Of a stretch of 57,652 bases of DNA, positions 1 through 57,652 are shown in pieces. The stretch is from positions 1-57,652 of the forward strand of contig JAGALB010000025.1 of NCBI GenBank assembly GCA_017625405.1. Reading direction: 5' to 3'. Numbering within the stretch: the first letter of the stretch is position 1; every line of letters begins with the position of its first letter. This DNA is from Ruminiclostridium sp. GTDB taxonomy: Bacteria > Bacillota > Clostridia > Oscillospirales > Ruminococcaceae. Under the pieces are notes generated by a model. It ran no database searches and was not told the origin of the DNA. It was given only the letters and a program-made list of their open reading frames with translations. A program made the translations under genes and the position numbers.

Positions 1-76
1 CATCATCATCGTCATCGTCGTCATAACGATCATCGTCGTAGCCGTCTTCATCTTCGTCGTCATCGTCATCGTCGCC
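1..76 (-). repeat. GAC/GAT-rich tract encoding poly-Asp
   Basis: The window begins inside a run of GAC and GAT codons with occasional Glu, Gly, Tyr and Arg codons, in frame with the secreted Lys-Asp-repeat protein. It is coding low complexity and continues beyond the window. Confidence 0.75.
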
Positions 77-421
77 ATGATCTTTGTCTTTATCTTTATC
101 TTTGTCCTTATCCTTGTCCTTATCTTTGTCCTTATCTTTATCCTTGTCTTTGTCCTTATCTTTATCCTTGTCTTTGTCCTTATCCTTTTCGTAATCGTCA
201 TCATCCTTGTGGTGGCCATTACCTATTTTCTCATCACAATCATGACTGCATTCGTGACCACTTTTTCCATGTTCGATTTCAGAACTGTAGGACGGTTTAT
301 TCTTGTCCTTACCCTTGTTATTGTCCGCAAAAGCAGATACTGAAAAGACATTTGTTGTTGCTACCGAAACAGCAAGTGCTGCAGCGATAATTCCTCTGAG
401 TTTTGTTGATTTCTGTTTCAT
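1..421 (-). CDS. Secreted Lys-Asp-repeat / poly-Asp protein (partial, runs off the window)
   Basis: The ATG at 421-419 follows a GGGAGG ribosome site. About 140 codons are visible before the window edge, so the C-terminus is missing. Residues 1-32 form a signal peptide (KQK start, hydrophobic core, cut likely after AFA). A short His/Cys-containing stretch follows (HGKSGHECSHDCDEK), then 18 consecutive Lys-Asp dipeptides, then an Asp/Glu-rich run. I do not recognise a family. The alternating charge suggests an extended, disordered secreted polypeptide, and the acidic tail could bind calcium or other cations; both are inference. It stands alone behind a perfect sigma-A promoter, so it may be strongly expressed. 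The plus strand is also open across the repeat, but only as the antisense of low-complexity codons. Confidence 0.8.
   Translation of the reverse strand, partial: MKQKSTKLRGIIAAALAVSVATTNVFSVSAFADNNKGKDKNKPSYSSEIEHGKSGHECSHDCDEKIGNGHHKDDDDYEKDKDKDKDKDKDKDKDKDKDKDKDKDKDKDKDKDKDHGDDDDDDEDEDGYDDDRYDDDDDDD
80..187 (-). repeat. 18 tandem hexanucleotides encoding (Lys-Asp)18
   Basis: Eighteen uninterrupted 6-bp units, each AA(A/G)GA(C/T) on the minus strand, encode Lys-Asp. Third-position AAA/AAG and GAC/GAT choices vary between units. That suggests protein-level selection or old slippage rather than a freshly expanded identical repeat. The array can still gain or lose whole units without a frameshift. 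Confidence 0.9.
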
Positions 422-480
422 ATTTTCCTCCCGGTTGTTTATGTTTATTTCAGGTATTTTTTCTTTACCTGTTGTAACAA

Positions 481-509
481 ATTATACCAGAACATTTTGT
501 AATTGTCAA
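481..509 (-). promoter_or_regulatory. Perfect sigma-A promoter for the Lys-Asp-repeat protein
   Basis: On the minus strand TTGACA (509-504) and TATAAT (486-481) are separated by 17 bp, with TGG just before the -10 (extended -10). The leader to the start codon is about 50 nt. An exact consensus match of this kind predicts high constitutive transcription. Confidence 0.8.
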
Positions 510-624
510 TATTCTATTTTAATATTTTTAGATGATATATTTTTATTTTTTATAGCATTTTGCATATAAAATAGTTACATTTAGTGCGATTTAAGATTTC
601 GCTCCCACAAAAATGTAATTTCAA

Positions 625-654
625 AAAACTACCCCGAAGAATATTCTTCGGGGT
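625..654 (-). terminator. Rho-independent terminator of the kinase operon
   Basis: A perfect palindrome at 631-654 (ACCCCGAAGAAT and its complement) is followed on the minus strand by six T at 630-625. It lies just below the stop of the histidine-kinase reading frame. Confidence 0.85.
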
Positions 655-672
655 ATACTATATATATTGCAA

Positions 673-1944
673 CTATAATGAACAATCGCTCAGCTTATCA
701 AGCTCAAATCCGAGTATCCACATTTTAACCATTTCGATTTTATCGGAAAGAGGCTTTTCAAAGCTGTATTCGTCCAGAAGCTTTGACATTTCATCAAGAA
801 CGTCTACATCCATATTTTCCGCACCGTAATGTATCTGAGTGAAAATCTCCTGTATTTCATCCATATGCTCAGATGCGGGCTTCAGCCCGGAATTATTCTT
901 TGTAATCTCAGATAACATCTCATAATAGCTGTTCCAACGGTTTGCAAATACAACGTGCATCGCCTTTATCGTATCTGTATCCTTATTACGGGCAGCCTTT
1001 TCAAGCTCCATGGCCATGCCTGCAAGCTGAATAATGCCGATAAGCGCGGCAGAACTTTTCATACTGTGAACTTTAACTCGATATGCGTCACAGCCATCTT
1101 CGGAATCTATATTTTCGAAATATGAATCCAGCTCCATAATATCTGCTTTTAACTTCGTACGGAACATTACAGCAGTATCCACAACAAGAGCATCATCCTT
1201 TAGATTCATCCTTGCGTAGTTCCAGTCGATACCGTCGATTGCAGGAAGTTCGACGCTGTCATTTTCATCAGCCGCAGCAGTTTCGGCTGCTTTTTCTTCA
1301 ATTGCTTCCTGAATAAGCTTTTTATCAAGAAATTCAAAAATAAGCTTTTCCAGTTTTTCCGTGTCAATGGGTTTTGAAAGGAAATTATCAAAACCCTCAC
1401 CGAGATAATACTCTCTTGCACCCGCAACAGCATTTGCGGTAAGTGCAATTACAGGCGTTTTGTGACAAAGATTCTCCTTGTTTTCACGAAGGGCATGGAA
1501 TGTTTCGATACCGTCCATTTCAGGCATCATGTGATCCATGAAAACAATGTCATACAATTTCTTTGATGTTTTTTCAAGCGCCTCGTATCCGCTTTCCGCT
1601 TCATCAATCTGTATCTGCGTCTTTTTCAGAAGATTTGTAAACACCTTACGGTTTATTTCGTTATCATCCACCACAAGAATACGTGCTTCAGGTGCTACGA
1701 AGCTTACCTTATACGCCTTAACCTCCTCACATCTTGCAGAAAGATCAAGTTTTCCGACAGGTGTATTGTCAACAATCTTCTGTCTCAGAACAAAGTAGAA
1801 ATCAGAGCCGATACCATACACGCTGTTTACTTTAAGCTCACTGCCGAGCAACTTAAGAAGAGAAACCGTAATATTAAGGCCAAGGCCTGTACCCTCAATA
1901 CTTCTGTTGCGCACCTCTTCAAAACGTGCAAAGGCATCAAAAAG
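673..1944 (-). pseudogene. Hybrid histidine kinase, C-terminal part after an amber stop (receiver + HPt)
   Basis: Directly after the in-frame TAG at 1947-1945 the same frame continues with LFDAFARFEEVRNRS and the G2 box EGTGLGL, so this is the second half of one kinase gene. It carries the end of the HATPase domain, then a receiver domain (VVDDNEINR; phospho-acceptor Asp in FMDHMMPEMDG; Lys in FLSKPID), then an HPt domain (VHSMKSSAALIG with the phospho-His). The only evident internal start is GTG at 1914 with an AGAGG directly abutting it, which is a poor spacing. If translated alone it would give a receiver-HPt protein lacking most of the ATPase. The full gene without the stop would encode about 787 residues. 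Confidence 0.8.
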
Positions 1945-3036
1945 CTAATCAATATTTTCTTCCTTGATACCGATACCAGTATCACGTACAGAAAAATAGA
2001 TTTCATTTTCTCCCTCTCGCCTTACTTCGAGAGTAACTGTTCCTTCATGGGTATATTTAACCGCATTCGTAAGGAGATTTGTAAGCACCTGCTTCAATCT
2101 AACATCATCGCCGATAAGAACAGACGGCAGAGTTTCATCAACAACAACTTCAAGCTTCAGGGATTTCGACTCCGCACGAAAACGCATAAGACTGTAAACA
2201 TCATTGATAAGGGAAGCCAGCCTGTACTTCGCATTGACTAAAGTAACCTTGCCTTCTTCAATCTTTGTAATATTGAGTATGTCATTAACAAGGCTGAGAA
2301 GCGACTCAGCAGCAGATTTGGATTCATTCGCATAACCAAGAATTTCTCTTTCGCTGCTTTCTCGGAGAATCATCTCATTCATACCCATAATTGAATTTAT
2401 AGGTGTTCTGATTTCGTGAGACATATTGGCAAGAAATCGTGTTTTTGCTATCGTTGCTGCCTGTGCATCATCACATTTTGCCTCAACAACCTTTAAAAGA
2501 TCGTCAAGACTTCTCTCCTGCTCCGCACTTTTACGGTACTGGAACATAATGATATTTGTCATGCTGATAATAACCCAATTGGCAATCAGAACAACAACCG
2601 AACCGTAAGTATACTCAAGCATGGTCTGTCTTGAACGGGTATAGGTACTTACAAACGCCGCAACCGCAATTATAACGAAAAGAGTTATCACCATATGTCT
2701 GCGTGCAAGCTTGGGATCAAGAAAGATAAAGCTGACAACAGAATTGAAAAAGATAGCATAGATAAACACCTGTGCCGAGTCAAAAGCTATCGAAGCAAAA
2801 CCGCTTATAACCAGAAAAGCAAGCTCCTGAACCATTTTATGCGCATCTTCGCTTAAAACAAATTTCCGCCTTCCACGGAACAGAATAATCGTCATAACAG
2901 CTGCAAAAATAACGAAACCGATAAGAAGTGGCATTGTTATTCTGTCAAAAGCATAACCAATTACGGTAATTGCAAGGGATTCAAGAATAAAAAACGCCAG
3001 GTTACAACGGTAACCGGTCAGAAAATGGGATTTCAT
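1945..3036 (-). CDS. Hybrid histidine kinase, N-terminal part (truncated by an amber codon)
   Basis: The start ATG at 3036 overlaps the upstream stop as ATGA and follows GGGGGT. Residues 1-165 contain about six membrane segments with no recognised sensor fold. A short coiled coil follows, then HisKA (FLANMSHEIRTPINS, His207) and the first half of the HATPase domain (N box with Asn324; G1 box DTGIGI at about 352). Translation stops at codon 364, TAG, one residue after ENID, so the G2 box is lost and this product alone should not bind ATP properly. The TAG probably replaced a Lys or Gln codon. TAG is used as a normal stop elsewhere here (MATE gene), so general recoding is unlikely. It is the last gene of the receiver/lipid-kinase operon. 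Confidence 0.85.
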   Translation of the reverse strand: MKSHFLTGYRCNLAFFILESLAITVIGYAFDRITMPLLIGFVIFAAVMTIILFRGRRKFVLSEDAHKMVQELAFLVISGFASIAFDSAQVFIYAIFFNSVVSFIFLDPKLARRHMVITLFVIIAVAAFVSTYTRSRQTMLEYTYGSVVVLIANWVIISMTNIIMFQYRKSAEQERSLDDLLKVVEAKCDDAQAATIAKTRFLANMSHEIRTPINSIMGMNEMILRESSEREILGYANESKSAAESLLSLVNDILNITKIEEGKVTLVNAKYRLASLINDVYSLMRFRAESKSLKLEVVVDETLPSVLIGDDVRLKQVLTNLLTNAVKYTHEGTVTLEVRREGENEIYFSVRDTGIGIKEENID

Positions 3037-3947
3037 AACGCTTTTACCCCCTTAGGAACAACAAAACGCATACCTTTATGGACAATTTCAGCCTCACATT
3101 CGGTTACATTATTTATAATATCGCCGTCCTGATTGATAGAAAAAGGCTGACCGTCAACTCTTCTGAATCTGATTCTGTCAGTTTCTCCCAAATCCATAAG
3201 TTCCGGATATTTATCGTACTTTTTACCTGTCAGCGCAAGCATAACCTTTAAAAGTCCGAAACCACGTTTATTGCCCACAACGCTGTATATCGCCTTGCCG
3301 TCATTAACACATGTACGCTCTGCAAAGTACAGCGAACCGCCGAAAATAGAGCCGTTACCTACAAAGATTTCCGCAAATTTGCCTGTTCGGGTTTCTCCGT
3401 TCAGTGTAAGCTCATATTCCTCTGTCTTCGAAACGAAAATAGAATATACCGTGGCAATACTGTAAGGCAGATCCTTGCTTATAACACGGAAAAGCCGGAA
3501 ATCATCCATCTTTTTGAGACAGTTGCTGTCAAGCCCCGTTGACAGGGTGTTGAGCGAAACACCGTGATTGGATTTTATGTAATCAATATCAATGACATCG
3601 CCGTAAATCAGTTCTTCAATCTGCTCAAAACGCTGTGCGGATTCTCCGAACATCTTTAAAAAGTCGTTGGTAAGGCCGCAAGGAAAAAACGCAATTTCAA
3701 CCTTTGAAAAATCATCAAAACCGTTGAGCATATTGCGCATGGTTCCCGAACCGCCGCAGCAGTAAAAGCGGAGTTTTTCACCATTGAATATATGCAGGAT
3801 TTTTCTGACAAGCTCTGTTTCATAGCCTGCATAACGTGTATTGAACACAAAATAATCAAGACCTTCGATAGATGAAAGCTTTGTTCTAAGGTCATCCGCA
3901 AAGGTCTTATCCCCTGCAAAGGGGTTGATAATGAATATGTGAAGCAT
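3033..3947 (-). CDS. Diacylglycerol-kinase-family protein with an altered GGDGT motif
   Basis: The product has 304 residues. I chose ATG 3947 because AGGAG sits 7 nt upstream. The fold is the LCB5/YegS type: an N-terminal phosphate-binding strand (INPFAGDK), a catalytic-loop motif at 65-69, PCGLTNDF at 89-96 (usually P-x-GTxNDF), and a C-terminal beta domain with QDGD. Family members phosphorylate diacylglycerol, sphingoid bases or related lipids with ATP at the inner membrane face. Here the hallmark GGDGT reads GGSGT, so the Asp that helps bind the nucleotide is Ser. The enzyme may be weak or have become a binding protein. It lies 4 bp after the receiver gene and overlaps the kinase gene by 4 bp, so a signalling role is likely. 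Substrate is unknown. Confidence 0.75.
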   Translation of the reverse strand: MLHIFIINPFAGDKTFADDLRTKLSSIEGLDYFVFNTRYAGYETELVRKILHIFNGEKLRFYCCGGSGTMRNMLNGFDDFSKVEIAFFPCGLTNDFLKMFGESAQRFEQIEELIYGDVIDIDYIKSNHGVSLNTLSTGLDSNCLKKMDDFRLFRVISKDLPYSIATVYSIFVSKTEEYELTLNGETRTGKFAEIFVGNGSIFGGSLYFAERTCVNDGKAIYSVVGNKRGFGLLKVMLALTGKKYDKYPELMDLGETDRIRFRRVDGQPFSINQDGDIINNVTECEAEIVHKGMRFVVPKGVKAL

Positions 3948-3951
3948 AATT

Positions 3952-4404
3952 TTACTCCTCTGGTGTTTCATCCTCGCCTATTTCGTAAAGTTCAGGATAA
4001 AGAGTCCGTTCAATAATGCTGAGCATTCTTTTTTTGTTCGGCGGTTTAAGAAGGTAACCGTCGGGCTTGAGTCCTACAAGCTTTTCAACTACTTCCCTGT
4101 CAGAACTGCCTGTAAAGAATATAATCGGAATATCTTTTGTATTGGAATTGGCACGAAGCTGGTTAAGAACCTCAACACCATTTACAAAAGGCATTTCGTA
4201 GTCAAGAAGAATAATATCAGGCATATTTCTGGCAATTGACTTGAATGCCTGTTCTGCCGATACAGCGATAGAAACCTGATACTGTTCATCAAGCATTTCC
4301 TTCGCTGTTCTGAGAAGGATTGGATTATCATCTACCACAAGAACTCTTTTGCGGTCATCGTATGACTGGATTTTACGTGTGGGAATTATCTTTTTCTGTT
4401 CCAC
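3952..4404 (-). CDS. Stand-alone response-regulator receiver protein
   Basis: The likely start is GTG at 4404, since GGGAGG ends 7-8 nt before it; an in-frame ATG at 4419 lies on top of that ribosome site. A CheY-like receiver occupies roughly residues 20-135 (VLVVDDNP acidic pocket; phospho-Asp in IILLDYEMP; FFTGSS; Lys in YLLKPP) with a short acidic tail and no DNA-binding domain. It probably receives phosphate from the hybrid kinase encoded two genes downstream, or acts as a diffusible phosphate carrier. The output partner is not evident; the lipid-kinase-like neighbour is the obvious candidate. Confidence 0.88.
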   Translation of the reverse strand: MEQKKIIPTRKIQSYDDRKRVLVVDDNPILLRTAKEMLDEQYQVSIAVSAEQAFKSIARNMPDIILLDYEMPFVNGVEVLNQLRANSNTKDIPIIFFTGSSDREVVEKLVGLKPDGYLLKPPNKKRMLSIIERTLYPELYEIGEDETPEE

Positions 4405-4446
4405 AGTAATACCTCCCATTTATTTTCATATCTTATAATTATTTTT

Positions 4447-4475
4447 ATTATACATCATTATTTGGAAAAAATCAA
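4447..4475 (-). promoter_or_regulatory. Promoter of the receiver/lipid-kinase/histidine-kinase operon
   Basis: TTGATT (4475-4470) and TATAAT (4452-4447) lie 17 bp apart on the minus strand, about 40 bp before the chosen GTG start. Confidence 0.65.
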
Positions 4476-4504
4476 TATTTTTTGAATATTATTCGTTATT
4501 TTTT

Positions 4505-4538
4505 ATAAAAAATATGGAAGCCTTTAAGGCTTCCATAT
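4505..4538 (-). terminator. Terminator of the ECF/VWA operon
   Basis: The near-perfect palindrome at 4512-4538 (ATATGGAAGCC, its complement and a short loop) is followed on the minus strand by a T-rich tract, just past the stop of the VWA lipoprotein gene. Confidence 0.8.
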
Positions 4539-4561
4539 CACTTCCGAAATTATTTGTTTTT

Positions 4562-6214
4562 TCAGCCTCTTGACATCATTTCCGCAACAAGAGACAGGAA
4601 TTCTGCTTTATAGCTGTCTTCACTGAAATCAAATCCGCTGAGCTGAGAAATAATTGACGCATAAGTCGCTGTTCCCTTATATTCGCTGTCACGGAGCACA
4701 AGACCGAACTGGGCAACCGCAGAAGCAAAAGCAAGGTTTTCAGACATAGATGCTGAATATACGCTTTCTGTAACAGGATATTCAAGGAGCTTGCTTGTAT
4801 CGCCGTCAGGCTCCTTATAACGGATAGACACGGTAAGCATTTCGCCGTTTTCTTCGCCTGCTGTTTCACCGTACTTAAGATCGGATGTATTTAAATCCAT
4901 GGGGCTGTCAACAGTTACAATTTCATAAATGGCTGTTACGCTGTGTCCTGCACCGATTTCGCCTGCATCCTTGGTATCATCCTCAAAATCCTCTGCCGCA
5001 AGAGTTCTGTTTTCATATCCGACAAGACGATAACCCTTGATATATGCGGGGTTGAATTCAAGCTGAAGCTTTACATCCTTTGCAACTGTGAAAAGTGTGC
5101 CGCCCATTTCTTCAACAAGTACCTTTCTCGCTTCAAGAACGCTGTCGATATAGGCGTAGTTACCATTGCCGTTGTCAGCAAGCGCTTCCATCTTGTTATC
5201 CTTTATATTACCTGTGCCAAAACCAAGCACAGAAAGGAACACACCTGATTCACGCTTCTTTTCAACCAGCTTTGTAAGCTCGCTTTCGCTGGAGATACCT
5301 ACATTGAGGTCACCGTCGGTAGCAAGTACAATTCTGTTATTGCCACCGCTGATGAAATACTTTTCTGCAATTGCATATGCGGTGTTGATACCATCGGCAC
5401 CTGCAGTAGAGCCGCCTGCTTCAAGAGCATTGATTGCTTCAAGAATTTGTTCCTTATTGTTGCCGTCAGCACCTTCAAGTACTACACGGTCATCGCCTGC
5501 GTAAGTAACGATTGATACTCTGTCCTGGGGTGTAAGATTTTCAGTCAGAAGTGAAAACGACTTCTGGACAAGAGGAAGCTTGTTATCGCTGTACATAGAG
5601 CCGCTTACATCTATAAGAAATACGATGTTCATGGGAGCACGCTCGGATAAATCAATTTCTTCCGCCTGTAAGCCCACTAAAAGAAGCTTTGTTTCTTCAT
5701 TCCAGGGACAATCAGCCGCTTCGGTTGTAACAGAGAAAGGCTCGCCCGCAGCGGGAGCGGGATAGTCATAATCAAAATAATTGATCATTTCTTCAATGCG
5801 GATTGCATTGGTATCAATTCTTCCGCCTTCGTTTATCATACGGCGAAGATTTGTGTAGGAAGCTGTGTCAACATCAATGGAGAAAGTAGAAAGCGGATTT
5901 GCAGCAACGCTCATATATCCGTTTTCCTTTACAGCGTTGTATTCCTCGGTATTGAAATCAACAGGCGGCTCAAAATATCCGTCTGTGGCCATCTCTTCTT
6001 CTGCGAAGCCGAACTCAGCGCCGCCGACTGCATCAGCTACGGAATTATCTGCTGCATAATATTTATCTCCTCTGTTCATTGTCGTCTGCGGTGCAAACTG
6101 TTCAGCACCTGCGCCTGTATATACTGCCATTTCGTTTGTTGCGCCACAGCCTGCAAGTGATAAAACGGATACTGCTGTAATTAATGCCAATGTTCTCTTT
6201 AATGTATTCTTCAT
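4562..6214 (-). CDS. VWA-domain lipoprotein (YfbK-like family)
   Basis: The product has 550 residues and starts with AAGGAGG 5-6 nt upstream. It has a lipoprotein signal peptide (LSLAGC, lipid-modified Cys23), a Ser/Ala/Glu-rich spacer, a VWA N-terminal domain (about 95-170, including NPLSTFSIDVDTASY), a von Willebrand A domain (about 193-370) with an intact MIDAS motif DVSGSMYSD at 202-210, and a C-terminal DUF3520-type region. Such proteins sit on the outer membrane face and bind metal-dependent protein ligands; no enzymatic role is established. It lies 20 bp behind an ECF sigma factor/anti-sigma-like pair, so it is probably part of the same envelope-stress response, either as target or as ligand-binding input. 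Confidence 0.88.
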   Translation of the reverse strand: MKNTLKRTLALITAVSVLSLAGCGATNEMAVYTGAGAEQFAPQTTMNRGDKYYAADNSVADAVGGAEFGFAEEEMATDGYFEPPVDFNTEEYNAVKENGYMSVAANPLSTFSIDVDTASYTNLRRMINEGGRIDTNAIRIEEMINYFDYDYPAPAAGEPFSVTTEAADCPWNEETKLLLVGLQAEEIDLSERAPMNIVFLIDVSGSMYSDNKLPLVQKSFSLLTENLTPQDRVSIVTYAGDDRVVLEGADGNNKEQILEAINALEAGGSTAGADGINTAYAIAEKYFISGGNNRIVLATDGDLNVGISSESELTKLVEKKRESGVFLSVLGFGTGNIKDNKMEALADNGNGNYAYIDSVLEARKVLVEEMGGTLFTVAKDVKLQLEFNPAYIKGYRLVGYENRTLAAEDFEDDTKDAGEIGAGHSVTAIYEIVTVDSPMDLNTSDLKYGETAGEENGEMLTVSIRYKEPDGDTSKLLEYPVTESVYSASMSENLAFASAVAQFGLVLRDSEYKGTATYASIISQLSGFDFSEDSYKAEFLSLVAEMMSRG

Positions 6215-6234
6215 AATGTCCTCCTTGCGATGCC

Positions 6235-7191
6235 TTATAAATCTTTAGCATCATAGAATTTTTCAATCAATGCGGAGTAATCACCCGAATACGAAAACTT
6301 CATTCTGTCATAGAAAAAATCATCAACTGTTCTTTCAGGATAAATGATACTCTGTGAGTAATCATCGTCAAGACTGGTCCAGCCGTTGTAATAAACGAGT
6401 CCGCCGTCCGCTGTAAACTCAATCTGGGGGATGTTGTCATATACGGTACGATAGCCCTCGGCGGTTTTTGCAACGGGAATGAGGTATTCCCTGCCACGTC
6501 TCATTGTATGGGTTGAACAGCTCTCAACAATGATTGTTTCCGATATCTTTTCGGGGTAGCTTACACTTGTTTCCAGTTCATAGCAGATTGCACTGCCGTC
6601 ATCTTTTCTGTAAACATCCATGACTACTGCACTGACAATATAATCAGCCGAAGAAAGGACATCCTCTTCAAGGAAATATTCGCTTCCATAGGGCTTACCT
6701 GTGCAGGTAAGGATTGTTTCAGAGTAGGAATTGAAAGGCAGGTCTTCATAATTGATAACAACGCTTTCTGTTTCATAGCTTTCAGATTCAGAATCGGATA
6801 CTTCTTCCTCGCACGCTGAATCAGACGCCTCTTCTTCGTAAACGGAGTCATTCGCCGCTTCATCCATAACTACCGAGTCTTCTGAGGGAACAAAATCTAC
6901 TGCGGAATTAACATCGGCAGATGGATTAATAGAAGGAGCAGTAGCTTCAAGCGAAACTCTGTCGGAAGAAAATAAAGACGGAACAAAAGCCACAAGCGCA
7001 AGACCTGCTGCAAGTGCAGCAATAGTTTTTACCGCATTTAAACGGGATTTTTCAGGGGTAATGCTGATTTCAGGAGTTGACGCTTTCTTTTCGGTAAGAT
7101 TGCTGTCAATCTTTTTCCAGAGCTTATCAAAATCAGGTGCGGAATTATCGATTTCCGCTTCATAAAGCTCTTTTATTCTGTTTTCATCCAT
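6235..7191 (-). CDS. Membrane anti-sigma-like protein
   Basis: The start is ATG at 7191, overlapping the sigma-factor stop as TAATG. The GTG at 7200 is only 1 nt from the AGGAGG, too close, while the ATG is 10 nt away. The product has 318 residues. A cytoplasmic part (1-53) contains a charged helix (ENRIKELYEAEID, LWKKID) expected to hold the sigma factor. A single membrane segment follows at about 54-74, then a Ser/Glu-rich linker and a roughly 170-residue extracytoplasmic domain with no family I recognise. No zinc-binding HxxxCxxC motif is present, so it is not a classical ZAS anti-sigma factor. Gene order and topology support the call; binding is inferred. Confidence 0.7.
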   Translation of the reverse strand: MDENRIKELYEAEIDNSAPDFDKLWKKIDSNLTEKKASTPEISITPEKSRLNAVKTIAALAAGLALVAFVPSLFSSDRVSLEATAPSINPSADVNSAVDFVPSEDSVVMDEAANDSVYEEEASDSACEEEVSDSESESYETESVVINYEDLPFNSYSETILTCTGKPYGSEYFLEEDVLSSADYIVSAVVMDVYRKDDGSAICYELETSVSYPEKISETIIVESCSTHTMRRGREYLIPVAKTAEGYRTVYDNIPQIEFTADGGLVYYNGWTSLDDDYSQSIIYPERTVDDFFYDRMKFSYSGDYSALIEKFYDAKDL

Positions 7192-7745
7192 TAATTCCAC
7201 ACCTCCTTCACGTATTTACTCAGTTTTTCGATTGCCCTGCGATATTTCCAAGTAACCGTGCCAAGCGGCATAGAAAGAATTTTTGCAACCTCTTCAAAGG
7301 TAAAACCTGCGAAAAGCTTCAGGTTAACAACTTCACGTTCGCTCTGCGACAGCTTTTCAAGTGCTTCCTTTACAGATAAATTGCCGATGACGGTTTCTTC
7401 GCAGTTATCGCTGCTGATTGGTTCGGTATGAGGAGCTTCCTCCTCATCAGTATCTATGGTCAGCTCCACACGATTGTTCTTCCGCAGAAAATCAATCGCC
7501 ATATTGCGTGCCAGAGTAGCAAGCCAGCGCTTATGCCCGTTACCCTGCTTATATGTATCTGCGAGCTTTTCCCATAGCTTCAGAAAGAAATCCGAGGTAA
7601 GATCCTCCGCATCAGACGGATTCTTTACCGCTGACAGCATAACGGAATAAATTGTTTTCGCATATCCGTCATAGATTTCTTTAAGACCAACCTTGTCGCC
7701 TTGCCGTATAAGTGTTATACAGCTTTCAAAGCGGCTGTCAGTCAT
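7191..7745 (-). CDS. ECF-type RNA polymerase sigma factor
   Basis: The product has 184 residues. Region 2 carries DAEDLTSDFFLKLWEKL and a region 2.4-like ATLARNMAIDFLRKNN. Region 4 carries LSQSEREVVNLKLFAGF and the helix-turn-helix FEEVAKILSMPLGTVTWKYRRA. Such factors are held inactive by a membrane partner encoded next to them, here the overlapping downstream gene. AAGGGGTGA precedes the start. A CGTATA element about 37-42 bp upstream of the start (7787-7782 on the minus strand) resembles an ECF -10, but I found no convincing matching -35, so autoregulation is only possible. Confidence 0.92.
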   Translation of the reverse strand: MTDSRFESCITLIRQGDKVGLKEIYDGYAKTIYSVMLSAVKNPSDAEDLTSDFFLKLWEKLADTYKQGNGHKRWLATLARNMAIDFLRKNNRVELTIDTDEEEAPHTEPISSDNCEETVIGNLSVKEALEKLSQSEREVVNLKLFAGFTFEEVAKILSMPLGTVTWKYRRAIEKLSKYVKEVWN

Positions 7746-7888
7746 ACCGTCATCACCCCTTACACTTTATATACGTCTGAGCAGATCCAAATTTATGGTG
7801 TTATTCTGCATAAATTTTACGATATTTTTTGGTTATTCTTAACAAATAGCCGTTTTCTAAAATTATAACACATATATTGTTAAATAGC

Positions 7889-7912
7889 AAGAAAAAAGCC
7901 CCTTTCGGGACT
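7889..7912 (-). terminator. Terminator of the sugar-transferase gene
   Basis: The stem AGTCCC/GGGGCT (7912-7897, one G-T pair) with a short loop is followed on the minus strand by six T. The plus strand has five T after the stem, so weak bidirectional action is possible. Confidence 0.7.
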
Positions 7913-7981
7913 TTTTCAATTGAATTCCTTGTTTACAGCTTCAAGTGCCGATTATGTATACACGTTTCATAACCTGACACG

Positions 7982-8656
7982 TTATTCATTGCCGAATGAA
8001 AAAATCAGCTTGAGCGTCTTGAAAATAATATCAATATCAGTACCGAAAGAACGGTTTGTAATGTACTTATAATCAAGAGCAATCTGCTCCTCAATCGACA
8101 GATTATCAGGCTTTGCAAGCTGCCAGTAGCAGGACAGGCCCGGCTTTACAAGAAGCCTGTCCGAAGGAAGCTGCGCCTGCTCACTTATAATAAACGGTCG
8201 TGGACCAATAATCGACATATCACCTTTTATAATGTTAAGCAGCTGTGGCAGCTCATCAATTGACATTCTCCTCATAAAGGCAGAATGCCTGAGTATCCTG
8301 GGGTCATGCCTTATTTTAAAGTGAACACCGTCAGATTCATTCATATCCATAAGTGTATGCTTTACTTCCTCGGCATTCTTGTACATTGTCCTGAATTTGA
8401 GCATCCTGAAGATTTTCCCGTCTTTTCCTACACGATCCTGAACAAAAAACGGATTACCAAAATCATCAATCATAATGACAATTGCGGAAACAAGAAAAAC
8501 AGGACTCAGCACAATAAGTGCAAGAACAGAACATACAATGTCAAATATCCTTTTTATAAAATCATATACCGGCTTTTTTCTGTATACCGGTTTTTCAGGA
8601 ACTACGAAAGATGCAGCTTTGTCATATTCAATTTCAGTTTCTGCCGTCGGCAGCAT
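7982..8656 (-). CDS. Bacterial sugar transferase (undecaprenyl-phosphate sugar phosphotransferase)
   Basis: The product has 224 residues, with AAAGGAT 8 nt before the start. A single hydrophobic segment (about 35-62, RIFDIVCSVLALIVLSP) precedes the catalytic domain with the family motifs FVQDRVGKDGKIFRMLKFRTM, MRRMSIDELPQLLNIIKGDMSIIGPRP and PGLSCYWQL. Family members load the first sugar-1-phosphate onto undecaprenyl phosphate to start exopolysaccharide or glycan synthesis. The short form has only the catalytic part, without the four-helix WbaP extension. No glycosyltransferases or flippase lie nearby, so it is an orphan initiator. The sugar specificity cannot be read from sequence. Confidence 0.9.
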   Translation of the reverse strand: MLPTAETEIEYDKAASFVVPEKPVYRKKPVYDFIKRIFDIVCSVLALIVLSPVFLVSAIVIMIDDFGNPFFVQDRVGKDGKIFRMLKFRTMYKNAEEVKHTLMDMNESDGVHFKIRHDPRILRHSAFMRRMSIDELPQLLNIIKGDMSIIGPRPFIISEQAQLPSDRLLVKPGLSCYWQLAKPDNLSIEEQIALDYKYITNRSFGTDIDIIFKTLKLIFSFGNE

Positions 8657-8743
8657 TTCCGCACATCCTTTCAGGTTATTTATTTAAACGTTATTAAACG
8701 ATTTTTTCATCCTTAGAGCATATCTGATATTTCAGCAAATACG

Positions 8744-9400
8744 TCAGCTGATTTTTTTTGCTTTATCCATTAACTTGCGTGTAATAAACATAATTATCGG
8801 AACAAGAACAACAAATACTATCCATACGAAATGATCTGCCTTTGTAACATCTACCTGCACTATCTCAAGCTTGCCTGAAACAGTCCAGCCGTCAATAGAT
8901 GTGTCCACGGAATGAGTATCACTCAATATAAAGGACAGGTTACGAAAATAAGGGCTTTTTTCACCGTTCCTGAAAAAGAGTGTAATTCTGACATTTTCCG
9001 CATTTTCAGGTACAACAACATACCCTTCATGAGTACCGAGCTGATAACGGTTAAAGCTTCCGTTACCGCTGTTTTCTTCTGTTGTATAGCTTTTTACAAT
9101 ATTATTTTCGGCATCAAGAAAAGAAACATCAATACAGCCTGTTCCTTTGTTCTGATAGTTGCCCATATCTGCGTAAAACCAGAAACTCATGGAATCCTCC
9201 ACTGAGAATGTCACATGTGCTTCTCCGATACCGTCATTAAAGCTTATAGTGCCGTAACCCTCATTATAATAGAGCTTATCGCCTTCCCATGACAGATTGC
9301 GGTAGTCAGACATAAGATTCACATTCTGTTCAGCGAACGCAGAGATTGTGAACAAAAGCATACACAGGACAACTGTAAAAACTGAGACTGCTTTTTTCAT
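8744..9400 (-). CDS. Signal-peptide protein with C-terminal membrane anchor, unknown function
   Basis: The product has 218 residues. The start overlaps the smpB stop (ATGA). A signal peptide (1-23, ending AFAEQ) is followed by an extracellular domain of about 160 residues rich in aromatic and polar residues, then a C-terminal membrane helix (about 190-210, VWIVFVVLVPIIMFI) with a Lys-rich cytoplasmic tail. The spacing of WEGDKLYYNEGYGTISF, SFWFYADMG and VDVSFLDAENN looks like a beta-sandwich, possibly carbohydrate-binding, but I cannot assign a family. Co-transcription with smpB is probably incidental. Confidence 0.75.
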   Translation of the reverse strand: MKKAVSVFTVVLCMLLFTISAFAEQNVNLMSDYRNLSWEGDKLYYNEGYGTISFNDGIGEAHVTFSVEDSMSFWFYADMGNYQNKGTGCIDVSFLDAENNIVKSYTTEENSGNGSFNRYQLGTHEGYVVVPENAENVRITLFFRNGEKSPYFRNLSFILSDTHSVDTSIDGWTVSGKLEIVQVDVTKADHFVWIVFVVLVPIIMFITRKLMDKAKKIS

Positions 9401-9858
9401 CTGTTTCTCTCTTTCATTGCTCTGTCTATTGTACGCTTTGCATCACGCTCAGCAATACTGTCACGCTTATCATGTAATTTCTTACCCTTGCAGAGCCCTA
9501 CCTGTACCTTGACACGGCTGCCCTTGAAATACATGGAAATCGGAACAAGAGTGAGACCACCCTGCTTTACCTGACCGAAAAGACGGAGGATTTCACGTTT
9601 ATGCATCAGGAGTCTGCGCTCACGCAGAGGATCTTTATTGAAAATATTGCCCTTTTCATAAGGACTGATATGCATCTGCTTTACATAGGCTTCCCCATCA
9701 TCAATGGAAATCCATGAATCCTTGAGGTTTACTCCGCCCTGGCGTATGGATTTTACTTCTGTACCTGTAAGCTCTATTCCTGCTTCAATGCTTTCAAGAA
9801 TATAATATTCATGACGTGCCTGCCTGTTTTCGCTGATTGTTTTTGTATTTTCTGCCAT
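9397..9858 (-). CDS. smpB: SsrA-binding protein SmpB
   Basis: The product has 153 residues from ATG 9858, which has AAAGGA 6 nt upstream; an upstream TTG at 9879 is in frame but lacks a site. SmpB binds tmRNA and brings it to stalled ribosomes for trans-translation. Family signatures are present: NRQARHEYYILESIEAGIELTGTEVKSIR near the N-terminus, the central YVKQMHISPYEKGN and LLMHKREI, LTLVPISMYFKGSRVKVQVGLCKGKK, and the basic tail DKRDSIAERDAKRTIDRAMKERNR that enters the decoding site. No ssrA gene was recognised in this window. Confidence 0.97.
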   Translation of the reverse strand: MAENTKTISENRQARHEYYILESIEAGIELTGTEVKSIRQGGVNLKDSWISIDDGEAYVKQMHISPYEKGNIFNKDPLRERRLLMHKREILRLFGQVKQGGLTLVPISMYFKGSRVKVQVGLCKGKKLHDKRDSIAERDAKRTIDRAMKERNR

Positions 9859-9901
9859 TTTCTGTCCTTTCCATTGCAAGTAAACATCATATTAATATAT
9901 T

Positions 9902-9930
9902 ATTATACCATATAAGAGCAATTTTATCAA
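9902..9930 (-). promoter_or_regulatory. smpB promoter
   Basis: TTGATA (9930-9925) and TATAAT (9907-9902) with a 17-bp spacer and TGG before the -10, on the minus strand, about 44 bp upstream of the smpB start. Confidence 0.7.
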
Positions 9931-9966
9931 GTCGAAAATGCATAATACCAAAAAATTTCAAAAGGC

Positions 9967-9995
9967 TTGAAAAAAATACAAAGTGGGTGTATACT
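9967..9995 (+). promoter_or_regulatory. Promoter of the MATE-cysK-flavodoxin operon
   Basis: TTGAAA (9967-9972), 17-bp spacer, TATACT (9990-9995), about 28 bp before the MATE start codon. It is divergent from the smpB promoter, with about 36 bp between the two -35 elements. Confidence 0.7.
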
Positions 9996-10022
9996 GTTCT
10001 ATATCAGAAAAAAGAAAGAAGA

Positions 10023-11405
10023 ATGTATATGACAAACTCCAGACACGGAATAGATATGACAACAGGAGCTATACTCCCTAAAATACTGAAATTCACATTA
10101 CCGCTTATGCTGTCCAGCATTCTGCAGCTTCTGTTCAACGCTGCCGACATAATCGTTGTAGGTAACTTCGCAAGCGACAACTCACTTGCAGCCGTAGGCT
10201 CAACTACCGCTCTTGTAAACCTTATGACAAACCTGTTCTTAGGACTTTCCACAGGCGCAAATGTTCTTTCTGCCCATTATATGGGAGCAGGCGATGACAA
10301 CAGAGTCAGCAAAACAGTACATACATCCATAACACTAAGCATTATAAGCGGTCTGATAATGACCATAATCGGTGTTATTTTCGCCGACAAGCTGCTCGCA
10401 CTTATGGATACTCCCGATGAGGTTATTGACCTTTCTACTCTCTACCTGCGCATTTATTTCTGCGGCATGATTGCAATGATGGTCTATAACTTCGGCAGCT
10501 CGCTGCTGCGTTCAAAGGGCGATACAAAAAGACCTCTGTATTATCTTGCTTTTGCAGGCGTCATCAACGTTGTCCTGAATATGATTTTTGTTATTATATT
10601 CAGAATGGACGTTGCGGGCGTTGCTCTTGCTACTGTTATTTCACAGTGCGTTTCGGCATTTCTCGTTGTGCGTTGTCTTATGAAGGAAACCGACGGCTTT
10701 AAGCTTATACTTAAAAAGCTGGGCGTTGACAAGCAGATTACACTCAAGATTCTTCGCATCGGTATTCCTGCAGGTTTCCAGGGTGTTGTATTCTCACTCT
10801 CAAATGTAGTTATCCAGTCCTCAATCAACGGCTTCGGTCCGGTTGTAATGGCGGCAAATTCAGCCGCAGCAAGTATCGAAGGATTTGTATGGGTTTCCAT
10901 GAATGCCTTTTCTCAGGCTGCCATTTCCTTTGTCAGCCAGAATATCGGTGCAGGAAAATACAGCAGAATCAATAAAATTACATTTACCGCCTGTGCGTGC
11001 GCAGCTATTGCAGGACTTGTCTTCGGAAACCTTGCATATCTGTTCGGTGAACCGCTTCTTGGTATATATGACCCAAGACCTGAAATAATACCTTCAGGAC
11101 TTATACGAATGAGTCTTGTCTGCGGTCTTTACTTCCTCTGCGGACTTATGGACTGCTGTACCGGCGCAATAAGAGGTATGGGCTTCGCCGTTGCGCCTAC
11201 AATCGTGTCGCTTCTCGGTGCCTGCGGGTTAAGACTCCTCTGGATTGGCACAATCTTCCAGATACCCGATTATCATACAGAATTTATGCTTTTCTTATCA
11301 TACCCTCTCTCCTGGGGAATAACATTTATTGTTCATCTTATCTGTTTTGTTATTATGAGGCGGAAATTCCCCAAGGAAGACCATCAGATAATTGAAAACG
11401 AATAG
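10023..11405 (+). CDS. MATE-family efflux transporter
   Basis: The product has 460 residues from ATG 10023; the open frame reaches back to 9837 but crosses the promoter, so the longer start is rejected. About 12 hydrophobic segments are arranged in two related halves, with the family signatures LPLMLSSILQLLFNAADIIVVGNF near the N-terminus and PAGFQGVVFSLSNVVIQSSINGFGPVVMAANSAA at the start of the second half. MATE proteins export cationic drugs or metabolites using a sodium or proton gradient. The closest named group would be the NorM/DinF-like transporters. The gene ends in TAG, 12 bp before cysK, so the two are co-transcribed. The substrate is unknown. Confidence 0.93.
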   Translation: MYMTNSRHGIDMTTGAILPKILKFTLPLMLSSILQLLFNAADIIVVGNFASDNSLAAVGSTTALVNLMTNLFLGLSTGANVLSAHYMGAGDDNRVSKTVHTSITLSIISGLIMTIIGVIFADKLLALMDTPDEVIDLSTLYLRIYFCGMIAMMVYNFGSSLLRSKGDTKRPLYYLAFAGVINVVLNMIFVIIFRMDVAGVALATVISQCVSAFLVVRCLMKETDGFKLILKKLGVDKQITLKILRIGIPAGFQGVVFSLSNVVIQSSINGFGPVVMAANSAAASIEGFVWVSMNAFSQAAISFVSQNIGAGKYSRINKITFTACACAAIAGLVFGNLAYLFGEPLLGIYDPRPEIIPSGLIRMSLVCGLYFLCGLMDCCTGAIRGMGFAVAPTIVSLLGACGLRLLWIGTIFQIPDYHTEFMLFLSYPLSWGITFIVHLICFVIMRRKFPKEDHQIIENE

Positions 11406-11417
11406 AAAGGATATGTT

Positions 11418-12350
11418 ATGGCTGAAATTTACAAATGCGCTGCCGAATTTATCGGCAATACTCCTCTCATGGAGGCATCAAACCTCGAAAAAACACTTGA
11501 TCTGAAAGCTAGCGTGCTTTTAAAACTTGAATACCTCAATCCTGCGGGAAGCGTCAAGGACAGAGCCGCTATTTACATGATCGAAGACGCCGAAAAGCGT
11601 GGTATACTCAAGGAAAACTCCGTTATTATCGAGCCTACATCGGGCAACACAGGTATAGGTCTTGCTTCCGCTGCAGCAGTAAAGGGATACAGACTTATTC
11701 TCACAATGCCCGAAACCATGAGCGTTGAAAGAAGAAATATTCTTAAAGCATATGGTGCGGAAATAGTACTGACTGAGGGTGCTCTCGGAATGAAAGGGTC
11801 AATCGAAAAGGCCGAGGAGCTTGCAAAGCAGTATGAAAACAGCTTTATCCCCGACCAGTTCAGCAATCCCGCAAATGCAAGGGCGCACTATGAAACAACA
11901 GGCCCTGAAATCTGGAACGATACAGACGGTAAGGTTGATATTTTCGTTGCCTGTGTCGGTACAGGCGGAACAATCACAGGTATCGGCGAATATCTCAAGG
12001 AAAAGAATCCCGACATAAAGGTTGTCGCCGTTGAACCCAGCGACTCTCCCCTTCTTTCAGGCGGAAAGGCGGGCCCCCACAAGATTCAGGGCATAGGTGC
12101 AAACTTTGTTCCCACCCTGCTTAACACAGGAATTTACGACGAGGTTATGACCGTGGAAGCCGACGAAGCTTTCGACACAGCGAAAACCCTTGCAAAAAAA
12201 GAAGGTATACTTGTGGGTATTTCCTCGGGTGCTGCGCTGAGTGCGGCAATAAAGCTTTCACAGCGTGAAGAAAACGAAGGAAAGAATATAGTTGTGCTTC
12301 TGCCTGACAGCGGAGACAGGTATTATTCAACACCTTTATTTATGGAATAA
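11418..12350 (+). CDS. cysK: Cysteine synthase (O-acetylserine sulfhydrylase)
   Basis: The product has 310 residues with AAAGGAT upstream. It joins O-acetylserine and sulfide to give cysteine using pyridoxal phosphate. Visible motifs are FIGNTPL, the PLP-binding lysine in NPAGSVKDR (Lys47), the substrate loop PTSGNTGIGLA, the phosphate cup GTGGTITGIGEYL, and GISSGAA with PDSGDRYYST at the end, where a serine binds the PLP ring nitrogen. The length is normal. There is no serine acetyltransferase gene nearby. It sits between the MATE pump and a flavodoxin-like reductase in one operon. Confidence 0.96.
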   Translation: MAEIYKCAAEFIGNTPLMEASNLEKTLDLKASVLLKLEYLNPAGSVKDRAAIYMIEDAEKRGILKENSVIIEPTSGNTGIGLASAAAVKGYRLILTMPETMSVERRNILKAYGAEIVLTEGALGMKGSIEKAEELAKQYENSFIPDQFSNPANARAHYETTGPEIWNDTDGKVDIFVACVGTGGTITGIGEYLKEKNPDIKVVAVEPSDSPLLSGGKAGPHKIQGIGANFVPTLLNTGIYDEVMTVEADEAFDTAKTLAKKEGILVGISSGAALSAAIKLSQREENEGKNIVVLLPDSGDRYYSTPLFME

Positions 12351-12368
12351 CTTGAATGGAGATGAACA

Positions 12369-12911
12369 ATGAAAGCTTTAATTATTAATTGCAGTCCTGT
12401 CAAAAATGGTGCAACAGCGGAGATTGTACGAACCTCAGAACATACTCTAAAAGAATCATTTGATGTAAAAACAATATGCATCGATGATTATAAATTCAGC
12501 TTTTGCTTAGGATGCAGGAAGTGCCACAATACCGCCAAATGCGTTCAACAAGATGATATTGATAGAATAATCGAACAATTTGAATGGGCAGATGTAATAA
12601 TTTGTGTTTCTCCGTCGTATTGGGCAGATGTGCCCGGACAATTCAAAGCTTTTATTGACAGGTGTACTCCTTGGTGTAACACACACGAGCCTCACGCTTC
12701 CTTGTCACAAGGCAAGAAAGGATATTCAATTGCATTAAGAACGGGTCCGAATGAAAAAGAGTGTCATAGAATTATTGAAAGTATTTTTCATTTTTACGGT
12801 CACATGGAAATTGAATGTTGCGGTAGTTTAAGTTTATGCTCGATTGAAAATAAACAGGATGTTGAAAAAAGAAAACAAGAGATATTTGATTTTTGTAGTA
12901 AAATAACCTGA
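12369..12911 (+). CDS. Flavodoxin-family NAD(P)H-dependent FMN reductase
   Basis: The product has 180 residues. It has the FMN-binding flavodoxin-like loop NCSPVKNGATAEI at the N-terminus, a CLGCRKCHNTAKCVQQDD segment with several Cys as in the NADPH-dependent FMN reductase/multimeric flavodoxin WrbA-like group, and SPSYWADVPGQFKAFIDR for the second flavin loop. The Cys cluster might bind a metal or form a disulfide. Codon choice (more TTA, ATA, AGG and CGA) and base composition look more AT-rich than cysK just upstream, which hints at separate acquisition; this is an impression, not a computed value. GGAG lies 7 nt before the start. Confidence 0.85.
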   Translation: MKALIINCSPVKNGATAEIVRTSEHTLKESFDVKTICIDDYKFSFCLGCRKCHNTAKCVQQDDIDRIIEQFEWADVIICVSPSYWADVPGQFKAFIDRCTPWCNTHEPHASLSQGKKGYSIALRTGPNEKECHRIIESIFHFYGHMEIECCGSLSLCSIENKQDVEKRKQEIFDFCSKIT

Positions 12912-12934
12912 GAAGATAAACTTCTCAGGTTTTT
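12907..12934 (+). terminator. Terminator after the flavodoxin-like gene
   Basis: The stem CCTGAGAAG/CTTCTCAGG with a 5-nt loop is followed by TTTTT. The stop codon TGA (12909-12911) is part of the 5' arm. The minus-strand reading has a weaker T tract and could serve the convergent SDR gene. Confidence 0.8.
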
Positions 12935-12943
12935 GCTTTATTT

Positions 12944-13954
12944 TCAGAAATTCTTTTTGAGTTCTTCCATTTTTTCGATTACCTTGTCACACCATGCGTC
13001 AAATTCTTCGTCAGCTACCTGCAATTCAGGATGAGCGAGAACATTTTCAACACAGCGTCTGATTCCCTCTTCAGTACGGATAACCGCCTTGAATTCGGGA
13101 ACGGCAGCCTTTACCTTGGAATTATCGAAAACAACGGTATTGGACTTATCGCCGATAAGACTACCTTCAAAATCGTAATTGCTGAGATCCTGAAGCATCT
13201 GTGAGGAAACGTAATAGGGCTTCAGTTCAACGCCTAAAGCATCTGCAATAGTCTTGTAAATCTGATTCCATGTAACACTTTCATCGCTTGTGATATGGAA
13301 CGCTTCGCCGATTGCGTGAGGATTACCCATAAGGCCAACAAAAGCAACTGCAAAATCCTCATTGAAAGTTATAGTCCAGAGGCTTGTACCGTCACCGTGG
13401 ATAATGACAGGCTTTCCGTCAAGCATGCGCTTGAGTACCTGCCAGCTGCCCTTGTCACCATGAACACCCAGCGGTACGCTTCTTTCATCATATGTATGGC
13501 TGGGACGGATAATTGTTACAGGGAAGCCGTTTTCACGGTACATCTTCATAAGATATTCTTCACAGGCAATCTTGTTTCTTGAATATTCCCAATAAGGGTT
13601 TGCAAGAGTTGTACCTTCTGTAATTCTATAATCCTTTACGGGCTTGTGATAAGCGGAAGCGGAGCTGATATACATGAACTGCTTTGTCTTGCCGCTGAAA
13701 AGTCTGAAGTCACGTTCAAGCTGGGAAGGTACAAAGCCGATAAAATCACATACAACGTCAAATGTCATTCCGCTGAGCTTTTCGGCTGCTTCTGCTTCGT
13801 TATTAATGTCGGCACTGATAGTCTTTACGCCTTCGGGAAGTGTATCGTTTCTGCTGCCACGGTTCAGGATATATGTGTCATAACCCTTTTTAACCAGCAG
13901 GCGTGTAATTGCGCTACTGATTGTGCCTGTTCCGCCGATAAGTAAAACCTTCAT
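12944..13954 (-). CDS. NAD-dependent epimerase/dehydratase (extended SDR)
   Basis: The product has 336 residues with AAGGAGG upstream. The Rossmann signature GGTGTISSAI (8-17), the acidic cofactor region LNRGSRND (suggesting NADP preference because of the Arg) and the catalytic pair YSRNK are present; the preceding ISSASAYHKP gives the Ser. Substrate is not evident; relatives act on nucleotide sugars or are mRNA-binding-type SDRs. It starts 12 bp after the iron alcohol dehydrogenase and shares its promoter. Confidence 0.88.
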   Translation of the reverse strand: MKVLLIGGTGTISSAITRLLVKKGYDTYILNRGSRNDTLPEGVKTISADINNEAEAAEKLSGMTFDVVCDFIGFVPSQLERDFRLFSGKTKQFMYISSASAYHKPVKDYRITEGTTLANPYWEYSRNKIACEEYLMKMYRENGFPVTIIRPSHTYDERSVPLGVHGDKGSWQVLKRMLDGKPVIIHGDGTSLWTITFNEDFAVAFVGLMGNPHAIGEAFHITSDESVTWNQIYKTIADALGVELKPYYVSSQMLQDLSNYDFEGSLIGDKSNTVVFDNSKVKAAVPEFKAVIRTEEGIRRCVENVLAHPELQVADEEFDAWCDKVIEKMEELKKNF

Positions 13955-13966
13955 TTCTGTTCCTCC

Positions 13967-15148
13967 TTAAAGCTTAGCCTTAACCGCATTATTCAGGATT
14001 TCTTCAATATCCTTTGCGCTGAGTCTTACAAAGCCCCATGTCTGACCGTCGCCGATGCCGAACTTTTCAATCAGCACAGGAATATCCTCAGCCTTTGCGC
14101 CGAGCTCTTCAAAATTGATGGGCATACCGATATCGTGTAAGAAACGACGGAATGCGTAAATACCCTTGAGAGCGGTATCCTCGGGATTTTCAAAGTTCAT
14201 CGGGCAGCCGAATACACGTGTAGCCATCTGAGCAAAACGCATTACATCATGCTTATAAACAAATTCCATCCATGCAGGCATTACAACCGCAAGACCTGCA
14301 CCGTGAGCGCAGTCATAGAGACCGGATAATTCGTGTTCAATGCCGTGGCTGTTCCAGTCCTGGCTTCTGCCCACGCCGATAATATCATTGTGCGCTACTG
14401 TTCCAGCCCACATGATATTTGCACGTGCTTCATAGTTATCTGGATCAGCAATAACACGGGGAGTTTCCTTCACCATGGTAAGGAGAATTGCTTCACAAAG
14501 GCGGTCGGTAACTTCAACCTCCTTTGTATTTGTAAAATAACGCTCAAAAACATGAGCCATAATATCTGTTGCTCCGCAGGCTGTCTGATATGCGGGAAGT
14601 GTGCAGGTAAGCTGAGGATTGAGAACAGAGAAACGGGGACGAAGAAGATCGGAGCTTGTATCACGCTTTAACATTCCGTCTTCCTTTGTTACAACGGAAG
14701 CACCTGAGCCTTCACTGCCTGCCGCAGCAATAGTGAGAACTGTACCGATGGGAAGAGCCTTCTGTACAGATGCCTTTTTATCATAGAAATCCCAGAAATC
14801 GCCGTCATAAAGTGCACCGCAGGCGATACCCTTTGAGCTGTCTATACAAGAGCCGCCGCCGACGGAAAGAATAAAGTCTACGTTTTCCTTACGGCAGAGT
14901 TCAATACCCTCGTAAATGAGTGTATCACGGGGATTGGGCTTTACGCCGCCAAGAAGAACATAAGGTATATTTTCGCTGTCAAGAGAAGCCTTTACTCTGT
15001 CAAGAAGACCGGACTTTACAGCAGAGCCGCCGCCGTAATGAATAAGCACCTTTGTGCCGCCGTATTTCTTTACATACTTGCCGCATTCGTTTTCTCTTTC
15101 CTTGCCGAAAACGAATTCAGTGGGGCTGTAAAAATTAAAATTTTCCAT
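13967..15148 (-). CDS. Iron-containing alcohol dehydrogenase (butanol-dehydrogenase-like)
   Basis: The product has 393 residues. The NAD(P)-binding GGGSCIDSSKG and the metal-site motifs TDIMAHVFERYF, HGIEHELSGLYDCAHGAGLAVVMPAW are intact: the Asp and three His expected to bind Fe2+ or Zn2+ are all visible. The N-terminal FNFYSPTEFVFG is typical of the NADPH-dependent BDH/YqhD branch, which reduces aldehydes to alcohols, fitting a fermentative anaerobe. It is the first gene of a two-gene operon with the SDR. Confidence 0.93.
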   Translation of the reverse strand: MENFNFYSPTEFVFGKERENECGKYVKKYGGTKVLIHYGGGSAVKSGLLDRVKASLDSENIPYVLLGGVKPNPRDTLIYEGIELCRKENVDFILSVGGGSCIDSSKGIACGALYDGDFWDFYDKKASVQKALPIGTVLTIAAAGSEGSGASVVTKEDGMLKRDTSSDLLRPRFSVLNPQLTCTLPAYQTACGATDIMAHVFERYFTNTKEVEVTDRLCEAILLTMVKETPRVIADPDNYEARANIMWAGTVAHNDIIGVGRSQDWNSHGIEHELSGLYDCAHGAGLAVVMPAWMEFVYKHDVMRFAQMATRVFGCPMNFENPEDTALKGIYAFRRFLHDIGMPINFEELGAKAEDIPVLIEKFGIGDGQTWGFVRLSAKDIEEILNNAVKAKL

Positions 15149-15200
15149 AATTACATCCTTTCTCGCTGACCTGCGAATCAGTTATTACTATTATAATCCG

Positions 15201-15229
15201 ATTATATCAAAGTGATTTTCCATTGTCAA
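15201..15229 (-). promoter_or_regulatory. Perfect sigma-A promoter of the alcohol-dehydrogenase operon
   Basis: TTGACA (15229-15224), 17 bp, TATAAT (15206-15201) on the minus strand, about 50 bp before the start codon. Confidence 0.8.
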
Positions 15230-15350
15230 CAGTTACGGAAATCATCGCAGAAATGTATATCTCAAATTTAATATAAAGTCGCATATTTTATCATCTTAAT
15301 CTGTCGTTACTTAATTTTTTAAAAAAATAAAGTATTTTTAGCTAAAACTA

Positions 15351-15379
15351 TTGATTTTTATTTACGCTTGTGCTATAAT
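15351..15379 (+). promoter_or_regulatory. GH130 promoter with extended -10
   Basis: TTGATT (15351-15356), 17 bp, TATAAT (15374-15379) preceded by TGC. It predicts a leader of close to 200 nt before the GH130 start codon at 15583. Confidence 0.7.
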
Positions 15380-15385
15380 CAAAGC

Positions 15386-15582
15386 GTTGTTAAAAAATCA
15401 GACGGAACAGAACCATGAAGTTCCATTCCGCCGATTTATATAAAAGCGCAGACGTATTTATGGGACGGCTATTCATGAACAGCTTGCTGTTACCGCCCAT
15501 CGTTCACGCTTTTTTACAGTTTATGCGAAAAATTTGTTTCGTGTACCGCAAAAAAATAATTTATTCGGAAAGGAAATGCTTT
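15386..15582 (+). promoter_or_regulatory. Long structured leader of the GH130 gene
   Basis: The stretch 15149-15582 holds no gene; besides the two divergent promoters it holds this roughly 197-nt leader. Visible structure: CGGAA/TTCCG arms at about 15402-15430; a long hairpin at 15460-15500 with ATGGG/CCCAT and CGG/CCG outer pairs and an inner AACAG-CTTG-CTGTT stem; and a T6 run at 15510-15515. An alternative pairing TGAAC (15476-15480) with GTTCA (15502-15506) would compete. This could be an attenuator, but no known riboswitch class was recognised. The frame upstream of 15583 is open to 15415, yet that ATG has no ribosome site. Confidence 0.4.
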
Positions 15583-16767
15583 ATGCCAACAATTGAAGAA
15601 TTCAATGCCAGAATTGCGGAAGAAACCGCAAAATATGAAGCTCTTATAACAAGAAAGAACGAAAAGAGCGACTACTATAACGGCATTTACGATCAGTACA
15701 AATACCCTGTTCTTACAGCAGCACATGCTCCCCTTATCTGGAAGTATGACTTCAACTACGAAACTAATCCGTATTTTATGGAAAGACTCGGCATAAATGC
15801 AGCTCTTAACTCAGGCGCTATCGAACTCAATGGAAAGTTCTATCTCGTTGTAAGAGTTGAGGGTAATGACAGAAAATCCTTCTTCGCTGTGGCTGAAAGC
15901 GATAACGGTATCGACAACTTCCGTTTCTGGGATTTCCCTGTTCTTCTCCCTGACACACAGCCCGAAGAAACAAACGTATATGATATGCGTCTTACAAAGC
16001 ATGAAGACGGCTGGATTTACGGCGTTTTCTGCTCTGAAAGCAAGGATACCGAAAGCAGCGATCTTTCCGCTGCGGTTGCTCAGGCAGGTATCGTAAGAAC
16101 AAAGGACTTAAAGACATGGGAAAGACTCCCCAACCTCAAGTCAAAATCTCCTCAGCAGAGAAACGTTGTTCTTCACCCCGAATTTGTTGACGGAAAGTAT
16201 GCTTTCTATACACGTCCCCAGGATGACTTCATCCAGACAGGAAGCGGCGGCGGCGTATGCTTCGGTCTTTGCGAGGATATAAACAACCCCGTTATCTGCA
16301 CCGAAGAAGTAGTCATCAGCCCCAGAATCTATCACACGCTTACAGAAGTAAAGAACGGCGCAGGTGCAGTTCCGATCAAGACTCCCAAGGGCTGGATACA
16401 TATTGCACACGGTGTAAGAAACACAGCAGCAGGTCTTAGATACGTAATTTACGTATTTGCTACCGACCTTAATGAACCCTCAAAGCTCATTGCTTCACCC
16501 TCCGGTCTTTTCATTGCTCCTCACGGCGATGAGCGTGTAGGCGACGTATCAAACGTTGTTTTCACAAACGGTGCTATTGCAAGAGAAAACGGCGATGTAT
16601 ACATTTACTACGCTTCCAGCGATACACGTATGCATGTTGCAACCACAACAATCGAAAAGCTTATGGATTACACATTCAACACACCTTCCGACGCATTACG
16701 TTCAGTTGACTGCGTAAAGCAGAGATATGAACTTATTGAAAAGAATCTCCAGATTTTAAAGAAATAA
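15583..16767 (+). CDS. GH130 mannosylglucose phosphorylase-like enzyme
   Basis: The product has 394 residues from ATG 15583, which has AAGGAA 7 nt upstream. It matches the GH130 subfamily 1 pattern (4-O-beta-D-mannosyl-D-glucose phosphorylase): [42 protein letters not shown], then [17 protein letters not shown], where the Asp at about 134 is the expected general acid. It would cleave Man-Glc with phosphate to mannose-1-phosphate and glucose in the cytoplasm, the last step of beta-mannan use in Ruminococcus and Bacteroides. No mannobiose epimerase or second GH130 lies nearby, so the pathway partners must be elsewhere. Confidence 0.9.
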
Positions 16768-16773
16768 ACGCTG

Positions 16774-16810
16774 ACCGTTTTCAATGCTCACGCATTGAAA
16801 ACGGTTTTTT
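16774..16810 (+). terminator. GH130 terminator
   Basis: The 13-bp stem ACCGTTTTCAATG with its complement, a short loop, then TTTTTT. The GNAT promoter starts immediately after it. Confidence 0.9.
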
Positions 16811-16811
16811 G

Positions 16812-16840
16812 TTGACAATTATTTTTCTCAATGCTATAAT
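16812..16840 (+). promoter_or_regulatory. Perfect sigma-A promoter of the GNAT gene
   Basis: TTGACA (16812-16817), 17 bp, TATAAT (16835-16840), with TGC before the -10. Confidence 0.8.
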
Positions 16841-16863
16841 TTTTTTCAGAAAGGGGTGTTTTT

Positions 16864-17388
16864 ATGAATATTGAAATAAGAACAGCAACCGTTGCTGACG
16901 CAGAGAAAATACTTGCGATTTATTCACCTTATGTAGAAAACACAGCAGTATCCTTTGAATATGTGCCTCCATCAATTGAGGAATTCAGAGAGCGTATCAG
17001 AAAAACCCTTGAAAAATTCCCTTACCTTGTTGCAGTTTGTAATAATGAAATCGTCGGTTATGCCTATGCGGGCGGATTTCATCCGAGAGCCGCCTTTCTT
17101 CACTCGGCAGAGCTTTCCATATATTTAAGACAGGATATGAGAGGAAAAGGCATCGGCAGAAAGCTTTACAACAATATTGAAAAAACACTCAAAGACAACG
17201 GGTTCATAAACCTTTATGCACTGGTTGCATACGCAGAAGAGGAAGACGAATATATCACTCATGACAGTGTTATATTCCACGAAGTAATGGGATATAAAAC
17301 CGTCGGCAGATGCAATAAATGTGGCTTTAAATTCGGACACTGGTATGATATACTCTACATGGAAAAGTTCATAGGAACACACAAATAA
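16864..17388 (+). CDS. GNAT N-acetyltransferase (phosphinothricin-acetyltransferase type)
   Basis: The product has 174 residues with AAAGGGG upstream. The family pattern is clear: IEIRTATVADAEKILAIYSPYV at the N-terminus, the acetyl-CoA loop (LRQDMRGKGIGRKLY, R/Q-x-x-G-x-G/A), and a C-terminal FHEVMGYKTVGR...GFKFGHWYDILYMEK. Related enzymes acetylate phosphinothricin, methionine sulfoximine or small amines. The true substrate is unknown. The gene is monocistronic, followed by the ECF promoter. Confidence 0.9.
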   Translation: MNIEIRTATVADAEKILAIYSPYVENTAVSFEYVPPSIEEFRERIRKTLEKFPYLVAVCNNEIVGYAYAGGFHPRAAFLHSAELSIYLRQDMRGKGIGRKLYNNIEKTLKDNGFINLYALVAYAEEEDEYITHDSVIFHEVMGYKTVGRCNKCGFKFGHWYDILYMEKFIGTHK

Positions 17389-17397
17389 GTCATTTTC

Positions 17398-17423
17398 TGT
17401 AAGATTCTGTAAATTTTGTCGTC
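17398..17423 (+). promoter_or_regulatory. Candidate ECF-type promoter of the sigma/serpin operon
   Basis: TGTAAG (17398-17403), 16 bp, CGTC (17420-17423). This matches the general ECF pattern (an AAC-like -35 and CGTC -10) and there is no sigma-A pair here, so the sigma factor probably drives its own operon. A second TGTAA copy at 17408 is noted. Confidence 0.5.
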
Positions 17424-17447
17424 TTGTTTTATAAAGGGGGAATTTTT

Positions 17448-18005
17448 ATGGAAGACAGCATGATAATTGAAATGTACTGGAACAGAAATGAATCCGCAAT
17501 TGAAGAAACTGACAAGAAATACGGAAGCTACTGCTTTGCTGTTGCAAACAACATCCTGAACAGCAAGGAGGATTCGGATGAATGCGTCAATGACACATGG
17601 TTAAGAGCATGGAATGCAATTCCGCCGAAAAAGCCTGAACGCTTCAGAGTTTTTCTTGCCAGAATCACACGCAACCTTTCCTTTGATAAATATAAGATGA
17701 AAAACGCATCCAGACGAAAAGGCGAAATGCTTTATATTCTCGATGAACTTTCGGAATGTATTTCATCAGGCAGTACTGCCGATGATGAGCTGGATATGAA
17801 GCTTCTTTCCGAAAGTATAAACAGTTTTCTGAAAACAATTTCCGAGCGTGACAGAACGGTTTTTCTCAGACGCTATTTTTACGCAGAAGCTGTAACAGAA
17901 ATCGCAGAACGTATGGACATCACTCCGAACAACGTTTCGGCGATTCTTGCACGCTCAAGAGCAAAACTGCGTGAACATCTCACAAAGGAGGGTTTTGAAA
18001 TATGA
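17448..18005 (+). CDS. ECF-type RNA polymerase sigma factor (serpin-linked)
   Basis: The product has 185 residues from ATG 17448, with AAAGGGGG about 6 nt upstream; the frame is open to 17424 but without a site. Region 2 shows NILNSKEDSDECVNDTWLRAWNAIPP and FRVFLARITRNLSFDKYKM; region 4 shows ISERDRTVFLRRYFYAEAVTEIAERMDITPNNVSAILARSRAKLREHL. It differs clearly from the other ECF factor in this window. Its stop overlaps the next start (ATGA), so translation is coupled to a membrane-anchored serpin that is the expected anti-sigma partner. The upstream TGTAAG-N16-CGTC element suggests autoregulation. Confidence 0.93.
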   Translation: MEDSMIIEMYWNRNESAIEETDKKYGSYCFAVANNILNSKEDSDECVNDTWLRAWNAIPPKKPERFRVFLARITRNLSFDKYKMKNASRRKGEMLYILDELSECISSGSTADDELDMKLLSESINSFLKTISERDRTVFLRRYFYAEAVTEIAERMDITPNNVSAILARSRAKLREHLTKEGFEI

Positions 18006-19573
18006 ATGAAAATCAGATTTTTGAAGCTATCGGCGAAGCTGATGACGAAATGCTCAGTTCTGTGTCAGAATACAGAAAACAAAAAAACACATGGATTAAA
18101 ATTGCAGGAACTGCTGCGGCTGTATGTGTCGTTGCAGCAGTGATACTGGCTGCAAAAATGCTTGCGGATAATACAGGGATAACAGCTGAAGCACCACATG
18201 ACACAACGGCAGGAAATCCGCTTACAACAACTACTGTACCCTGCGGTTCTGCACTTCATTCAGACAATTGTACGGAGAAAAATATGGAAACATACTCACC
18301 TGAAACAAAGGCTATGCTTTTATCGGCAGCGGAATATCCTGATATGCCCCGGTATCCTGTTGAATTTTCTGAGGATTTTGAAGCTCAGTATGACGCATGG
18401 CAGAATTTCAGAAATGAATACAGAAGAGAAACACCCAAGGATTATAAAGATTCCGCAAACCGTTTCACCGCAGACAGCATGAAAGTGTTCCTTACAGATT
18501 CGGGAAATGAAAATAAACTTGTTTCACCTGTTAACATCTATTTTGCACTGGGCCTGCTTGCGGAATCTTCCGACACAAGCAGCAGACAGCAGATTCTTGA
18601 CCTGTTTGGTGCAGACAGTATCGAAACATTGAGAGAATACTGCAGCTCAATGTGGAAAACCAACTATTCGGATGACGGAGCGCTTACAACGGTATTTGCA
18701 AATTCAGTATGGCTTTCCGATTCATTGAACTATAATATGAAAACACTTGAACTGCTCTCTGACAGCTACTATGCAGACAGCTTTTCGGGAAATATGTCAG
18801 ATAAGGCATATACGAAGGCTTTTCAGGAATGGCTGAATGTCAAAACAGGCGGTATGCTGGAAAACGAGGCAAAGCAGCTGGAATTTGACCCGCAGACTGT
18901 TTTTTCCCTTGCCTCCACTGTTTATTTCCGTGGAAAATGGCAGGATGAATTCAATCCTGAAAATACTCAGAGTAAGATATTTACAACATCTGACGGCAAA
19001 CAGGTTGAATGTGACTTTATGTGCCGCGAAAGAGAGTCTTATTACTACTGGGGCAAGAATTACGGTGCCATGAAAATGTCATTCGACGGAACCGCAAGTT
19101 CTGAAATGTGGGTATTTCTTCCTGATGAGGGCGTTACAACCGATGAGCTTATAGAAAGCGGAGAAATAAACAAGCTTATAGAAGATAACCGTTTTGATTA
19201 TCCCGACTCAAGAAGACTCATAATAAATTTCCAGATACCGAAATTTGATACGGCATATACAACCGACCTGAAAAAAGGACTTAACGAATTAGGTGTTACA
19301 GATATATTTGACGGCAGCAGCGCCGACTTCTCCCCTATGCTTGAAAATGCTCCCGAGGGTACCGCTTTATCCAAGGCACAGCATTCTGTAAGAGTCGCCA
19401 TTGACGAGGAAGGCTGTACCGCTTCCGCCTTTACAGCTATGATGATCTGCGGTGCTGCAATGCCACCTGACGACAGAATGGATTTCATTCTTGACCGCCC
19501 CTTTGTTTTCGTTATCCAGAGTGATTCAAACGATACACTTTTTGCAGGTGTAATAAATAATCCCACAAATTAA
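18002..19573 (+). CDS. Membrane-anchored serpin with anti-sigma-like N-terminus
   Basis: The product has 523 residues, with AAGGAGG 10 nt upstream inside the sigma gene. Residues 1-30 form a charged cytoplasmic helix (NENQIFEAIGEADDEML), about 31-53 a membrane segment, and about 60-100 a Thr/Ser/Pro linker with two Cys (81, 90). From about 150 to 520 it is a serpin: PVNIYFALGLLAES, NSVWL, SLASTVYFRGKWQDEF, KAQHSVRVAIDEEG, DRPFVFVIQ and FAGVINNP. The reactive-centre loop aligns without gaps to alpha-1-antitrypsin from Gly471 (P15) to Pro488-489, giving P1-P1' as Ala485-Ala486. Serpins trap serine or cysteine proteases irreversibly. Here the trap is tied to the outer face and to a sigma factor, so cleavage could signal protease attack. 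That mechanism is inference. Confidence 0.9.
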   Translation: MNENQIFEAIGEADDEMLSSVSEYRKQKNTWIKIAGTAAAVCVVAAVILAAKMLADNTGITAEAPHDTTAGNPLTTTTVPCGSALHSDNCTEKNMETYSPETKAMLLSAAEYPDMPRYPVEFSEDFEAQYDAWQNFRNEYRRETPKDYKDSANRFTADSMKVFLTDSGNENKLVSPVNIYFALGLLAESSDTSSRQQILDLFGADSIETLREYCSSMWKTNYSDDGALTTVFANSVWLSDSLNYNMKTLELLSDSYYADSFSGNMSDKAYTKAFQEWLNVKTGGMLENEAKQLEFDPQTVFSLASTVYFRGKWQDEFNPENTQSKIFTTSDGKQVECDFMCRERESYYYWGKNYGAMKMSFDGTASSEMWVFLPDEGVTTDELIESGEINKLIEDNRFDYPDSRRLIINFQIPKFDTAYTTDLKKGLNELGVTDIFDGSSADFSPMLENAPEGTALSKAQHSVRVAIDEEGCTASAFTAMMICGAAMPPDDRMDFILDRPFVFVIQSDSNDTLFAGVINNPTN

Positions 19574-19583
19574 TGTAACCTTT

Positions 19584-19617
19584 ACCCCGACAATTATCAC
19601 ATATTGTCGGGGTGTTT
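19584..19617 (+). terminator. Terminator of the sigma/serpin operon
   Basis: The stem ACCCCGACAAT/ATTGTCGGGGT with an 8-nt loop, followed by GTTTT. Confidence 0.8.
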
Positions 19618-19672
19618 TATGTGCGGAAAGGCGAAAATCGCTTTAACTCGTTAATAAACTGACATTTTTGAC

Positions 19673-19701
19673 TTGATTTTTGTATTTTGTTATGCTATCA
19701 T
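19673..19701 (+). promoter_or_regulatory. Promoter of the EAL gene
   Basis: TTGATT (19673-19678), 17 bp, TATCAT (19696-19701) with TGC before the -10. Confidence 0.6.
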
Positions 19702-19741
19702 CAAATTCAGATAGTAAAAAATGTAATTTGGGAGTTTTTAT

Positions 19742-21676
19742 ATGGAGAATCTGGTTCATTTTGACATTGCTGCTGTCATTATGTTACTTGTTATGCTTAT
19801 GACGAATATCTTCAGCAAGCGTGCAAAAAATACAGCAGGTCATATTTATGTTTTACTGGTCGGCGTAACAATGGTTGCGGCGCTTTTTAATGTTTTCACC
19901 GTTGCCCTTGAAAACATCGGAACTGATAACGTTGTTCTTCATAATATTGTAAGAACAATTTATCTTTTGTTCCACAACACCGCTACGCCTCTTTTTGTCA
20001 TGTATATCATCAGTCTTACACGTACGTGGCATAAGTTCAAGACAAATCCGCATATCGGAATAATCCTTATGATACCATACTTTGTTGTTGTGGGAATTAT
20101 TGTTTCCAATCCGTTTACAAATATTGTATTCACTCTTGAAAACGGAGCACTCGTAAAAACAACATTTGCGGATTCGCTCTATTTCTTCGCTACATTCTAT
20201 GTACTTCTGGGATTCGTCTACATAATCATGTACCGCAGAACCCTCAGAATCGGCGCAATTCTGGTGCTTTGTTCGAGCATCCCTCTCGGTATTGTTGCTG
20301 TTTTTGTAAAGCATTTCTTCCCTCGCTCGCTGGTAGAAATATTCAGTAACGCTGTTGTGCTCATGATTATTTCCATGACTATCCAGAATCCCGAGAAAAA
20401 CGTGGATACTATAACCAATCTGAGAAAGTACCGTGCATATGTCACAGATATCAAAACCGACTTTACAAACAATAATCATCACAAGCTGATACTGATAAAT
20501 ATCGCAAATTATGATTCACTGCGTTCCCTTCTGGGATATGATTATACAAACGAACTCCTTAAAAATATCGCAAACAAGCTTTCGGACTGCAACAAGACAA
20601 ACAATGCACGCTCAGAGCTTTATTACCTGGACAGAGGAAAGTTCAGAATCGTTGTCAACGGCTACAATGCTTCAAAGGCTGAAAAGCTTGCTGCTGACAT
20701 CAATGAAGCACTGAAGCACATGATTGAAATAAACAGGATCGAAGTGACTATTGATGCTTTTGTATGTCTTGCAAAGCTACCTGAAGATATAGGTGATTAT
20801 AAATCGCTTATGGCATTCGGTAATGATTTTCATGAGCGTGTTGAAAAGACAGGAGAGGTTTATCTGGCTTCTGAGCTTTTCAAGCAGCGTGATTTCCACC
20901 TTATGAACGACATGGAAAACATTATTGAAAAGGCTTTCAAAAACCGCAGCTTTACAGTTTATTACCAGCCTATATATTCAATTGAAAAGAAAAGATTTGT
21001 TTCAGCTGAAGCTCTGCTTCGTCTTATTGATGATGAATACGGCTTTATCCCGCCAAATCTTTTTATACCTGTTGCGGAAAAAACAGGCGCGATTCACAGA
21101 ATCGGCGATATAGTCCTTGAAAATGTATGCCAGTTCATTGCAGGCGAGGATTTCAAGCGGCTGGGACTTGACTATATCGAAATAAACCTTTCGGTTGTTC
21201 AGTGTATGCAGAGAGGCCTTGCCGATAATATCCTTTCTACCATAAAAAGATACGGTATATCTCCTGATAAAATCAATCTGGAAATTACTGAAACTGCCGC
21301 AAATTACAGCCAGAATATCCTCATTGAAAATATGACAAAACTTATTAATGCAGGTGTAAGCTTCTCGCTGGATGATTTCGGAACAGGTTATTCAAATATG
21401 GCTCGTCTTGCTTCCCTGCCGCTTAAGATTGTGAAGCTGGACAAGACCTTTGTAGATAACAGCAACAAGCCGAAGCTTCATATATTCCTTAAGGGAACTA
21501 TAAAAATGCTTAAGGATATGGATATGGAAATTGTTGTTGAAGGCATTGAAACAGAACAGATGGTAAATACATTTTCAAACCTCAACTGCGATTTTATTCA
21601 GGGCTACTACTACTCCAAACCTATACCTGAACCGGATTTTGTAAAATTCATCGAAAACGCCAGAACAAGCGCATAA
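19742..21676 (+). CDS. Membrane EAL-domain cyclic-di-GMP phosphodiesterase with degenerate GGDEF
   Basis: The product has 644 residues with GGGAG upstream. Residues 1-220 contain about seven hydrophobic segments (a 7TM-like sensor). About 235-390 is a GGDEF-like domain in which the signature is lost (LDRGKFRIVV), so it should not make c-di-GMP. The EAL domain (about 395-640) is intact: AEALLRL at about 422, EINLSVVQ, NLEITETA, DDFGTGYSN at about 545, IVKLDKTFV, VVEGIET and FIQGYYYSKPI. It should hydrolyse c-di-GMP to pGpG, perhaps controlled by the sensor and by GTP binding to the degenerate domain. It is monocistronic. Confidence 0.92.
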   Translation: MENLVHFDIAAVIMLLVMLMTNIFSKRAKNTAGHIYVLLVGVTMVAALFNVFTVALENIGTDNVVLHNIVRTIYLLFHNTATPLFVMYIISLTRTWHKFKTNPHIGIILMIPYFVVVGIIVSNPFTNIVFTLENGALVKTTFADSLYFFATFYVLLGFVYIIMYRRTLRIGAILVLCSSIPLGIVAVFVKHFFPRSLVEIFSNAVVLMIISMTIQNPEKNVDTITNLRKYRAYVTDIKTDFTNNNHHKLILINIANYDSLRSLLGYDYTNELLKNIANKLSDCNKTNNARSELYYLDRGKFRIVVNGYNASKAEKLAADINEALKHMIEINRIEVTIDAFVCLAKLPEDIGDYKSLMAFGNDFHERVEKTGEVYLASELFKQRDFHLMNDMENIIEKAFKNRSFTVYYQPIYSIEKKRFVSAEALLRLIDDEYGFIPPNLFIPVAEKTGAIHRIGDIVLENVCQFIAGEDFKRLGLDYIEINLSVVQCMQRGLADNILSTIKRYGISPDKINLEITETAANYSQNILIENMTKLINAGVSFSLDDFGTGYSNMARLASLPLKIVKLDKTFVDNSNKPKLHIFLKGTIKMLKDMDMEIVVEGIETEQMVNTFSNLNCDFIQGYYYSKPIPEPDFVKFIENARTSA

Positions 21677-21681
21677 TAAAA

Positions 21682-21707
21682 AGCCGCTCCGAGGAGCGGC
21701 TTTTTTT
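21682..21707 (+). terminator. Terminator of the EAL gene
   Basis: The stem AGCCGCTCC/GGAGCGGCT with loop GA, then seven T. Confidence 0.92.
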
Positions 21708-21719
21708 ATTACAAAAAAC

Positions 21720-21748
21720 TTGCTTTTATATCAAAAACGTGATATAAT
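21720..21748 (+). promoter_or_regulatory. AraC-gene promoter with an embedded dyad
   Basis: TTGCTT (21720-21725), 17 bp, TATAAT (21743-21748). Between and over these lies the inverted repeat TTATATCA (21726-21733) / TGATATAA (21740-21747), i.e. TATCA-N6-TGATA. A regulator bound there would block RNA polymerase, as expected for autorepression. The 14-nt core at 21724-21737 recurs exactly upstream of the GH3 gene. Confidence 0.6.
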
Positions 21749-21795
21749 CAATTAAAATGGCAAAACACTATTAAAAGCTCAGAAAGGCAACCTCT

Positions 21796-22554
21796 ATGAA
21801 TACAAATCAGGACCTTAATTATCATTTTTACGTTCAGAAGAGCCACGGCTTTATAAGAACGCCCTTTAATGATGAATTTGAAAAATACATGCTTATACAG
21901 GTCGGTGACGTCGAAGCTGTAAAAAATTTCACCTCTTCAACTGCAAGACAGAATTTTCTTGAAGGAAAAGGCGTGCTTTCCGATGACCCAATCAGAAATA
22001 TGATGTATCATTTCGTTACTTCGGCTGCACTTACATCAAGAATCTGCGTTGAAGGCGGAATGACTCATGATACGGCATATACCCTTACGGATATTTACAT
22101 TAAAAAGGCGGATAAATGCCGTTCTGTCGATGAAATTATCATAATGCTGGGTGAAATGCAGGTAGACTTTGCGCAGAGAATGAAAGAGCTTAAAAAGGAA
22201 AATGTAATTTCACTCCATGTACGCAAGTGCATTGACTACATATATGAAAACCTTCACAAAAATCTGACTATCAAGGATATAGCAGAGCTTTTCGGGCTCA
22301 ACCCCTCATATCTTTCAAAGCTGTTTCTTAAGGAAACAGGGACAACCATCAAGGATTTTGTTATAAACGCAAAAATCACCACAGCGGAGAATATGCTCAA
22401 ATATTCGGATTTTTCTTACCTTGATATTTCCCTCGCTCTCGGATTTTCTTCACAGAGTGCCTTTATCAGCGTATTCAAAAAGGTTACTGGCATTACCCCT
22501 AAAAAATACAAGGAAGAATACTATATGCACAATATTTCTTTTAAAAATGAGTAA
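21796..22554 (+). CDS. AraC-family transcriptional regulator
   Basis: The product has 252 residues with AAAGG upstream. The C-terminal part (about 145-245) holds two helix-turn-helix motifs: LTIKDIAELFGLNPSYLSKLFLKETGTTIKDFVINAKITTAENML and SYLDISLALGFSSQSAFISVFKKVTGITPKKYKEEY. The N-terminal part is a short alpha-helical region, not a cupin, similar to regulators common next to glycoside-hydrolase genes in Clostridia. It lies directly upstream of a GH5 cellulase, and a dyad in its own promoter also occurs upstream of the GH5 and GH3 genes, so it probably controls a beta-glucan utilisation set. The inducer is unknown. Confidence 0.93.
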   Translation: MNTNQDLNYHFYVQKSHGFIRTPFNDEFEKYMLIQVGDVEAVKNFTSSTARQNFLEGKGVLSDDPIRNMMYHFVTSAALTSRICVEGGMTHDTAYTLTDIYIKKADKCRSVDEIIIMLGEMQVDFAQRMKELKKENVISLHVRKCIDYIYENLHKNLTIKDIAELFGLNPSYLSKLFLKETGTTIKDFVINAKITTAENMLKYSDFSYLDISLALGFSSQSAFISVFKKVTGITPKKYKEEYYMHNISFKNE

Positions 22555-22580
22555 CCATTTGTTCTGTTTTTTGAAATATT

Positions 22581-22623
22581 TATCTTTTTTTTGATATTCT
22601 TCAGCTAGCTGATGTGCTATTAT
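22581..22623 (+). promoter_or_regulatory. GH5 promoter region: TATC-N8-TGATA dyad, palindrome and extended -10
   Basis: A TATC...TGATA element (22581-22596, seven T between, then TGATATT) resembles the dyads of the AraC and GH3 promoters. A 12-bp perfect palindrome TCAGCTAGCTGA (22601-22612) follows, then TGC-TATTAT (22618-22623), an extended -10. The hexamer at the normal -35 distance (22595-22600) is not a consensus match, which fits activator dependence. Confidence 0.5.
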
Positions 22624-22630
22624 GTAGAAA

Positions 22631-22708
22631 AGGAGAGATAGAAGAAACCGTACAGACTGTTTCTCGTAACAGAAATTAAAGCAACTATTCTTCTATCGCA
22701 ATATTATT
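22631..22708 (+). promoter_or_regulatory. GH5 leader: 5'-end Shine-Dalgarno-like sequence and long hairpin
   Basis: AGGAGA (22631-22636) sits where the mRNA should start but no start codon follows it. The next 10 nt GATAGAAGAA (22637-22646) are exactly complementary to TTCTTCTATC (22688-22697), and a smaller CTGTT/AACAG stem (22657-22672) lies inside. No ribosome site precedes ATG 22709. Folding would place AGGAGA about 11 nt from the ATG. Alternatively the element acts as a 5' mRNA stabiliser. Confidence 0.5.
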
Positions 22709-23755
22709 ATGAAAAAGAACAGATTTACATTATTTACAGCAGCGCTTATTGCTTCAGCCTTCGCACTCTCTTCCTGCGGAACCGATAACGCTGCACAGAC
22801 CACTACAACAGAACAGACAACCACAACTACTACCGTGGCTACAACAACCGAACCTGTTGTTGAAACTCCTGCGACCCCTGTTGCATATCACGGTGAAATG
22901 ATTGCTGACGGCAACCGTCTTATCGGCTCAAAAACAGGCGAAGTTGTCCGTGTAACAGGCATGAGCTTTTTCTGGAGCAACTGGTCACAGAAATACTACA
23001 ACGCTGATTATGTTGACCTTATGATGGATGATTTCGGTTGTGAGGTTGTACGTTGTTCTTATGGCATTCAGGATGACGGCGTTCCTTACGACAGAAGCTG
23101 CGAACCTCTTATCGAGGACGTTATCGAAGCTGCTATCGACAGAGGTCTTTACGTACTTATCGACTGGCATTCTCATGGTGCACACAAGAATCCCGATGAA
23201 GCCGTTGCTTATTTCAGCCAGCTCGCTGAAAAATACGGCGAATACGATAATGTTATTTTTGAAATTTACAACGAGCCTATGAACGTAGGCTGGGACGATA
23301 TCAAGGAATACGCAGAAATTGTAATTCCTGCTATCAGAGAGCATTCCGACAACCTTATCATTGTAGGTACTCCCAACTGGTCACAGCAGGTAATGGATGC
23401 TGCCAACAATCCTGTTGTCGGCGACAACATTGCTTATGCACTTCACTTCTACGCAGGCACGCACAAGCAGTGGCTCAGAGATAATGCCGACAAGGCTATC
23501 GCAGCAGGCATTCCCCTTTTCGTAACAGAATGGGGCAGCGTAAATGCTGACGGCAACGGTGGTGTAAATGACGAGTCAACTCAGGAATGGTTTGAATGGA
23601 TTGACAAAAACCAGCTTTCAAGCTGTAACTGGGCAATCAATGATAAAAACGAAGGCTCAAGCATTTTTGTCAAGGACAGCGAATACAGCGAAACAGGCAA
23701 CTACATCAAGGCTCTCATCGATGAGCGCACAAAGGATGCTGCCTGGAGAAATTAA
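22709..23755 (+). CDS. GH5 endo-glucanase lipoprotein (cellulase)
   Basis: The product has 348 residues. It has a lipoprotein signal (LSSCG, Cys23), a Thr-rich linker (24-55) as in ruminococcal surface enzymes, and a GH5 subfamily 2-like barrel (about 60-340). Signatures are TGMSFFWSNW, VRCSYGIQ, YVLIDWHSH, IFEIYNEP with acid/base Glu189, ALHFYAGTH and VTEWG with nucleophile Glu274. It should cut internal beta-1,4 bonds of cellulose or related glucans at the cell surface. No carbohydrate-binding module or dockerin is present, so the enzyme is membrane-tethered rather than cellulosomal. It follows the AraC regulator and has its own promoter and structured leader. Confidence 0.94.
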   Translation: MKKNRFTLFTAALIASAFALSSCGTDNAAQTTTTEQTTTTTTVATTTEPVVETPATPVAYHGEMIADGNRLIGSKTGEVVRVTGMSFFWSNWSQKYYNADYVDLMMDDFGCEVVRCSYGIQDDGVPYDRSCEPLIEDVIEAAIDRGLYVLIDWHSHGAHKNPDEAVAYFSQLAEKYGEYDNVIFEIYNEPMNVGWDDIKEYAEIVIPAIREHSDNLIIVGTPNWSQQVMDAANNPVVGDNIAYALHFYAGTHKQWLRDNADKAIAAGIPLFVTEWGSVNADGNGGVNDESTQEWFEWIDKNQLSSCNWAINDKNEGSSIFVKDSEYSETGNYIKALIDERTKDAAWRN

Positions 23756-23790
23756 TCAGCAGATTCATTTTCAATCTATCTCTTTCTTCC

Positions 23791-23829
23791 GAGAAAGCGG
23801 TAAATCCTTCGGGGTTTACCGCTTTTCTC
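23791..23829 (+). terminator. GH5 terminator
   Basis: A long stem with AAGCGGTAAA/TTTACCGCTT arms, a loop of about 10 nt containing TTCG, then TTCTCTTTG. The T tract is interrupted. Confidence 0.75.
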
Positions 23830-23845
23830 TTTGTATCCTTGCATG

Positions 23846-23879
23846 AAAAAAGGTCAGACCTGCTAAGGTCTGACCTTTT
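23846..23879 (-). terminator. GH3 terminator (probably bidirectional)
   Basis: The stem AAAAGGTCAGACC and its complement with a 6-nt loop is followed on the minus strand by six T (23851-23846). The GH3 stop lies just upstream at 23882. Confidence 0.85.
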
Positions 23880-23881
23880 GT

Positions 23882-26665
23882 TTACTTAATTGTTTTGATA
23901 AGTGAAACGCATACATTTTCACCGAATGATAATGTTATATCATGATTACCGCTTATATCAATTTCAGCTGTATATTCGTTGAAATCAGTATAACCGTCTG
24001 ATGCGGCTATTGTAAGCTCACATGCAGGTTCTTTTGCATTGTCTATGAGAACGGCTATCTTCTTTTCGGAAACGACTGCCGCAGCCTTTACAGCAATTTC
24101 TTTGACACCGTCAAGACATACATTCTGATATGTAAGAGTATTTACCCACTTGCGGCCTCGCACATGGCTTTCGCAGGTAATGGGATTGATGTAAATTTCT
24201 GTATTCTTTTCCCTGTCGTAATACTGAGCTTCGGTTTCAATTGTAAAATCTCTGGGAGGAATCACTTCACCCGTAACGCTTACAGTTCCGCTGTGACGTA
24301 TGTCGGAAGAAGATGCGCCTGTCATAATCTCGTACTCTCCGCTTTCAAGGCAGAAGCGCTGACGGGAAACATCATAGAATTCCAGTTCACGAAGAGGAAC
24401 GGTAATTTCCACATGAACAGCTTCACCTGCACATACTGAAATGCGCCTGAATCCGCAGAGCTGTTTTACAGGGCGTCTGATACGCTGTGAAACCGGACGG
24501 TAATAAACCTGAACTACCTCTTCTCCGTCGCACTTACCGATATTTCTGATATCGGCAGAAACGATTATTTCGTTTCCCTTCACTTCATAATTTACGTTGC
24601 TGTATTCAAATTCAGTGTAGCTGAGACCGTGACCGAAAGGATAAAGAGCTTTACCCTCAAACCAACGGTAGGTCATCTTATTTTTCATTATGTCATAATC
24701 CTTGATGTCAGCAAGGTCTTCATCACATTCATACCAGGTTACAGGAGTTCTGCCTGCGGGATTATGAGCTCCGAAAACGGTTTGCGCAAAGGCATGGCCA
24801 AGCTCAGGACCTGCATGGTTGGTCCAGAGAATAGCAGCGGGACGCTTATCGGTAAAGGGCATGGAATAAGTATAGCTGGAAACAACTACGAAAACAAAAT
24901 CAGGTCGTGTTTCCGCAAGCTTCAGCACAGCCTTTCGCTGAACATCAGGAAGCTCGATGGTTTTTCTGTCATAGCATTCACGTGCAACCTGTTCGGGGTC
25001 GTTACCGCCGCAGTAAATAACAGTATCTGCTTCAGCGGCAATTTGTGCGATTCTTTCATCGCCCCTGCACAAGGTCTGTATATCAAACATTACGCTTTCA
25101 TCGGGCTGTGCATTTTCACGAAGCACAAGACGGTTATTTTCATCAAGGGTGAACTGCTTCTTGTGAAGATAATCAGAAATTATCTGCTTACCTGTCTTGC
25201 TGTGAGTATGTACCTGAAGAGTTTCGGATGTGAACCAGCCGTAAACGGTTGTTTTTCCGTATGAGGGCGGCTCGCCATCAGGCATATGCATTATTCTGCC
25301 GTCCTTTACGCTCTGGAAATTCACCCATTTGTGCTGGTGGTCGTGATGACAGTAATAGAAACGCTCGGCATTATCCTCTTCTGCGTCCGCATAGAAATCG
25401 CCGTCATCGGCAAGACGTAGGAATTTACCGTTGGGAGCTTTGATTGCGACAATATCCCAGCCTGTATCGCACACAAGCTCGCAACCAGCTTCAACAAGTC
25501 CCTGCTTTATGGAAATATTGTAGGAACTGATACCTGTATACCAGTCAAGAAGATTACAGTCAATATTGGGTCCGAGAAGAGCAATTTTTCCTGCCTTTTC
25601 CTTATTTATCGGCAGTCCGCCACGATTTTCAAGAAGAGTCATTCCTTCTTTTGCGGCACGTAAATTAAGCATTCTGTCGGCTTCGGTATTTACATCATCA
25701 AGAGTAATATCGTCAAAAGGTGTGTACGGGTCGAAATGTCCTAAGTGGATACGTCCGATAATTGTGTTACGGATTGCACTGTCAATTTCCGCTTCGGTAA
25801 TAATTCCCTTTTCAAGTGCTGTTCTTGCGGCTCTCGAAACATTATCCACTGCGTCTGTCATGCAGTCTGTGCCTGCACTTATACAGGCCTTGAGTGCTTC
25901 GGCATGCGTTGCAAAAAGCTTATGAGCAGTAACATTCTGAGAAAAATCGCCGCCGTCGGTTACAACAAATGTAAGTCCCCACTCTTTTTTCAGCAGATTC
26001 TTTACATCATGATTTATAACAGCAGGAGTGTGACAAAGCTCGTTATATGCAGTCATTATGCTTTCTGTTCCGCCTCTCACAATAGACGCCTTGAACGCTG
26101 CATAATAATATTCATGTCTTAAACGGGGATTCAGGTTGGCGTTGTCGCTGCCTCTGCCCTCTTCGTGATTATTGGCGCAGAAATGCTTTAACGTCGGGAT
26201 AGTTGCGGCTACCTTTCCGTCGCCACGGAGTCCCCTGGTGTAGGCAATTGACATTTCACCTGTAAGGAACGGATCTTCGCCGTAGCATTCCTCATTTCTG
26301 CCCCAGCGTGCGTCACGTGCAAGGTCAACGGTAGGTCCCCAGACCATAAGTCCGCCCTTGGGCTCTGCATTATAATATGCTCTCGCTTCTTTTGCGGCGG
26401 TCTTACCGATTTCAAGCATCATTTCAGGGTCAAAGCTTGCAGACATACCCATTGGCTGAGGGAAAACGGTGCTGGGCTTGTCCTCACTGCGGTTTACAAG
26501 TCCACGGGCAATTTCACAGCCTACATACCATTCGCCTATTCCAAGACGTTCAACAGGCAGATTATGGGTAGAAAGAAATCCGATTTTTTCATCAAGTGTG
26601 AGTCTTGAAACAAGGTCATCGGCACGCTCGGCATCGGATAATTCGGGATTACGGAACGGTAACAT
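23882..26665 (-). CDS. GH3 beta-glucosidase/beta-xylosidase family enzyme
   Basis: The product has 927 residues with AAAAGGAG upstream and no signal peptide, so it is cytoplasmic. The GH3 N-terminal barrel shows WGPTVDLARDARWGRNEECYGEDP, LKHFCANN (Lys160-His161) and the nucleophile Asp237 in FVVTDGGD. The GH3 C-terminal domain starts near 345 (GMTLLENRGGLPI, LLGPN) and resumes with YCGGNDPEQVARE and YPFGHGLSYTEF; a fibronectin-III-like domain follows. Between about 395 and 520 there is an insert (NGKFLRLADDGDF, HKWVNFQSVKDGRIMHM) that looks like a fascin-type beta-trefoil, seen in some GH3 enzymes. It probably trims oligosaccharides made by the GH5 enzyme. Specificity is not clear. Confidence 0.92.
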   Translation of the reverse strand: MLPFRNPELSDAERADDLVSRLTLDEKIGFLSTHNLPVERLGIGEWYVGCEIARGLVNRSEDKPSTVFPQPMGMSASFDPEMMLEIGKTAAKEARAYYNAEPKGGLMVWGPTVDLARDARWGRNEECYGEDPFLTGEMSIAYTRGLRGDGKVAATIPTLKHFCANNHEEGRGSDNANLNPRLRHEYYYAAFKASIVRGGTESIMTAYNELCHTPAVINHDVKNLLKKEWGLTFVVTDGGDFSQNVTAHKLFATHAEALKACISAGTDCMTDAVDNVSRAARTALEKGIITEAEIDSAIRNTIIGRIHLGHFDPYTPFDDITLDDVNTEADRMLNLRAAKEGMTLLENRGGLPINKEKAGKIALLGPNIDCNLLDWYTGISSYNISIKQGLVEAGCELVCDTGWDIVAIKAPNGKFLRLADDGDFYADAEEDNAERFYYCHHDHQHKWVNFQSVKDGRIMHMPDGEPPSYGKTTVYGWFTSETLQVHTHSKTGKQIISDYLHKKQFTLDENNRLVLRENAQPDESVMFDIQTLCRGDERIAQIAAEADTVIYCGGNDPEQVARECYDRKTIELPDVQRKAVLKLAETRPDFVFVVVSSYTYSMPFTDKRPAAILWTNHAGPELGHAFAQTVFGAHNPAGRTPVTWYECDEDLADIKDYDIMKNKMTYRWFEGKALYPFGHGLSYTEFEYSNVNYEVKGNEIIVSADIRNIGKCDGEEVVQVYYRPVSQRIRRPVKQLCGFRRISVCAGEAVHVEITVPLRELEFYDVSRQRFCLESGEYEIMTGASSSDIRHSGTVSVTGEVIPPRDFTIETEAQYYDREKNTEIYINPITCESHVRGRKWVNTLTYQNVCLDGVKEIAVKAAAVVSEKKIAVLIDNAKEPACELTIAASDGYTDFNEYTAEIDISGNHDITLSFGENVCVSLIKTIK

Positions 26666-26703
26666 AAAAACACTCCTTTTCAGTAATTAAGGGCTTTTTT
26701 CAC

Positions 26704-26767
26704 ATTATAAATCATAGAGAGTGTTTTGTATATGTGAAAATCAGGTTTTATATCAAAAAATATGATA
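26704..26767 (-). promoter_or_regulatory. GH3 promoter with TATCA-N7-TGATA dyad
   Basis: On the minus strand TATAAT (26709-26704) has only a weak -35 (TATACA, 26732-26727). Upstream lies TATCA/TGATA at 26751-26767, whose 14-nt arm TTTTATATCAAAAA (26746-26759, plus strand) is identical to one in the AraC promoter. Position about -50 to -72 is typical for an AraC-type activator site. Confidence 0.5.
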
Positions 26768-26771
26768 GTTT

Positions 26772-28427
26772 TCATGTTATCGGAATTATTGATTCCAGTT
26801 TAGCAATATACGGGTCATATCCCGAGCCGTTATCGTACGTCCAGTACATATAGATATCTGAAAGTGTAGCACGCACTTTTGTACTATCATTACCGTTCAA
26901 TATTTTTTTCATCTTTTCGGCATTAGTTTCACTGTGATGCAACGAAAAGTGCGTTGTTCTGCCGCTGGTTTTTACATATCCATTATTACTACTGTAACCC
27001 CAGCCGTTTGTATAGTAATGAAGCATGGGTAGATTGTTTTCTTTGAGGGAGCTTGAAAATGGAACGAACATATATCCTCTCCATACTGGGTCATTTTCAT
27101 CGGCATAAAACAGTACTCCGTCAAGCGTGACTTCACCTTCGAATTCAGCTACTGACCAGCCCGGAACACCTGTTCTTATACCTGAATCTTCAATTGCAAC
27201 CAAAGGTCCCAGATGTGTTTCTGTTTTTATTAAAGTCAGATTACCGAATTTATCACCCTTATTTGCTTTTTTGTATACACTTTTATAATTCCTTTCTTTT
27301 TTGAACATTCCGTTCTCGTCAAACATTTCGGGATTATCTTTGGAATTATAGGTTTCGTCATATTCCGTTTCAAAGAAAACCACATTATAATTTGAACGTG
27401 TTATTGTATTTATCTCAAATGTTTCTTTGCAATCTGCAAAATACACCTCTTCAACTGGCTCATATGTGTTTTTATACTGCCACACTCCGTCTGTTTTCTC
27501 AAAAACAAGTACAAAATACTGCTCTTCAGGCTCAACGTCTAATTCCATGTCCATATAAGCATCGTATTCAGACTTTTTAAAATGTCTTATTCCCAGTTCA
27601 ACCTTATCCTCGGAATATGAAACAAGATATCGTTCTTGGTCGGGTGTGCCAAGCGTTCCTAAACCATATACCCATTCTGTTCCGTCAATATCCGTAAAGA
27701 TTGGCTTTTCATCAAGAGTACCATTCAGACATTCTTCGAAATTCCCGCCGACAATACTGTTAAGTTTCATCTGTCCTAATGAACTTAACTTGCCCTCTGA
27801 AATTTCCTTGCTGTATGAATATGATTTCTTATGATATTTGGCTGTATTTTCGTCAATAATTATGTCATCCATAAAATGAGCATAATCATTAATCTGGTAC
27901 ATAACAGAAGTATCAGCTTTATTTACAAAAAAACAGGACCTCATGCCGCCTCCAACGTACCAAAGAACATACCCATCATCAATTTCCATAAAGCGAGTAG
28001 GATAACAGCTATTTGTAAAACTAAAATAACAGTCCTGATATGTAAAGCTTATTTCACTTGTATCATTTTTCCATTCACCGTAAAATACGTTTTCGAAAAT
28101 TTCAAATTGCTCCTCTTCAGATGGAGCGATTTCATCAAATGAATGGTAGTCAAAAAGATATACTTCCGATTTCGGGGTCATTGGAGTATCTTCTGTTGCT
28201 TGTGTTATTTCCGTTTCTTTTGTAGGTGATGATGTTTGCTTTTCAGTGGTAGTGGCGATTGTGGTAGTTGTAGTTGTAGTAGTTGTTGTTGGTGGCGTTG
28301 TCACAACTATTGTTTCTGCAGTTGTAGTTGTCGTTATTTCTGATGTCGCCTGCTCCGCTTTTTCGGCAGTATTACATCCCGACAGAAGCATTGTTATTGC
28401 AAGTAAAAGTGATATCTTCTTTTTCAT
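26772..28427 (-). CDS. Poly-threonine-linker lipoprotein, unknown function
   Basis: The product has 551 residues from ATG 28427, with GGGGAG upstream; the frame is open further upstream but without a site. It has a lipoprotein signal (MLLSGC, Cys18), a long Thr-rich linker (about 30-70, including a run of ten Thr), and a 450-residue extracellular region with many Tyr, Glu and Asp. Possible repeated beta units occur (WKNDTSEISFTYQDCYFSF near 130; WVYGLGTLGTPDQERYLVSYSEDKVELGIRHF near 260). I recognise no family. Base composition appears more AT-rich than the GH3 gene. A sigma-A promoter with four phased TTACAA boxes lies upstream. Confidence 0.75.
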   Translation of the reverse strand: MKKKISLLLAITMLLSGCNTAEKAEQATSEITTTTTAETIVVTTPPTTTTTTTTTTIATTTEKQTSSPTKETEITQATEDTPMTPKSEVYLFDYHSFDEIAPSEEEQFEIFENVFYGEWKNDTSEISFTYQDCYFSFTNSCYPTRFMEIDDGYVLWYVGGGMRSCFFVNKADTSVMYQINDYAHFMDDIIIDENTAKYHKKSYSYSKEISEGKLSSLGQMKLNSIVGGNFEECLNGTLDEKPIFTDIDGTEWVYGLGTLGTPDQERYLVSYSEDKVELGIRHFKKSEYDAYMDMELDVEPEEQYFVLVFEKTDGVWQYKNTYEPVEEVYFADCKETFEINTITRSNYNVVFFETEYDETYNSKDNPEMFDENGMFKKERNYKSVYKKANKGDKFGNLTLIKTETHLGPLVAIEDSGIRTGVPGWSVAEFEGEVTLDGVLFYADENDPVWRGYMFVPFSSSLKENNLPMLHYYTNGWGYSSNNGYVKTSGRTTHFSLHHSETNAEKMKKILNGNDSTKVRATLSDIYMYWTYDNGSGYDPYIAKLESIIPIT

Positions 28428-28454
28428 AGCATTCTCCCCACTGTTTTTTACTAA

Positions 28455-28483
28455 ATTATAACATGCTGTAAGTGTAAAATCAA
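28455..28483 (-). promoter_or_regulatory. Promoter of the poly-Thr lipoprotein gene
   Basis: TTGATT (28483-28478), 17 bp, TATAAT (28460-28455) on the minus strand, about 28 bp before the start. Confidence 0.65.
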
Positions 28484-28521
28484 TTACAAAGTGGTTACAA
28501 ATTATTACAATTCGGTTACAA
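28484..28521. promoter_or_regulatory. Four helically phased TTACAA boxes
   Basis: TTACAA occurs at 28484, 28495, 28505 and 28516, spaced 11, 10 and 11 bp. On the minus strand this gives two roughly 21-bp direct repeats, each TTTGTAACC plus TTGTAAT. The array abuts the -35 of the lipoprotein promoter. OmpR/PhoB-type regulators (for example B. subtilis PhoP) bind direct repeats with this period; the actual regulator is unknown. Confidence 0.6.
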
Positions 28522-28599
28522 AATTTTAACCCTTTCCCTGACTTTTGCATATATTGTAAAAGCGGCATCAGCCGCAAACATATCGAAAGGAGTAATGAC

Positions 28600-28788
28600 A
28601 TGAATAATTGCGATATGATGAAGCCTGACGCTGAAAAAGGAGTCAGACGTGTTGGTTACGCATACGTTCCCGTTCAGCGTATCGGAAAAGTTTATACGCC
28701 TTCAAAGGCGCTTATGCAGGGTACTGTTTTCCCTGAGCTTGACATCGGCATTGACGAATATTTAAGGGGGCTGTGGAATGGAAAATAA
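28600..28788 (+). CDS. cotJA: Spore coat protein CotJA
   Basis: The product has 62 residues with AAAGGAG 7 nt upstream. It matches the small CotJA family: an N-terminal polar segment, then GYAYVPVQRIGKVYTPSKALMQGTVFPELD and a C-terminal Leu/Trp tail. It is an inner spore-coat component made in the mother cell in Bacillus; no clear sigma-E promoter could be fitted here (a CATATATT at 28548 is a possible -10). It overlaps cotJB. Confidence 0.9.
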   Translation: MNNCDMMKPDAEKGVRRVGYAYVPVQRIGKVYTPSKALMQGTVFPELDIGIDEYLRGLWNGK

Positions 28789-29038
28789 TGCAAACTGCGC
28801 TCAGCTGCTCAGAAACGTAAGCGAAGCCTGCTTCTACGCTACTGACCTGAAGCTTTATCTTGACACTCACCCTGATGATATCAGGGCACTTGAAATGCAC
28901 CGTGAAGCCTGCAGACAACTTAAAGCCTGCAAGGAAGCCTTTGAAAACTGCTGCTATCCTCTTCAGTCCTGCTGTGCAGGCGATGACGGCGAATGGGACT
29001 GGCTCATGGGCTGCTGGCCGTCAGAAAGGTTGGTGTAA
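28778..29038 (+). CDS. cotJB: Spore coat protein CotJB
   Basis: The product has 86 residues. The start overlaps the cotJA stop by 11 bp and is preceded by AAGGGGG. The helical core LLRNVSEACFYATDLKLYLDTHPDD and HREACRQLKACKEAFEN is typical of CotJB. The C-terminus is richer in Cys and Trp (CCYPLQSCC, DWLMGCWP) than I would expect, which might support cross-linking in the coat. Confidence 0.9.
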   Translation: MENNANCAQLLRNVSEACFYATDLKLYLDTHPDDIRALEMHREACRQLKACKEAFENCCYPLQSCCAGDDGEWDWLMGCWPSERLV

Positions 29039-29041
29039 GGT

Positions 29042-29599
29042 ATGTTTATATTTGAAAAAAGAACACAGTTTCCTGTAAAAATCAACAACAAGAATCCGAA
29101 GCTTGCAAGCTATATTCTTTCGCAATACGGCGGTCCTGACGGCGAGCTGGGGGCATCGCTCCGCTACCTGTCACAAAGATTTGCTCAGACAGATAAAAGA
29201 GGTATTGCACTTCTCACGGATATCGGCACTGAGGAACTTGGTCACCTGGAAATGATCGGCAGTATTGTCACCCAGCTTACCAAGGGCGAGGGGGCAAAGA
29301 GCTTCGACAGATACGGAGTCGGCGACTACTACGTTGACCACGCCAACGGCGTTTATCCTGCAAGCGCAGCAGGCGTTCCCTGGTCTGCTGCAACAATTCA
29401 GAGCAAGGCTGACCCCATTGCAGATATCATGGAAGACATGGCTGCGGAACAGAAAGCAAGAGCCACATATGACAACATTCTGAGAATGTGTGATGACCCC
29501 GATGTAAGCAACGTTATCAAATTCCTGCGTGCGAGAGAGGTTGTGCATTTTCAGCGTTTCGGCGAACTTCTTAACATCTTACAGTCTAAAATCAAATAA
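29042..29599 (+). CDS. cotJC: Spore coat protein CotJC (manganese-catalase-like)
   Basis: The product has 185 residues, 3 bp after cotJB. It is a ferritin-like four-helix protein of the Mn-catalase family with the metal ligands visible as Glu in GPDGELGASLRYLSQR, TEELGHLEMIG (E..H), DMAAEQKARATYDNI and REVVHFQRFGELL (E..H). Its length is usual for CotJC. Whether it has catalase activity in the coat is unproven. Together with cotJA and cotJB it indicates that the organism can, or recently could, sporulate. Confidence 0.95.
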   Translation: MFIFEKRTQFPVKINNKNPKLASYILSQYGGPDGELGASLRYLSQRFAQTDKRGIALLTDIGTEELGHLEMIGSIVTQLTKGEGAKSFDRYGVGDYYVDHANGVYPASAAGVPWSAATIQSKADPIADIMEDMAAEQKARATYDNILRMCDDPDVSNVIKFLRAREVVHFQRFGELLNILQSKIK

Positions 29600-29633
29600 A
29601 AAAAGCGGAATCTGCATGCAGATTCCGCTTTTT
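29600..29633 (+). terminator. Bidirectional terminator between cotJC and tspO
   Basis: A 34-bp perfect palindrome (AAAAAGCGGAATCTGCA and its complement) gives a strong stem with T5 or more on both strands. The tspO stop codon begins at its edge. Confidence 0.92.
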
Positions 29634-30106
29634 CAATTTATAACCGCTACCGCAATTGTGAGATATGTCGCAAAGGCAACCCACAGAAGGTACGGTATAT
29701 TTATCAGCGCAGACATCGGGCTTATCTTTCTGAACGCTGCTATCATCATAGCTATCAACACAAGCAGTACGATAATTACTATAACTGCCAGCCACAGCGC
29801 TTCAAATCTGAAAAATACGATGCTCCACAGAAAATTTACCGCAAGCTGTGCCCAGTAGATTTTCAATGCTTTTGTTTTGTCAGATTGATTTGCCTCAGAC
29901 GAATAAACCAGATATGCAGAAAAGCCCATTACCGCATAAAGAACAGTCCAGACAACGGGAAACAGCCAGGATGGCGGCAAAAGCGGCGGCGGTGTGAATT
30001 TGTCATAGAAATTACCGAATCCGCCCGATAGAAGTGCCGAAATTACTCCCACAAGCTCTGCCGAAAGAATAAAAATAGCTATATCCCAAAAATTATGCTT
30101 TTTCAT
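29633..30106 (-). CDS. TspO/MBR-family membrane protein
   Basis: The product has 157 residues with GGAGGT upstream. Five transmembrane helices are visible. Family motifs are intact: KFTPPPLLPPSWLFPVVWTVLYAVMGFSAYLV, WAQLAVNFLWSIVFF and IPYLLWVAFATYL. TspO proteins bind porphyrins and other hydrophobic ligands and are linked to stress and light/oxygen responses in bacteria; no heme gene is nearby. It is monocistronic and convergent with cotJC. Confidence 0.95.
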   Translation of the reverse strand: MKKHNFWDIAIFILSAELVGVISALLSGGFGNFYDKFTPPPLLPPSWLFPVVWTVLYAVMGFSAYLVYSSEANQSDKTKALKIYWAQLAVNFLWSIVFFRFEALWLAVIVIIVLLVLIAMMIAAFRKISPMSALINIPYLLWVAFATYLTIAVAVIN

Positions 30107-30162
30107 AAAGCACCTCCGAAGTTGTACTGATACAGCTTATGCGAAGGCTGTTGATTATATGC

Positions 30163-30192
30163 AAAAAACACATCTGAGCTGACTCAGATGTG
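30163..30192 (-). terminator. Terminator of the MocA-VTC-CotH-DUF4956 operon
   Basis: The 10-bp stem CACATCTGAG/CTCAGATGTG with loop CTGA, followed on the minus strand by six T. Confidence 0.88.
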
Positions 30193-30199
30193 CTTTTTA

Positions 30200-30871
30200 T
30201 TATAACTCATCTCTGTTTACGGGTACAAGTCCGCAGCTCACAGTAAGATTACCGTTGCGGCAACGTATCTTGTCCAGCATTTCCTTTTCCTTGGTTACAT
30301 CCTTCATATTAATTACATACTGCAGATCAAACATCGTACCCATACGTACGGACTTTACGAACTGGAGAGTGAACTTTGTGGTATACTCATTGAAAATATC
30401 ATCAAAAAGTCCGTTATAATCCATATCTTCAGTAACAAGAATGCGAAGAAGACGGGAATTCTTGTCATGCTCGGAAGGAATAAGTTTTTCCGCAATAAGA
30501 ACAATCAGAGAAATTGCAATTGTGAAAATAAGGCTGTACCATATGTAGCCCATACCGGAGCCTATACCGGACGCCATTGCAAGGAAAAGTATACATATAT
30601 CCCTTGAACTGCCGGGAACGGAACGGAAACGCACCAGGCTGAATGCACCTGCTACTGCTACACCTGCACCTACACTGCCGTTAACAAGCATGATTACCGT
30701 CTGAACAACAGCAGGCATTATAATTGCTGTAATCATCATGTATTTTGAGGGTCTGTCTGTACCCATCCTGTATACCACTGAAATTATAATACCGCAAAGA
30801 AGTGCTATCCCCATTACAATTGCAAATCCCAGAGGATTATCAGTTGCTACCTGTTTGAATAAAAAGTCCAT
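30200..30871 (-). CDS. DUF4956 membrane protein
   Basis: The product has 223 residues with AAAGG upstream. Four transmembrane helices (about 14-34, 46-65, 70-85 and 103-130) surround the conserved loop GAGVAVAGAFSLVRFRSVPGSSRDICILFLAMASGIGSGMGY, which is the DUF4956 hallmark. The C-terminal 80 residues form a soluble ferredoxin-like domain. No function is established. Its regular neighbourhood with VTC-type polyphosphate polymerases and CotH proteins suggests a channel or scaffold in that system; this is inference from context. It is the last gene of a four-gene operon. Confidence 0.88.
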   Translation of the reverse strand: MDFLFKQVATDNPLGFAIVMGIALLCGIIISVVYRMGTDRPSKYMMITAIIMPAVVQTVIMLVNGSVGAGVAVAGAFSLVRFRSVPGSSRDICILFLAMASGIGSGMGYIWYSLIFTIAISLIVLIAEKLIPSEHDKNSRLLRILVTEDMDYNGLFDDIFNEYTTKFTLQFVKSVRMGTMFDLQYVINMKDVTKEKEMLDKIRCRNGNLTVSCGLVPVNRDEL

Positions 30872-30886
30872 ATTTTTACCTTTCCT

Positions 30887-32869
30887 TTATCCTAAAGTCT
30901 TTTCACAGAACTTAATCATACGCTCTATGTTGTCCTCTCGCTGTCCGAGAAAATCCCTGATACACTTTGCGGTGGCATATCCGCCGTTTATCGCTTCATC
31001 AGCCGTTCCTGTTCCTTCATAGCGACTGAAGAACTGCTCATACAGAGGACCGTATGTATCCTCAAACAGCTGCAGTCTTTCAAGTGCGTGCTGTTTTTCA
31101 AAGCAGCCGTCAGAGAGTCCGGAAAGCTTTATACAGAATTCATCTGCAAATTTATCATTTGTCATAAGATAAGCAAAGCATAGCACCGCAGGATTATCGG
31201 TATTCATATCAAGAAGCCCGTCATCCTTATAGTTTGCGTTCTTTATTGTATTATTGCGGGCATCGCTTTCGCCGCATACGCCGCCGAATTCGATATCATA
31301 GAACATAAGACGCCATCTGCCGTCACCGTATGTGCTGCCGTCAGATGTTGTTGTCTTCCACATTGACCAGTTCTTACCCGGCCAGTCCCATTTATTATCT
31401 ATCCAGCTCTGCACCGCAAAATAATCCATAACAGAAGCGGGATCAACCAGCTTTATAAATTCGTTGTAATCTTCCTCATTTTCAAGATCAGAATGTGTTT
31501 CAAAAAACTCATAAAGCTCGTGGAAATAATAGGTTTCATCAGTCACACCGGCAGGAAGATCACCTTCATCAAGCTTGTAGCCAAGTTCGAGAGCTTCGGC
31601 ATCACCCTTGTAGATTATAACATCATCCTTGTTTACTCCGTAATAATCTTCCATATAGTCATTGGTATAGTCTTCCTGAAGGATATACAGACCCCAGTAT
31701 TCACCATTCAGATAGACAACGCAGGGACGTGATTTCTGTGTCGCACAGTTCATTTCCTCCACCAGCGACTGCCAGTAGGTATCGTTGAACTTCGCAGTAA
31801 AGGCACAGTTACCACCGTTTCTTAAAACAAGTGTGTCATATTTATCCATGACTTCGCCGTTTACATTTGTATAATCTTCACCGAATACTGCATAATCAAA
31901 ATTGTTTTCTCCGTAATCTGTACGTGCATAAAGACGTAATCCCTTCTGAATATCAGAACGGGAATAATTACGCTGCACACGTATTCCGCAGTTCTGGGTA
32001 AGAACAGGTGTCATAGCATCAGAGGTAGCTTCAAACAGCGTTATTGACGCTTCACGTTCCCACTTTCTTCCCTTCTGCTTATAATTTGCATCAAGGCTTC
32101 GTGCTGTTTCCGGGTCACGGATACGTTTCTTTTCTGTCAGGTATTTCTCAAGAGCTTCAGCAAAAATATCTCCCTTTACATAAATGCCGTTCTTACTGTC
32201 AAAGAAATCATCATAGTTTACCGAAATGCTCATCACCGCAAGGCTTTTTCCGCTTGCTTCACAGCTTTCGGAAATCCCCTGTATGTGTTCTTCAACTGTT
32301 CCTACAAAATAAGTAGCCTGAACATCTCCGCCGTATGTACCGTCAGCATTTTTTGTTACTGCCCGTATTACAGTACATTTGTCAACTGCCTCATCATCGG
32401 GCGCAGGAATTTCGCAATCAAAACCGTTTCGCTCCTTGTTTACAGAACAGAATGTACCGCCGATTTCAACAGGCTCAACAGCGGAAACAATATTTTTATC
32501 ACCTTTACGGTCAGTTATCTCCACTGCACCTGTATAAAGCTTTGCAGACCCGCTTACAGTCGGATCACTGCCGTCAGTGGTGTAATAAATCTCACCATCA
32601 GTGAGCGAAGATATTTCAACGCTGAAAGCTTCAGGATAGATGCCGCTATCGTGCGAAAACTCAACCGATGGTGCTTCAACAACAACTGTTTCTGCCGCCT
32701 TAGCCTGTGTTGTTTCGGTCGTTGCTGTATCTTCCGGGTTCGTTGATACAGCGGCTGTTGTATCTGATGATGTATTCACAGGTGTTTCATCAACGTAAAT
32801 ATCATCACAGCCCGATACTGTAAATACAAGCGAAGAAACAAGCAATGCAGAAAGTATTTTTTTATTCAT
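30887..32869 (-). CDS. CotH-family kinase lipoprotein with chitobiase-like beta domain
   Basis: The product has 660 residues from ATG 32869, with AAAGGA 9 nt upstream. It has a lipoprotein signal (FTVSGC, Cys21), a Thr/Ser linker, a CHB_HEX_C-type beta domain (about 65-130, ISSLTDGEIYYTTDGSDP), then a CotH domain (about 200-650): GLRLYARTDYG, LVLRNGG, PCVVYLNGEYWGLYILQEDYTNDYMEDYYG, WIDNKWDWPGKNW and FYDIEFGG with the expected metal-binding acids. CotH proteins are atypical kinases that phosphorylate spore-coat proteins, and relatives occur in ruminococcal surface complexes. Here it is a surface lipoprotein. Its substrate is unknown; no dockerin is visible. Confidence 0.9.
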   Translation of the reverse strand: MNKKILSALLVSSLVFTVSGCDDIYVDETPVNTSSDTTAAVSTNPEDTATTETTQAKAAETVVVEAPSVEFSHDSGIYPEAFSVEISSLTDGEIYYTTDGSDPTVSGSAKLYTGAVEITDRKGDKNIVSAVEPVEIGGTFCSVNKERNGFDCEIPAPDDEAVDKCTVIRAVTKNADGTYGGDVQATYFVGTVEEHIQGISESCEASGKSLAVMSISVNYDDFFDSKNGIYVKGDIFAEALEKYLTEKKRIRDPETARSLDANYKQKGRKWEREASITLFEATSDAMTPVLTQNCGIRVQRNYSRSDIQKGLRLYARTDYGENNFDYAVFGEDYTNVNGEVMDKYDTLVLRNGGNCAFTAKFNDTYWQSLVEEMNCATQKSRPCVVYLNGEYWGLYILQEDYTNDYMEDYYGVNKDDVIIYKGDAEALELGYKLDEGDLPAGVTDETYYFHELYEFFETHSDLENEEDYNEFIKLVDPASVMDYFAVQSWIDNKWDWPGKNWSMWKTTTSDGSTYGDGRWRLMFYDIEFGGVCGESDARNNTIKNANYKDDGLLDMNTDNPAVLCFAYLMTNDKFADEFCIKLSGLSDGCFEKQHALERLQLFEDTYGPLYEQFFSRYEGTGTADEAINGGYATAKCIRDFLGQREDNIERMIKFCEKTLG

Positions 32870-33596
32870 AACAAAGCTTCCTTTCACCTTTGTTGAAGCT
32901 GTTTACGTATATTCTTCCGTATTTTGAGAATGAAATCTGATGTATTCCAAGCTCACGGAGCAGATTTACATAATAAAGAGGCATCGCTCCCTCGCATTTG
33001 AGCTCCATTACATTATAATTCTCAATTCCTGTATCGAGAAGTTCATTATTCTCATCACGCCTGAGAGTCAGGTCATCCCATCTTCCTCTTATATCCTTAT
33101 CAAAGGTTACTCGAAAACCCGGAAAACGATTATCGGAATACGCAACCCTGTCATAGGCAAGAAACAGCTTAGGAACAGGCTTGTATTTTTTCATGAGATA
33201 ATCAATTTCATTGAAAATCTGATTTTCGGTATAACCGGAAAGACTTGGTGGCCTGATACCGCTTTCTATGTAATCTGCTGCCTCACTGAAAGGAATTATT
33301 ATACGTCTTTTATATACAATTTTACGGAATTTTTTCTTGATTTCAAAAAACACCATTGAATTGTCATTTGCTGTGCCATAACTCCTGATACGCAGTTTTT
33401 CCTTATATACCGGCTTGTCAAGTGAATGCTCTATAAACCAGAAATCATCTGTATCAAGATAAATATTGCAGATTGTATACTTATCATATTTATCCTTTAC
33501 AAGATGTTCGCCCACAGCAGAAACAAAACGTTCTTTCTGCTCTTCTGTCAGCAGATATTTACTTTCAAATCGGTTGAAACTCTGAATAATCGCCAT
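32862..33596 (-). CDS. VTC-domain polyphosphate polymerase
   Basis: The product has 244 residues. Its start shares the A of the upstream TGATG and its stop overlaps the CotH start. The VTC tunnel-domain signatures are present: FNRFESKYLL, CNIYLDTDDF, KLRIRSYG, FFEIKKKFRKIVYKRR, FLAYDRVAY, RVTFDKDIRG, VMELKCEG and FSKYGRIYV, so the basic residues that bind the phosphate chain and the Glu that binds metal are kept. It should make polyphosphate from ATP. It has no SPX domain or membrane helices, so coupling to a membrane protein (DUF4956 downstream) would be needed for export. Confidence 0.92.
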   Translation of the reverse strand: MAIIQSFNRFESKYLLTEEQKERFVSAVGEHLVKDKYDKYTICNIYLDTDDFWFIEHSLDKPVYKEKLRIRSYGTANDNSMVFFEIKKKFRKIVYKRRIIIPFSEAADYIESGIRPPSLSGYTENQIFNEIDYLMKKYKPVPKLFLAYDRVAYSDNRFPGFRVTFDKDIRGRWDDLTLRRDENNELLDTGIENYNVMELKCEGAMPLYYVNLLRELGIHQISFSKYGRIYVNSFNKGERKLCYE

Positions 33597-34567
33597 CAGT
33601 TTTCCTCAAAAGGATATTTGATACCCCATTCTGCACGTAAGTCATCCATTATTTTCATTACTCTGAGAATTTCGGAATGCGGCATCTGTTCACATTCGGT
33701 TTTTCCCTGTCTGATAGTTTTGAGGGATGCTTCTACTTCGTACTCGAAGCCTGTAATCTGCTTCGGGGTTTCATAACGTGTAACAGTACCGTCATTCAGC
33801 AATACGTTTATGCCTTCGCAGTTATTGATGTTTTCAAATTCAATTCTGCCCTTACTGCCGTAAATAATGCCCTTAAGGTCAGTGTTGGAATTCATATTGC
33901 TGTGCAGAATTGCTGTTCTGCCGTCAGTATAATCAAAAACTACCGTGTTGTGTGTATCAACACCGTACTCATTCTTTGAGCAGGAAGAAGTGATTTCCTC
34001 AATATCGCTGCCAAATGCCATGAGAGCAAAATTTATTGTATAAACACCCAGGTCAAGAAGCGCACCGCCCGCAAGCTCGGGCTTTCTGAAACGTTCAACG
34101 TGGGCAATGGAATACCCGAGATTTGCAGTAAGCGAAGATATTTCGCCTATGACCCCGCTTGCAATTATTTCATCCAGTGTGAAACGCATGGGAAGATAGC
34201 GTGTCCAGATAGCTTCGCCGATGTATAAACCCTTGCTTTCGGCAAGGTCGATAAGTTCCTTTGCCTGCTGGAAATTTGCGGTAAATGCCTTTTCGCAGAG
34301 TACATTTCTACCTGCATTAAGACAAAGACGGGCATGCTCATAATGATGTGAATGAGGCGTTGCCACATATATAAGGTCAATGTCTTCATCAGCCGCAAGT
34401 TCTTCGTAGCTGCCGTAATATTTTTCTGCTGAAAATTCTTCGGCAAAAGCCCTGGCTTTTGCTTCGTCCCTTGAAGCAACCGCACCGAGAATCACTCCAT
34501 CCATTCCGTTGACTGTTTCTGCCATTTTACGTGCGATCAAGCCCGCACCCAGGATACCTATTTTCAT
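33596..34567 (-). CDS. Gfo/Idh/MocA-family oxidoreductase
   Basis: The product has 323 residues from ATG 34567, with AGGAGG 7 nt upstream (a GTG 6 nt earlier is too close). The N-terminal Rossmann fold has GILGAGLIARKM; family motifs are VATPHSHHYEHARLCLNAGRNVLCEKAFTANFQQAKELIDLAESKG (catalytic EK) and GGALLDLGVYTINFA. It would oxidise or reduce a sugar, cyclitol or related substrate with NAD(P). The substrate is unknown. It leads the VTC-CotH-DUF4956 operon and overlaps the VTC gene by 1 bp, though a functional link is not obvious. Confidence 0.93.
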   Translation of the reverse strand: MKIGILGAGLIARKMAETVNGMDGVILGAVASRDEAKARAFAEEFSAEKYYGSYEELAADEDIDLIYVATPHSHHYEHARLCLNAGRNVLCEKAFTANFQQAKELIDLAESKGLYIGEAIWTRYLPMRFTLDEIIASGVIGEISSLTANLGYSIAHVERFRKPELAGGALLDLGVYTINFALMAFGSDIEEITSSCSKNEYGVDTHNTVVFDYTDGRTAILHSNMNSNTDLKGIIYGSKGRIEFENINNCEGINVLLNDGTVTRYETPKQITGFEYEVEASLKTIRQGKTECEQMPHSEILRVMKIMDDLRAEWGIKYPFEEN

Positions 34568-34595
34568 ATGCACGCCTCCTTTTGTAATCGTTTTT

Positions 34596-34624
34596 ATTAT
34601 ATCATTGTAAAGCGTTCAAGTCAA
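34596..34624 (-). promoter_or_regulatory. Promoter of the MocA-VTC-CotH-DUF4956 operon
   Basis: TTGACT (34624-34619), 17 bp, TATAAT (34601-34596) on the minus strand, about 29 bp before the MocA start. Confidence 0.75.
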
Positions 34625-34690
34625 TAAACATATGGTGAAAATTGTGAAAAAAGGTTGTGTTTGTGGTATGGATGTGAGGTTATTGACATT

Positions 34691-34725
34691 AAAAAACAGT
34701 CTGATACATTATCAGACTGTTTTTT
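34691..34725 (-). terminator. Terminator of the ABC exporter operon
   Basis: The stem ACAGTCTGATA/TATCAGACTGT with a short loop, flanked by six T on the minus strand (34696-34691) and a T run on the plus strand. Confidence 0.88.
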
Positions 34726-34755
34726 ATTATTTATGATTTTTCCGATAAAAGTTTC

Positions 34756-35916
34756 TTAACCCTTGCTGTGCTTATACTTGTTTGCAAGCAGAATAAGTGC
34801 AAACAGCGCTACTGCAAAAAGTGCTTCAATTCCAAGGCAGGACATAAATTCAGAATAGTCAAAAGTTGCCTCCGAAGTGAATGCCAGCATATCAGTCGCC
34901 TTTATATACCAGTAAGCAGGCAGGAATCTTGAGAAAGCAAGTATGTTTTCGCCGAGAAGCGACTGTTCTACGAAAATACCGCAGAGGAAGCTCATAGAAA
35001 GCGGAACTATATTTGCAACCAGAGCTACATAACGGGGCTCGCTTGTAAGCGTTGATGTAAGGATAGCGATTCCGGCTGAAACAAGAGTAAAGACAAAGCT
35101 GTTGAGAACTGCAAGCCAGGCTTTTCCTGTAAACATACCGCCGTTGATCACAATACCTACAAGCATGAATAACACCCACACAGCGGCTACAAGCAGAAGG
35201 CTGCCAAGTATAATCTGCATTGTCTGGGAAAATACGGGAGTGCTTGAGGAATTTGTGCGTGCCGCAATTTCCTTTTTATTCATCTTTATAAGAACAACTG
35301 TAAGTATGGAAATAAGCACGGAAATAAGTCCGTATGGAAGATATGTGAAGAAGAATGCAAGTTTAATGATATAATCTGTGCTTTCATTACCGTCGTCCGA
35401 AAATGTTTCGACAGTAACCTCTGTTTCCTTTGAAAGTGTGTCATTTGTTTTGCTTATTGCTTCAGAAACATTGTCATTAGCGGCCATATACGCTGAAAGC
35501 GTGGATACATAATGATTGATTTTATTGTCGATAAACACACCGTCATAGCTGTCGGGAAGCTGATAGTTAGTAAGAAGATTTTCTGTTTCCCCTGCCCTGA
35601 TTTTTTCTTCAAAGCCGTTTTTGATTGTCAGCACATAGTCGGCTCTGGTATAATACAGTGCATCAAGGATTTCATCCTTGTCATTTTCGATTTCCACAAG
35701 GGTATTTGTGCTTCCGATATAGTCGGTAAGCGCCTTGCTGGCTTCGGTGTTATCTTCGTCAATTACGCATACACCAAGACTTACACTTTCAAATTTTACA
35801 GAAGGCTCGGCGCTGCTTGAAAACATAAATACAAGCATAACAAAAATTCCTGTATAGATAAGCGCCATTAAGAGATTTTTCTTTACAACCTTCATATATG
35901 TTTTAAAGACTGGCAT
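34756..35916 (-). CDS. ABC-2 type transporter permease (second)
   Basis: The product has 386 residues from ATG 35916, with AAGGAGG 7 nt upstream and a 14-bp overlap with the preceding permease gene. One N-terminal membrane helix (LLMALIYTGIFVMLVFMF) is followed by a large extracytoplasmic domain of about 150 residues and five C-terminal helices, the ABC-2 (YhgE/Pip-like or LnrN-like) plan. It should pair with the other permease and the ATPase to export or resist a membrane-active compound. The substrate is not known. Confidence 0.88.
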   Translation of the reverse strand: MPVFKTYMKVVKKNLLMALIYTGIFVMLVFMFSSSAEPSVKFESVSLGVCVIDEDNTEASKALTDYIGSTNTLVEIENDKDEILDALYYTRADYVLTIKNGFEEKIRAGETENLLTNYQLPDSYDGVFIDNKINHYVSTLSAYMAANDNVSEAISKTNDTLSKETEVTVETFSDDGNESTDYIIKLAFFFTYLPYGLISVLISILTVVLIKMNKKEIAARTNSSSTPVFSQTMQIILGSLLLVAAVWVLFMLVGIVINGGMFTGKAWLAVLNSFVFTLVSAGIAILTSTLTSEPRYVALVANIVPLSMSFLCGIFVEQSLLGENILAFSRFLPAYWYIKATDMLAFTSEATFDYSEFMSCLGIEALFAVALFALILLANKYKHSKG

Positions 35917-37045
35917 ATCTGCGCCTCCTTGTAAGTAAGAATCCACCGAGACAGAAAACTACTGTCATAATAAGCATTGTTATAATTTTTGTGGTAAAGC
36001 GTTCATAATCATCATAGATATTCAGGCAATAGAAAGCATCGGAAATTACTGCTGCAGGGTTTATTTCATTGAACCAGGGAGCAACTGTATCTACCATACC
36101 CTTCATGGTATTTATCATAAGTCCGCTGAAGAAGCAGCAGGTCAATGATGCGGCAATACAGATTGCAGACTTTGTATCGCCGTCCTTTGTGCCGATTGAG
36201 CCGACGAAGAAGCCGAAGGATGTGCCTAAGAAGCCGCCTAAAATACCTGCGAGATAAACGAAAGGAATCTTTGTGCCGAAATCAATTCCGAGTACGAAAA
36301 TGAGGTATGTAAGCGAAACGGATACACAGATTGTTTCAGCAGCAAAACGTGCAAGCAGTGCTGAAGTCATTGATGCAATTTTCCTTCTGGGAGCACAGCA
36401 GCGGCGTGCACCCAACGGAGAAAGATTCGCCTGATTATCAACAGTCATGTATACACCTAAGTTTGAACCTAAAAGTCCCACCATAGCGATAAGGTTATAG
36501 AAATAACCCAGCATATTATCGGTATTACCGTCAGTGAGAGGCAGCTGCTCATTACAGGAAACCTGCTCTGAAAGTGCTTCAATAACGGAAGGCAGCTTTG
36601 ATATATCAGTTTTCATTGTGTCTTCAATAATTGCCGCTGTGGAGTTGTACTGCTCGGCGAAGGATTTTACGATAGTCTTTTTTACATTGATTACCGTACC
36701 GCTTGTAAGACCCGAAACAGAAACCTTAACGCTGTCATCTACGAACATAATGCCTGAAATTTCGTTTTCTTCAAGCAATTTCATCGCCTGCTCCCTGTCG
36801 GCGTAGGTCACTGTAAATAACGGCTCTTCACCTGCTGTTATCTCATCCATTACTGTGCGGAATGCCGCATTTTCAGACTCCATAACAACTGCTACCGGAA
36901 CAGCCTCAAAGGCATTTGATGCGTTTATATTTCCGAAAGCAATATGGAAAACCGTACCTAAAAACACAGGGAAAAGCAGCATCCACAGTATTACATCCTT
37001 ACTGCGAAGGCATACAAGAAAATCGTATTTGAAATTATGCCACAT
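35903..37045 (-). CDS. ABC-2 type transporter permease (first)
   Basis: The product has 380 residues, with GGAG about 9 nt before the start. It has one N-terminal helix (VILWMLLFPVFLGTVFHIAF), a roughly 150-residue outer domain, then five helices with the ABC-2 motif region NLSPLGARRCCAPRRKIASMTSALLARFAAETICVSVSLTYLIFVLGI. It is related in plan to the downstream permease, suggesting a heterodimer from an old duplication. It starts 12 bp after the ATPase stop. Confidence 0.88.
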   Translation of the reverse strand: MWHNFKYDFLVCLRSKDVILWMLLFPVFLGTVFHIAFGNINASNAFEAVPVAVVMESENAAFRTVMDEITAGEEPLFTVTYADREQAMKLLEENEISGIMFVDDSVKVSVSGLTSGTVINVKKTIVKSFAEQYNSTAAIIEDTMKTDISKLPSVIEALSEQVSCNEQLPLTDGNTDNMLGYFYNLIAMVGLLGSNLGVYMTVDNQANLSPLGARRCCAPRRKIASMTSALLARFAAETICVSVSLTYLIFVLGIDFGTKIPFVYLAGILGGFLGTSFGFFVGSIGTKDGDTKSAICIAASLTCCFFSGLMINTMKGMVDTVAPWFNEINPAAVISDAFYCLNIYDDYERFTTKIITMLIMTVVFCLGGFLLTRRRRYASL

Positions 37046-37057
37046 AATTTATCTCCT

Positions 37058-38005
37058 TTAATCGCTGTCACGGAGTGCCTTGCCTGTAATTTCAAGGAAC
37101 ACATCGTTCAGAGTAGGCAGTTCGGAATATACTCTGCCGAATTTAAGCTCATGATTCTGAAGAATACTCAGTATTCTGATAAGATTGTGAGTTCCGCCGT
37201 CACATTTTACCTGAAGAACATTGTTTTCAAATTCAGCGCTGTAAACGTGAGGAAGGTCACGGATTTCAGAAAGAGCATTTTCGGGAATCATAAACATATC
37301 AATGTTTACCGTTTCGCTGTTCTTGATCATTTTCTTCAGCTCTTCATTTGTACCCTCGGCAATTTTTTTACCCTTATCCATGATTGCGATACGTGTGCAT
37401 ATCTGTTCAACTTCTTCCATGTAATGCGAGGTATAGATGATTGTCGCACCGTTTTTATTAAGCTGCTGGATGCCTTCAAGAATCTTGTTTCTGCTCTGGG
37501 GGTCTACCGCAACGGTAGGCTCGTCAAGAATTATCAGCTTCGGCTTATGCGCTATGCCGCAGGCAATGTTCAGTCGTCTTAAAAGGCCGCCCGAAAGCTT
37601 TTTGGGATAGAACTTTCTGAATTCTTCAAGTCCTACAAACCTGATTGCTTCTTCAACATATTCCTTGCGTTTCTTGCTGTCGTTTATGTAAAGTCCGCAG
37701 AAGTAATCAATGTTTTCGCCTACTGTAAGCTCATCATAAACTGCCACATTCTGCATTATGATACCGATGTCACGCTTGATATCGTAGCTGTCGGGAGTCA
37801 TCTTCTTTCCGAAGATTTCTATTGTTCCTTTATCAAATGCAAGAAGTGATAAAAGACAGTTTATTGTTGTTGTCTTGCCTGAGCCGTTAGGGCCTAACAG
37901 ACCGAAGATTTCCCCCTGCTTTATTTCAAGTGAAAAATGATCAAGGGCTATCAGATCCTTATATCTTTTAACAAGGTTTTCAATTTTTACTACTGTTTCT
38001 GACAT
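37058..38005 (-). CDS. ABC transporter ATP-binding protein
   Basis: The product has 315 residues from ATG 38005, with AAGGAA upstream. Walker A GPNGSGKTT, Q loop MQNVAVYDEL, signature LSGGLLRRLNIACGI, Walker B LIILDEPTVAVD and the switch His in YTSHYMEEVEQ are all intact. A C-terminal extension of about 90 residues follows, as in DrrA-type exporters. With two permeases and a divergent NarL-type two-component system the layout resembles the B. subtilis lnrLMN-lnrJK linearmycin resistance locus; that is similarity of order, not proof of substrate. Confidence 0.93.
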   Translation of the reverse strand: MSETVVKIENLVKRYKDLIALDHFSLEIKQGEIFGLLGPNGSGKTTTINCLLSLLAFDKGTIEIFGKKMTPDSYDIKRDIGIIMQNVAVYDELTVGENIDYFCGLYINDSKKRKEYVEEAIRFVGLEEFRKFYPKKLSGGLLRRLNIACGIAHKPKLIILDEPTVAVDPQSRNKILEGIQQLNKNGATIIYTSHYMEEVEQICTRIAIMDKGKKIAEGTNEELKKMIKNSETVNIDMFMIPENALSEIRDLPHVYSAEFENNVLQVKCDGGTHNLIRILSILQNHELKFGRVYSELPTLNDVFLEITGKALRDSD

Positions 38006-38039
38006 GGTGTTTATTTCCTTTCCGTTTGATTGTATCTTC

Positions 38040-38068
38040 ATTATAACCCCTTTTCAGCATAAAGTTAA
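38040..38068 (-). promoter_or_regulatory. Promoter of the ABC exporter operon
   Basis: TTAACT (38068-38063), 17 bp, TATAAT (38045-38040) on the minus strand. A TGTCATAAGTCA element (38070-38081) lies directly upstream of the -35. Confidence 0.6.
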
Positions 38069-38092
38069 GTGTCATAAGTCATTTTCTTCGGA

Positions 38093-38135
38093 TGACATTT
38101 GTCACTTTCTTTTTTTACAGCATGGACAAATGTCA
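38093..38135. promoter_or_regulatory. Two TGACA-N2-TGTCA-type dyads in the divergent promoter region
   Basis: Site 1 is TGACATTTGTCA (38093-38104), a perfect dyad with a 2-bp centre. Site 2 is GGACAAATGTCA (38124-38135), one mismatch, overlapping the -35 of the kinase promoter. The centres are 31 bp apart, about three helical turns. They are candidate binding sites for the NarL-type regulator encoded nearby. Confidence 0.55.
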
Positions 38136-38151
38136 TTTTTTATGTTAGAAT
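38123..38151 (+). promoter_or_regulatory. Promoter of the histidine kinase/regulator operon
   Basis: TGGACA (38123-38128), 17 bp, TAGAAT (38146-38151), about 23 bp before the kinase start. The -35 lies inside a dyad. Confidence 0.6.
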
Positions 38152-38174
38152 ATGTAAAAAAGGAGTGTGATGTT

Positions 38175-39242
38175 ATGTACAGGTTTATAAGCAAGCTTCT
38201 GCTTTTATTTGTATTTGCTATATGTATAGTCCATTGTGATGATTTTACAATGCCTGTTATCGCACTCTTGTCTACAGTAACCCTTTCTGCATTTGCGGAA
38301 GTGGCAGGAAGAAAAAAGCGCTCGCTTATATTATTTATCGTGTGGCTTATTGCCTGCTTTATCGAGCCGTTCTTCTGCTTTTCCCTCCCTGTTCTCTTCT
38401 ATGACCTTCTGTCAACCGACAAAGTCTGGCTATCAATAGGAATACCCTTAGCGCTGATTGTAAACCGTTCTTCCTTTGAACTTACAGAGCTGCTTCTTAT
38501 CATATACGGATGTCTTACGGCACTGGTTATTTACAGTGTTCAGCATAAACTTAAAAAATCAGAAAAGGCGCTTATAGATACCCGTGACAAGTCCGAAGAA
38601 ACAACAATGCTGCTTCAGGACAAGAACAGAAGACTTCTTTCCGAACAGGACAACGAAATCAATCTTGCAACAATGAAGGAGAGAAACAGAATTGCAAGAG
38701 AAATCCATGACAACGTAGGTCACATGCTCACACGTTCAATTCTCCAGGTAGGTGCGCTTTCGGTAATAAACAAGGACGAAACCGTGGGAAGCGGTCTTTC
38801 AGACCTGAAGGAAACGCTCAATAACGCAATGACAAGCATCAGGAACAGCGTTCATGACCTGCATGATGATTCAATTAATCTCAAATCTACAATAAATGAA
38901 GCACTGAAAGAGATTTCTGAAAATTACAAGGTTGAAAAGACATACGACTTTTCCGAAACCATGCCGAAAAATATCAAGCTCTGCCTTATCGGTATCGCTA
39001 AGGAATGTATCTCCAATGTCGTAAAGCACAGTAACGGCAATGCCGTAACACTTGTTATACGTGAGCACCCTGCCCTGTGGCATTTTTCATTTTCCGATAA
39101 CGGAAAATGCGACGGACATATCAACGAAAGCGGAATCGGTATTTCCAATATAAAAGAGCGTGCTGAAGGCGCAGGCGGAATCGTGAATCTTTCTTCAACC
39201 GAAAAGGGATTCTCGGTAGTAGTTTCAATTCCAAAGAACTAA
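38175..39242 (+). CDS. NarL-type sensor histidine kinase
   Basis: The product has 355 residues from ATG 38175 (AAGGAG upstream); the frame is open to 38004 but overlaps the divergent gene. The N-terminal 125 residues hold about five membrane helices with almost no outer loop (an intramembrane-type sensor). A coiled coil follows (about 130-165), then HisKA_3 with His178 in RNRIAREIHDNVGHML, and the ATPase domain with IAKECISNVVKHSNG (N box) and ESGIGISNIKERAEGAGG (G boxes). It probably senses a membrane-active compound or the state of the exporter, and passes phosphate to the regulator 10 bp downstream. Confidence 0.92.
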   Translation: MYRFISKLLLLFVFAICIVHCDDFTMPVIALLSTVTLSAFAEVAGRKKRSLILFIVWLIACFIEPFFCFSLPVLFYDLLSTDKVWLSIGIPLALIVNRSSFELTELLLIIYGCLTALVIYSVQHKLKKSEKALIDTRDKSEETTMLLQDKNRRLLSEQDNEINLATMKERNRIAREIHDNVGHMLTRSILQVGALSVINKDETVGSGLSDLKETLNNAMTSIRNSVHDLHDDSINLKSTINEALKEISENYKVEKTYDFSETMPKNIKLCLIGIAKECISNVVKHSNGNAVTLVIREHPALWHFSFSDNGKCDGHINESGIGISNIKERAEGAGGIVNLSSTEKGFSVVVSIPKN

Positions 39243-39252
39243 AGGAGTTTTT

Positions 39253-39876
39253 ATGAATATTCTGATTGTTGATGATGATAAATTAGTAGCACTTTCCCTC
39301 AAAACCATTCTTGAAAGCACAGACAGAATAAACGTCATTGCCATGGGTGCAGACGGAAGCGATGCAATTACACTTTTTGAAGAGCATAAGCCCGACGTGC
39401 TTCTGATGGATATACGAATGGATAAGATGACAGGACTTGAAGCAGGCGAAATAATACTGAAAAAGCATCCTGACGCCAAAATCCTGTATCTTACCACCTT
39501 TTCCGATGATGAATACATTGTCAGGGCGCTTAATATGGGGGCAAAGGGCTATATTTTAAAGCAGGATTTTGAAGGCATTGCTCCAGCACTTGAAGCCGTA
39601 ATGAACGGTCAGAGCGTATTCGGCGAAAAAATCATTGAAAAGCTGCCTGTGCTTATAAACAACAAGAGCAGATTCGATTTTTCAGAACACGATATCAACG
39701 AAAAGGAACAGGAAATAATAACACTTGTCGCGGAAGGACTCAGCAACAAGGAGATAGCTTCAGAGCTGTTTCTCAGCGAAGGAACTGTCAGAAATTATCT
39801 GAGCGAAATACTTGAAAAGCTTGAGCTTCGTGACAGAACACAGCTTGCGATTTTCTATTATACAAATGTGAAATAA
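39253..39876 (+). CDS. NarL/LuxR-family response regulator
   Basis: The product has 207 residues with AAAGGAG upstream. The receiver (1-120) has the acidic pocket VDDDK, phospho-Asp53 in LLMDIRMDKMTG and the Lys in GYILKQ. The C-terminal LuxR helix-turn-helix (about 145-200) shows INEKEQEIITLVAEGLSNKEIASELFLSEGTVRNYLSEILEKLELRDRTQL. It most likely regulates the divergent ABC exporter through the TGACA/TGTCA dyads between the operons. Confidence 0.95.
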   Translation: MNILIVDDDKLVALSLKTILESTDRINVIAMGADGSDAITLFEEHKPDVLLMDIRMDKMTGLEAGEIILKKHPDAKILYLTTFSDDEYIVRALNMGAKGYILKQDFEGIAPALEAVMNGQSVFGEKIIEKLPVLINNKSRFDFSEHDINEKEQEIITLVAEGLSNKEIASELFLSEGTVRNYLSEILEKLELRDRTQLAIFYYTNVK

Positions 39877-39911
39877 AAAAATGCTTGCGGATTAATCCGC
39901 AAGCATTTTTT
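39876..39911 (+). terminator. Bidirectional terminator overlapping the HD-gene 3' end
   Basis: A 36-bp perfect palindrome (AAAAAATGCTTGCGGATT and its complement). It ends the regulator gene on the plus strand. On the minus strand the last codons and the stop TAA (39894-39892) of the HD gene lie inside the stem. Confidence 0.9.
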
Positions 39912-40467
39912 CTGCCTCAATCTTACGTACTGTTTCTTCGTTAACAGCTTTTTTCAGCTCTTTCATATATTCGGAAAACTGCACTTCCTTTTCGCCGTAA
40001 ACAAGATTCATCTCATATTCAAGAGGAAGCCAGGTGGAAATATCAGCTTCGTTATGCTGTATCAGGGTTTCCATCTTGTCCAGTGCCTTATAGATCTTCG
40101 CCTCAGTAGTTTCAAGCCTGTTCATCTCGTCAAAAAGTGCAGCAAGCTCTGTTCTGTATTCTTCAGGCAGGGTGCTTATGAATTTGTCTACTGTATTTTC
40201 TTCTGTTTTTTCATCCTCAGCTGTCTTTACAAATGCAGGGATATCGCCTGTAAATGCTTCGCCTATATCGTGAAAAATACACATCTTCAGAATTTTATCA
40301 ATATCCGCCCCGGGAAATTCATCCTTAAGAAAATATGCCATAAGTGTTAGCCGCCAGCTGTGTTCGGCTACGCTTTCATGGCGACCGTCAGACAGCCAGG
40401 AATGGCGGGTGTTCCTCTTCATAGCTTCAAAAGTATTTACAATTTTTATGTAATCACCGATTCTCAT
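39892..40467 (-). CDS. HD-domain phosphohydrolase (YfbR/HDDC2-like 5'-nucleotidase)
   Basis: The product has 191 residues with AAGGAG upstream. It has the HD metal site: His36 in VAEHSWRL, His66-Asp67 in FHDIGEAFTGDIP, and a later Asp in KALDKMETLIQHNE. This pattern, with RHSWL before it, is that of deoxyribonucleoside 5'-monophosphatases of the YfbR/HDDC2 group. It probably dephosphorylates nucleoside monophosphates. The C-terminal residues are encoded by the arm of a terminator. Confidence 0.9.
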   Translation of the reverse strand: MRIGDYIKIVNTFEAMKRNTRHSWLSDGRHESVAEHSWRLTLMAYFLKDEFPGADIDKILKMCIFHDIGEAFTGDIPAFVKTAEDEKTEENTVDKFISTLPEEYRTELAALFDEMNRLETTEAKIYKALDKMETLIQHNEADISTWLPLEYEMNLVYGEKEVQFSEYMKELKKAVNEETVRKIEAEKMLAD

Positions 40468-40486
40468 AATTACTCCTTAAAACAGC

Positions 40487-40513
40487 ATCAGCTTTCCCTA
40501 TGGGAAAGCTGAT
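40487..40513 (-). terminator. Weak terminator of the EAL/HDOD operon
   Basis: The 12-bp stem ATCAGCTTTCCC/GGGAAAGCTGAT with loop TAT; on the minus strand it is followed by GCTGTTTT, a poor T tract. Confidence 0.55.
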
Positions 40514-40524
40514 TTATTCTTTTA

Positions 40525-41733
40525 TTAGCTTCCGAAGCTGCCGTATTTCTTTACGAAGCTCTGTGCTTCGGCATATTCATAACGAAGTGCTTCAAGATCT
40601 ATTCCGCAGCTTGCGGCACACATCTTTACATCCTCCCAGTTACCGCTTTCATAAGCGCAGGAAAGATGATAAATCTCGCTGAATATACCACCGCCGATAA
40701 TACCGTTCTTGATTTCATCGGAAACAGGAAGATCTTCAAGCGCCTTGGACAGTGCTTCGTCATTTGCGCCTGTTACAATGGAAATAAGACCCATCAGGTA
40801 TACTTCCATGCTTCTCGCACCAACACCGCCGCTGGAATTCTTGGCGATACGTTCACAGAAGCGGGCACGCAGAAGTGCAAGCTTCAGGATTTCACCGGGA
40901 GAATTACGGTTAAGACGCTGTAACCCTACAAGATATATCCATTCCTTAAGACGGTCAATACCCAGAAGCACCAGCGCCTGCTGTACAGTGGAAACGGTAT
41001 TGCCCTTATCGGCACAAAGCTGGTTGATGACCTTCAGGAGCTTGATAGTAAGCACAGGGTCAGTGGAAATAATTGCGGATATGTATTCGATATTCGGGTC
41101 GGGACTGTATAATAACGCAAGTATCTGTAAAAACGTCTTGATCATGGGACCGCCCGAACGCTTTGTTTCAAGTACAGGCTTTGAATAGAAGCTGCCACGT
41201 ATGTAATCAATACCGATTTCACGTGCAAATTCAAACTGATCCTGGGTTTCCACATGATCAGCCATTGCAAGCTTGCCTTTTTCGTGACATTTCTTTACAG
41301 TTGCAATAATATCATCTGCATCTGAATTTATATCAAATCTTATTATATCTGCAAAATTGAAAAGCTTTACTGTTTTTTCGGAGTAAAGAAGCCCTGAAAA
41401 AGCAATGCTGTAACCGAGGCGGCGAAGCTGCATGCACTTCTGGAGAGTAGCCGGGTCGGCAATCATTTCGGTAGTTACCTCAACAATAAGCTTGTCCTTG
41501 CTGAAAAGCTCGTGGAAATTCTCTTCAAGAAGTCTGGGGGAAAAACGCACATATGCAATTTTTCTGTCAAATATCAGGTCAGAATTCAGTCTGAGATATT
41601 CCTTGGCATCTTCTATATCATCTTTCGTTATATCTTTATCACCATCATAAGACGCAAAGCAATACGACGCTTCATATGCATCTGTAACGCCCTGCGCATT
41701 AAAAACAGGCTGCTTTGAAACAAGAAAACTCAT
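40525..41733 (-). CDS. EAL/HDOD signalling protein (YuxH-like)
   Basis: The product has 402 residues. The N-terminal EAL-like domain (about 1-195) is degenerate: VSKQPVFN and a late GIDYIRGSFYSKPV remain, but the EAL motif, the DDFGTG motif and the catalytic Glu and Asp residues are not recognisable, so it should not cut c-di-GMP. The C-terminal HDOD domain (about 200-395) shows LLYSPDPNIEYISAIISTDPVLTIKLLKVINQ and VQQALVLLGIDRLKEWIYLV. Such proteins are regulatory adaptors. It is encoded 35 bp after an orphan ABC ATPase and a DUF342 protein. Confidence 0.88.
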   Translation of the reverse strand: MSFLVSKQPVFNAQGVTDAYEASYCFASYDGDKDITKDDIEDAKEYLRLNSDLIFDRKIAYVRFSPRLLEENFHELFSKDKLIVEVTTEMIADPATLQKCMQLRRLGYSIAFSGLLYSEKTVKLFNFADIIRFDINSDADDIIATVKKCHEKGKLAMADHVETQDQFEFAREIGIDYIRGSFYSKPVLETKRSGGPMIKTFLQILALLYSPDPNIEYISAIISTDPVLTIKLLKVINQLCADKGNTVSTVQQALVLLGIDRLKEWIYLVGLQRLNRNSPGEILKLALLRARFCERIAKNSSGGVGARSMEVYLMGLISIVTGANDEALSKALEDLPVSDEIKNGIIGGGIFSEIYHLSCAYESGNWEDVKMCAASCGIDLEALRYEYAEAQSFVKKYGSFGS

Positions 41734-41767
41734 CTAAGCATCATGTCCTTCCTTAGTTTTTGGGTTA

Positions 41768-42469
41768 TTACCATTCAATATCCTCAACAGGTGTAGGATT
41801 CTCATTTACAATAATCTCACGTACTTTACTGTTCTTCAGACGGATAACCCTGTCCGCCATAGGTGCAATCGCAGAATTATGAGTTACAAGTACAACCGTC
41901 ATACCGTTATTACGGCAGGTATCCTGTAAAAGCTTCAGTATCATTTTACCCGTATTATAATCAAGTGCACCGGTAGGTTCATCACATAACAGAAGCTTAG
42001 GTTTCTTGGCAAGGGCTCTGGCAATAGCTACTCTCTGCTGTTCACCGCCCGAAAGCTGTGCAGGAAAATTGTCAAGACGTTCGGAAAGCCCTACCTGCTT
42101 CAGAATTTCTTCCGCAGGAATATAATCATCACAGGTCTGAGCCGCAAGCTCTATATTTTCCTTTGCTGTAAGATTCTGGATAAGATTGTAGAACTGGAAA
42201 ATAAATCCGATTTCATAACGGCGATAGGAAATAAGCTCCTTTTTGGAGTACTTTGCTATATCCTTTCCGTCAACCATTATGCTGCCTTCATCAATGGTAT
42301 CCATGCCGCCAAGCATATTCAGAACGGTAGTTTTACCTGAACCTGACGGTCCCAGAACTATTGCAAGCTCACCCTTTTCAATATCAAAGGATATACCGTC
42401 AGATGCATTAATGGTGATTTCGCCCATTCTGTAACGCTTATAAACGTCTTTTACTGATACAAAGCTCAT
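41768..42469 (-). CDS. Orphan LolD/MacB-type ABC ATPase
   Basis: The product has 233 residues. All motifs are intact: Walker [11 protein letters not shown] loop FQFYNL, signature [15 protein letters not shown], Walker [13 protein letters not shown] and switch His in VTHNSAI. The type normally works with FtsX/MacB-like permeases in peptide or lipoprotein export, yet no permease gene is adjacent. Instead it lies between a DUF342 protein and an EAL/HDOD protein. AAAGG precedes the start. It may serve a permease encoded elsewhere or a non-transport role. Confidence 0.92.
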
Positions 42470-42488
42470 CTTTTGCCTTTCTTCTGCC

Positions 42489-43862
42489 TTAGTGTATTTC
42501 TATTTCTCCGCTGTTGCCTACACGTGCAACGCAGTTTCCGCACTTGGACGAAACGTTATGCTGCAGACTGTTGATACGGATGGTAACACCGGGATAAATC
42601 GCACGCTTTGCTACTACACGCAAATCGTTGCTTATATCTATTTCTTTGTTTATTTCATCAATTCTGCGCTTCATTTCCTGAAGCTGCTTCTGATGCACGA
42701 ATTTCGCCCTGATAGAAGTTACAAGCATTTCTTCCCTGTCCTCAGGTAAAGAGCCTGCCGCCTTCTTCTGTGCCTGAAGTGCATCGCATATCATTCCGAG
42801 CTGTTCAATCTGAACCTTGAACTCGTCAACCTTCTTTTCAAGATCAATTCTTTCTTCTGCAAGAATAGCGGTATTACCGAGAACGAGGTTGGTTCTCGTA
42901 TAGGTTTCGGAGCCGATTATATTCGCTTCTATGTCGGAAAGACAGGTATATTTACCGCCGATAATGGCAGCCTTTCCGCCGCTTGCAGTCAGTTTTCCGG
43001 AACAGAACACTTCACAGCCCATAAAATTCTGGGCAGTAAGCTTTCCTCTGGCATTTACGGTAGAGTTTTCAAAGAAGTTCGCAGAAATATCTTCAGCTTC
43101 AAAGGTAGAGCTTACAACGCCCATGCGTACATCTATCTTGCCCTTTGCCACAATTCTGGCACCTGTAACCATACCAGATACTGTAACATTACCGCCTGAG
43201 TAGATTTCATAGCCTTCTTCAACATTACCTCTGACAATTACATCACCTATAAAATCTATATTTCCGACGGATACATCAACATCACCCTTAATGGTAACAT
43301 CCTTGTCTACTACAAACTGTTTGCCTGCCCAACGGAGATTTCCTGAAATTTCGGCATAAATGGATAAGCCGTCTTCAGAAAGCTTTGTACCTGCACCAAT
43401 ATTGAGTGGCACCGGCTTACCGGGCATCGGCATTGCAACAATACCACGGATGTCCTTACCCGGTTCACCTTCGGTAGGAAGTGTTATTTCAGCAATAACT
43501 GTACCTTCCTCGATATTTGTAACAATTCCTAAATCACGATAATCAACATTACCGAACTCGTCTTCTTCAAAAACCTGGACATTTGAACGGTCATAAAGGT
43601 ACTTGATAGTTCCGTTCACACCATCAACAGGCGGTTCGCCCTTTGCCGCAAGTACGGAATGGCCATAGTTTTTTTTCTCAAATATCTGCTTTAAATCATC
43701 ATGAAACACATTATAACGCACGCCACGCATAACAAGCTCATCACAAAGCATTTCATATGTATACGGTCTGCCGCCGAACTGAGGTTCATTAACAACAACG
43801 TGGGCAGTAAGATAATGGTCATCAATAGTGATAACAGCGTTTCCGTTTACAGCTTCAGGCAT
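42489..43862 (-). CDS. DUF342 (FapA-like) polymer-forming domain protein
   Basis: The product has 457 residues from ATG 43862, with GGGGG 8 nt upstream. After an alpha/beta N-terminal region (1-150) a right-handed beta-helix (about 165-325) is built of short repeats such as VTIKGDVDVSVGNIDFIGDVIVRGNV and ARIVAKGKIDVRMGVV. A coiled coil follows (about 345-410), then a short beta end. The Bacillus FapA-like proteins of this class are cytoplasmic and of unclear role, often near chemotaxis or flagellar genes; none are present here. It heads a three-gene operon with the ABC ATPase and the EAL/HDOD protein. Confidence 0.88.
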   Translation of the reverse strand: MPEAVNGNAVITIDDHYLTAHVVVNEPQFGGRPYTYEMLCDELVMRGVRYNVFHDDLKQIFEKKNYGHSVLAAKGEPPVDGVNGTIKYLYDRSNVQVFEEDEFGNVDYRDLGIVTNIEEGTVIAEITLPTEGEPGKDIRGIVAMPMPGKPVPLNIGAGTKLSEDGLSIYAEISGNLRWAGKQFVVDKDVTIKGDVDVSVGNIDFIGDVIVRGNVEEGYEIYSGGNVTVSGMVTGARIVAKGKIDVRMGVVSSTFEAEDISANFFENSTVNARGKLTAQNFMGCEVFCSGKLTASGGKAAIIGGKYTCLSDIEANIIGSETYTRTNLVLGNTAILAEERIDLEKKVDEFKVQIEQLGMICDALQAQKKAAGSLPEDREEMLVTSIRAKFVHQKQLQEMKRRIDEINKEIDISNDLRVVAKRAIYPGVTIRINSLQHNVSSKCGNCVARVGNSGEIEIH

Positions 43863-43921
43863 AATTTCATCCCCCATCAAACAGAATTATATACGGTTAT
43901 AATTATTATAACATACATTTA

Positions 43922-43945
43922 TTCAAATTTCCATAGAAATTTGAA
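43922..43945. repeat. Inverted repeat between pcrA and the DUF342 gene
   Basis: The perfect inverted repeat TTCAAATTTC/GAAATTTGAA with loop CATA lies below the pcrA stop. On the minus strand it has no T tract, so it is not a convincing terminator for pcrA; on the plus strand it is followed by seven A, then TTTA. Function unclear. Confidence 0.5.
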
Positions 43946-43971
43946 AAAAATTTATATTTTTTTGTTCATTA

Positions 43972-46323
43972 TTATATTTTTGTGATTTTTGCAAAATTTG
44001 CCATAAGCTTTTTTGTGCCAACCGTATCAAAACTTATCTCAATAAGTGTATCATTTCCAATGGGAGAAGCAGAAATTACAGTTCCCTCACCGAATTTATT
44101 GTGTTTTACACGGTCTCCTGCCGAAAAACTTTCAGTTGAAGCAGCAGAGGCTGTTCTTACAACAGCTGAATGGTCACGGAGATAATTGGGCTTCGGTGTG
44201 CTGCGTGTGTTGCCTCCCAGAGAAATTCTTTCGGAACGGTCGATATATTCAATATATTCTGTGGGAATCTCGCGGACAAAACGTGACAGCTTATTATGCA
44301 TGGTCTGACCATAAAGCAGACGGTTTGCAGCCGTAGTAATGTAAAGCTGCTGCTTTGCACGTGTAATTGCAACATAGCAAAGACGGCGGTCTTCTTCCAG
44401 TTCAAACATATCAGCAAGACAACGGTATGACGGGAAGATGTTCTCCTCTGCTCCGACTATGAACACTTTTTCAAATTCAAGACCCTTTGCGGCGTGCATC
44501 GTCATAAGCACTACACGCTCTTCACCCTCTTCATAGCTGTCAATATCGGAAATAAGTGCAACCTGTTCAAGATAATCAAACAGTGTGGGGTCTTCATTTT
44601 CTTCACAGAAAGTAATCATCGCCGACTTTAATTCCTTGATGTTTTCAAGTCGTGCTGCACCCTCTTCACCCTGTGCTATAAGCATATTCGTATATCCCGA
44701 CTGTTCAAGCAGGTCATCAAGGGTATCCGTAATATCTCTTTCCTGTGCAGAGTTTATGAGCTCCCTGAACATTCTTCCCAGAGGAAGTAAGGCTTTGGCT
44801 TTTTTTGAAAGAGTAACAAACTCCTCGCATCGCTCCATTACTTCAATAGGGCTGATGCCAAGTGAATAGGATATATTGAAAATTTCAGACTGGGTAGCAT
44901 CGCCTATACTGCGCTTGGGTTCATTGATGATACGTGCAAGCCTTACAGTATCGAAAGGATTGTTGATAACACTCAGATATGCGATAATATCACGGATTTC
45001 CTTACGCTCATAGAAGCGTGTGCCGCCGATGATACGGTAAGGAACACCCATTTTGCCAAGTGCAAGCTCGAAAGTACGGGACTGGGCATTGGTGCGGTAT
45101 AAAACAGCATTATCACTGAACGGAGTACCGTTTTTGTGTGCTTCAAGCACTTCGTTGGCAACGAAAAGCGCTTCCGCCTGCTCGCTTTCAAAGCGGTAGA
45201 CCTTGATTTTATCACCCTCGCCCAGATCAGACCAGAGATTCTTGTCCTTATGCTGGGTGTTGTTACGGATAACGGCATTTGCCGCATCAAGTATATTGGT
45301 TGTGGAACGGTAATTCTGCTCCAGCTTTATAACCTTGCTTTCAAATTCATTCTCAAAAGACAGAATATTCTCAATGGTAGCGCCTCTGAAGCGATAAATC
45401 GACTGATCCTCATCACCTACAACGCAGAGATTGCCTCTTCCGCCCGATAGGAGCTTTACAAGCTCATACTGGGCTGTGTTGGTATCCTGATACTCATCCA
45501 CCATAACATAATCAAAATGATTCTGCCAATAGGTCAGGACTTCCTTATCCTTCTGGAACAGTTCAACTGTTTTCATGATAATATCGTCAAAATCAAGGGC
45601 GTTGGCAGCCTTCAGACGCTTCTGATATTCAATGTAAATATCACGGATTATGCGAAGCTGATAATCCTTTCTGCCATCTTCTCCGAAAACTGGAAAGTTT
45701 TCAGGAGTGATAAGCTTATCCTTTGCACGGGATATGGCATTCATGACAAGCTTTTCGGGAAAGGTTTTATTTGAAATATTCAGCGCATCCAGCACGTTCT
45801 TTACAACACGCTTACTGTCGTCTGTATCGTAGATGGTAAAAGATGTGCTGTAACCGAGAGAGCCGATGCTTCTGCGGAGAATCTTGACACAGCAGGAGTG
45901 GAATGTAGAAGCCCATACATCAGCAGCGGGAGCGTTCATTCTCAGCAGACGTTCTTTAAGCTCGCCTGCAGCCTTGTTCGTAAAGGTAACCGCAAGAATC
46001 TTCCAGGGTCTTACACGGTTTACACCTACAATATCAGAAAGATGCTCTATTATTTCAGGAGTGTTCTCGTATCCGCCCTCAGAATAAACCTTGAGAAAAC
46101 GCAGATCATCCTCGCTCACGGGAGGCTCATAATCATTATTGTACGCATCACCAAAAAGCAGCATATTTGCAATTCTGTTACAGAGAACCGTAGTTTTACC
46201 GCTTCCTGCACCGGCAATTATAAGAACTGCACCGTTTATCTGAAAAATTGCTTCACGCTGGCGCTCATTGGTGCGTGAAAAATAATGTTCAAGTGCTTTT
46301 TTCTTTAAATCTTTATATTCCAT
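43972..46323 (-). CDS. pcrA: ATP-dependent DNA helicase PcrA/UvrD
   Basis: The product has 783 residues, somewhat longer than the typical 720-740. Superfamily 1 motifs are intact: LNERQREAI-like Q motif (TNERQREAIFQ), Walker A AGAGSGKTT, Ia VTFTNKAAGELKERL, II VDEYQDTN, III VVGDEDQSIYRFRGA, IV EQNYRST, V MTMHAAKGLEFEKVFI and VI YVAITRAK. The C-terminal 55 residues form the Tudor-like domain (FSAGDRVKHNKFGEGTVISAS) that binds RNA polymerase. It unwinds DNA in repair and replication-transcription conflicts. An insert near residues 45-85 (NDYEPPVSEDDLRFLKVYSEGGYE) accounts for the extra length. Confidence 0.96.
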   Translation of the reverse strand: MEYKDLKKKALEHYFSRTNERQREAIFQINGAVLIIAGAGSGKTTVLCNRIANMLLFGDAYNNDYEPPVSEDDLRFLKVYSEGGYENTPEIIEHLSDIVGVNRVRPWKILAVTFTNKAAGELKERLLRMNAPAADVWASTFHSCCVKILRRSIGSLGYSTSFTIYDTDDSKRVVKNVLDALNISNKTFPEKLVMNAISRAKDKLITPENFPVFGEDGRKDYQLRIIRDIYIEYQKRLKAANALDFDDIIMKTVELFQKDKEVLTYWQNHFDYVMVDEYQDTNTAQYELVKLLSGGRGNLCVVGDEDQSIYRFRGATIENILSFENEFESKVIKLEQNYRSTTNILDAANAVIRNNTQHKDKNLWSDLGEGDKIKVYRFESEQAEALFVANEVLEAHKNGTPFSDNAVLYRTNAQSRTFELALGKMGVPYRIIGGTRFYERKEIRDIIAYLSVINNPFDTVRLARIINEPKRSIGDATQSEIFNISYSLGISPIEVMERCEEFVTLSKKAKALLPLGRMFRELINSAQERDITDTLDDLLEQSGYTNMLIAQGEEGAARLENIKELKSAMITFCEENEDPTLFDYLEQVALISDIDSYEEGEERVVLMTMHAAKGLEFEKVFIVGAEENIFPSYRCLADMFELEEDRRLCYVAITRAKQQLYITTAANRLLYGQTMHNKLSRFVREIPTEYIEYIDRSERISLGGNTRSTPKPNYLRDHSAVVRTASAASTESFSAGDRVKHNKFGEGTVISASPIGNDTLIEISFDTVGTKKLMANFAKITKI

Positions 46324-46353
46324 TCCCGTAGACCTTTCCTAAAAATACTCTTT

Positions 46354-46396
46354 AAAAACAGCATAAACCTGACGTAATGAATACGTCAGGCTGATG
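46354..46396 (-). terminator. Terminator of the SPFH gene
   Basis: The stem CCTGACGTA/TACGTCAGG (46368-46390) with outer AGCAT/ATGCT pairs is followed on the minus strand by TGTTTTT. Confidence 0.8.
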
Positions 46397-46410
46397 CTTA
46401 TTGTTCATTA

Positions 46411-47334
46411 TTATTCTGCTGTCTGAACAGATACAGCAGGTGTGCTTGTCTTCTGTTCTTCGTCGTTATCAAGCACAAGGAAGGGGTTGATTCCGTCGCT
46501 CATAACCTGGGGAAGAACACCGTTCCAGTTTGTAATCTTGAGATAATCAATATAATCAGGACTGTTCTTAAGCTGTTCCTGTACTACCTGAATTGCGTAC
46601 GCCTGTGCATCGGCTTCCAGCTTCTGGCTGTCTGCTGCTGCCTGTGCGGCAATAACAATCTGCTTTGCTTCTTCTTCCTTTTCCTTTGTCTTGTTTTCCA
46701 TCTTCAGGGCATCCTGTGCAGCGATAACCTTGTTCTGGATAGACTGCTCAAAGGCATCATCAAAGCTTAAGTTTTCAATTGCAAATGCCTGTACGATAAT
46801 ACCCTTTTCAGCAAGGAGAGGTGTAAGCTCATTTTCAATCTTCTGCTGGACATCCGCACGGGACTGTACCAGCTCTTCAGCCTTTACCTTACCGATTTCG
46901 TTCTTTGTTATCTTCGCTACATTCTGTACAAGAAGCTTGGATTCAACATTCGCTATGCCCACTTCACGGATAAGATTTGAAAGCTTTGTCTTATCATAGG
47001 AGTAGTTGAGCTTCAGGCTCAGCTCCTGAACAGTCTGCGTGTCACTGGTGTATGCGTCTGTGTTTACGGAGTAGACCTGTTCACGGATGTCAACCTGCTT
47101 GATTTCTTCAATAAAAGGAATCTGGAAGTTAAGACCTGCTGTGAGATCGTCCGCTACAATCTTACCGAAGCGGTACTTCACACCGATAAAACCTTCGTTT
47201 ACAATTGCAAAGCAGTTGAAAACAACTACAAGCGCAATAAAAGCAATAACTGCCACAAGTACTATCTTTCCTGCACCCTTACCGCTTTTCTTTTTGCTGT
47301 CAATAGGGTTTGTGGTAAATTTGATTTCACTCAT
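46411..47334 (-). CDS. SPFH/Band-7 (prohibitin-like) membrane protein
   Basis: The product has 307 residues with AAAGG upstream. It has a short cytoplasmic Lys-rich N-terminus, one membrane helix (about 23-47), then the SPFH core (about 48-200: NEGFIGVKYRFGKIV, GLNFQIPFIEEIKQVDIREQVY, RADVQQKIENELTPLLAEKGIIVQAFAIENLSFDDAFEQSI) and a coiled coil rich in Ala, Glu and Lys (about 215-265). These proteins form large oligomeric cages on membranes and organise proteases or lipid domains. No FtsH- or NfeD-like partner is adjacent. Its promoter is flanked by two identical-type dyads. Confidence 0.92.
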   Translation of the reverse strand: MSEIKFTTNPIDSKKKSGKGAGKIVLVAVIAFIALVVVFNCFAIVNEGFIGVKYRFGKIVADDLTAGLNFQIPFIEEIKQVDIREQVYSVNTDAYTSDTQTVQELSLKLNYSYDKTKLSNLIREVGIANVESKLLVQNVAKITKNEIGKVKAEELVQSRADVQQKIENELTPLLAEKGIIVQAFAIENLSFDDAFEQSIQNKVIAAQDALKMENKTKEKEEEAKQIVIAAQAAADSQKLEADAQAYAIQVVQEQLKNSPDYIDYLKITNWNGVLPQVMSDGINPFLVLDNDEEQKTSTPAVSVQTAE

Positions 47335-47374
47335 TTTAATCTGACCTTTCTTTCTGTCTGTGTGCTGAATTTTA

Positions 47375-47460
47375 GTAAATTTTATTTACCGTATTTATAT
47401 ATTACCATATGTTTTTATTTTTGTCAATAGTTTTTAAGAAAAAAAGTAAATGAAATTTAC
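47375..47460. promoter_or_regulatory. Two GTAAAT-N3-ATTTAC dyads around the SPFH promoter
   Basis: GTAAAT-TTT-ATTTAC at 47375-47389 and GTAAAT-GAA-ATTTAC at 47446-47460, both perfect dyads with different centres, lie downstream and upstream of the promoter, with centres 71 bp apart. The pair suggests a repressor that bridges both sites. The regulator is unknown. Confidence 0.55.
47399..47427 (-). promoter_or_regulatory. SPFH-gene promoter
   Basis: TTGACA (47427-47422), 17 bp, TAATAT (47404-47399) with TGG before the -10, on the minus strand, about 65 bp before the start. Confidence 0.7.
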
Positions 47461-47476
47461 ATAAAATGATTTTCAC

Positions 47477-50400
47477 TTAAATTTCAGCAAGCTCGGAATA
47501 CTTATCCTTTACCTCTGCTGCAGGAGAAACAGGCATTTCTTCGCCGTTCTTTATCTTTCTCATAGCCTGTGTAAGCATGAGCTTGATACGATTCACCTGG
47601 TTTACTTCAGAGGCACCGGGGTCATAGTCAACGGCAATAATATTTGAATTGGGGTTTCTGCGGCGCAGCTCACCGATTACGCCCTTACCTGTTACATGGT
47701 TGGGCAGACACGCAAAGGGCTGCATACATATAATATTTGTAACACCGCTGTGGATAAGCTCAAGCATTTCAGCAGATAAGAACCAGCCTTCACCTGCGAT
47801 ATTACCTGTGGAAACAATGCCGTCAACAAGCTTACGCATATCGGAAATACGCATAACCTCGCCGAACTTTGTACCCTTGATAGCTTCCCAGTAAGGCTTT
47901 TCGATCCACTCGAAGAGCTGGATTGCCTTGTTGCTGAGGAAATGGCGCTTGCCGGAAACTGTAAGAAGCTCATGACGGGAGTTGGCATGGTCACAGAAGA
48001 AGTAGATGAAGCCCATTAAATCAGGAACTACCGCTTCAGCGCCTTCCGCTTCAACAAGACCTACTACGTCATTGTTTGCGATAGGATTGTACTTTACAAG
48101 GATTTCACCTACAATACCTACTCTGGGCTTTACAATATCAAGCACAGGAAGCTCGTCAAATTCCTTGATGATATTTGCAACATTCTTCTTATAACGTGAG
48201 AAGCTCAGGTGCTTGAGGTCTTCTCTGAGGTAAATATTCCACTTTTCCCAGAGCTTGTCCGCACTGCCCTTTTCTGCTTCATATGGTCTTACACGGTAAA
48301 GGCAGCGGCAAAGGATATCGCCGTAGATTACCGCCATGAACGCACGGATTGCAAGAGGAAGTGTAATCTTGAAGCCGGGCTGCTTTTCAAGGCCGTTGAA
48401 GTTGAGGGAAATAAGCGGAGTCTTCTCATAACCTGCATCAATGAGAGCCTTCTTTATCATACTGATATAGTTTGTGGCACGGCAGGCACCGCCTGTCTGG
48501 GTAATCATAAGGGCGGTATTGTCAAGATCGTATTTTCCGCTGTCAAGCGCAGCCATAAGCTGACCGATAACGAGAATGGAAGGATAGCAGGCATCATTGT
48601 TTACATACTTTAAGCCTGTATCCATGATTTTCTTGGAATAATCCTTTAAAATTACAAGGTTATAGCCTGAATAATTGAATGCGCTTTCGAGAAGCTCAAA
48701 ATGATAGGGTGCCATCTGAGGAGCAAGAATTGTATAACGCTTCTTCATCTGGGGAGTGAATGTAGGCTGACGCTTATAGCCTGTGTACTCAAGCTCGGAC
48801 TTATAGCCTGTGCGGTCACGTTCTTCCATTACGGAAATAAGTGAACGCAGACGGATTCTTGCAGCGCCGAGGTTGTTTACCTCGTCAATCTTGAGAACAG
48901 TATACATTCTGCCGCTTGCCTGCATGATTTCCTGAACCTCATCGGTTGTTACGGCGTCAAGACCGCAGCCGAAGCTGTTGAGCTGAACAAGCTCAAGGTT
49001 AGGATTCTTGCTTACATATCTTGCGGCACGGTAAAGTCTGTTGTGATACATCCACTGGTCAACAACACGGATGGGCTTCGGTAAATCGTTGCCTAAATCC
49101 GCTACGCAGTCCTCGGGAATTACCGCAAAGCCGTAGCCGTTTATCATTTCGGGAATACCGTGATTTATTTCGGGGTCAATGTGATAAGGACGGCCCGCAA
49201 GAACGATACCCTTCTTGTTTTCCTTTTCAAGAAGCTCTAAAACTTCCTTACCCTTTGCACGGATATCTTCCTTGAACTTCTTGTCCTCATCATAAGCCTT
49301 TGCCAGCGCTGTGCCGATTTCATCACCGCTGATGCCCAGTGGGAAGAATTCTTCCACAAGACGGCGTGCCATTGCAGCTTCGTCATAAATAGGCAGGAAG
49401 GGGTTCATAAAGCGTATCTTGCTGTCACGAAGCTCAGGAACTGAATTCTTGATAACCTCGCTGTATGTAGCAACTACGGGACAGTTATAGTGGTTGTCAC
49501 CGTGATCGCCGTTCTTCATTTCGTAAGGTAATGAAGGATAGAAGATAAATTCCACACCATCATTGATAAGAGCCATGATATGACCGTGCGAAAGCTTTGC
49601 GGGATAGCATACCGACTCAGAGGGCATTGTTTCAATACCCATATCGTAAATTTCACGTGAAGACTTGGGAGAAAGCTTTACACTGTAACCAAGCTCTGTG
49701 AAGAAAGTGAACCAGAAGGGATAGTTCTCATACATACCGAGAACACGGGGGATGCCGACAACGCCACGCTTTGCTTCTTCGGCGGGAATAGGTGTATAAT
49801 CAAATAATCTGTTGTACTTGTATTCGTAAAGGTTGGGAAGAGTCGCCTTTCCTGCGCCTGTTCCTGCACCTCGTTCACATCTGTTGTTTGTTATGAAACG
49901 TCTGCCGTCGCTGAACTTGCTGATAGTGAGGAGACAGTTGTTGGAGCATCTTCCGCAGCGTGCTGTGGACTTTTCAATTGTGAAGCTTTCGAGCTGTTCA
50001 AGCTTTGATACGCCTGAACCCTCGCCGTCATCTCTCTGCATAGCAATAAGCGCACTGCCGTAAGCACCCATAAGGCCCGCCTTGTCGGGACGTACAACCT
50101 CTCTGCCGCAGGTAAGTTCAAAGGCACGGAGAACAGAGTGGTTCATAAAAGTACCGCCCTGAACGATAATCTTTTCACCCATTGCCTTGGGGTCACGGAT
50201 TTTGATAACCTTGAAAAGGGCATTTTTTACTACGGAATAGCTTAAACCTGCAGAAATATCAGCAACGCTTGCGCCTTCCTTCTGAGCCTGTTTTACACGG
50301 CTGTTCATAAATACGGTGCAACGTGAACCGAGGTCAACAGGGTTCTCTGCAGTAAGACCGATTTCAGCAAATTCACGGCTTGTCATACCGAGGGCATTGG

Positions 50401-51757
50401 CAAAGTTTTCGATAAATGAGCCGCAGCCCGAAGAGCAGGCTTCATTAAGAAGAATACTCTCGATTTCGCCGTTCTTCACACGCATGCACTTCATATCCTG
50501 ACCGCCGATGTCGAGGATGAACTCAACGCCGGGGAGAATCTTTTCGGCAGCCTTATAATGCGCCATTGTTTCGATTTCACCGTAATCCACGCCGAGAGCA
50601 GCCTTGATAAGATGCTCGCCGTAGCCTGTTGCGGTGGATTTTGCAATGTATGCGCCTTCGGGAAGAAGTGAATAGATTTCCTTTAAAATGCCGATTACGG
50701 ACTTTAAAGGGTCGCCCATGTTGTTATTGTAGTATGAATAGAGAATTTCGGCGTTTTCGTTGATAAGGCACGCCTTTGTTGTGGTGGAGCCTGCGTCAAC
50801 GCCAAGATAGCACTTACCCTTGTGGGAAGCTAAATCTGCTGTGGGGATAATATTCTTCGCATGACGTTCGAGGAAAGCCTTTTTCTCCTCTTCATTCTTG
50901 AAAAGAGGGTCAAGACGTTCAACCTCGTGAACGGTAACCTTGCTCAGTTCAGAAATTCTCGCACGAAGGTCGGATACGCTGACTGTGCCTCTGTTATCTG
51001 CAAGAGATGCACCCGCTGCAACAAAAAGATTTGCGTCAGGCGGGAAAATAATGTCTTCATCCTTGAGCTGTAAGGTTTCGATAAAACGCTTACGCAGCTC
51101 GGAAAGATAATGGAGCGGACCGCCGAGGAAGGCAACCTTGCCACGGATAGGCTTACCGCATGCAAGTCCGCTGATTGTCTGATTTACAACAGACTGGAAA
51201 ATAGAAGCCGCAACGTCGGACTTCTTTGCGCCGTCGTTCATGAGAGGCTGGATATCACTCTTGGCAAAAACGCCGCAGCGTGAAGCGATGGGATAAATCG
51301 TTTCATATTCCTTTGCCATCTCGTTAAGACCTGTGATATCCGTATTGAGAAGAGCCGCCATCTGGTCGATGAATGCACCTGTACCACCTGCACAGGTACC
51401 GTTCATTCTCTGTTCGATACCGCCTCTGAGATATGTAATCTTTGCATCCTCGCCGCCAAGCTCAATAGCTACGTCAGTTTCGGGGATAAGCGTCTCAATT
51501 GCGGTTGTACCTGCCGAAACCTCCTGGATAAAAGGAATTTCCAGCCATTTAGCCGCAGAGATACCACCTGAACCTGTAACGGCAATTGTGATTTCGTCAG
51601 CCTTTATTTCGTCAAGTCCGCCCTCAAGAACCTCTGCAAGAGTTTTCTTGATATCGGAGTAATGTCTCTGATATTTCTTATAGATAAAGTTGTTTTCGTC
51701 GTCCAGAACTGCAATTTTTACAGTTGTTGAACCGACGTCAAGACCAATATGAAGCAT
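47477..51757 (-). CDS. Giant 2-hydroxyacyl-CoA dehydratase activase-like protein
   Basis: The product has 1426 residues from ATG 51757, with AAGGA 8 nt upstream. It has two BadF/BadG/BcrA/BcrD ATPase domains of the actin fold: about 1-255 ([30 protein letters not shown]) and about 320-570 ([46 protein letters not shown]). A Cys-containing segment ([12 protein letters not shown]) and DUF2229/HgdB-like regions fill the rest ([58 protein letters not shown]). Relatives use ATP and a [4Fe-4S] cluster to inject an electron into 2-hydroxyacyl-CoA dehydratases. In this long form the true substrate is unknown. It is divergent from the DUF1858 gene. Confidence 0.9.
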
Positions 51758-51804
51758 AAACATAATCCTTTCTACCAAAAAACTGTATAAAAACAGATAT
51801 TAAC

Positions 51805-51833
51805 ATTATACTACAAACCGACTTTTTTTTCAA
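51805..51833 (-). promoter_or_regulatory. Promoter of the activase gene
   Basis: TTGAAA (51833-51828), 17 bp, TATAAT (51810-51805) on the minus strand. Confidence 0.75.
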
Positions 51834-51913
51834 TGGTTTTTACATATTTTTTTGTAAAACTTTCGGTTAAGATTCAAAAATACTGTTTTTTTGCTATAAT
51901 TATAATAAAACAC

Positions 51914-51942
51914 TTGTATTTTTTCAGAAAATGTTATATAAT
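51914..51942 (+). promoter_or_regulatory. Promoter of the DUF1858-trmK-nif3-rqcH-valS run
   Basis: TTGTAT (51914-51919), 17 bp, TATAAT (51937-51942), about 40 bp before the DUF1858 start. No further terminator or clear promoter was seen before valS. Confidence 0.7.
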
Positions 51943-51982
51943 AGATGTATTATTATTTTAAATAAGAAAGGATTTAAAAACA

Positions 51983-52183
51983 ATGGTTGTTACTAAGGAT
52001 ACTATTATCGGCGATATTCTCGATGAAAACGCAGAAGCTGCTGCTCCCTACTTCTTTGAAATGGGTATGCACTGCCTCGGCTGCCCTTCCGCAAGAGGCG
52101 AAACAATCGCTGAAGCCTGCGCTGTTCACGGTGCTGACGCTGATGCTCTTGTTGCAAACCTCAACAAGGCTCTCGGCAACTGA
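51983..52183 (+). CDS. DUF1858 protein
   Basis: The product has 66 residues with AAAGGA upstream. The DUF1858 pattern is clear: TKDTIIGDILDENAEAAAPYFFEMGMHCLGCPSARGETIAEACAVHGAD. The CLGC pair can form a disulfide or bind a metal or cluster. DUF1858 domains often accompany iron-sulfur redox proteins; here the gene is divergent from an iron-sulfur activase, which may be meaningful. It overlaps trmK by 1 bp (TGATG). Confidence 0.9.
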   Translation: MVVTKDTIIGDILDENAEAAAPYFFEMGMHCLGCPSARGETIAEACAVHGADADALVANLNKALGN

Positions 52184-52782
52184 TGGCTGTAAAGCTTGAC
52201 CCGAGACTTCTTACCATTGCTGAAATGGTAAGAAAAGACGGAAAAATCTGCGATGTAGGCACAGACCATGCTCTCCTGCCCTGCTATCTTTTTGAGCAGG
52301 GCGCAGGAGATGTTATCGCTTCCGATGTCAACGAAGGTCCGTTGAAGGCGGCAGAAGCAACCGTAAGACAATACGGTGCGGAAAACTGCGTAAGCGTCAT
52401 GAAATCCGACGGACTGCGGGATGTTCCGCCCTGCGATGATGTCATTGTTGCAGGAATGGGCGGTGAGCTTATCGCAAGAATCGTCACGGAATGTGCCTTT
52501 AAGAACGAAAACACGAATTTTATTCTCCAGCCTATGACAAAGGCTGAAATACTGCGTACAGAGCTTTATGCCAACGGATTTGAAATCACCGAAGAACGTA
52601 CTGCTCAGTCCGCAGGAAAAATATATACAGTAATGCTTGTGAAATTCACAGGCAATAAACAGGAAATAAGCGATAAATTCGCCTTTTTCGGTAAGAATTC
52701 CGATGCCGCTTACGTGGATCACATTAAGGAAAAGTTGCGTAAAATGGCAAAGGGAAATGAAAAATACAACGAATTATTGTAA
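52183..52782 (+). CDS. trmK: tRNA (adenine22-N1)-methyltransferase TrmK
   Basis: The product has 199 residues. Class I methyltransferase motifs are DVGTDHALLPCYL (motif I), ASDVNEGPLKAAEATV, SDGLRD and DDVIVAGMGGELIARI; the later FILQPMTKAEILRTELYANGF is typical of the COG2384/TrmK family. It methylates N1 of A22 in the D-arm of some tRNAs. The trmK-Nif3 order is conserved in Bacillota (yqfN-yqfO in B. subtilis). The C-terminal coiled part is slightly shorter than in B. subtilis. Confidence 0.93.
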   Translation: MAVKLDPRLLTIAEMVRKDGKICDVGTDHALLPCYLFEQGAGDVIASDVNEGPLKAAEATVRQYGAENCVSVMKSDGLRDVPPCDDVIVAGMGGELIARIVTECAFKNENTNFILQPMTKAEILRTELYANGFEITEERTAQSAGKIYTVMLVKFTGNKQEISDKFAFFGKNSDAAYVDHIKEKLRKMAKGNEKYNELL

Positions 52783-52794
52783 GGGGGAAATAAC

Positions 52795-53574
52795 ATGACA
52801 GTACGTGATATCTACAATTTTATCGACAGTATTGCACCTTTCGCAACTCAGGACAGATTTGACAACTCAGGACTTCTTGCAGGACGTATGGACAAGGAAG
52901 TCGGCAAAATCGCCGTCTGCCTTGATATCACAAACGAAATTGTTGACGAATGTGTAAAGCTGGGGACTGATCTGATTATTTCGCATCACCCCGTTATTTT
53001 TGAAAAACTCAGCTGTGTTACAGACGGTACACCCATATATGCGCTTGTCAAGAATGACATTGCCGCAATCTGTGTACATACCCCCATTGATATGGCAAAG
53101 GGCGGACTTTCCGATATTATGTATGAGCTTATGGGCTTTGGTTCACCCGCCGATGCAGAGGTTCTTCACGTTGTTGATGAAAAATCAGGCAGAGGCTACG
53201 GAAAGATTGCTCATCTCGAATTCGGAATCAGCGCACAGTACCTTGCAGAAACCGCAAAGGACGCCTTCAACTGCACAACTGTACGTTTTGTTGACGGCGG
53301 CAAGACCATAAACACTGTTGCTGTCTGCTCCGGCGGCGGAAGCGGCGAGGTTTATACAGCTCTTGACAAGGGAATTGACGCACTTATTACAGGCGATGTA
53401 AAGTGGTCTGCCTTTGTTGATGCAAAGAACGCAGGTCTTACAGTAGTTGACGCAGGTCACTACCACACCGAAACCATTATGTGCGGACATCTTTCCGACC
53501 TGCTTACCGAAAAATTCCCTGAGGCGGAAGTATTTATCCCCCTCAACAACGAAGATATCTGTCAGTACATCTGA
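52795..53574 (+). CDS. Nif3-like dinuclear metal-centre hydrolase family protein
   Basis: The product has 259 residues with AAGGGGG upstream. The metal-binding residues are in place: DLIISHHPVIF (His-His), CVHTPIDMAKGG (His, Asp; usually HTNLD, here HTPID) and a C-terminal DAGHYHTE with His and Glu. This is the short form without the PII-like insert seen in B. subtilis YqfO. Proposed activity is GTP cyclohydrolase I type 2-like, but the biological role is unsettled. It follows trmK by 12 bp. Confidence 0.92.
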   Translation: MTVRDIYNFIDSIAPFATQDRFDNSGLLAGRMDKEVGKIAVCLDITNEIVDECVKLGTDLIISHHPVIFEKLSCVTDGTPIYALVKNDIAAICVHTPIDMAKGGLSDIMYELMGFGSPADAEVLHVVDEKSGRGYGKIAHLEFGISAQYLAETAKDAFNCTTVRFVDGGKTINTVAVCSGGGSGEVYTALDKGIDALITGDVKWSAFVDAKNAGLTVVDAGHYHTETIMCGHLSDLLTEKFPEAEVFIPLNNEDICQYI

Positions 53575-53605
53575 TTACATTTTAACTTAGCAGAGGTAGT
53601 TTTTT

Positions 53606-55381
53606 ATGTCACTTGACGGTGCGTTTCTTCACGGTGCTATGACAGAAATGCTGGACAGAAAGCTTATCGGCGGACGGGTCGATAAAATTCACCAGCCTTC
53701 ACGTGAGGAAATCATTGTAACAATAAGAACTTTCGGCGGTGCTGAAAAAATTCTCTTTTCCGCAAATTCCGCCTGTGCACGTGTCAATCTGACCGATACA
53801 ACTCCCGAAAATCCCAAGCAGCCTCCCGTTTTATGTATGCTGTTCAGAAAGTTCCTTTCAGGAGGAAGACTTACAGCAATACACCAGGACGGACTTGAAC
53901 GTATCATAAACTTTGATTTTGAATGCACAAACGAAATCGGCGATACAGTTCACAACAGACTTGTGGCGGAAATAATGGGAAAGCACAGCAACATCATCCT
54001 CCTCACGGAGAAAAGTGACGGCTGGCGTGTGGTTGACAGCGTGAAGCGTATCACCGACGATATTTCATCGGTAAGACGCATTTTACCGAATATTCTTTAT
54101 GAATTACCTCCCAGAGAGGAAAAAATAAATTTTCTTGACTATGATTTCGGTGATTTCCGAGTCAGACTCTCGGAATATTCCGAGCAAAGAATTGCAAAGG
54201 CTCTCCCGATGATAATCGAGGGCATCTCCCCTATTTTCGCAAGAGAATGTGCTTACAGCTGTACCAAGAATGTTGATGCGGTTGTGAATACTCTCACGGA
54301 AGATCAGTGGGACAAGCTTGTGTTTTTTATCAAGAAAAGCCGTGATATCCTTAAGGAAAGAAGCGGCTGTACGGTTGTGACCGACAAATACGGAAAGCCT
54401 AAGGATTTCTGCTTTATTCCCGTGGCTCAGTATGGTGCGGAAATGACTGAAAGTCACTTTGACAGCCCCAACGCTCTGCTTGATAAATTCTACGGCAGCA
54501 GAGCCGATGCAGACAGAATCAAACAGCGTTCAGGCGACCTTATGAAGACAATCCTCAATATCTATGAACGTATTTCCCGTAAGCTTGAAGCACAAAAGCA
54601 GGAGCTTGCAGAATGTGCGGACAGAGAGGACTACCGTGTCTGCGGTGATCTTCTCAGCACTAACATCTACCGCATGGAAAGAGGCATGAACGAGATTGAG
54701 GTTGACGACTTTGTAAACGGCGGCAAACGGGTCATTAAGCTGGATATAAGGCTTACACCTTCCCAGAACGCACAGAAATACTATGCGGAATACAGAAAGC
54801 TGGATACCGCTGAAAAAATGCTTACCAAGCTTATTGAACAGGGCGAAAAGGAGCTTGTCTACATTGACAGTGTATTTGATGCCGCAAGTCGTATCGGAAG
54901 CGGCACAGGCAGTGATGCCGAGCTTTCCGAAATAAAGCGTGAGCTTCAGGAAACAGGCTATATGCGTCAGTCAAAGGACGATAAGCGCAAGAACGAAAAG
55001 CCCCTTCCTCCCCTTAAATTCCGTTCAACAGACGGATTCGATATTCTGGTGGGAAGAAACAACTACCAGAACGATAAGCTTACCTTAAAGACAGCAAACG
55101 GCAACGATATGTGGCTTCATACGCAGAATATCGCAGGCTCGCATACAATAATCGTGGCAGACGGTAAGGAAATACCCGATAACACGATAGTTGAAGCGGC
55201 CACCCTTGCAGCTTACTGCTCAAAAGCACGCAACGGCACAAAAATTCCTGTGGATTATACGAAGGTCCGCTTTGTAAAGAAGCCTAACGGTGCAAAACCC
55301 GGTATGGTTATATTTACGAATAATAAAACCATTCTTGTAAATCCCGACGAGGAGCTTTACGAAAGGCTGAAAGTAAAATGA
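53606..55381 (+). CDS. rqcH: RqcH (NFACT-family, ribosome quality control / Ala-tailing)
   Basis: The product has 591 residues with AGAGGTAG upstream. NFACT-N (about 1-180: MTEMLDRKLIGGRVDKIHQPSREEI, LCMLFRKFLSGGRL, HNRLVAEIMGKHSNIILL) is followed by HhH and coiled-coil regions (about 220-440) and NFACT-R (about 455-570: FRSTDGFDILVGRNNYQND, DMWLHTQNIAGSHTII). RqcH binds 50S subunits carrying stalled peptidyl-tRNA and adds C-terminal alanines. In the acid-Arg pair needed for tRNA binding in B. subtilis (Asp97-Arg98) this protein appears to have Glu-Arg (GLERII), a conservative change. The gene overlaps the zinc-ribbon gene (ATGA). Confidence 0.95.
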   Translation: MSLDGAFLHGAMTEMLDRKLIGGRVDKIHQPSREEIIVTIRTFGGAEKILFSANSACARVNLTDTTPENPKQPPVLCMLFRKFLSGGRLTAIHQDGLERIINFDFECTNEIGDTVHNRLVAEIMGKHSNIILLTEKSDGWRVVDSVKRITDDISSVRRILPNILYELPPREEKINFLDYDFGDFRVRLSEYSEQRIAKALPMIIEGISPIFARECAYSCTKNVDAVVNTLTEDQWDKLVFFIKKSRDILKERSGCTVVTDKYGKPKDFCFIPVAQYGAEMTESHFDSPNALLDKFYGSRADADRIKQRSGDLMKTILNIYERISRKLEAQKQELAECADREDYRVCGDLLSTNIYRMERGMNEIEVDDFVNGGKRVIKLDIRLTPSQNAQKYYAEYRKLDTAEKMLTKLIEQGEKELVYIDSVFDAASRIGSGTGSDAELSEIKRELQETGYMRQSKDDKRKNEKPLPPLKFRSTDGFDILVGRNNYQNDKLTLKTANGNDMWLHTQNIAGSHTIIVADGKEIPDNTIVEAATLAAYCSKARNGTKIPVDYTKVRFVKKPNGAKPGMVIFTNNKTILVNPDEELYERLKVK

Positions 55382-55896
55382 GTGAAAGATACTGTCCGAA
55401 ATGTGACACTGTCTTCTATAACGGACAGCGTTTATGTCCCGACTGCGGAACTCAGATGCAGGAACATAACTCAACGGAAATGTACTGCCCTGAATGCAAG
55501 AATATGTTTTATAACGGACAGAAGAACTGTCCCGACTGCGGTGCCGTGATGAACAAGCCTTCATCTGTTGAAAAAGCTGCTTTTGAAAAGAAAATGCAGG
55601 GCAGTATGGAAACCGAAACAGAATATGAGGAGAAAAACGGAAAAATCGAAGTGTGGCACATTATTGCTGCCATTGCAGTTGCTGTTATAGGTATTCTGAC
55701 AGCTGTTTCGGCAAAAAGTGCAGGCTTTATTCCGCTTATTATCAATTTGCTTTGTGCATTGCACGTACTTTTCCCCGCTATAATGATTAAACGGGCTTTA
55801 AAAGGTGCTGTGCGGTCAAATCCGACCGTTGCAAATGTTGTAAGAATCGGTGCTGTTTTAATTGCGGTATTTGTTGACGCAATCCATTTTATTTAA
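55378..55896 (+). CDS. Double zinc-ribbon membrane protein
   Basis: The product has 172 residues. Two tandem zinc ribbons (about 5-24 and 36-55), each CPxC...CPDCG, share the sequence FYNGQ between the Cys pairs, so they arose by duplication. A charged linker (Glu-rich, about 60-95) and two or three membrane helices (about 96-115, 119-140, 150-170) follow. No function is known; zinc ribbons plus membrane helices are common in small Clostridia proteins. Translation is coupled to rqcH, which is unusual company and might hint at a ribosome-related role. Confidence 0.82.
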
Positions 55897-55934
55897 TAAA
55901 TTATTTTCCAATAATAAAAGAAAGGATTTTCAAA

Positions 55935-57652
55935 ATGAAGAAAGAACTGGCAAAAACCTATGCGCCTAAAGAATTTGAAGAGCGCATATACAAGAACTGG
56001 GAGGAAAAGAAGTATTTCCACGCTGAGCGTGACCCCCAGAAGACTCCCTATACCATCGTAATCCCCCCGCCCAACATCACAGGTCAGCTCCACATGGGAC
56101 ATGCCCTCGACAACACCTTACAGGATATCATTATCCGTACAAAGCGTATGCAGGGCTATGCAGCATTATGGCTCCCCGGTACCGACCACGCTTCTATTGC
56201 AACAGAAGCAAAAATTGTTGCTGCTATGAAGGAAGACGGTGTAACAAAGGACGATATCGGCCGTGACGGCTTCCTGGAGCGAGCATGGGAATGGAAGAGA
56301 GTTTACGGCGGACGTATCGTTGAACAGCTCAAGAAGCTTGGTTCATCCTGCGACTGGGACAGAGAGAGATTTACACTTGACGACGGCTGCTCCAAGGCTG
56401 TTCAGAAGGTATTTATTGACCTTTACAAGAAGGGTCTTATCTACCACGGTGAAAGAATCATCAACTGGTGCCCCAACTGTAAGACATCTATTTCCGATAT
56501 TGAATGTGAATACGAAGAACAGGCAGGCTATTTCTGGCATATCAACTATCCTTTAGCTGACGGAAGCGGCTTTGTTCAGATTGCTACAACACGTCCCGAA
56601 ACTCTCCTCGGCGATACCGCTGTTGCTGTTCACCCCAAGGATGAACGCTACAAGAACATTGTCGGCAAGATGGTAAAGCTTCCTCTCACAGACAGAGAAA
56701 TTCCTGTTGTTGCTGACGAATATGTTGAAATGGACTTCGGCACAGGCGTAGTTAAAATTACTCCTGCACATGACCCTAACGACTACGAAGTAGGTCTTCG
56801 CCACAACTTACCCGTACTTAACGTAATGAACGACGACGCTACCATCAATAAGGAATACGGCGGAAAGTACGCAGGCATGGACAGATATGAAGCAAGAAAG
56901 GCTATGGTTGCTGACCTTGAAGAACTCGGTCTTCTTGTAAAGGTTGAAGAACACGTTCATAACGTAGGTACCTGCCAGCGCTGCCACACTGTTGTTGAAC
57001 CCAAGTGCTCAAAGCAGTGGTTCGTAAAGATGAAGGAGCTTGCCCAGCCTGCTATTGACATCGTAAAGAGCGGCGAACTCAAGTATGTTCCTCAGCGTTT
57101 TGAAAACGGCTATCTCCACTGGATGGAAAATATCCGTGACTGGTGTATCTCCCGTCAGTTATGGTGGGGTCACAGAATTCCCGCTTACTACTGCGAAAAC
57201 GAAGATTGCGGCTATGAGGAAATCAATGAAAACGGCATTTCCGTATGCCCCAAGTGCGGTGCAAAGATGAAGCAGGATGATGACACCCTCGATACATGGT
57301 TCAGCTCTGCTCTCTGGCCCTTCTCCACTCTCGGCTGGCCCGAAGATACAGAAGACTTAAAGTACTTCTACCCCACAAATACACTTGTAACAGGTTATGA
57401 CATCATTCCTTTCTGGGTTGCAAGAATGATTTTCTCAGGTCTTGAACATACAGGCGTAAAGCCCTTTGACCACGTTCTTATTCACGGTCTTGTACGTGAC
57501 GAGCTGGGTCGCAAGATGAGCAAGTCCCTCGGTAACGGTGTTGATCCTCTTGAGGTTATTGACCAGTACGGTGCTGACGCCCTCAGACTCACTCTTGTAA
57601 CAGGCAACAGCCCCGGAAACGATATGCGTTGGACAGATACAAAGGTAACTGC
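55935..57652 (+). CDS. valS: Valyl-tRNA synthetase (partial, C-terminus beyond the window)
   Basis: ATG at 55935 follows AAAGGA. About 572 of a usual roughly 880 codons are present. Class I motifs: [21 protein letters not shown] (HIGH) and [17 protein letters not shown] (KMSKS). The editing domain shows [17 protein letters not shown] and [12 protein letters not shown]. Zinc-binding Cys clusters [17 protein letters not shown] and [11 protein letters not shown] are visible, and [17 protein letters not shown] precedes the catalytic end. It charges tRNA-Val. Only 38 bp separate it from the previous gene, so there is no room for a T-box leader, which valS usually has in Bacillota. Confidence 0.97.

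Follow-up and report, generated by a model that had tools for sequence, protein, structure and literature searches.

A putative membrane anti-sigma factor with a serpin ectodomain encoded behind an ECF sigma factor in Ruminiclostridium and its relatives

In a 57,652-nucleotide stretch of DNA from Ruminiclostridium sp. (GCA_017625405.1, contig JAGALB010000025.1; here called the window), the gene for an ECF sigma factor runs directly into a gene for a membrane protein that carries a complete serpin domain. This raises the question of whether the second protein is the anti-sigma factor of the first and, if it is, what a serpin does at the outer end of such a regulator. Below we describe the gene pair, follow its N-terminus, its serpin and its regulator through related genomes, and put forward a hypothetical mechanism.

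The gene pair in the window

The features of the locus, all on the forward strand, are as follows.

17398..17423, +, putative ECF-type promoter TGTAAG-N16-CGTC, matching at 9/9 positions, 24 nt upstream of the ECF start
17448..18005, +, ECF sigma factor, 185 aa, regions 2 and 4 by Pfam
18002..19573, +, putative membrane anti-sigma factor with a serpin ectodomain, 523 aa, ATGA overlap with the ECF stop
18002..18094, +, cytoplasmic N-terminus, residues 1-31, putative sigma-binding segment, homologous to N-termini encoded behind sister ECFs
18095..18151, +, transmembrane segment, residues 32-50, hydropathy 2.33, positive-inside
18452..19564, +, serpin domain, residues 151-521, PF00079 E 3.5e-66
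19406..19492, +, hinge and reactive-centre loop, residues 469-497, inhibitory-type hinge residues
19583..19614, +, intrinsic terminator-like stem-loop, 12 pairs of which 6 G-C, after both genes

The ECF gene begins with ATG at 17448 and its stop ends at 18005, and the serpin reading frame begins at 18002, giving an ATGA overlap. Overlaps of this type (ATGA, GTGA or TTGA) are found in 58 of 74 pairs of what we call class A, the window's module of an ECF of its subfamily and a serpin with the anti-sigma-like N-terminus. The first-pass annotation, which had described an ECF gene overlapping one for a 523-residue protein, had the gene limits right. Pfam places Sigma70_r2 (E 6.8e-10) and Sigma70_r4_2 (E 8.1e-09) in the first product, for which TIGR02937 scores 79.2 bits against a cut-off of 42.9, and the serpin match in the second is complete, covering profile positions 2-370 of 370 within 523 residues; by sequence, its best solved structure is the conserpin variant 6ee5 (E 1.2e-36). 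The topology that the same annotation had read from the letters, a single membrane segment with a full serpin outside the cell, is borne out by this match, by the hydropathy of the segment and by its flanks, where the 12 residues before it hold three K/R and the 12 after it one; K/R are more numerous before than after the segment in 79 of 82 proteins. About 100 residues separate the segment from the serpin domain, which is the only serpin match in the genome. Elsewhere in the window, positions 22709-23755 encode a lipoprotein that by eye resembles a family 5 glycoside hydrolase.

The promoter-like site TGTAAG-N16-CGTC that had been proposed is indeed located ahead of the ECF gene. Since the pattern was derived from the window, the window itself is no independent evidence for it. 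At 8/9 positions or better the pattern occurs in 16 of 74 class A upstream regions, window included, as against 1.3 in shuffled sequences and 4 when the reverse strand is read; the spacing is 16 in 13 of these 16 sites, and the other 58 upstream regions fall below 8/9. Across the genome there are three exact matches, of which the window's is the only one found directly before a gene and one lies inside open reading frames, compared with seven for a reversed control, so that there is no genome-wide enrichment and we claim no genome-wide regulon. For the ECF-serpin operon itself, the site suggests that autoregulation may occur. The terminator-like stem-loop is supported by its place rather than by its count, since one was found where shuffled sequences average 2.1.

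Recurrence of the pair and ancestry of the N-terminus

The first-pass annotation had suggested looking for the same gene pair elsewhere, and it is present both in relatives and in more distant genomes, a recurrence that rules out chance adjacency. A PF00079 profile search over 99 genomes, our own included, followed by reading of the neighbourhoods of the matches, recovered serpins in 45 of 98 relatives (46 of 99 genomes with the window's own; at L055 the serpin was not recovered on re-search), and in 16 of the 98 the serpin gene directly adjoins an ECF gene. In a 17th relative (G091, locus L002) the ECF overlaps the serpin but is disrupted. In three genomes (G059, G023 and G036; loci L037, L042 and L052) the order is reversed, with the serpin first and the ECF directly downstream. 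A profile built from 16 proteins (A1, of which one member, L046, has no ECF) and run against 394 genomes of the order, own included, gave a strong match that includes the N-terminus, beginning within the first 7 profile positions, in at least 40 of them, and among 30 loci fetched the ECF lies directly beside the serpin in 25, at 232 bp in one, and is absent in four. ECF-linked serpins are also present in the isolates Flavonifractor sp. An112 and AGMB03687 and Cuneatibacter sp. NSJ-177, found among the best 80 of 448 relatives in a scan of named genomes, a set that is not a population sample because its ranking followed similarity to the window protein. When 398 genomes of the phylum were scanned and 29 fetched loci read, one class A pair outside the class (L289) and three serpins with another ECF (L286-L288) emerged.

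A downstream effector gene was rejected. Among the 69 class A loci whose serpin is followed by 1 kb or more of sequence, a search for reading frames of at least 100 aa starting within 600 bp found no conserved third gene, the largest cluster comprising four loci with a second serpin (at L103) as its representative. Serpin genes do occur in tandem: L103:4001-6913 has one ECF and two serpins, L118:1306-5236 two ECF-linked serpins in a row, and L138:1009-5290 three unlinked serpins in a row.

The N-terminus, with the family motif AIGxIDDxxIxxA, has no match to a curated anti-sigma domain above cut-off in the window protein and 10 relatives. On the window, DUF4179 (E 0.18-0.5) stays below cut-off, as does NF038083 (E 0.0043) where a cut-off is shown; the best Pfam value for these N-termini is E 0.0044 and for those of class B, the 11 loci at which a different ECF overlaps or adjoins a serpin with an N-terminus of another type, E 0.0024, none reaching the cut-off where one is shown. 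The evidence for its nature comes instead from sister ECFs. The subfamily is expanded, with four members in the genome of the window (L198-L200 besides the window's own) and up to 20 matches per relative (L210-L236). At 33 subfamily loci that were read, namely the four own loci and 29 of many matches, the gene behind the ECF encodes a serpin in 9 (among them L233, already known from L030) and another protein in 24. For 19 of the latter, the gene that follows the ECF hits the N-terminal profile with E 0.01 or lower; for the other five (L199, L215, L227, L229 and L234) it has no such match. NF052375, "anti-sigma factor", is the best NCBIfam match for the non-serpin partners (E 0.03), without reaching its cut-off. 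When 11 serpin N-termini were aligned by hhalign with those of 14 among the 24 non-serpin partners, the result was 98.9% with the membrane segment and 97.8% for the first 28 residues, and the class B N-termini, used as a control, gave 92.2% with the segment and 0.5% without it, so that only the figure without the membrane segment is informative. It should be noted that the profile was built from serpins picked mostly by ECF linkage and that the 14 non-serpin N-termini were chosen, and hence these tests are not fully independent. The large ectodomains behind the sister ECFs gave no Pfam match in the three examined (L198, L210 and L213). The window's ECF/anti-sigma subfamily bears several ectodomains, of which the serpin is one.

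The N-terminus and the ECF also occur together. Among 190 serpins, with duplicates removed, 73 have both, 107 have neither, 5 have the N-terminus only and 5 the ECF only. The five with the N-terminus only are two at contig edges (L143 and L056), the second tandem copy at L103, a serpin 232 bp from its ECF (L179) and the orphan L046, and the 107 with neither include 12 with a second ECF type (11 of class B and L002). When 40 more loci were added and rows of at least 330 aa kept, 228 serpins scored for the window's module gave 77 with both N-terminus and class A ECF, 5 with the N-terminus only, 3 with the ECF only and 143 with neither; an ECF of this subfamily thus seldom stands beside a serpin that lacks the N-terminus (3/146). 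ECFs lying farther off were scored as unlinked, at 157 bp (L304) and at 801-1057 bp (L010, L020 and L045), all beside serpins that lack the N-terminus. At L304 (G1058:C9) the ECF match ends upstream of a lipoprotein-like serpin. In a FastTree phylogeny, in which 75 of 225 inner branches are weak, the N-terminus distinguishes the members of 11 independent pairs placed on supported branches, and the ECF is concordant in 9.9 of 11 on average and opposite at most once (median p 0.002, range 0.001-0.039). The tree requires 21 changes between the linked and unlinked states, at least 13 of them by well-supported branches. In 75 class A pairs, distances between ECFs correlate with those between N-termini (rho 0.427) and not with those between serpins (0.071), and the partial correlations are 0.422 and 0.001, respectively, with none of 500 permutations as high. 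This indicates that the sigma factor and the N-terminus travel together and that the serpin is the exchangeable part.

The first-pass annotation had counted serpins without an ECF neighbour in related genomes as evidence against its reading. Such serpins do occur, but they lack the N-terminus, and in the window serpin's own clade many of the forms without it carry a lipobox (judged by eye), for which reason they are no argument against an anti-sigma factor.

Serpins behind other regulators and their reactive-centre loops

Serpins are joined to regulators of more than one kind. The class B ECF was confirmed by Pfam in L123 and L127, and a further ECF type, likewise checked by Pfam, lies beside the serpin at L049. 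The ECFs of L286-L288, recognized by a profile built here only, are 26-32% identical to class A members, have an N-terminus of their own behind them and are perhaps distant relatives of class A. On the minus strand of L002, at about 915-2598 of the reverse complement, an ECF gene broken by frame changes, a pseudogene or an assembly error, is followed by a serpin of a distant, mostly secreted type that here has a cytoplasmic N-terminus and a membrane segment. At L271:1439-3504 (G350:C45) the coupled regulator is a non-ECF XRE-sigma4 hybrid, in which sigma region 4 is joined to an XRE helix-turn-helix and region 2 has no match, and its gene overlaps by 4 bp that of a membrane-anchored serpin of distant type. 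This locus comes from a class-wide serpin scan in which 30 loci and 35 regions picked by ORF length were read, and it is the only one of the 35 with an overlapping regulator. In the tree, class A and class B serpins are intermixed in one clade, and those of L271 and L002 lie elsewhere; because of this mixing, and although branches there are weak, the modules have probably been exchanged. Unlinked serpins at L256-L262, L239, L241 and L243-L244 have widely varied N-terminal parts that by eye resemble solute-binding, S-layer or dockerin-like domains.

Inhibitory serpins are recognized by Gly at P15 and small residues at P14, P12 and P10. A hinge of the inhibitory type is present in the window protein, in 83 of 85 class A serpins, in 11/11 of class B, in 3/3 others and in 128 of 129 unlinked serpins. 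Within class A, P15 is Gly and P12 and P10 are small in 85/85. At P14, 49 of the 85 have Cys and 34 Val, in contrast to the Thr (71 of 93) or Ser (17) that prevails in distant unlinked serpins; at P9, Phe or Tyr is present in 80. These two departures make inhibition uncertain. P1, counted as 14 residues from P15, is Ala in the window protein; one of Ala, Ser, Gly and Thr occupies it in 78 of 85 class A serpins and in 109 of 129 unlinked ones, although with a position fixed by residue count the actual cleavage site may differ, as in the Siropins. Measured from P17 up to the residue preceding DRPF, the loop is 29 residues long in 61 of 85. A small P1 would suit elastase- or subtilisin-like enzymes.

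Known systems, a hypothetical mechanism and its alternatives

An ECF sigma factor with a membrane anti-sigma factor is a known kind of system, and what sets the present pair apart is the serpin ectodomain. RsiV has an ectodomain of the DUF3298 type, whereas the ectodomain here is a serpin whose target would be a protease and whose capture would be irreversible, and the DUF4179 match here is non-significant. RsgI is reportedly autoproteolysed, unlike the protein in our proposal. RsiV, which acts on sigma-V of B. subtilis, is a lysozyme receptor and inhibitor that sets sigma-V free (PMC5014341; PMC6066255), lysozyme binding exposing a signal-peptidase site before a site-2 protease acts (PMC6066255). 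The likeness is that of a membrane anti-sigma factor of an ECF with an ectodomain that binds and inhibits an attacking host enzyme and with regulated proteolysis, features that here are predicted (PMC5014341; PMC6066255). RsgI-type anti-sigma-I factors of cellulolytic clostridia share the extracellular sensor module but control sigma-I and not an ECF and detect polysaccharide with carbohydrate-binding ectodomains (PMC12484212). Anti-sigma factors of the BAS1627 type, of ECF30, are also ECF anti-sigma factors of Firmicutes, and they are described with a DUF4179 region and another ectodomain, with no serpin (PMC6066255). The Siropins of gut clostridia share the serpin fold and inhibit neutrophil elastase and proteinase 3; they are predicted to be intracellular and extracellular, and the accessible text mentions neither an anti-sigma N-terminus nor a sigma factor (PMC5127057). 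The ECF-serpin pair is absent from the available portions of PMC10059941, PMC12484212 and PMC5127057, and open-licence PMC text, the scope of the search, to which subscription papers and preprints do not belong, contained no description that we found of a serpin as an ECF anti-sigma ectodomain.

We consider it highly probable that the window's serpin protein is an anti-sigma factor. We now propose that the two genes form a self-contained signalling operon, a mechanism that draws on sequence comparison and that we regard as reasonably likely as a whole. Residues 1-31 of the serpin protein would bind the sigma factor in the cytoplasm, and the serpin domain outside would both sense and inhibit serine proteases that tolerate a small residue at P1, with elastase-, proteinase-3- or subtilisin-like proteases as candidate targets. 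Sensing of extracellular serine proteases by this domain seems likely, and it probably inhibits them as well. Protease attack would use up the serpin or cut the long linker, and the remaining stub would become a substrate for regulated intramembrane proteolysis, by which the sigma factor is freed. The freed sigma factor would then transcribe its own operon, so that spent serpins are replaced. Sigma binding, inhibitory activity, the target protease, protease capture, sigma release and autoregulation are steps that we infer. The genome does encode a site-2 protease homologue (PF02163, E 1.9e-59), but so do 14 of 14 control genomes, and its presence is therefore weak evidence.

What the first-pass annotation had envisaged, an anti-sigma factor with a serpin ectodomain, is upheld by the N-terminal homology, by the covariation with the ECF and by the serpins behind other regulators. 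The other half of its proposal, that the membrane helix relays a change in serpin shape to the sigma-binding segment with no proteolytic step, is not supported. Serpins do undergo a strong shape change upon cleavage, as is established, but membrane segment and serpin match are 39 to 194 residues apart (82 proteins; median 68.5), which makes mechanical coupling implausible and favours proteolytic release as in RsiV; we reject rigid transmission on this ground and give such a helix-borne signal hardly any chance. Just as slight are the prospects of an ordinary operon in which the ECF drives a membrane-anchored protease inhibitor that plays no part in ECF control: the promoter-like site and the overlapping genes would fit it, but the N-terminus covaries with the ECF and is homologous to that of the proteins encoded behind sister ECFs, whose ectodomains differ.

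Two further readings accept the anti-sigma factor and differ in the role of the serpin. It could be bait and no inhibitor, with a cut in its loop or in the linker, and the loss of the ectodomain alone, freeing the sigma factor. The atypical Cys or Val at P14, the aromatic P9 and the long, variable linkers would agree with this, but bait has no need of a conserved hinge, and the invariant Gly at P15 and small residues at P12 and P10 make it improbable in our view. Alternatively, the serpin could be a surface effector only, the release signal being some other envelope stress acting on the linker or the membrane segment. The lipobox forms without an ECF in the same clade suggest that the domain works alone at the surface, and the near absence of correlation between ECF and serpin distances points the same way; however, serpins behind several regulators, and other ectodomains in the same place of the paralogues, form the pattern of a sensor slot, and we rate an effector without sensing as unlikely, if less so than bait.

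The essence of our favoured mechanism, proteolytic release upon protease attack, is that sensor and inhibitor are one molecule. In a broader view, which we advance tentatively and with some doubt, a suicide inhibitor serves as the ligand-binding domain, each captured protease destroys one receptor, giving an irreversible count of hits, and the sigma factor, once free, restores the very trap that was consumed. The serpin would then be a general protease-sensing module of anaerobic Firmicutes, plugged into and shared by several regulators, by which we mean the two well-separated ECF/anti-sigma modules, the ECF types of L049 and of L286-L288, and the single XRE-sigma4 hybrid.

If the proposal holds, the system would be a counterpart of RsiV that senses proteases in place of lysozyme, and its design would be that of an irreversible, stoichiometric sensor. 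Gut bacteria would detect elastase-like proteases or those of competitors and answer them with the same molecule, and a class of gut serpins would gain both a role and a mode of regulation.
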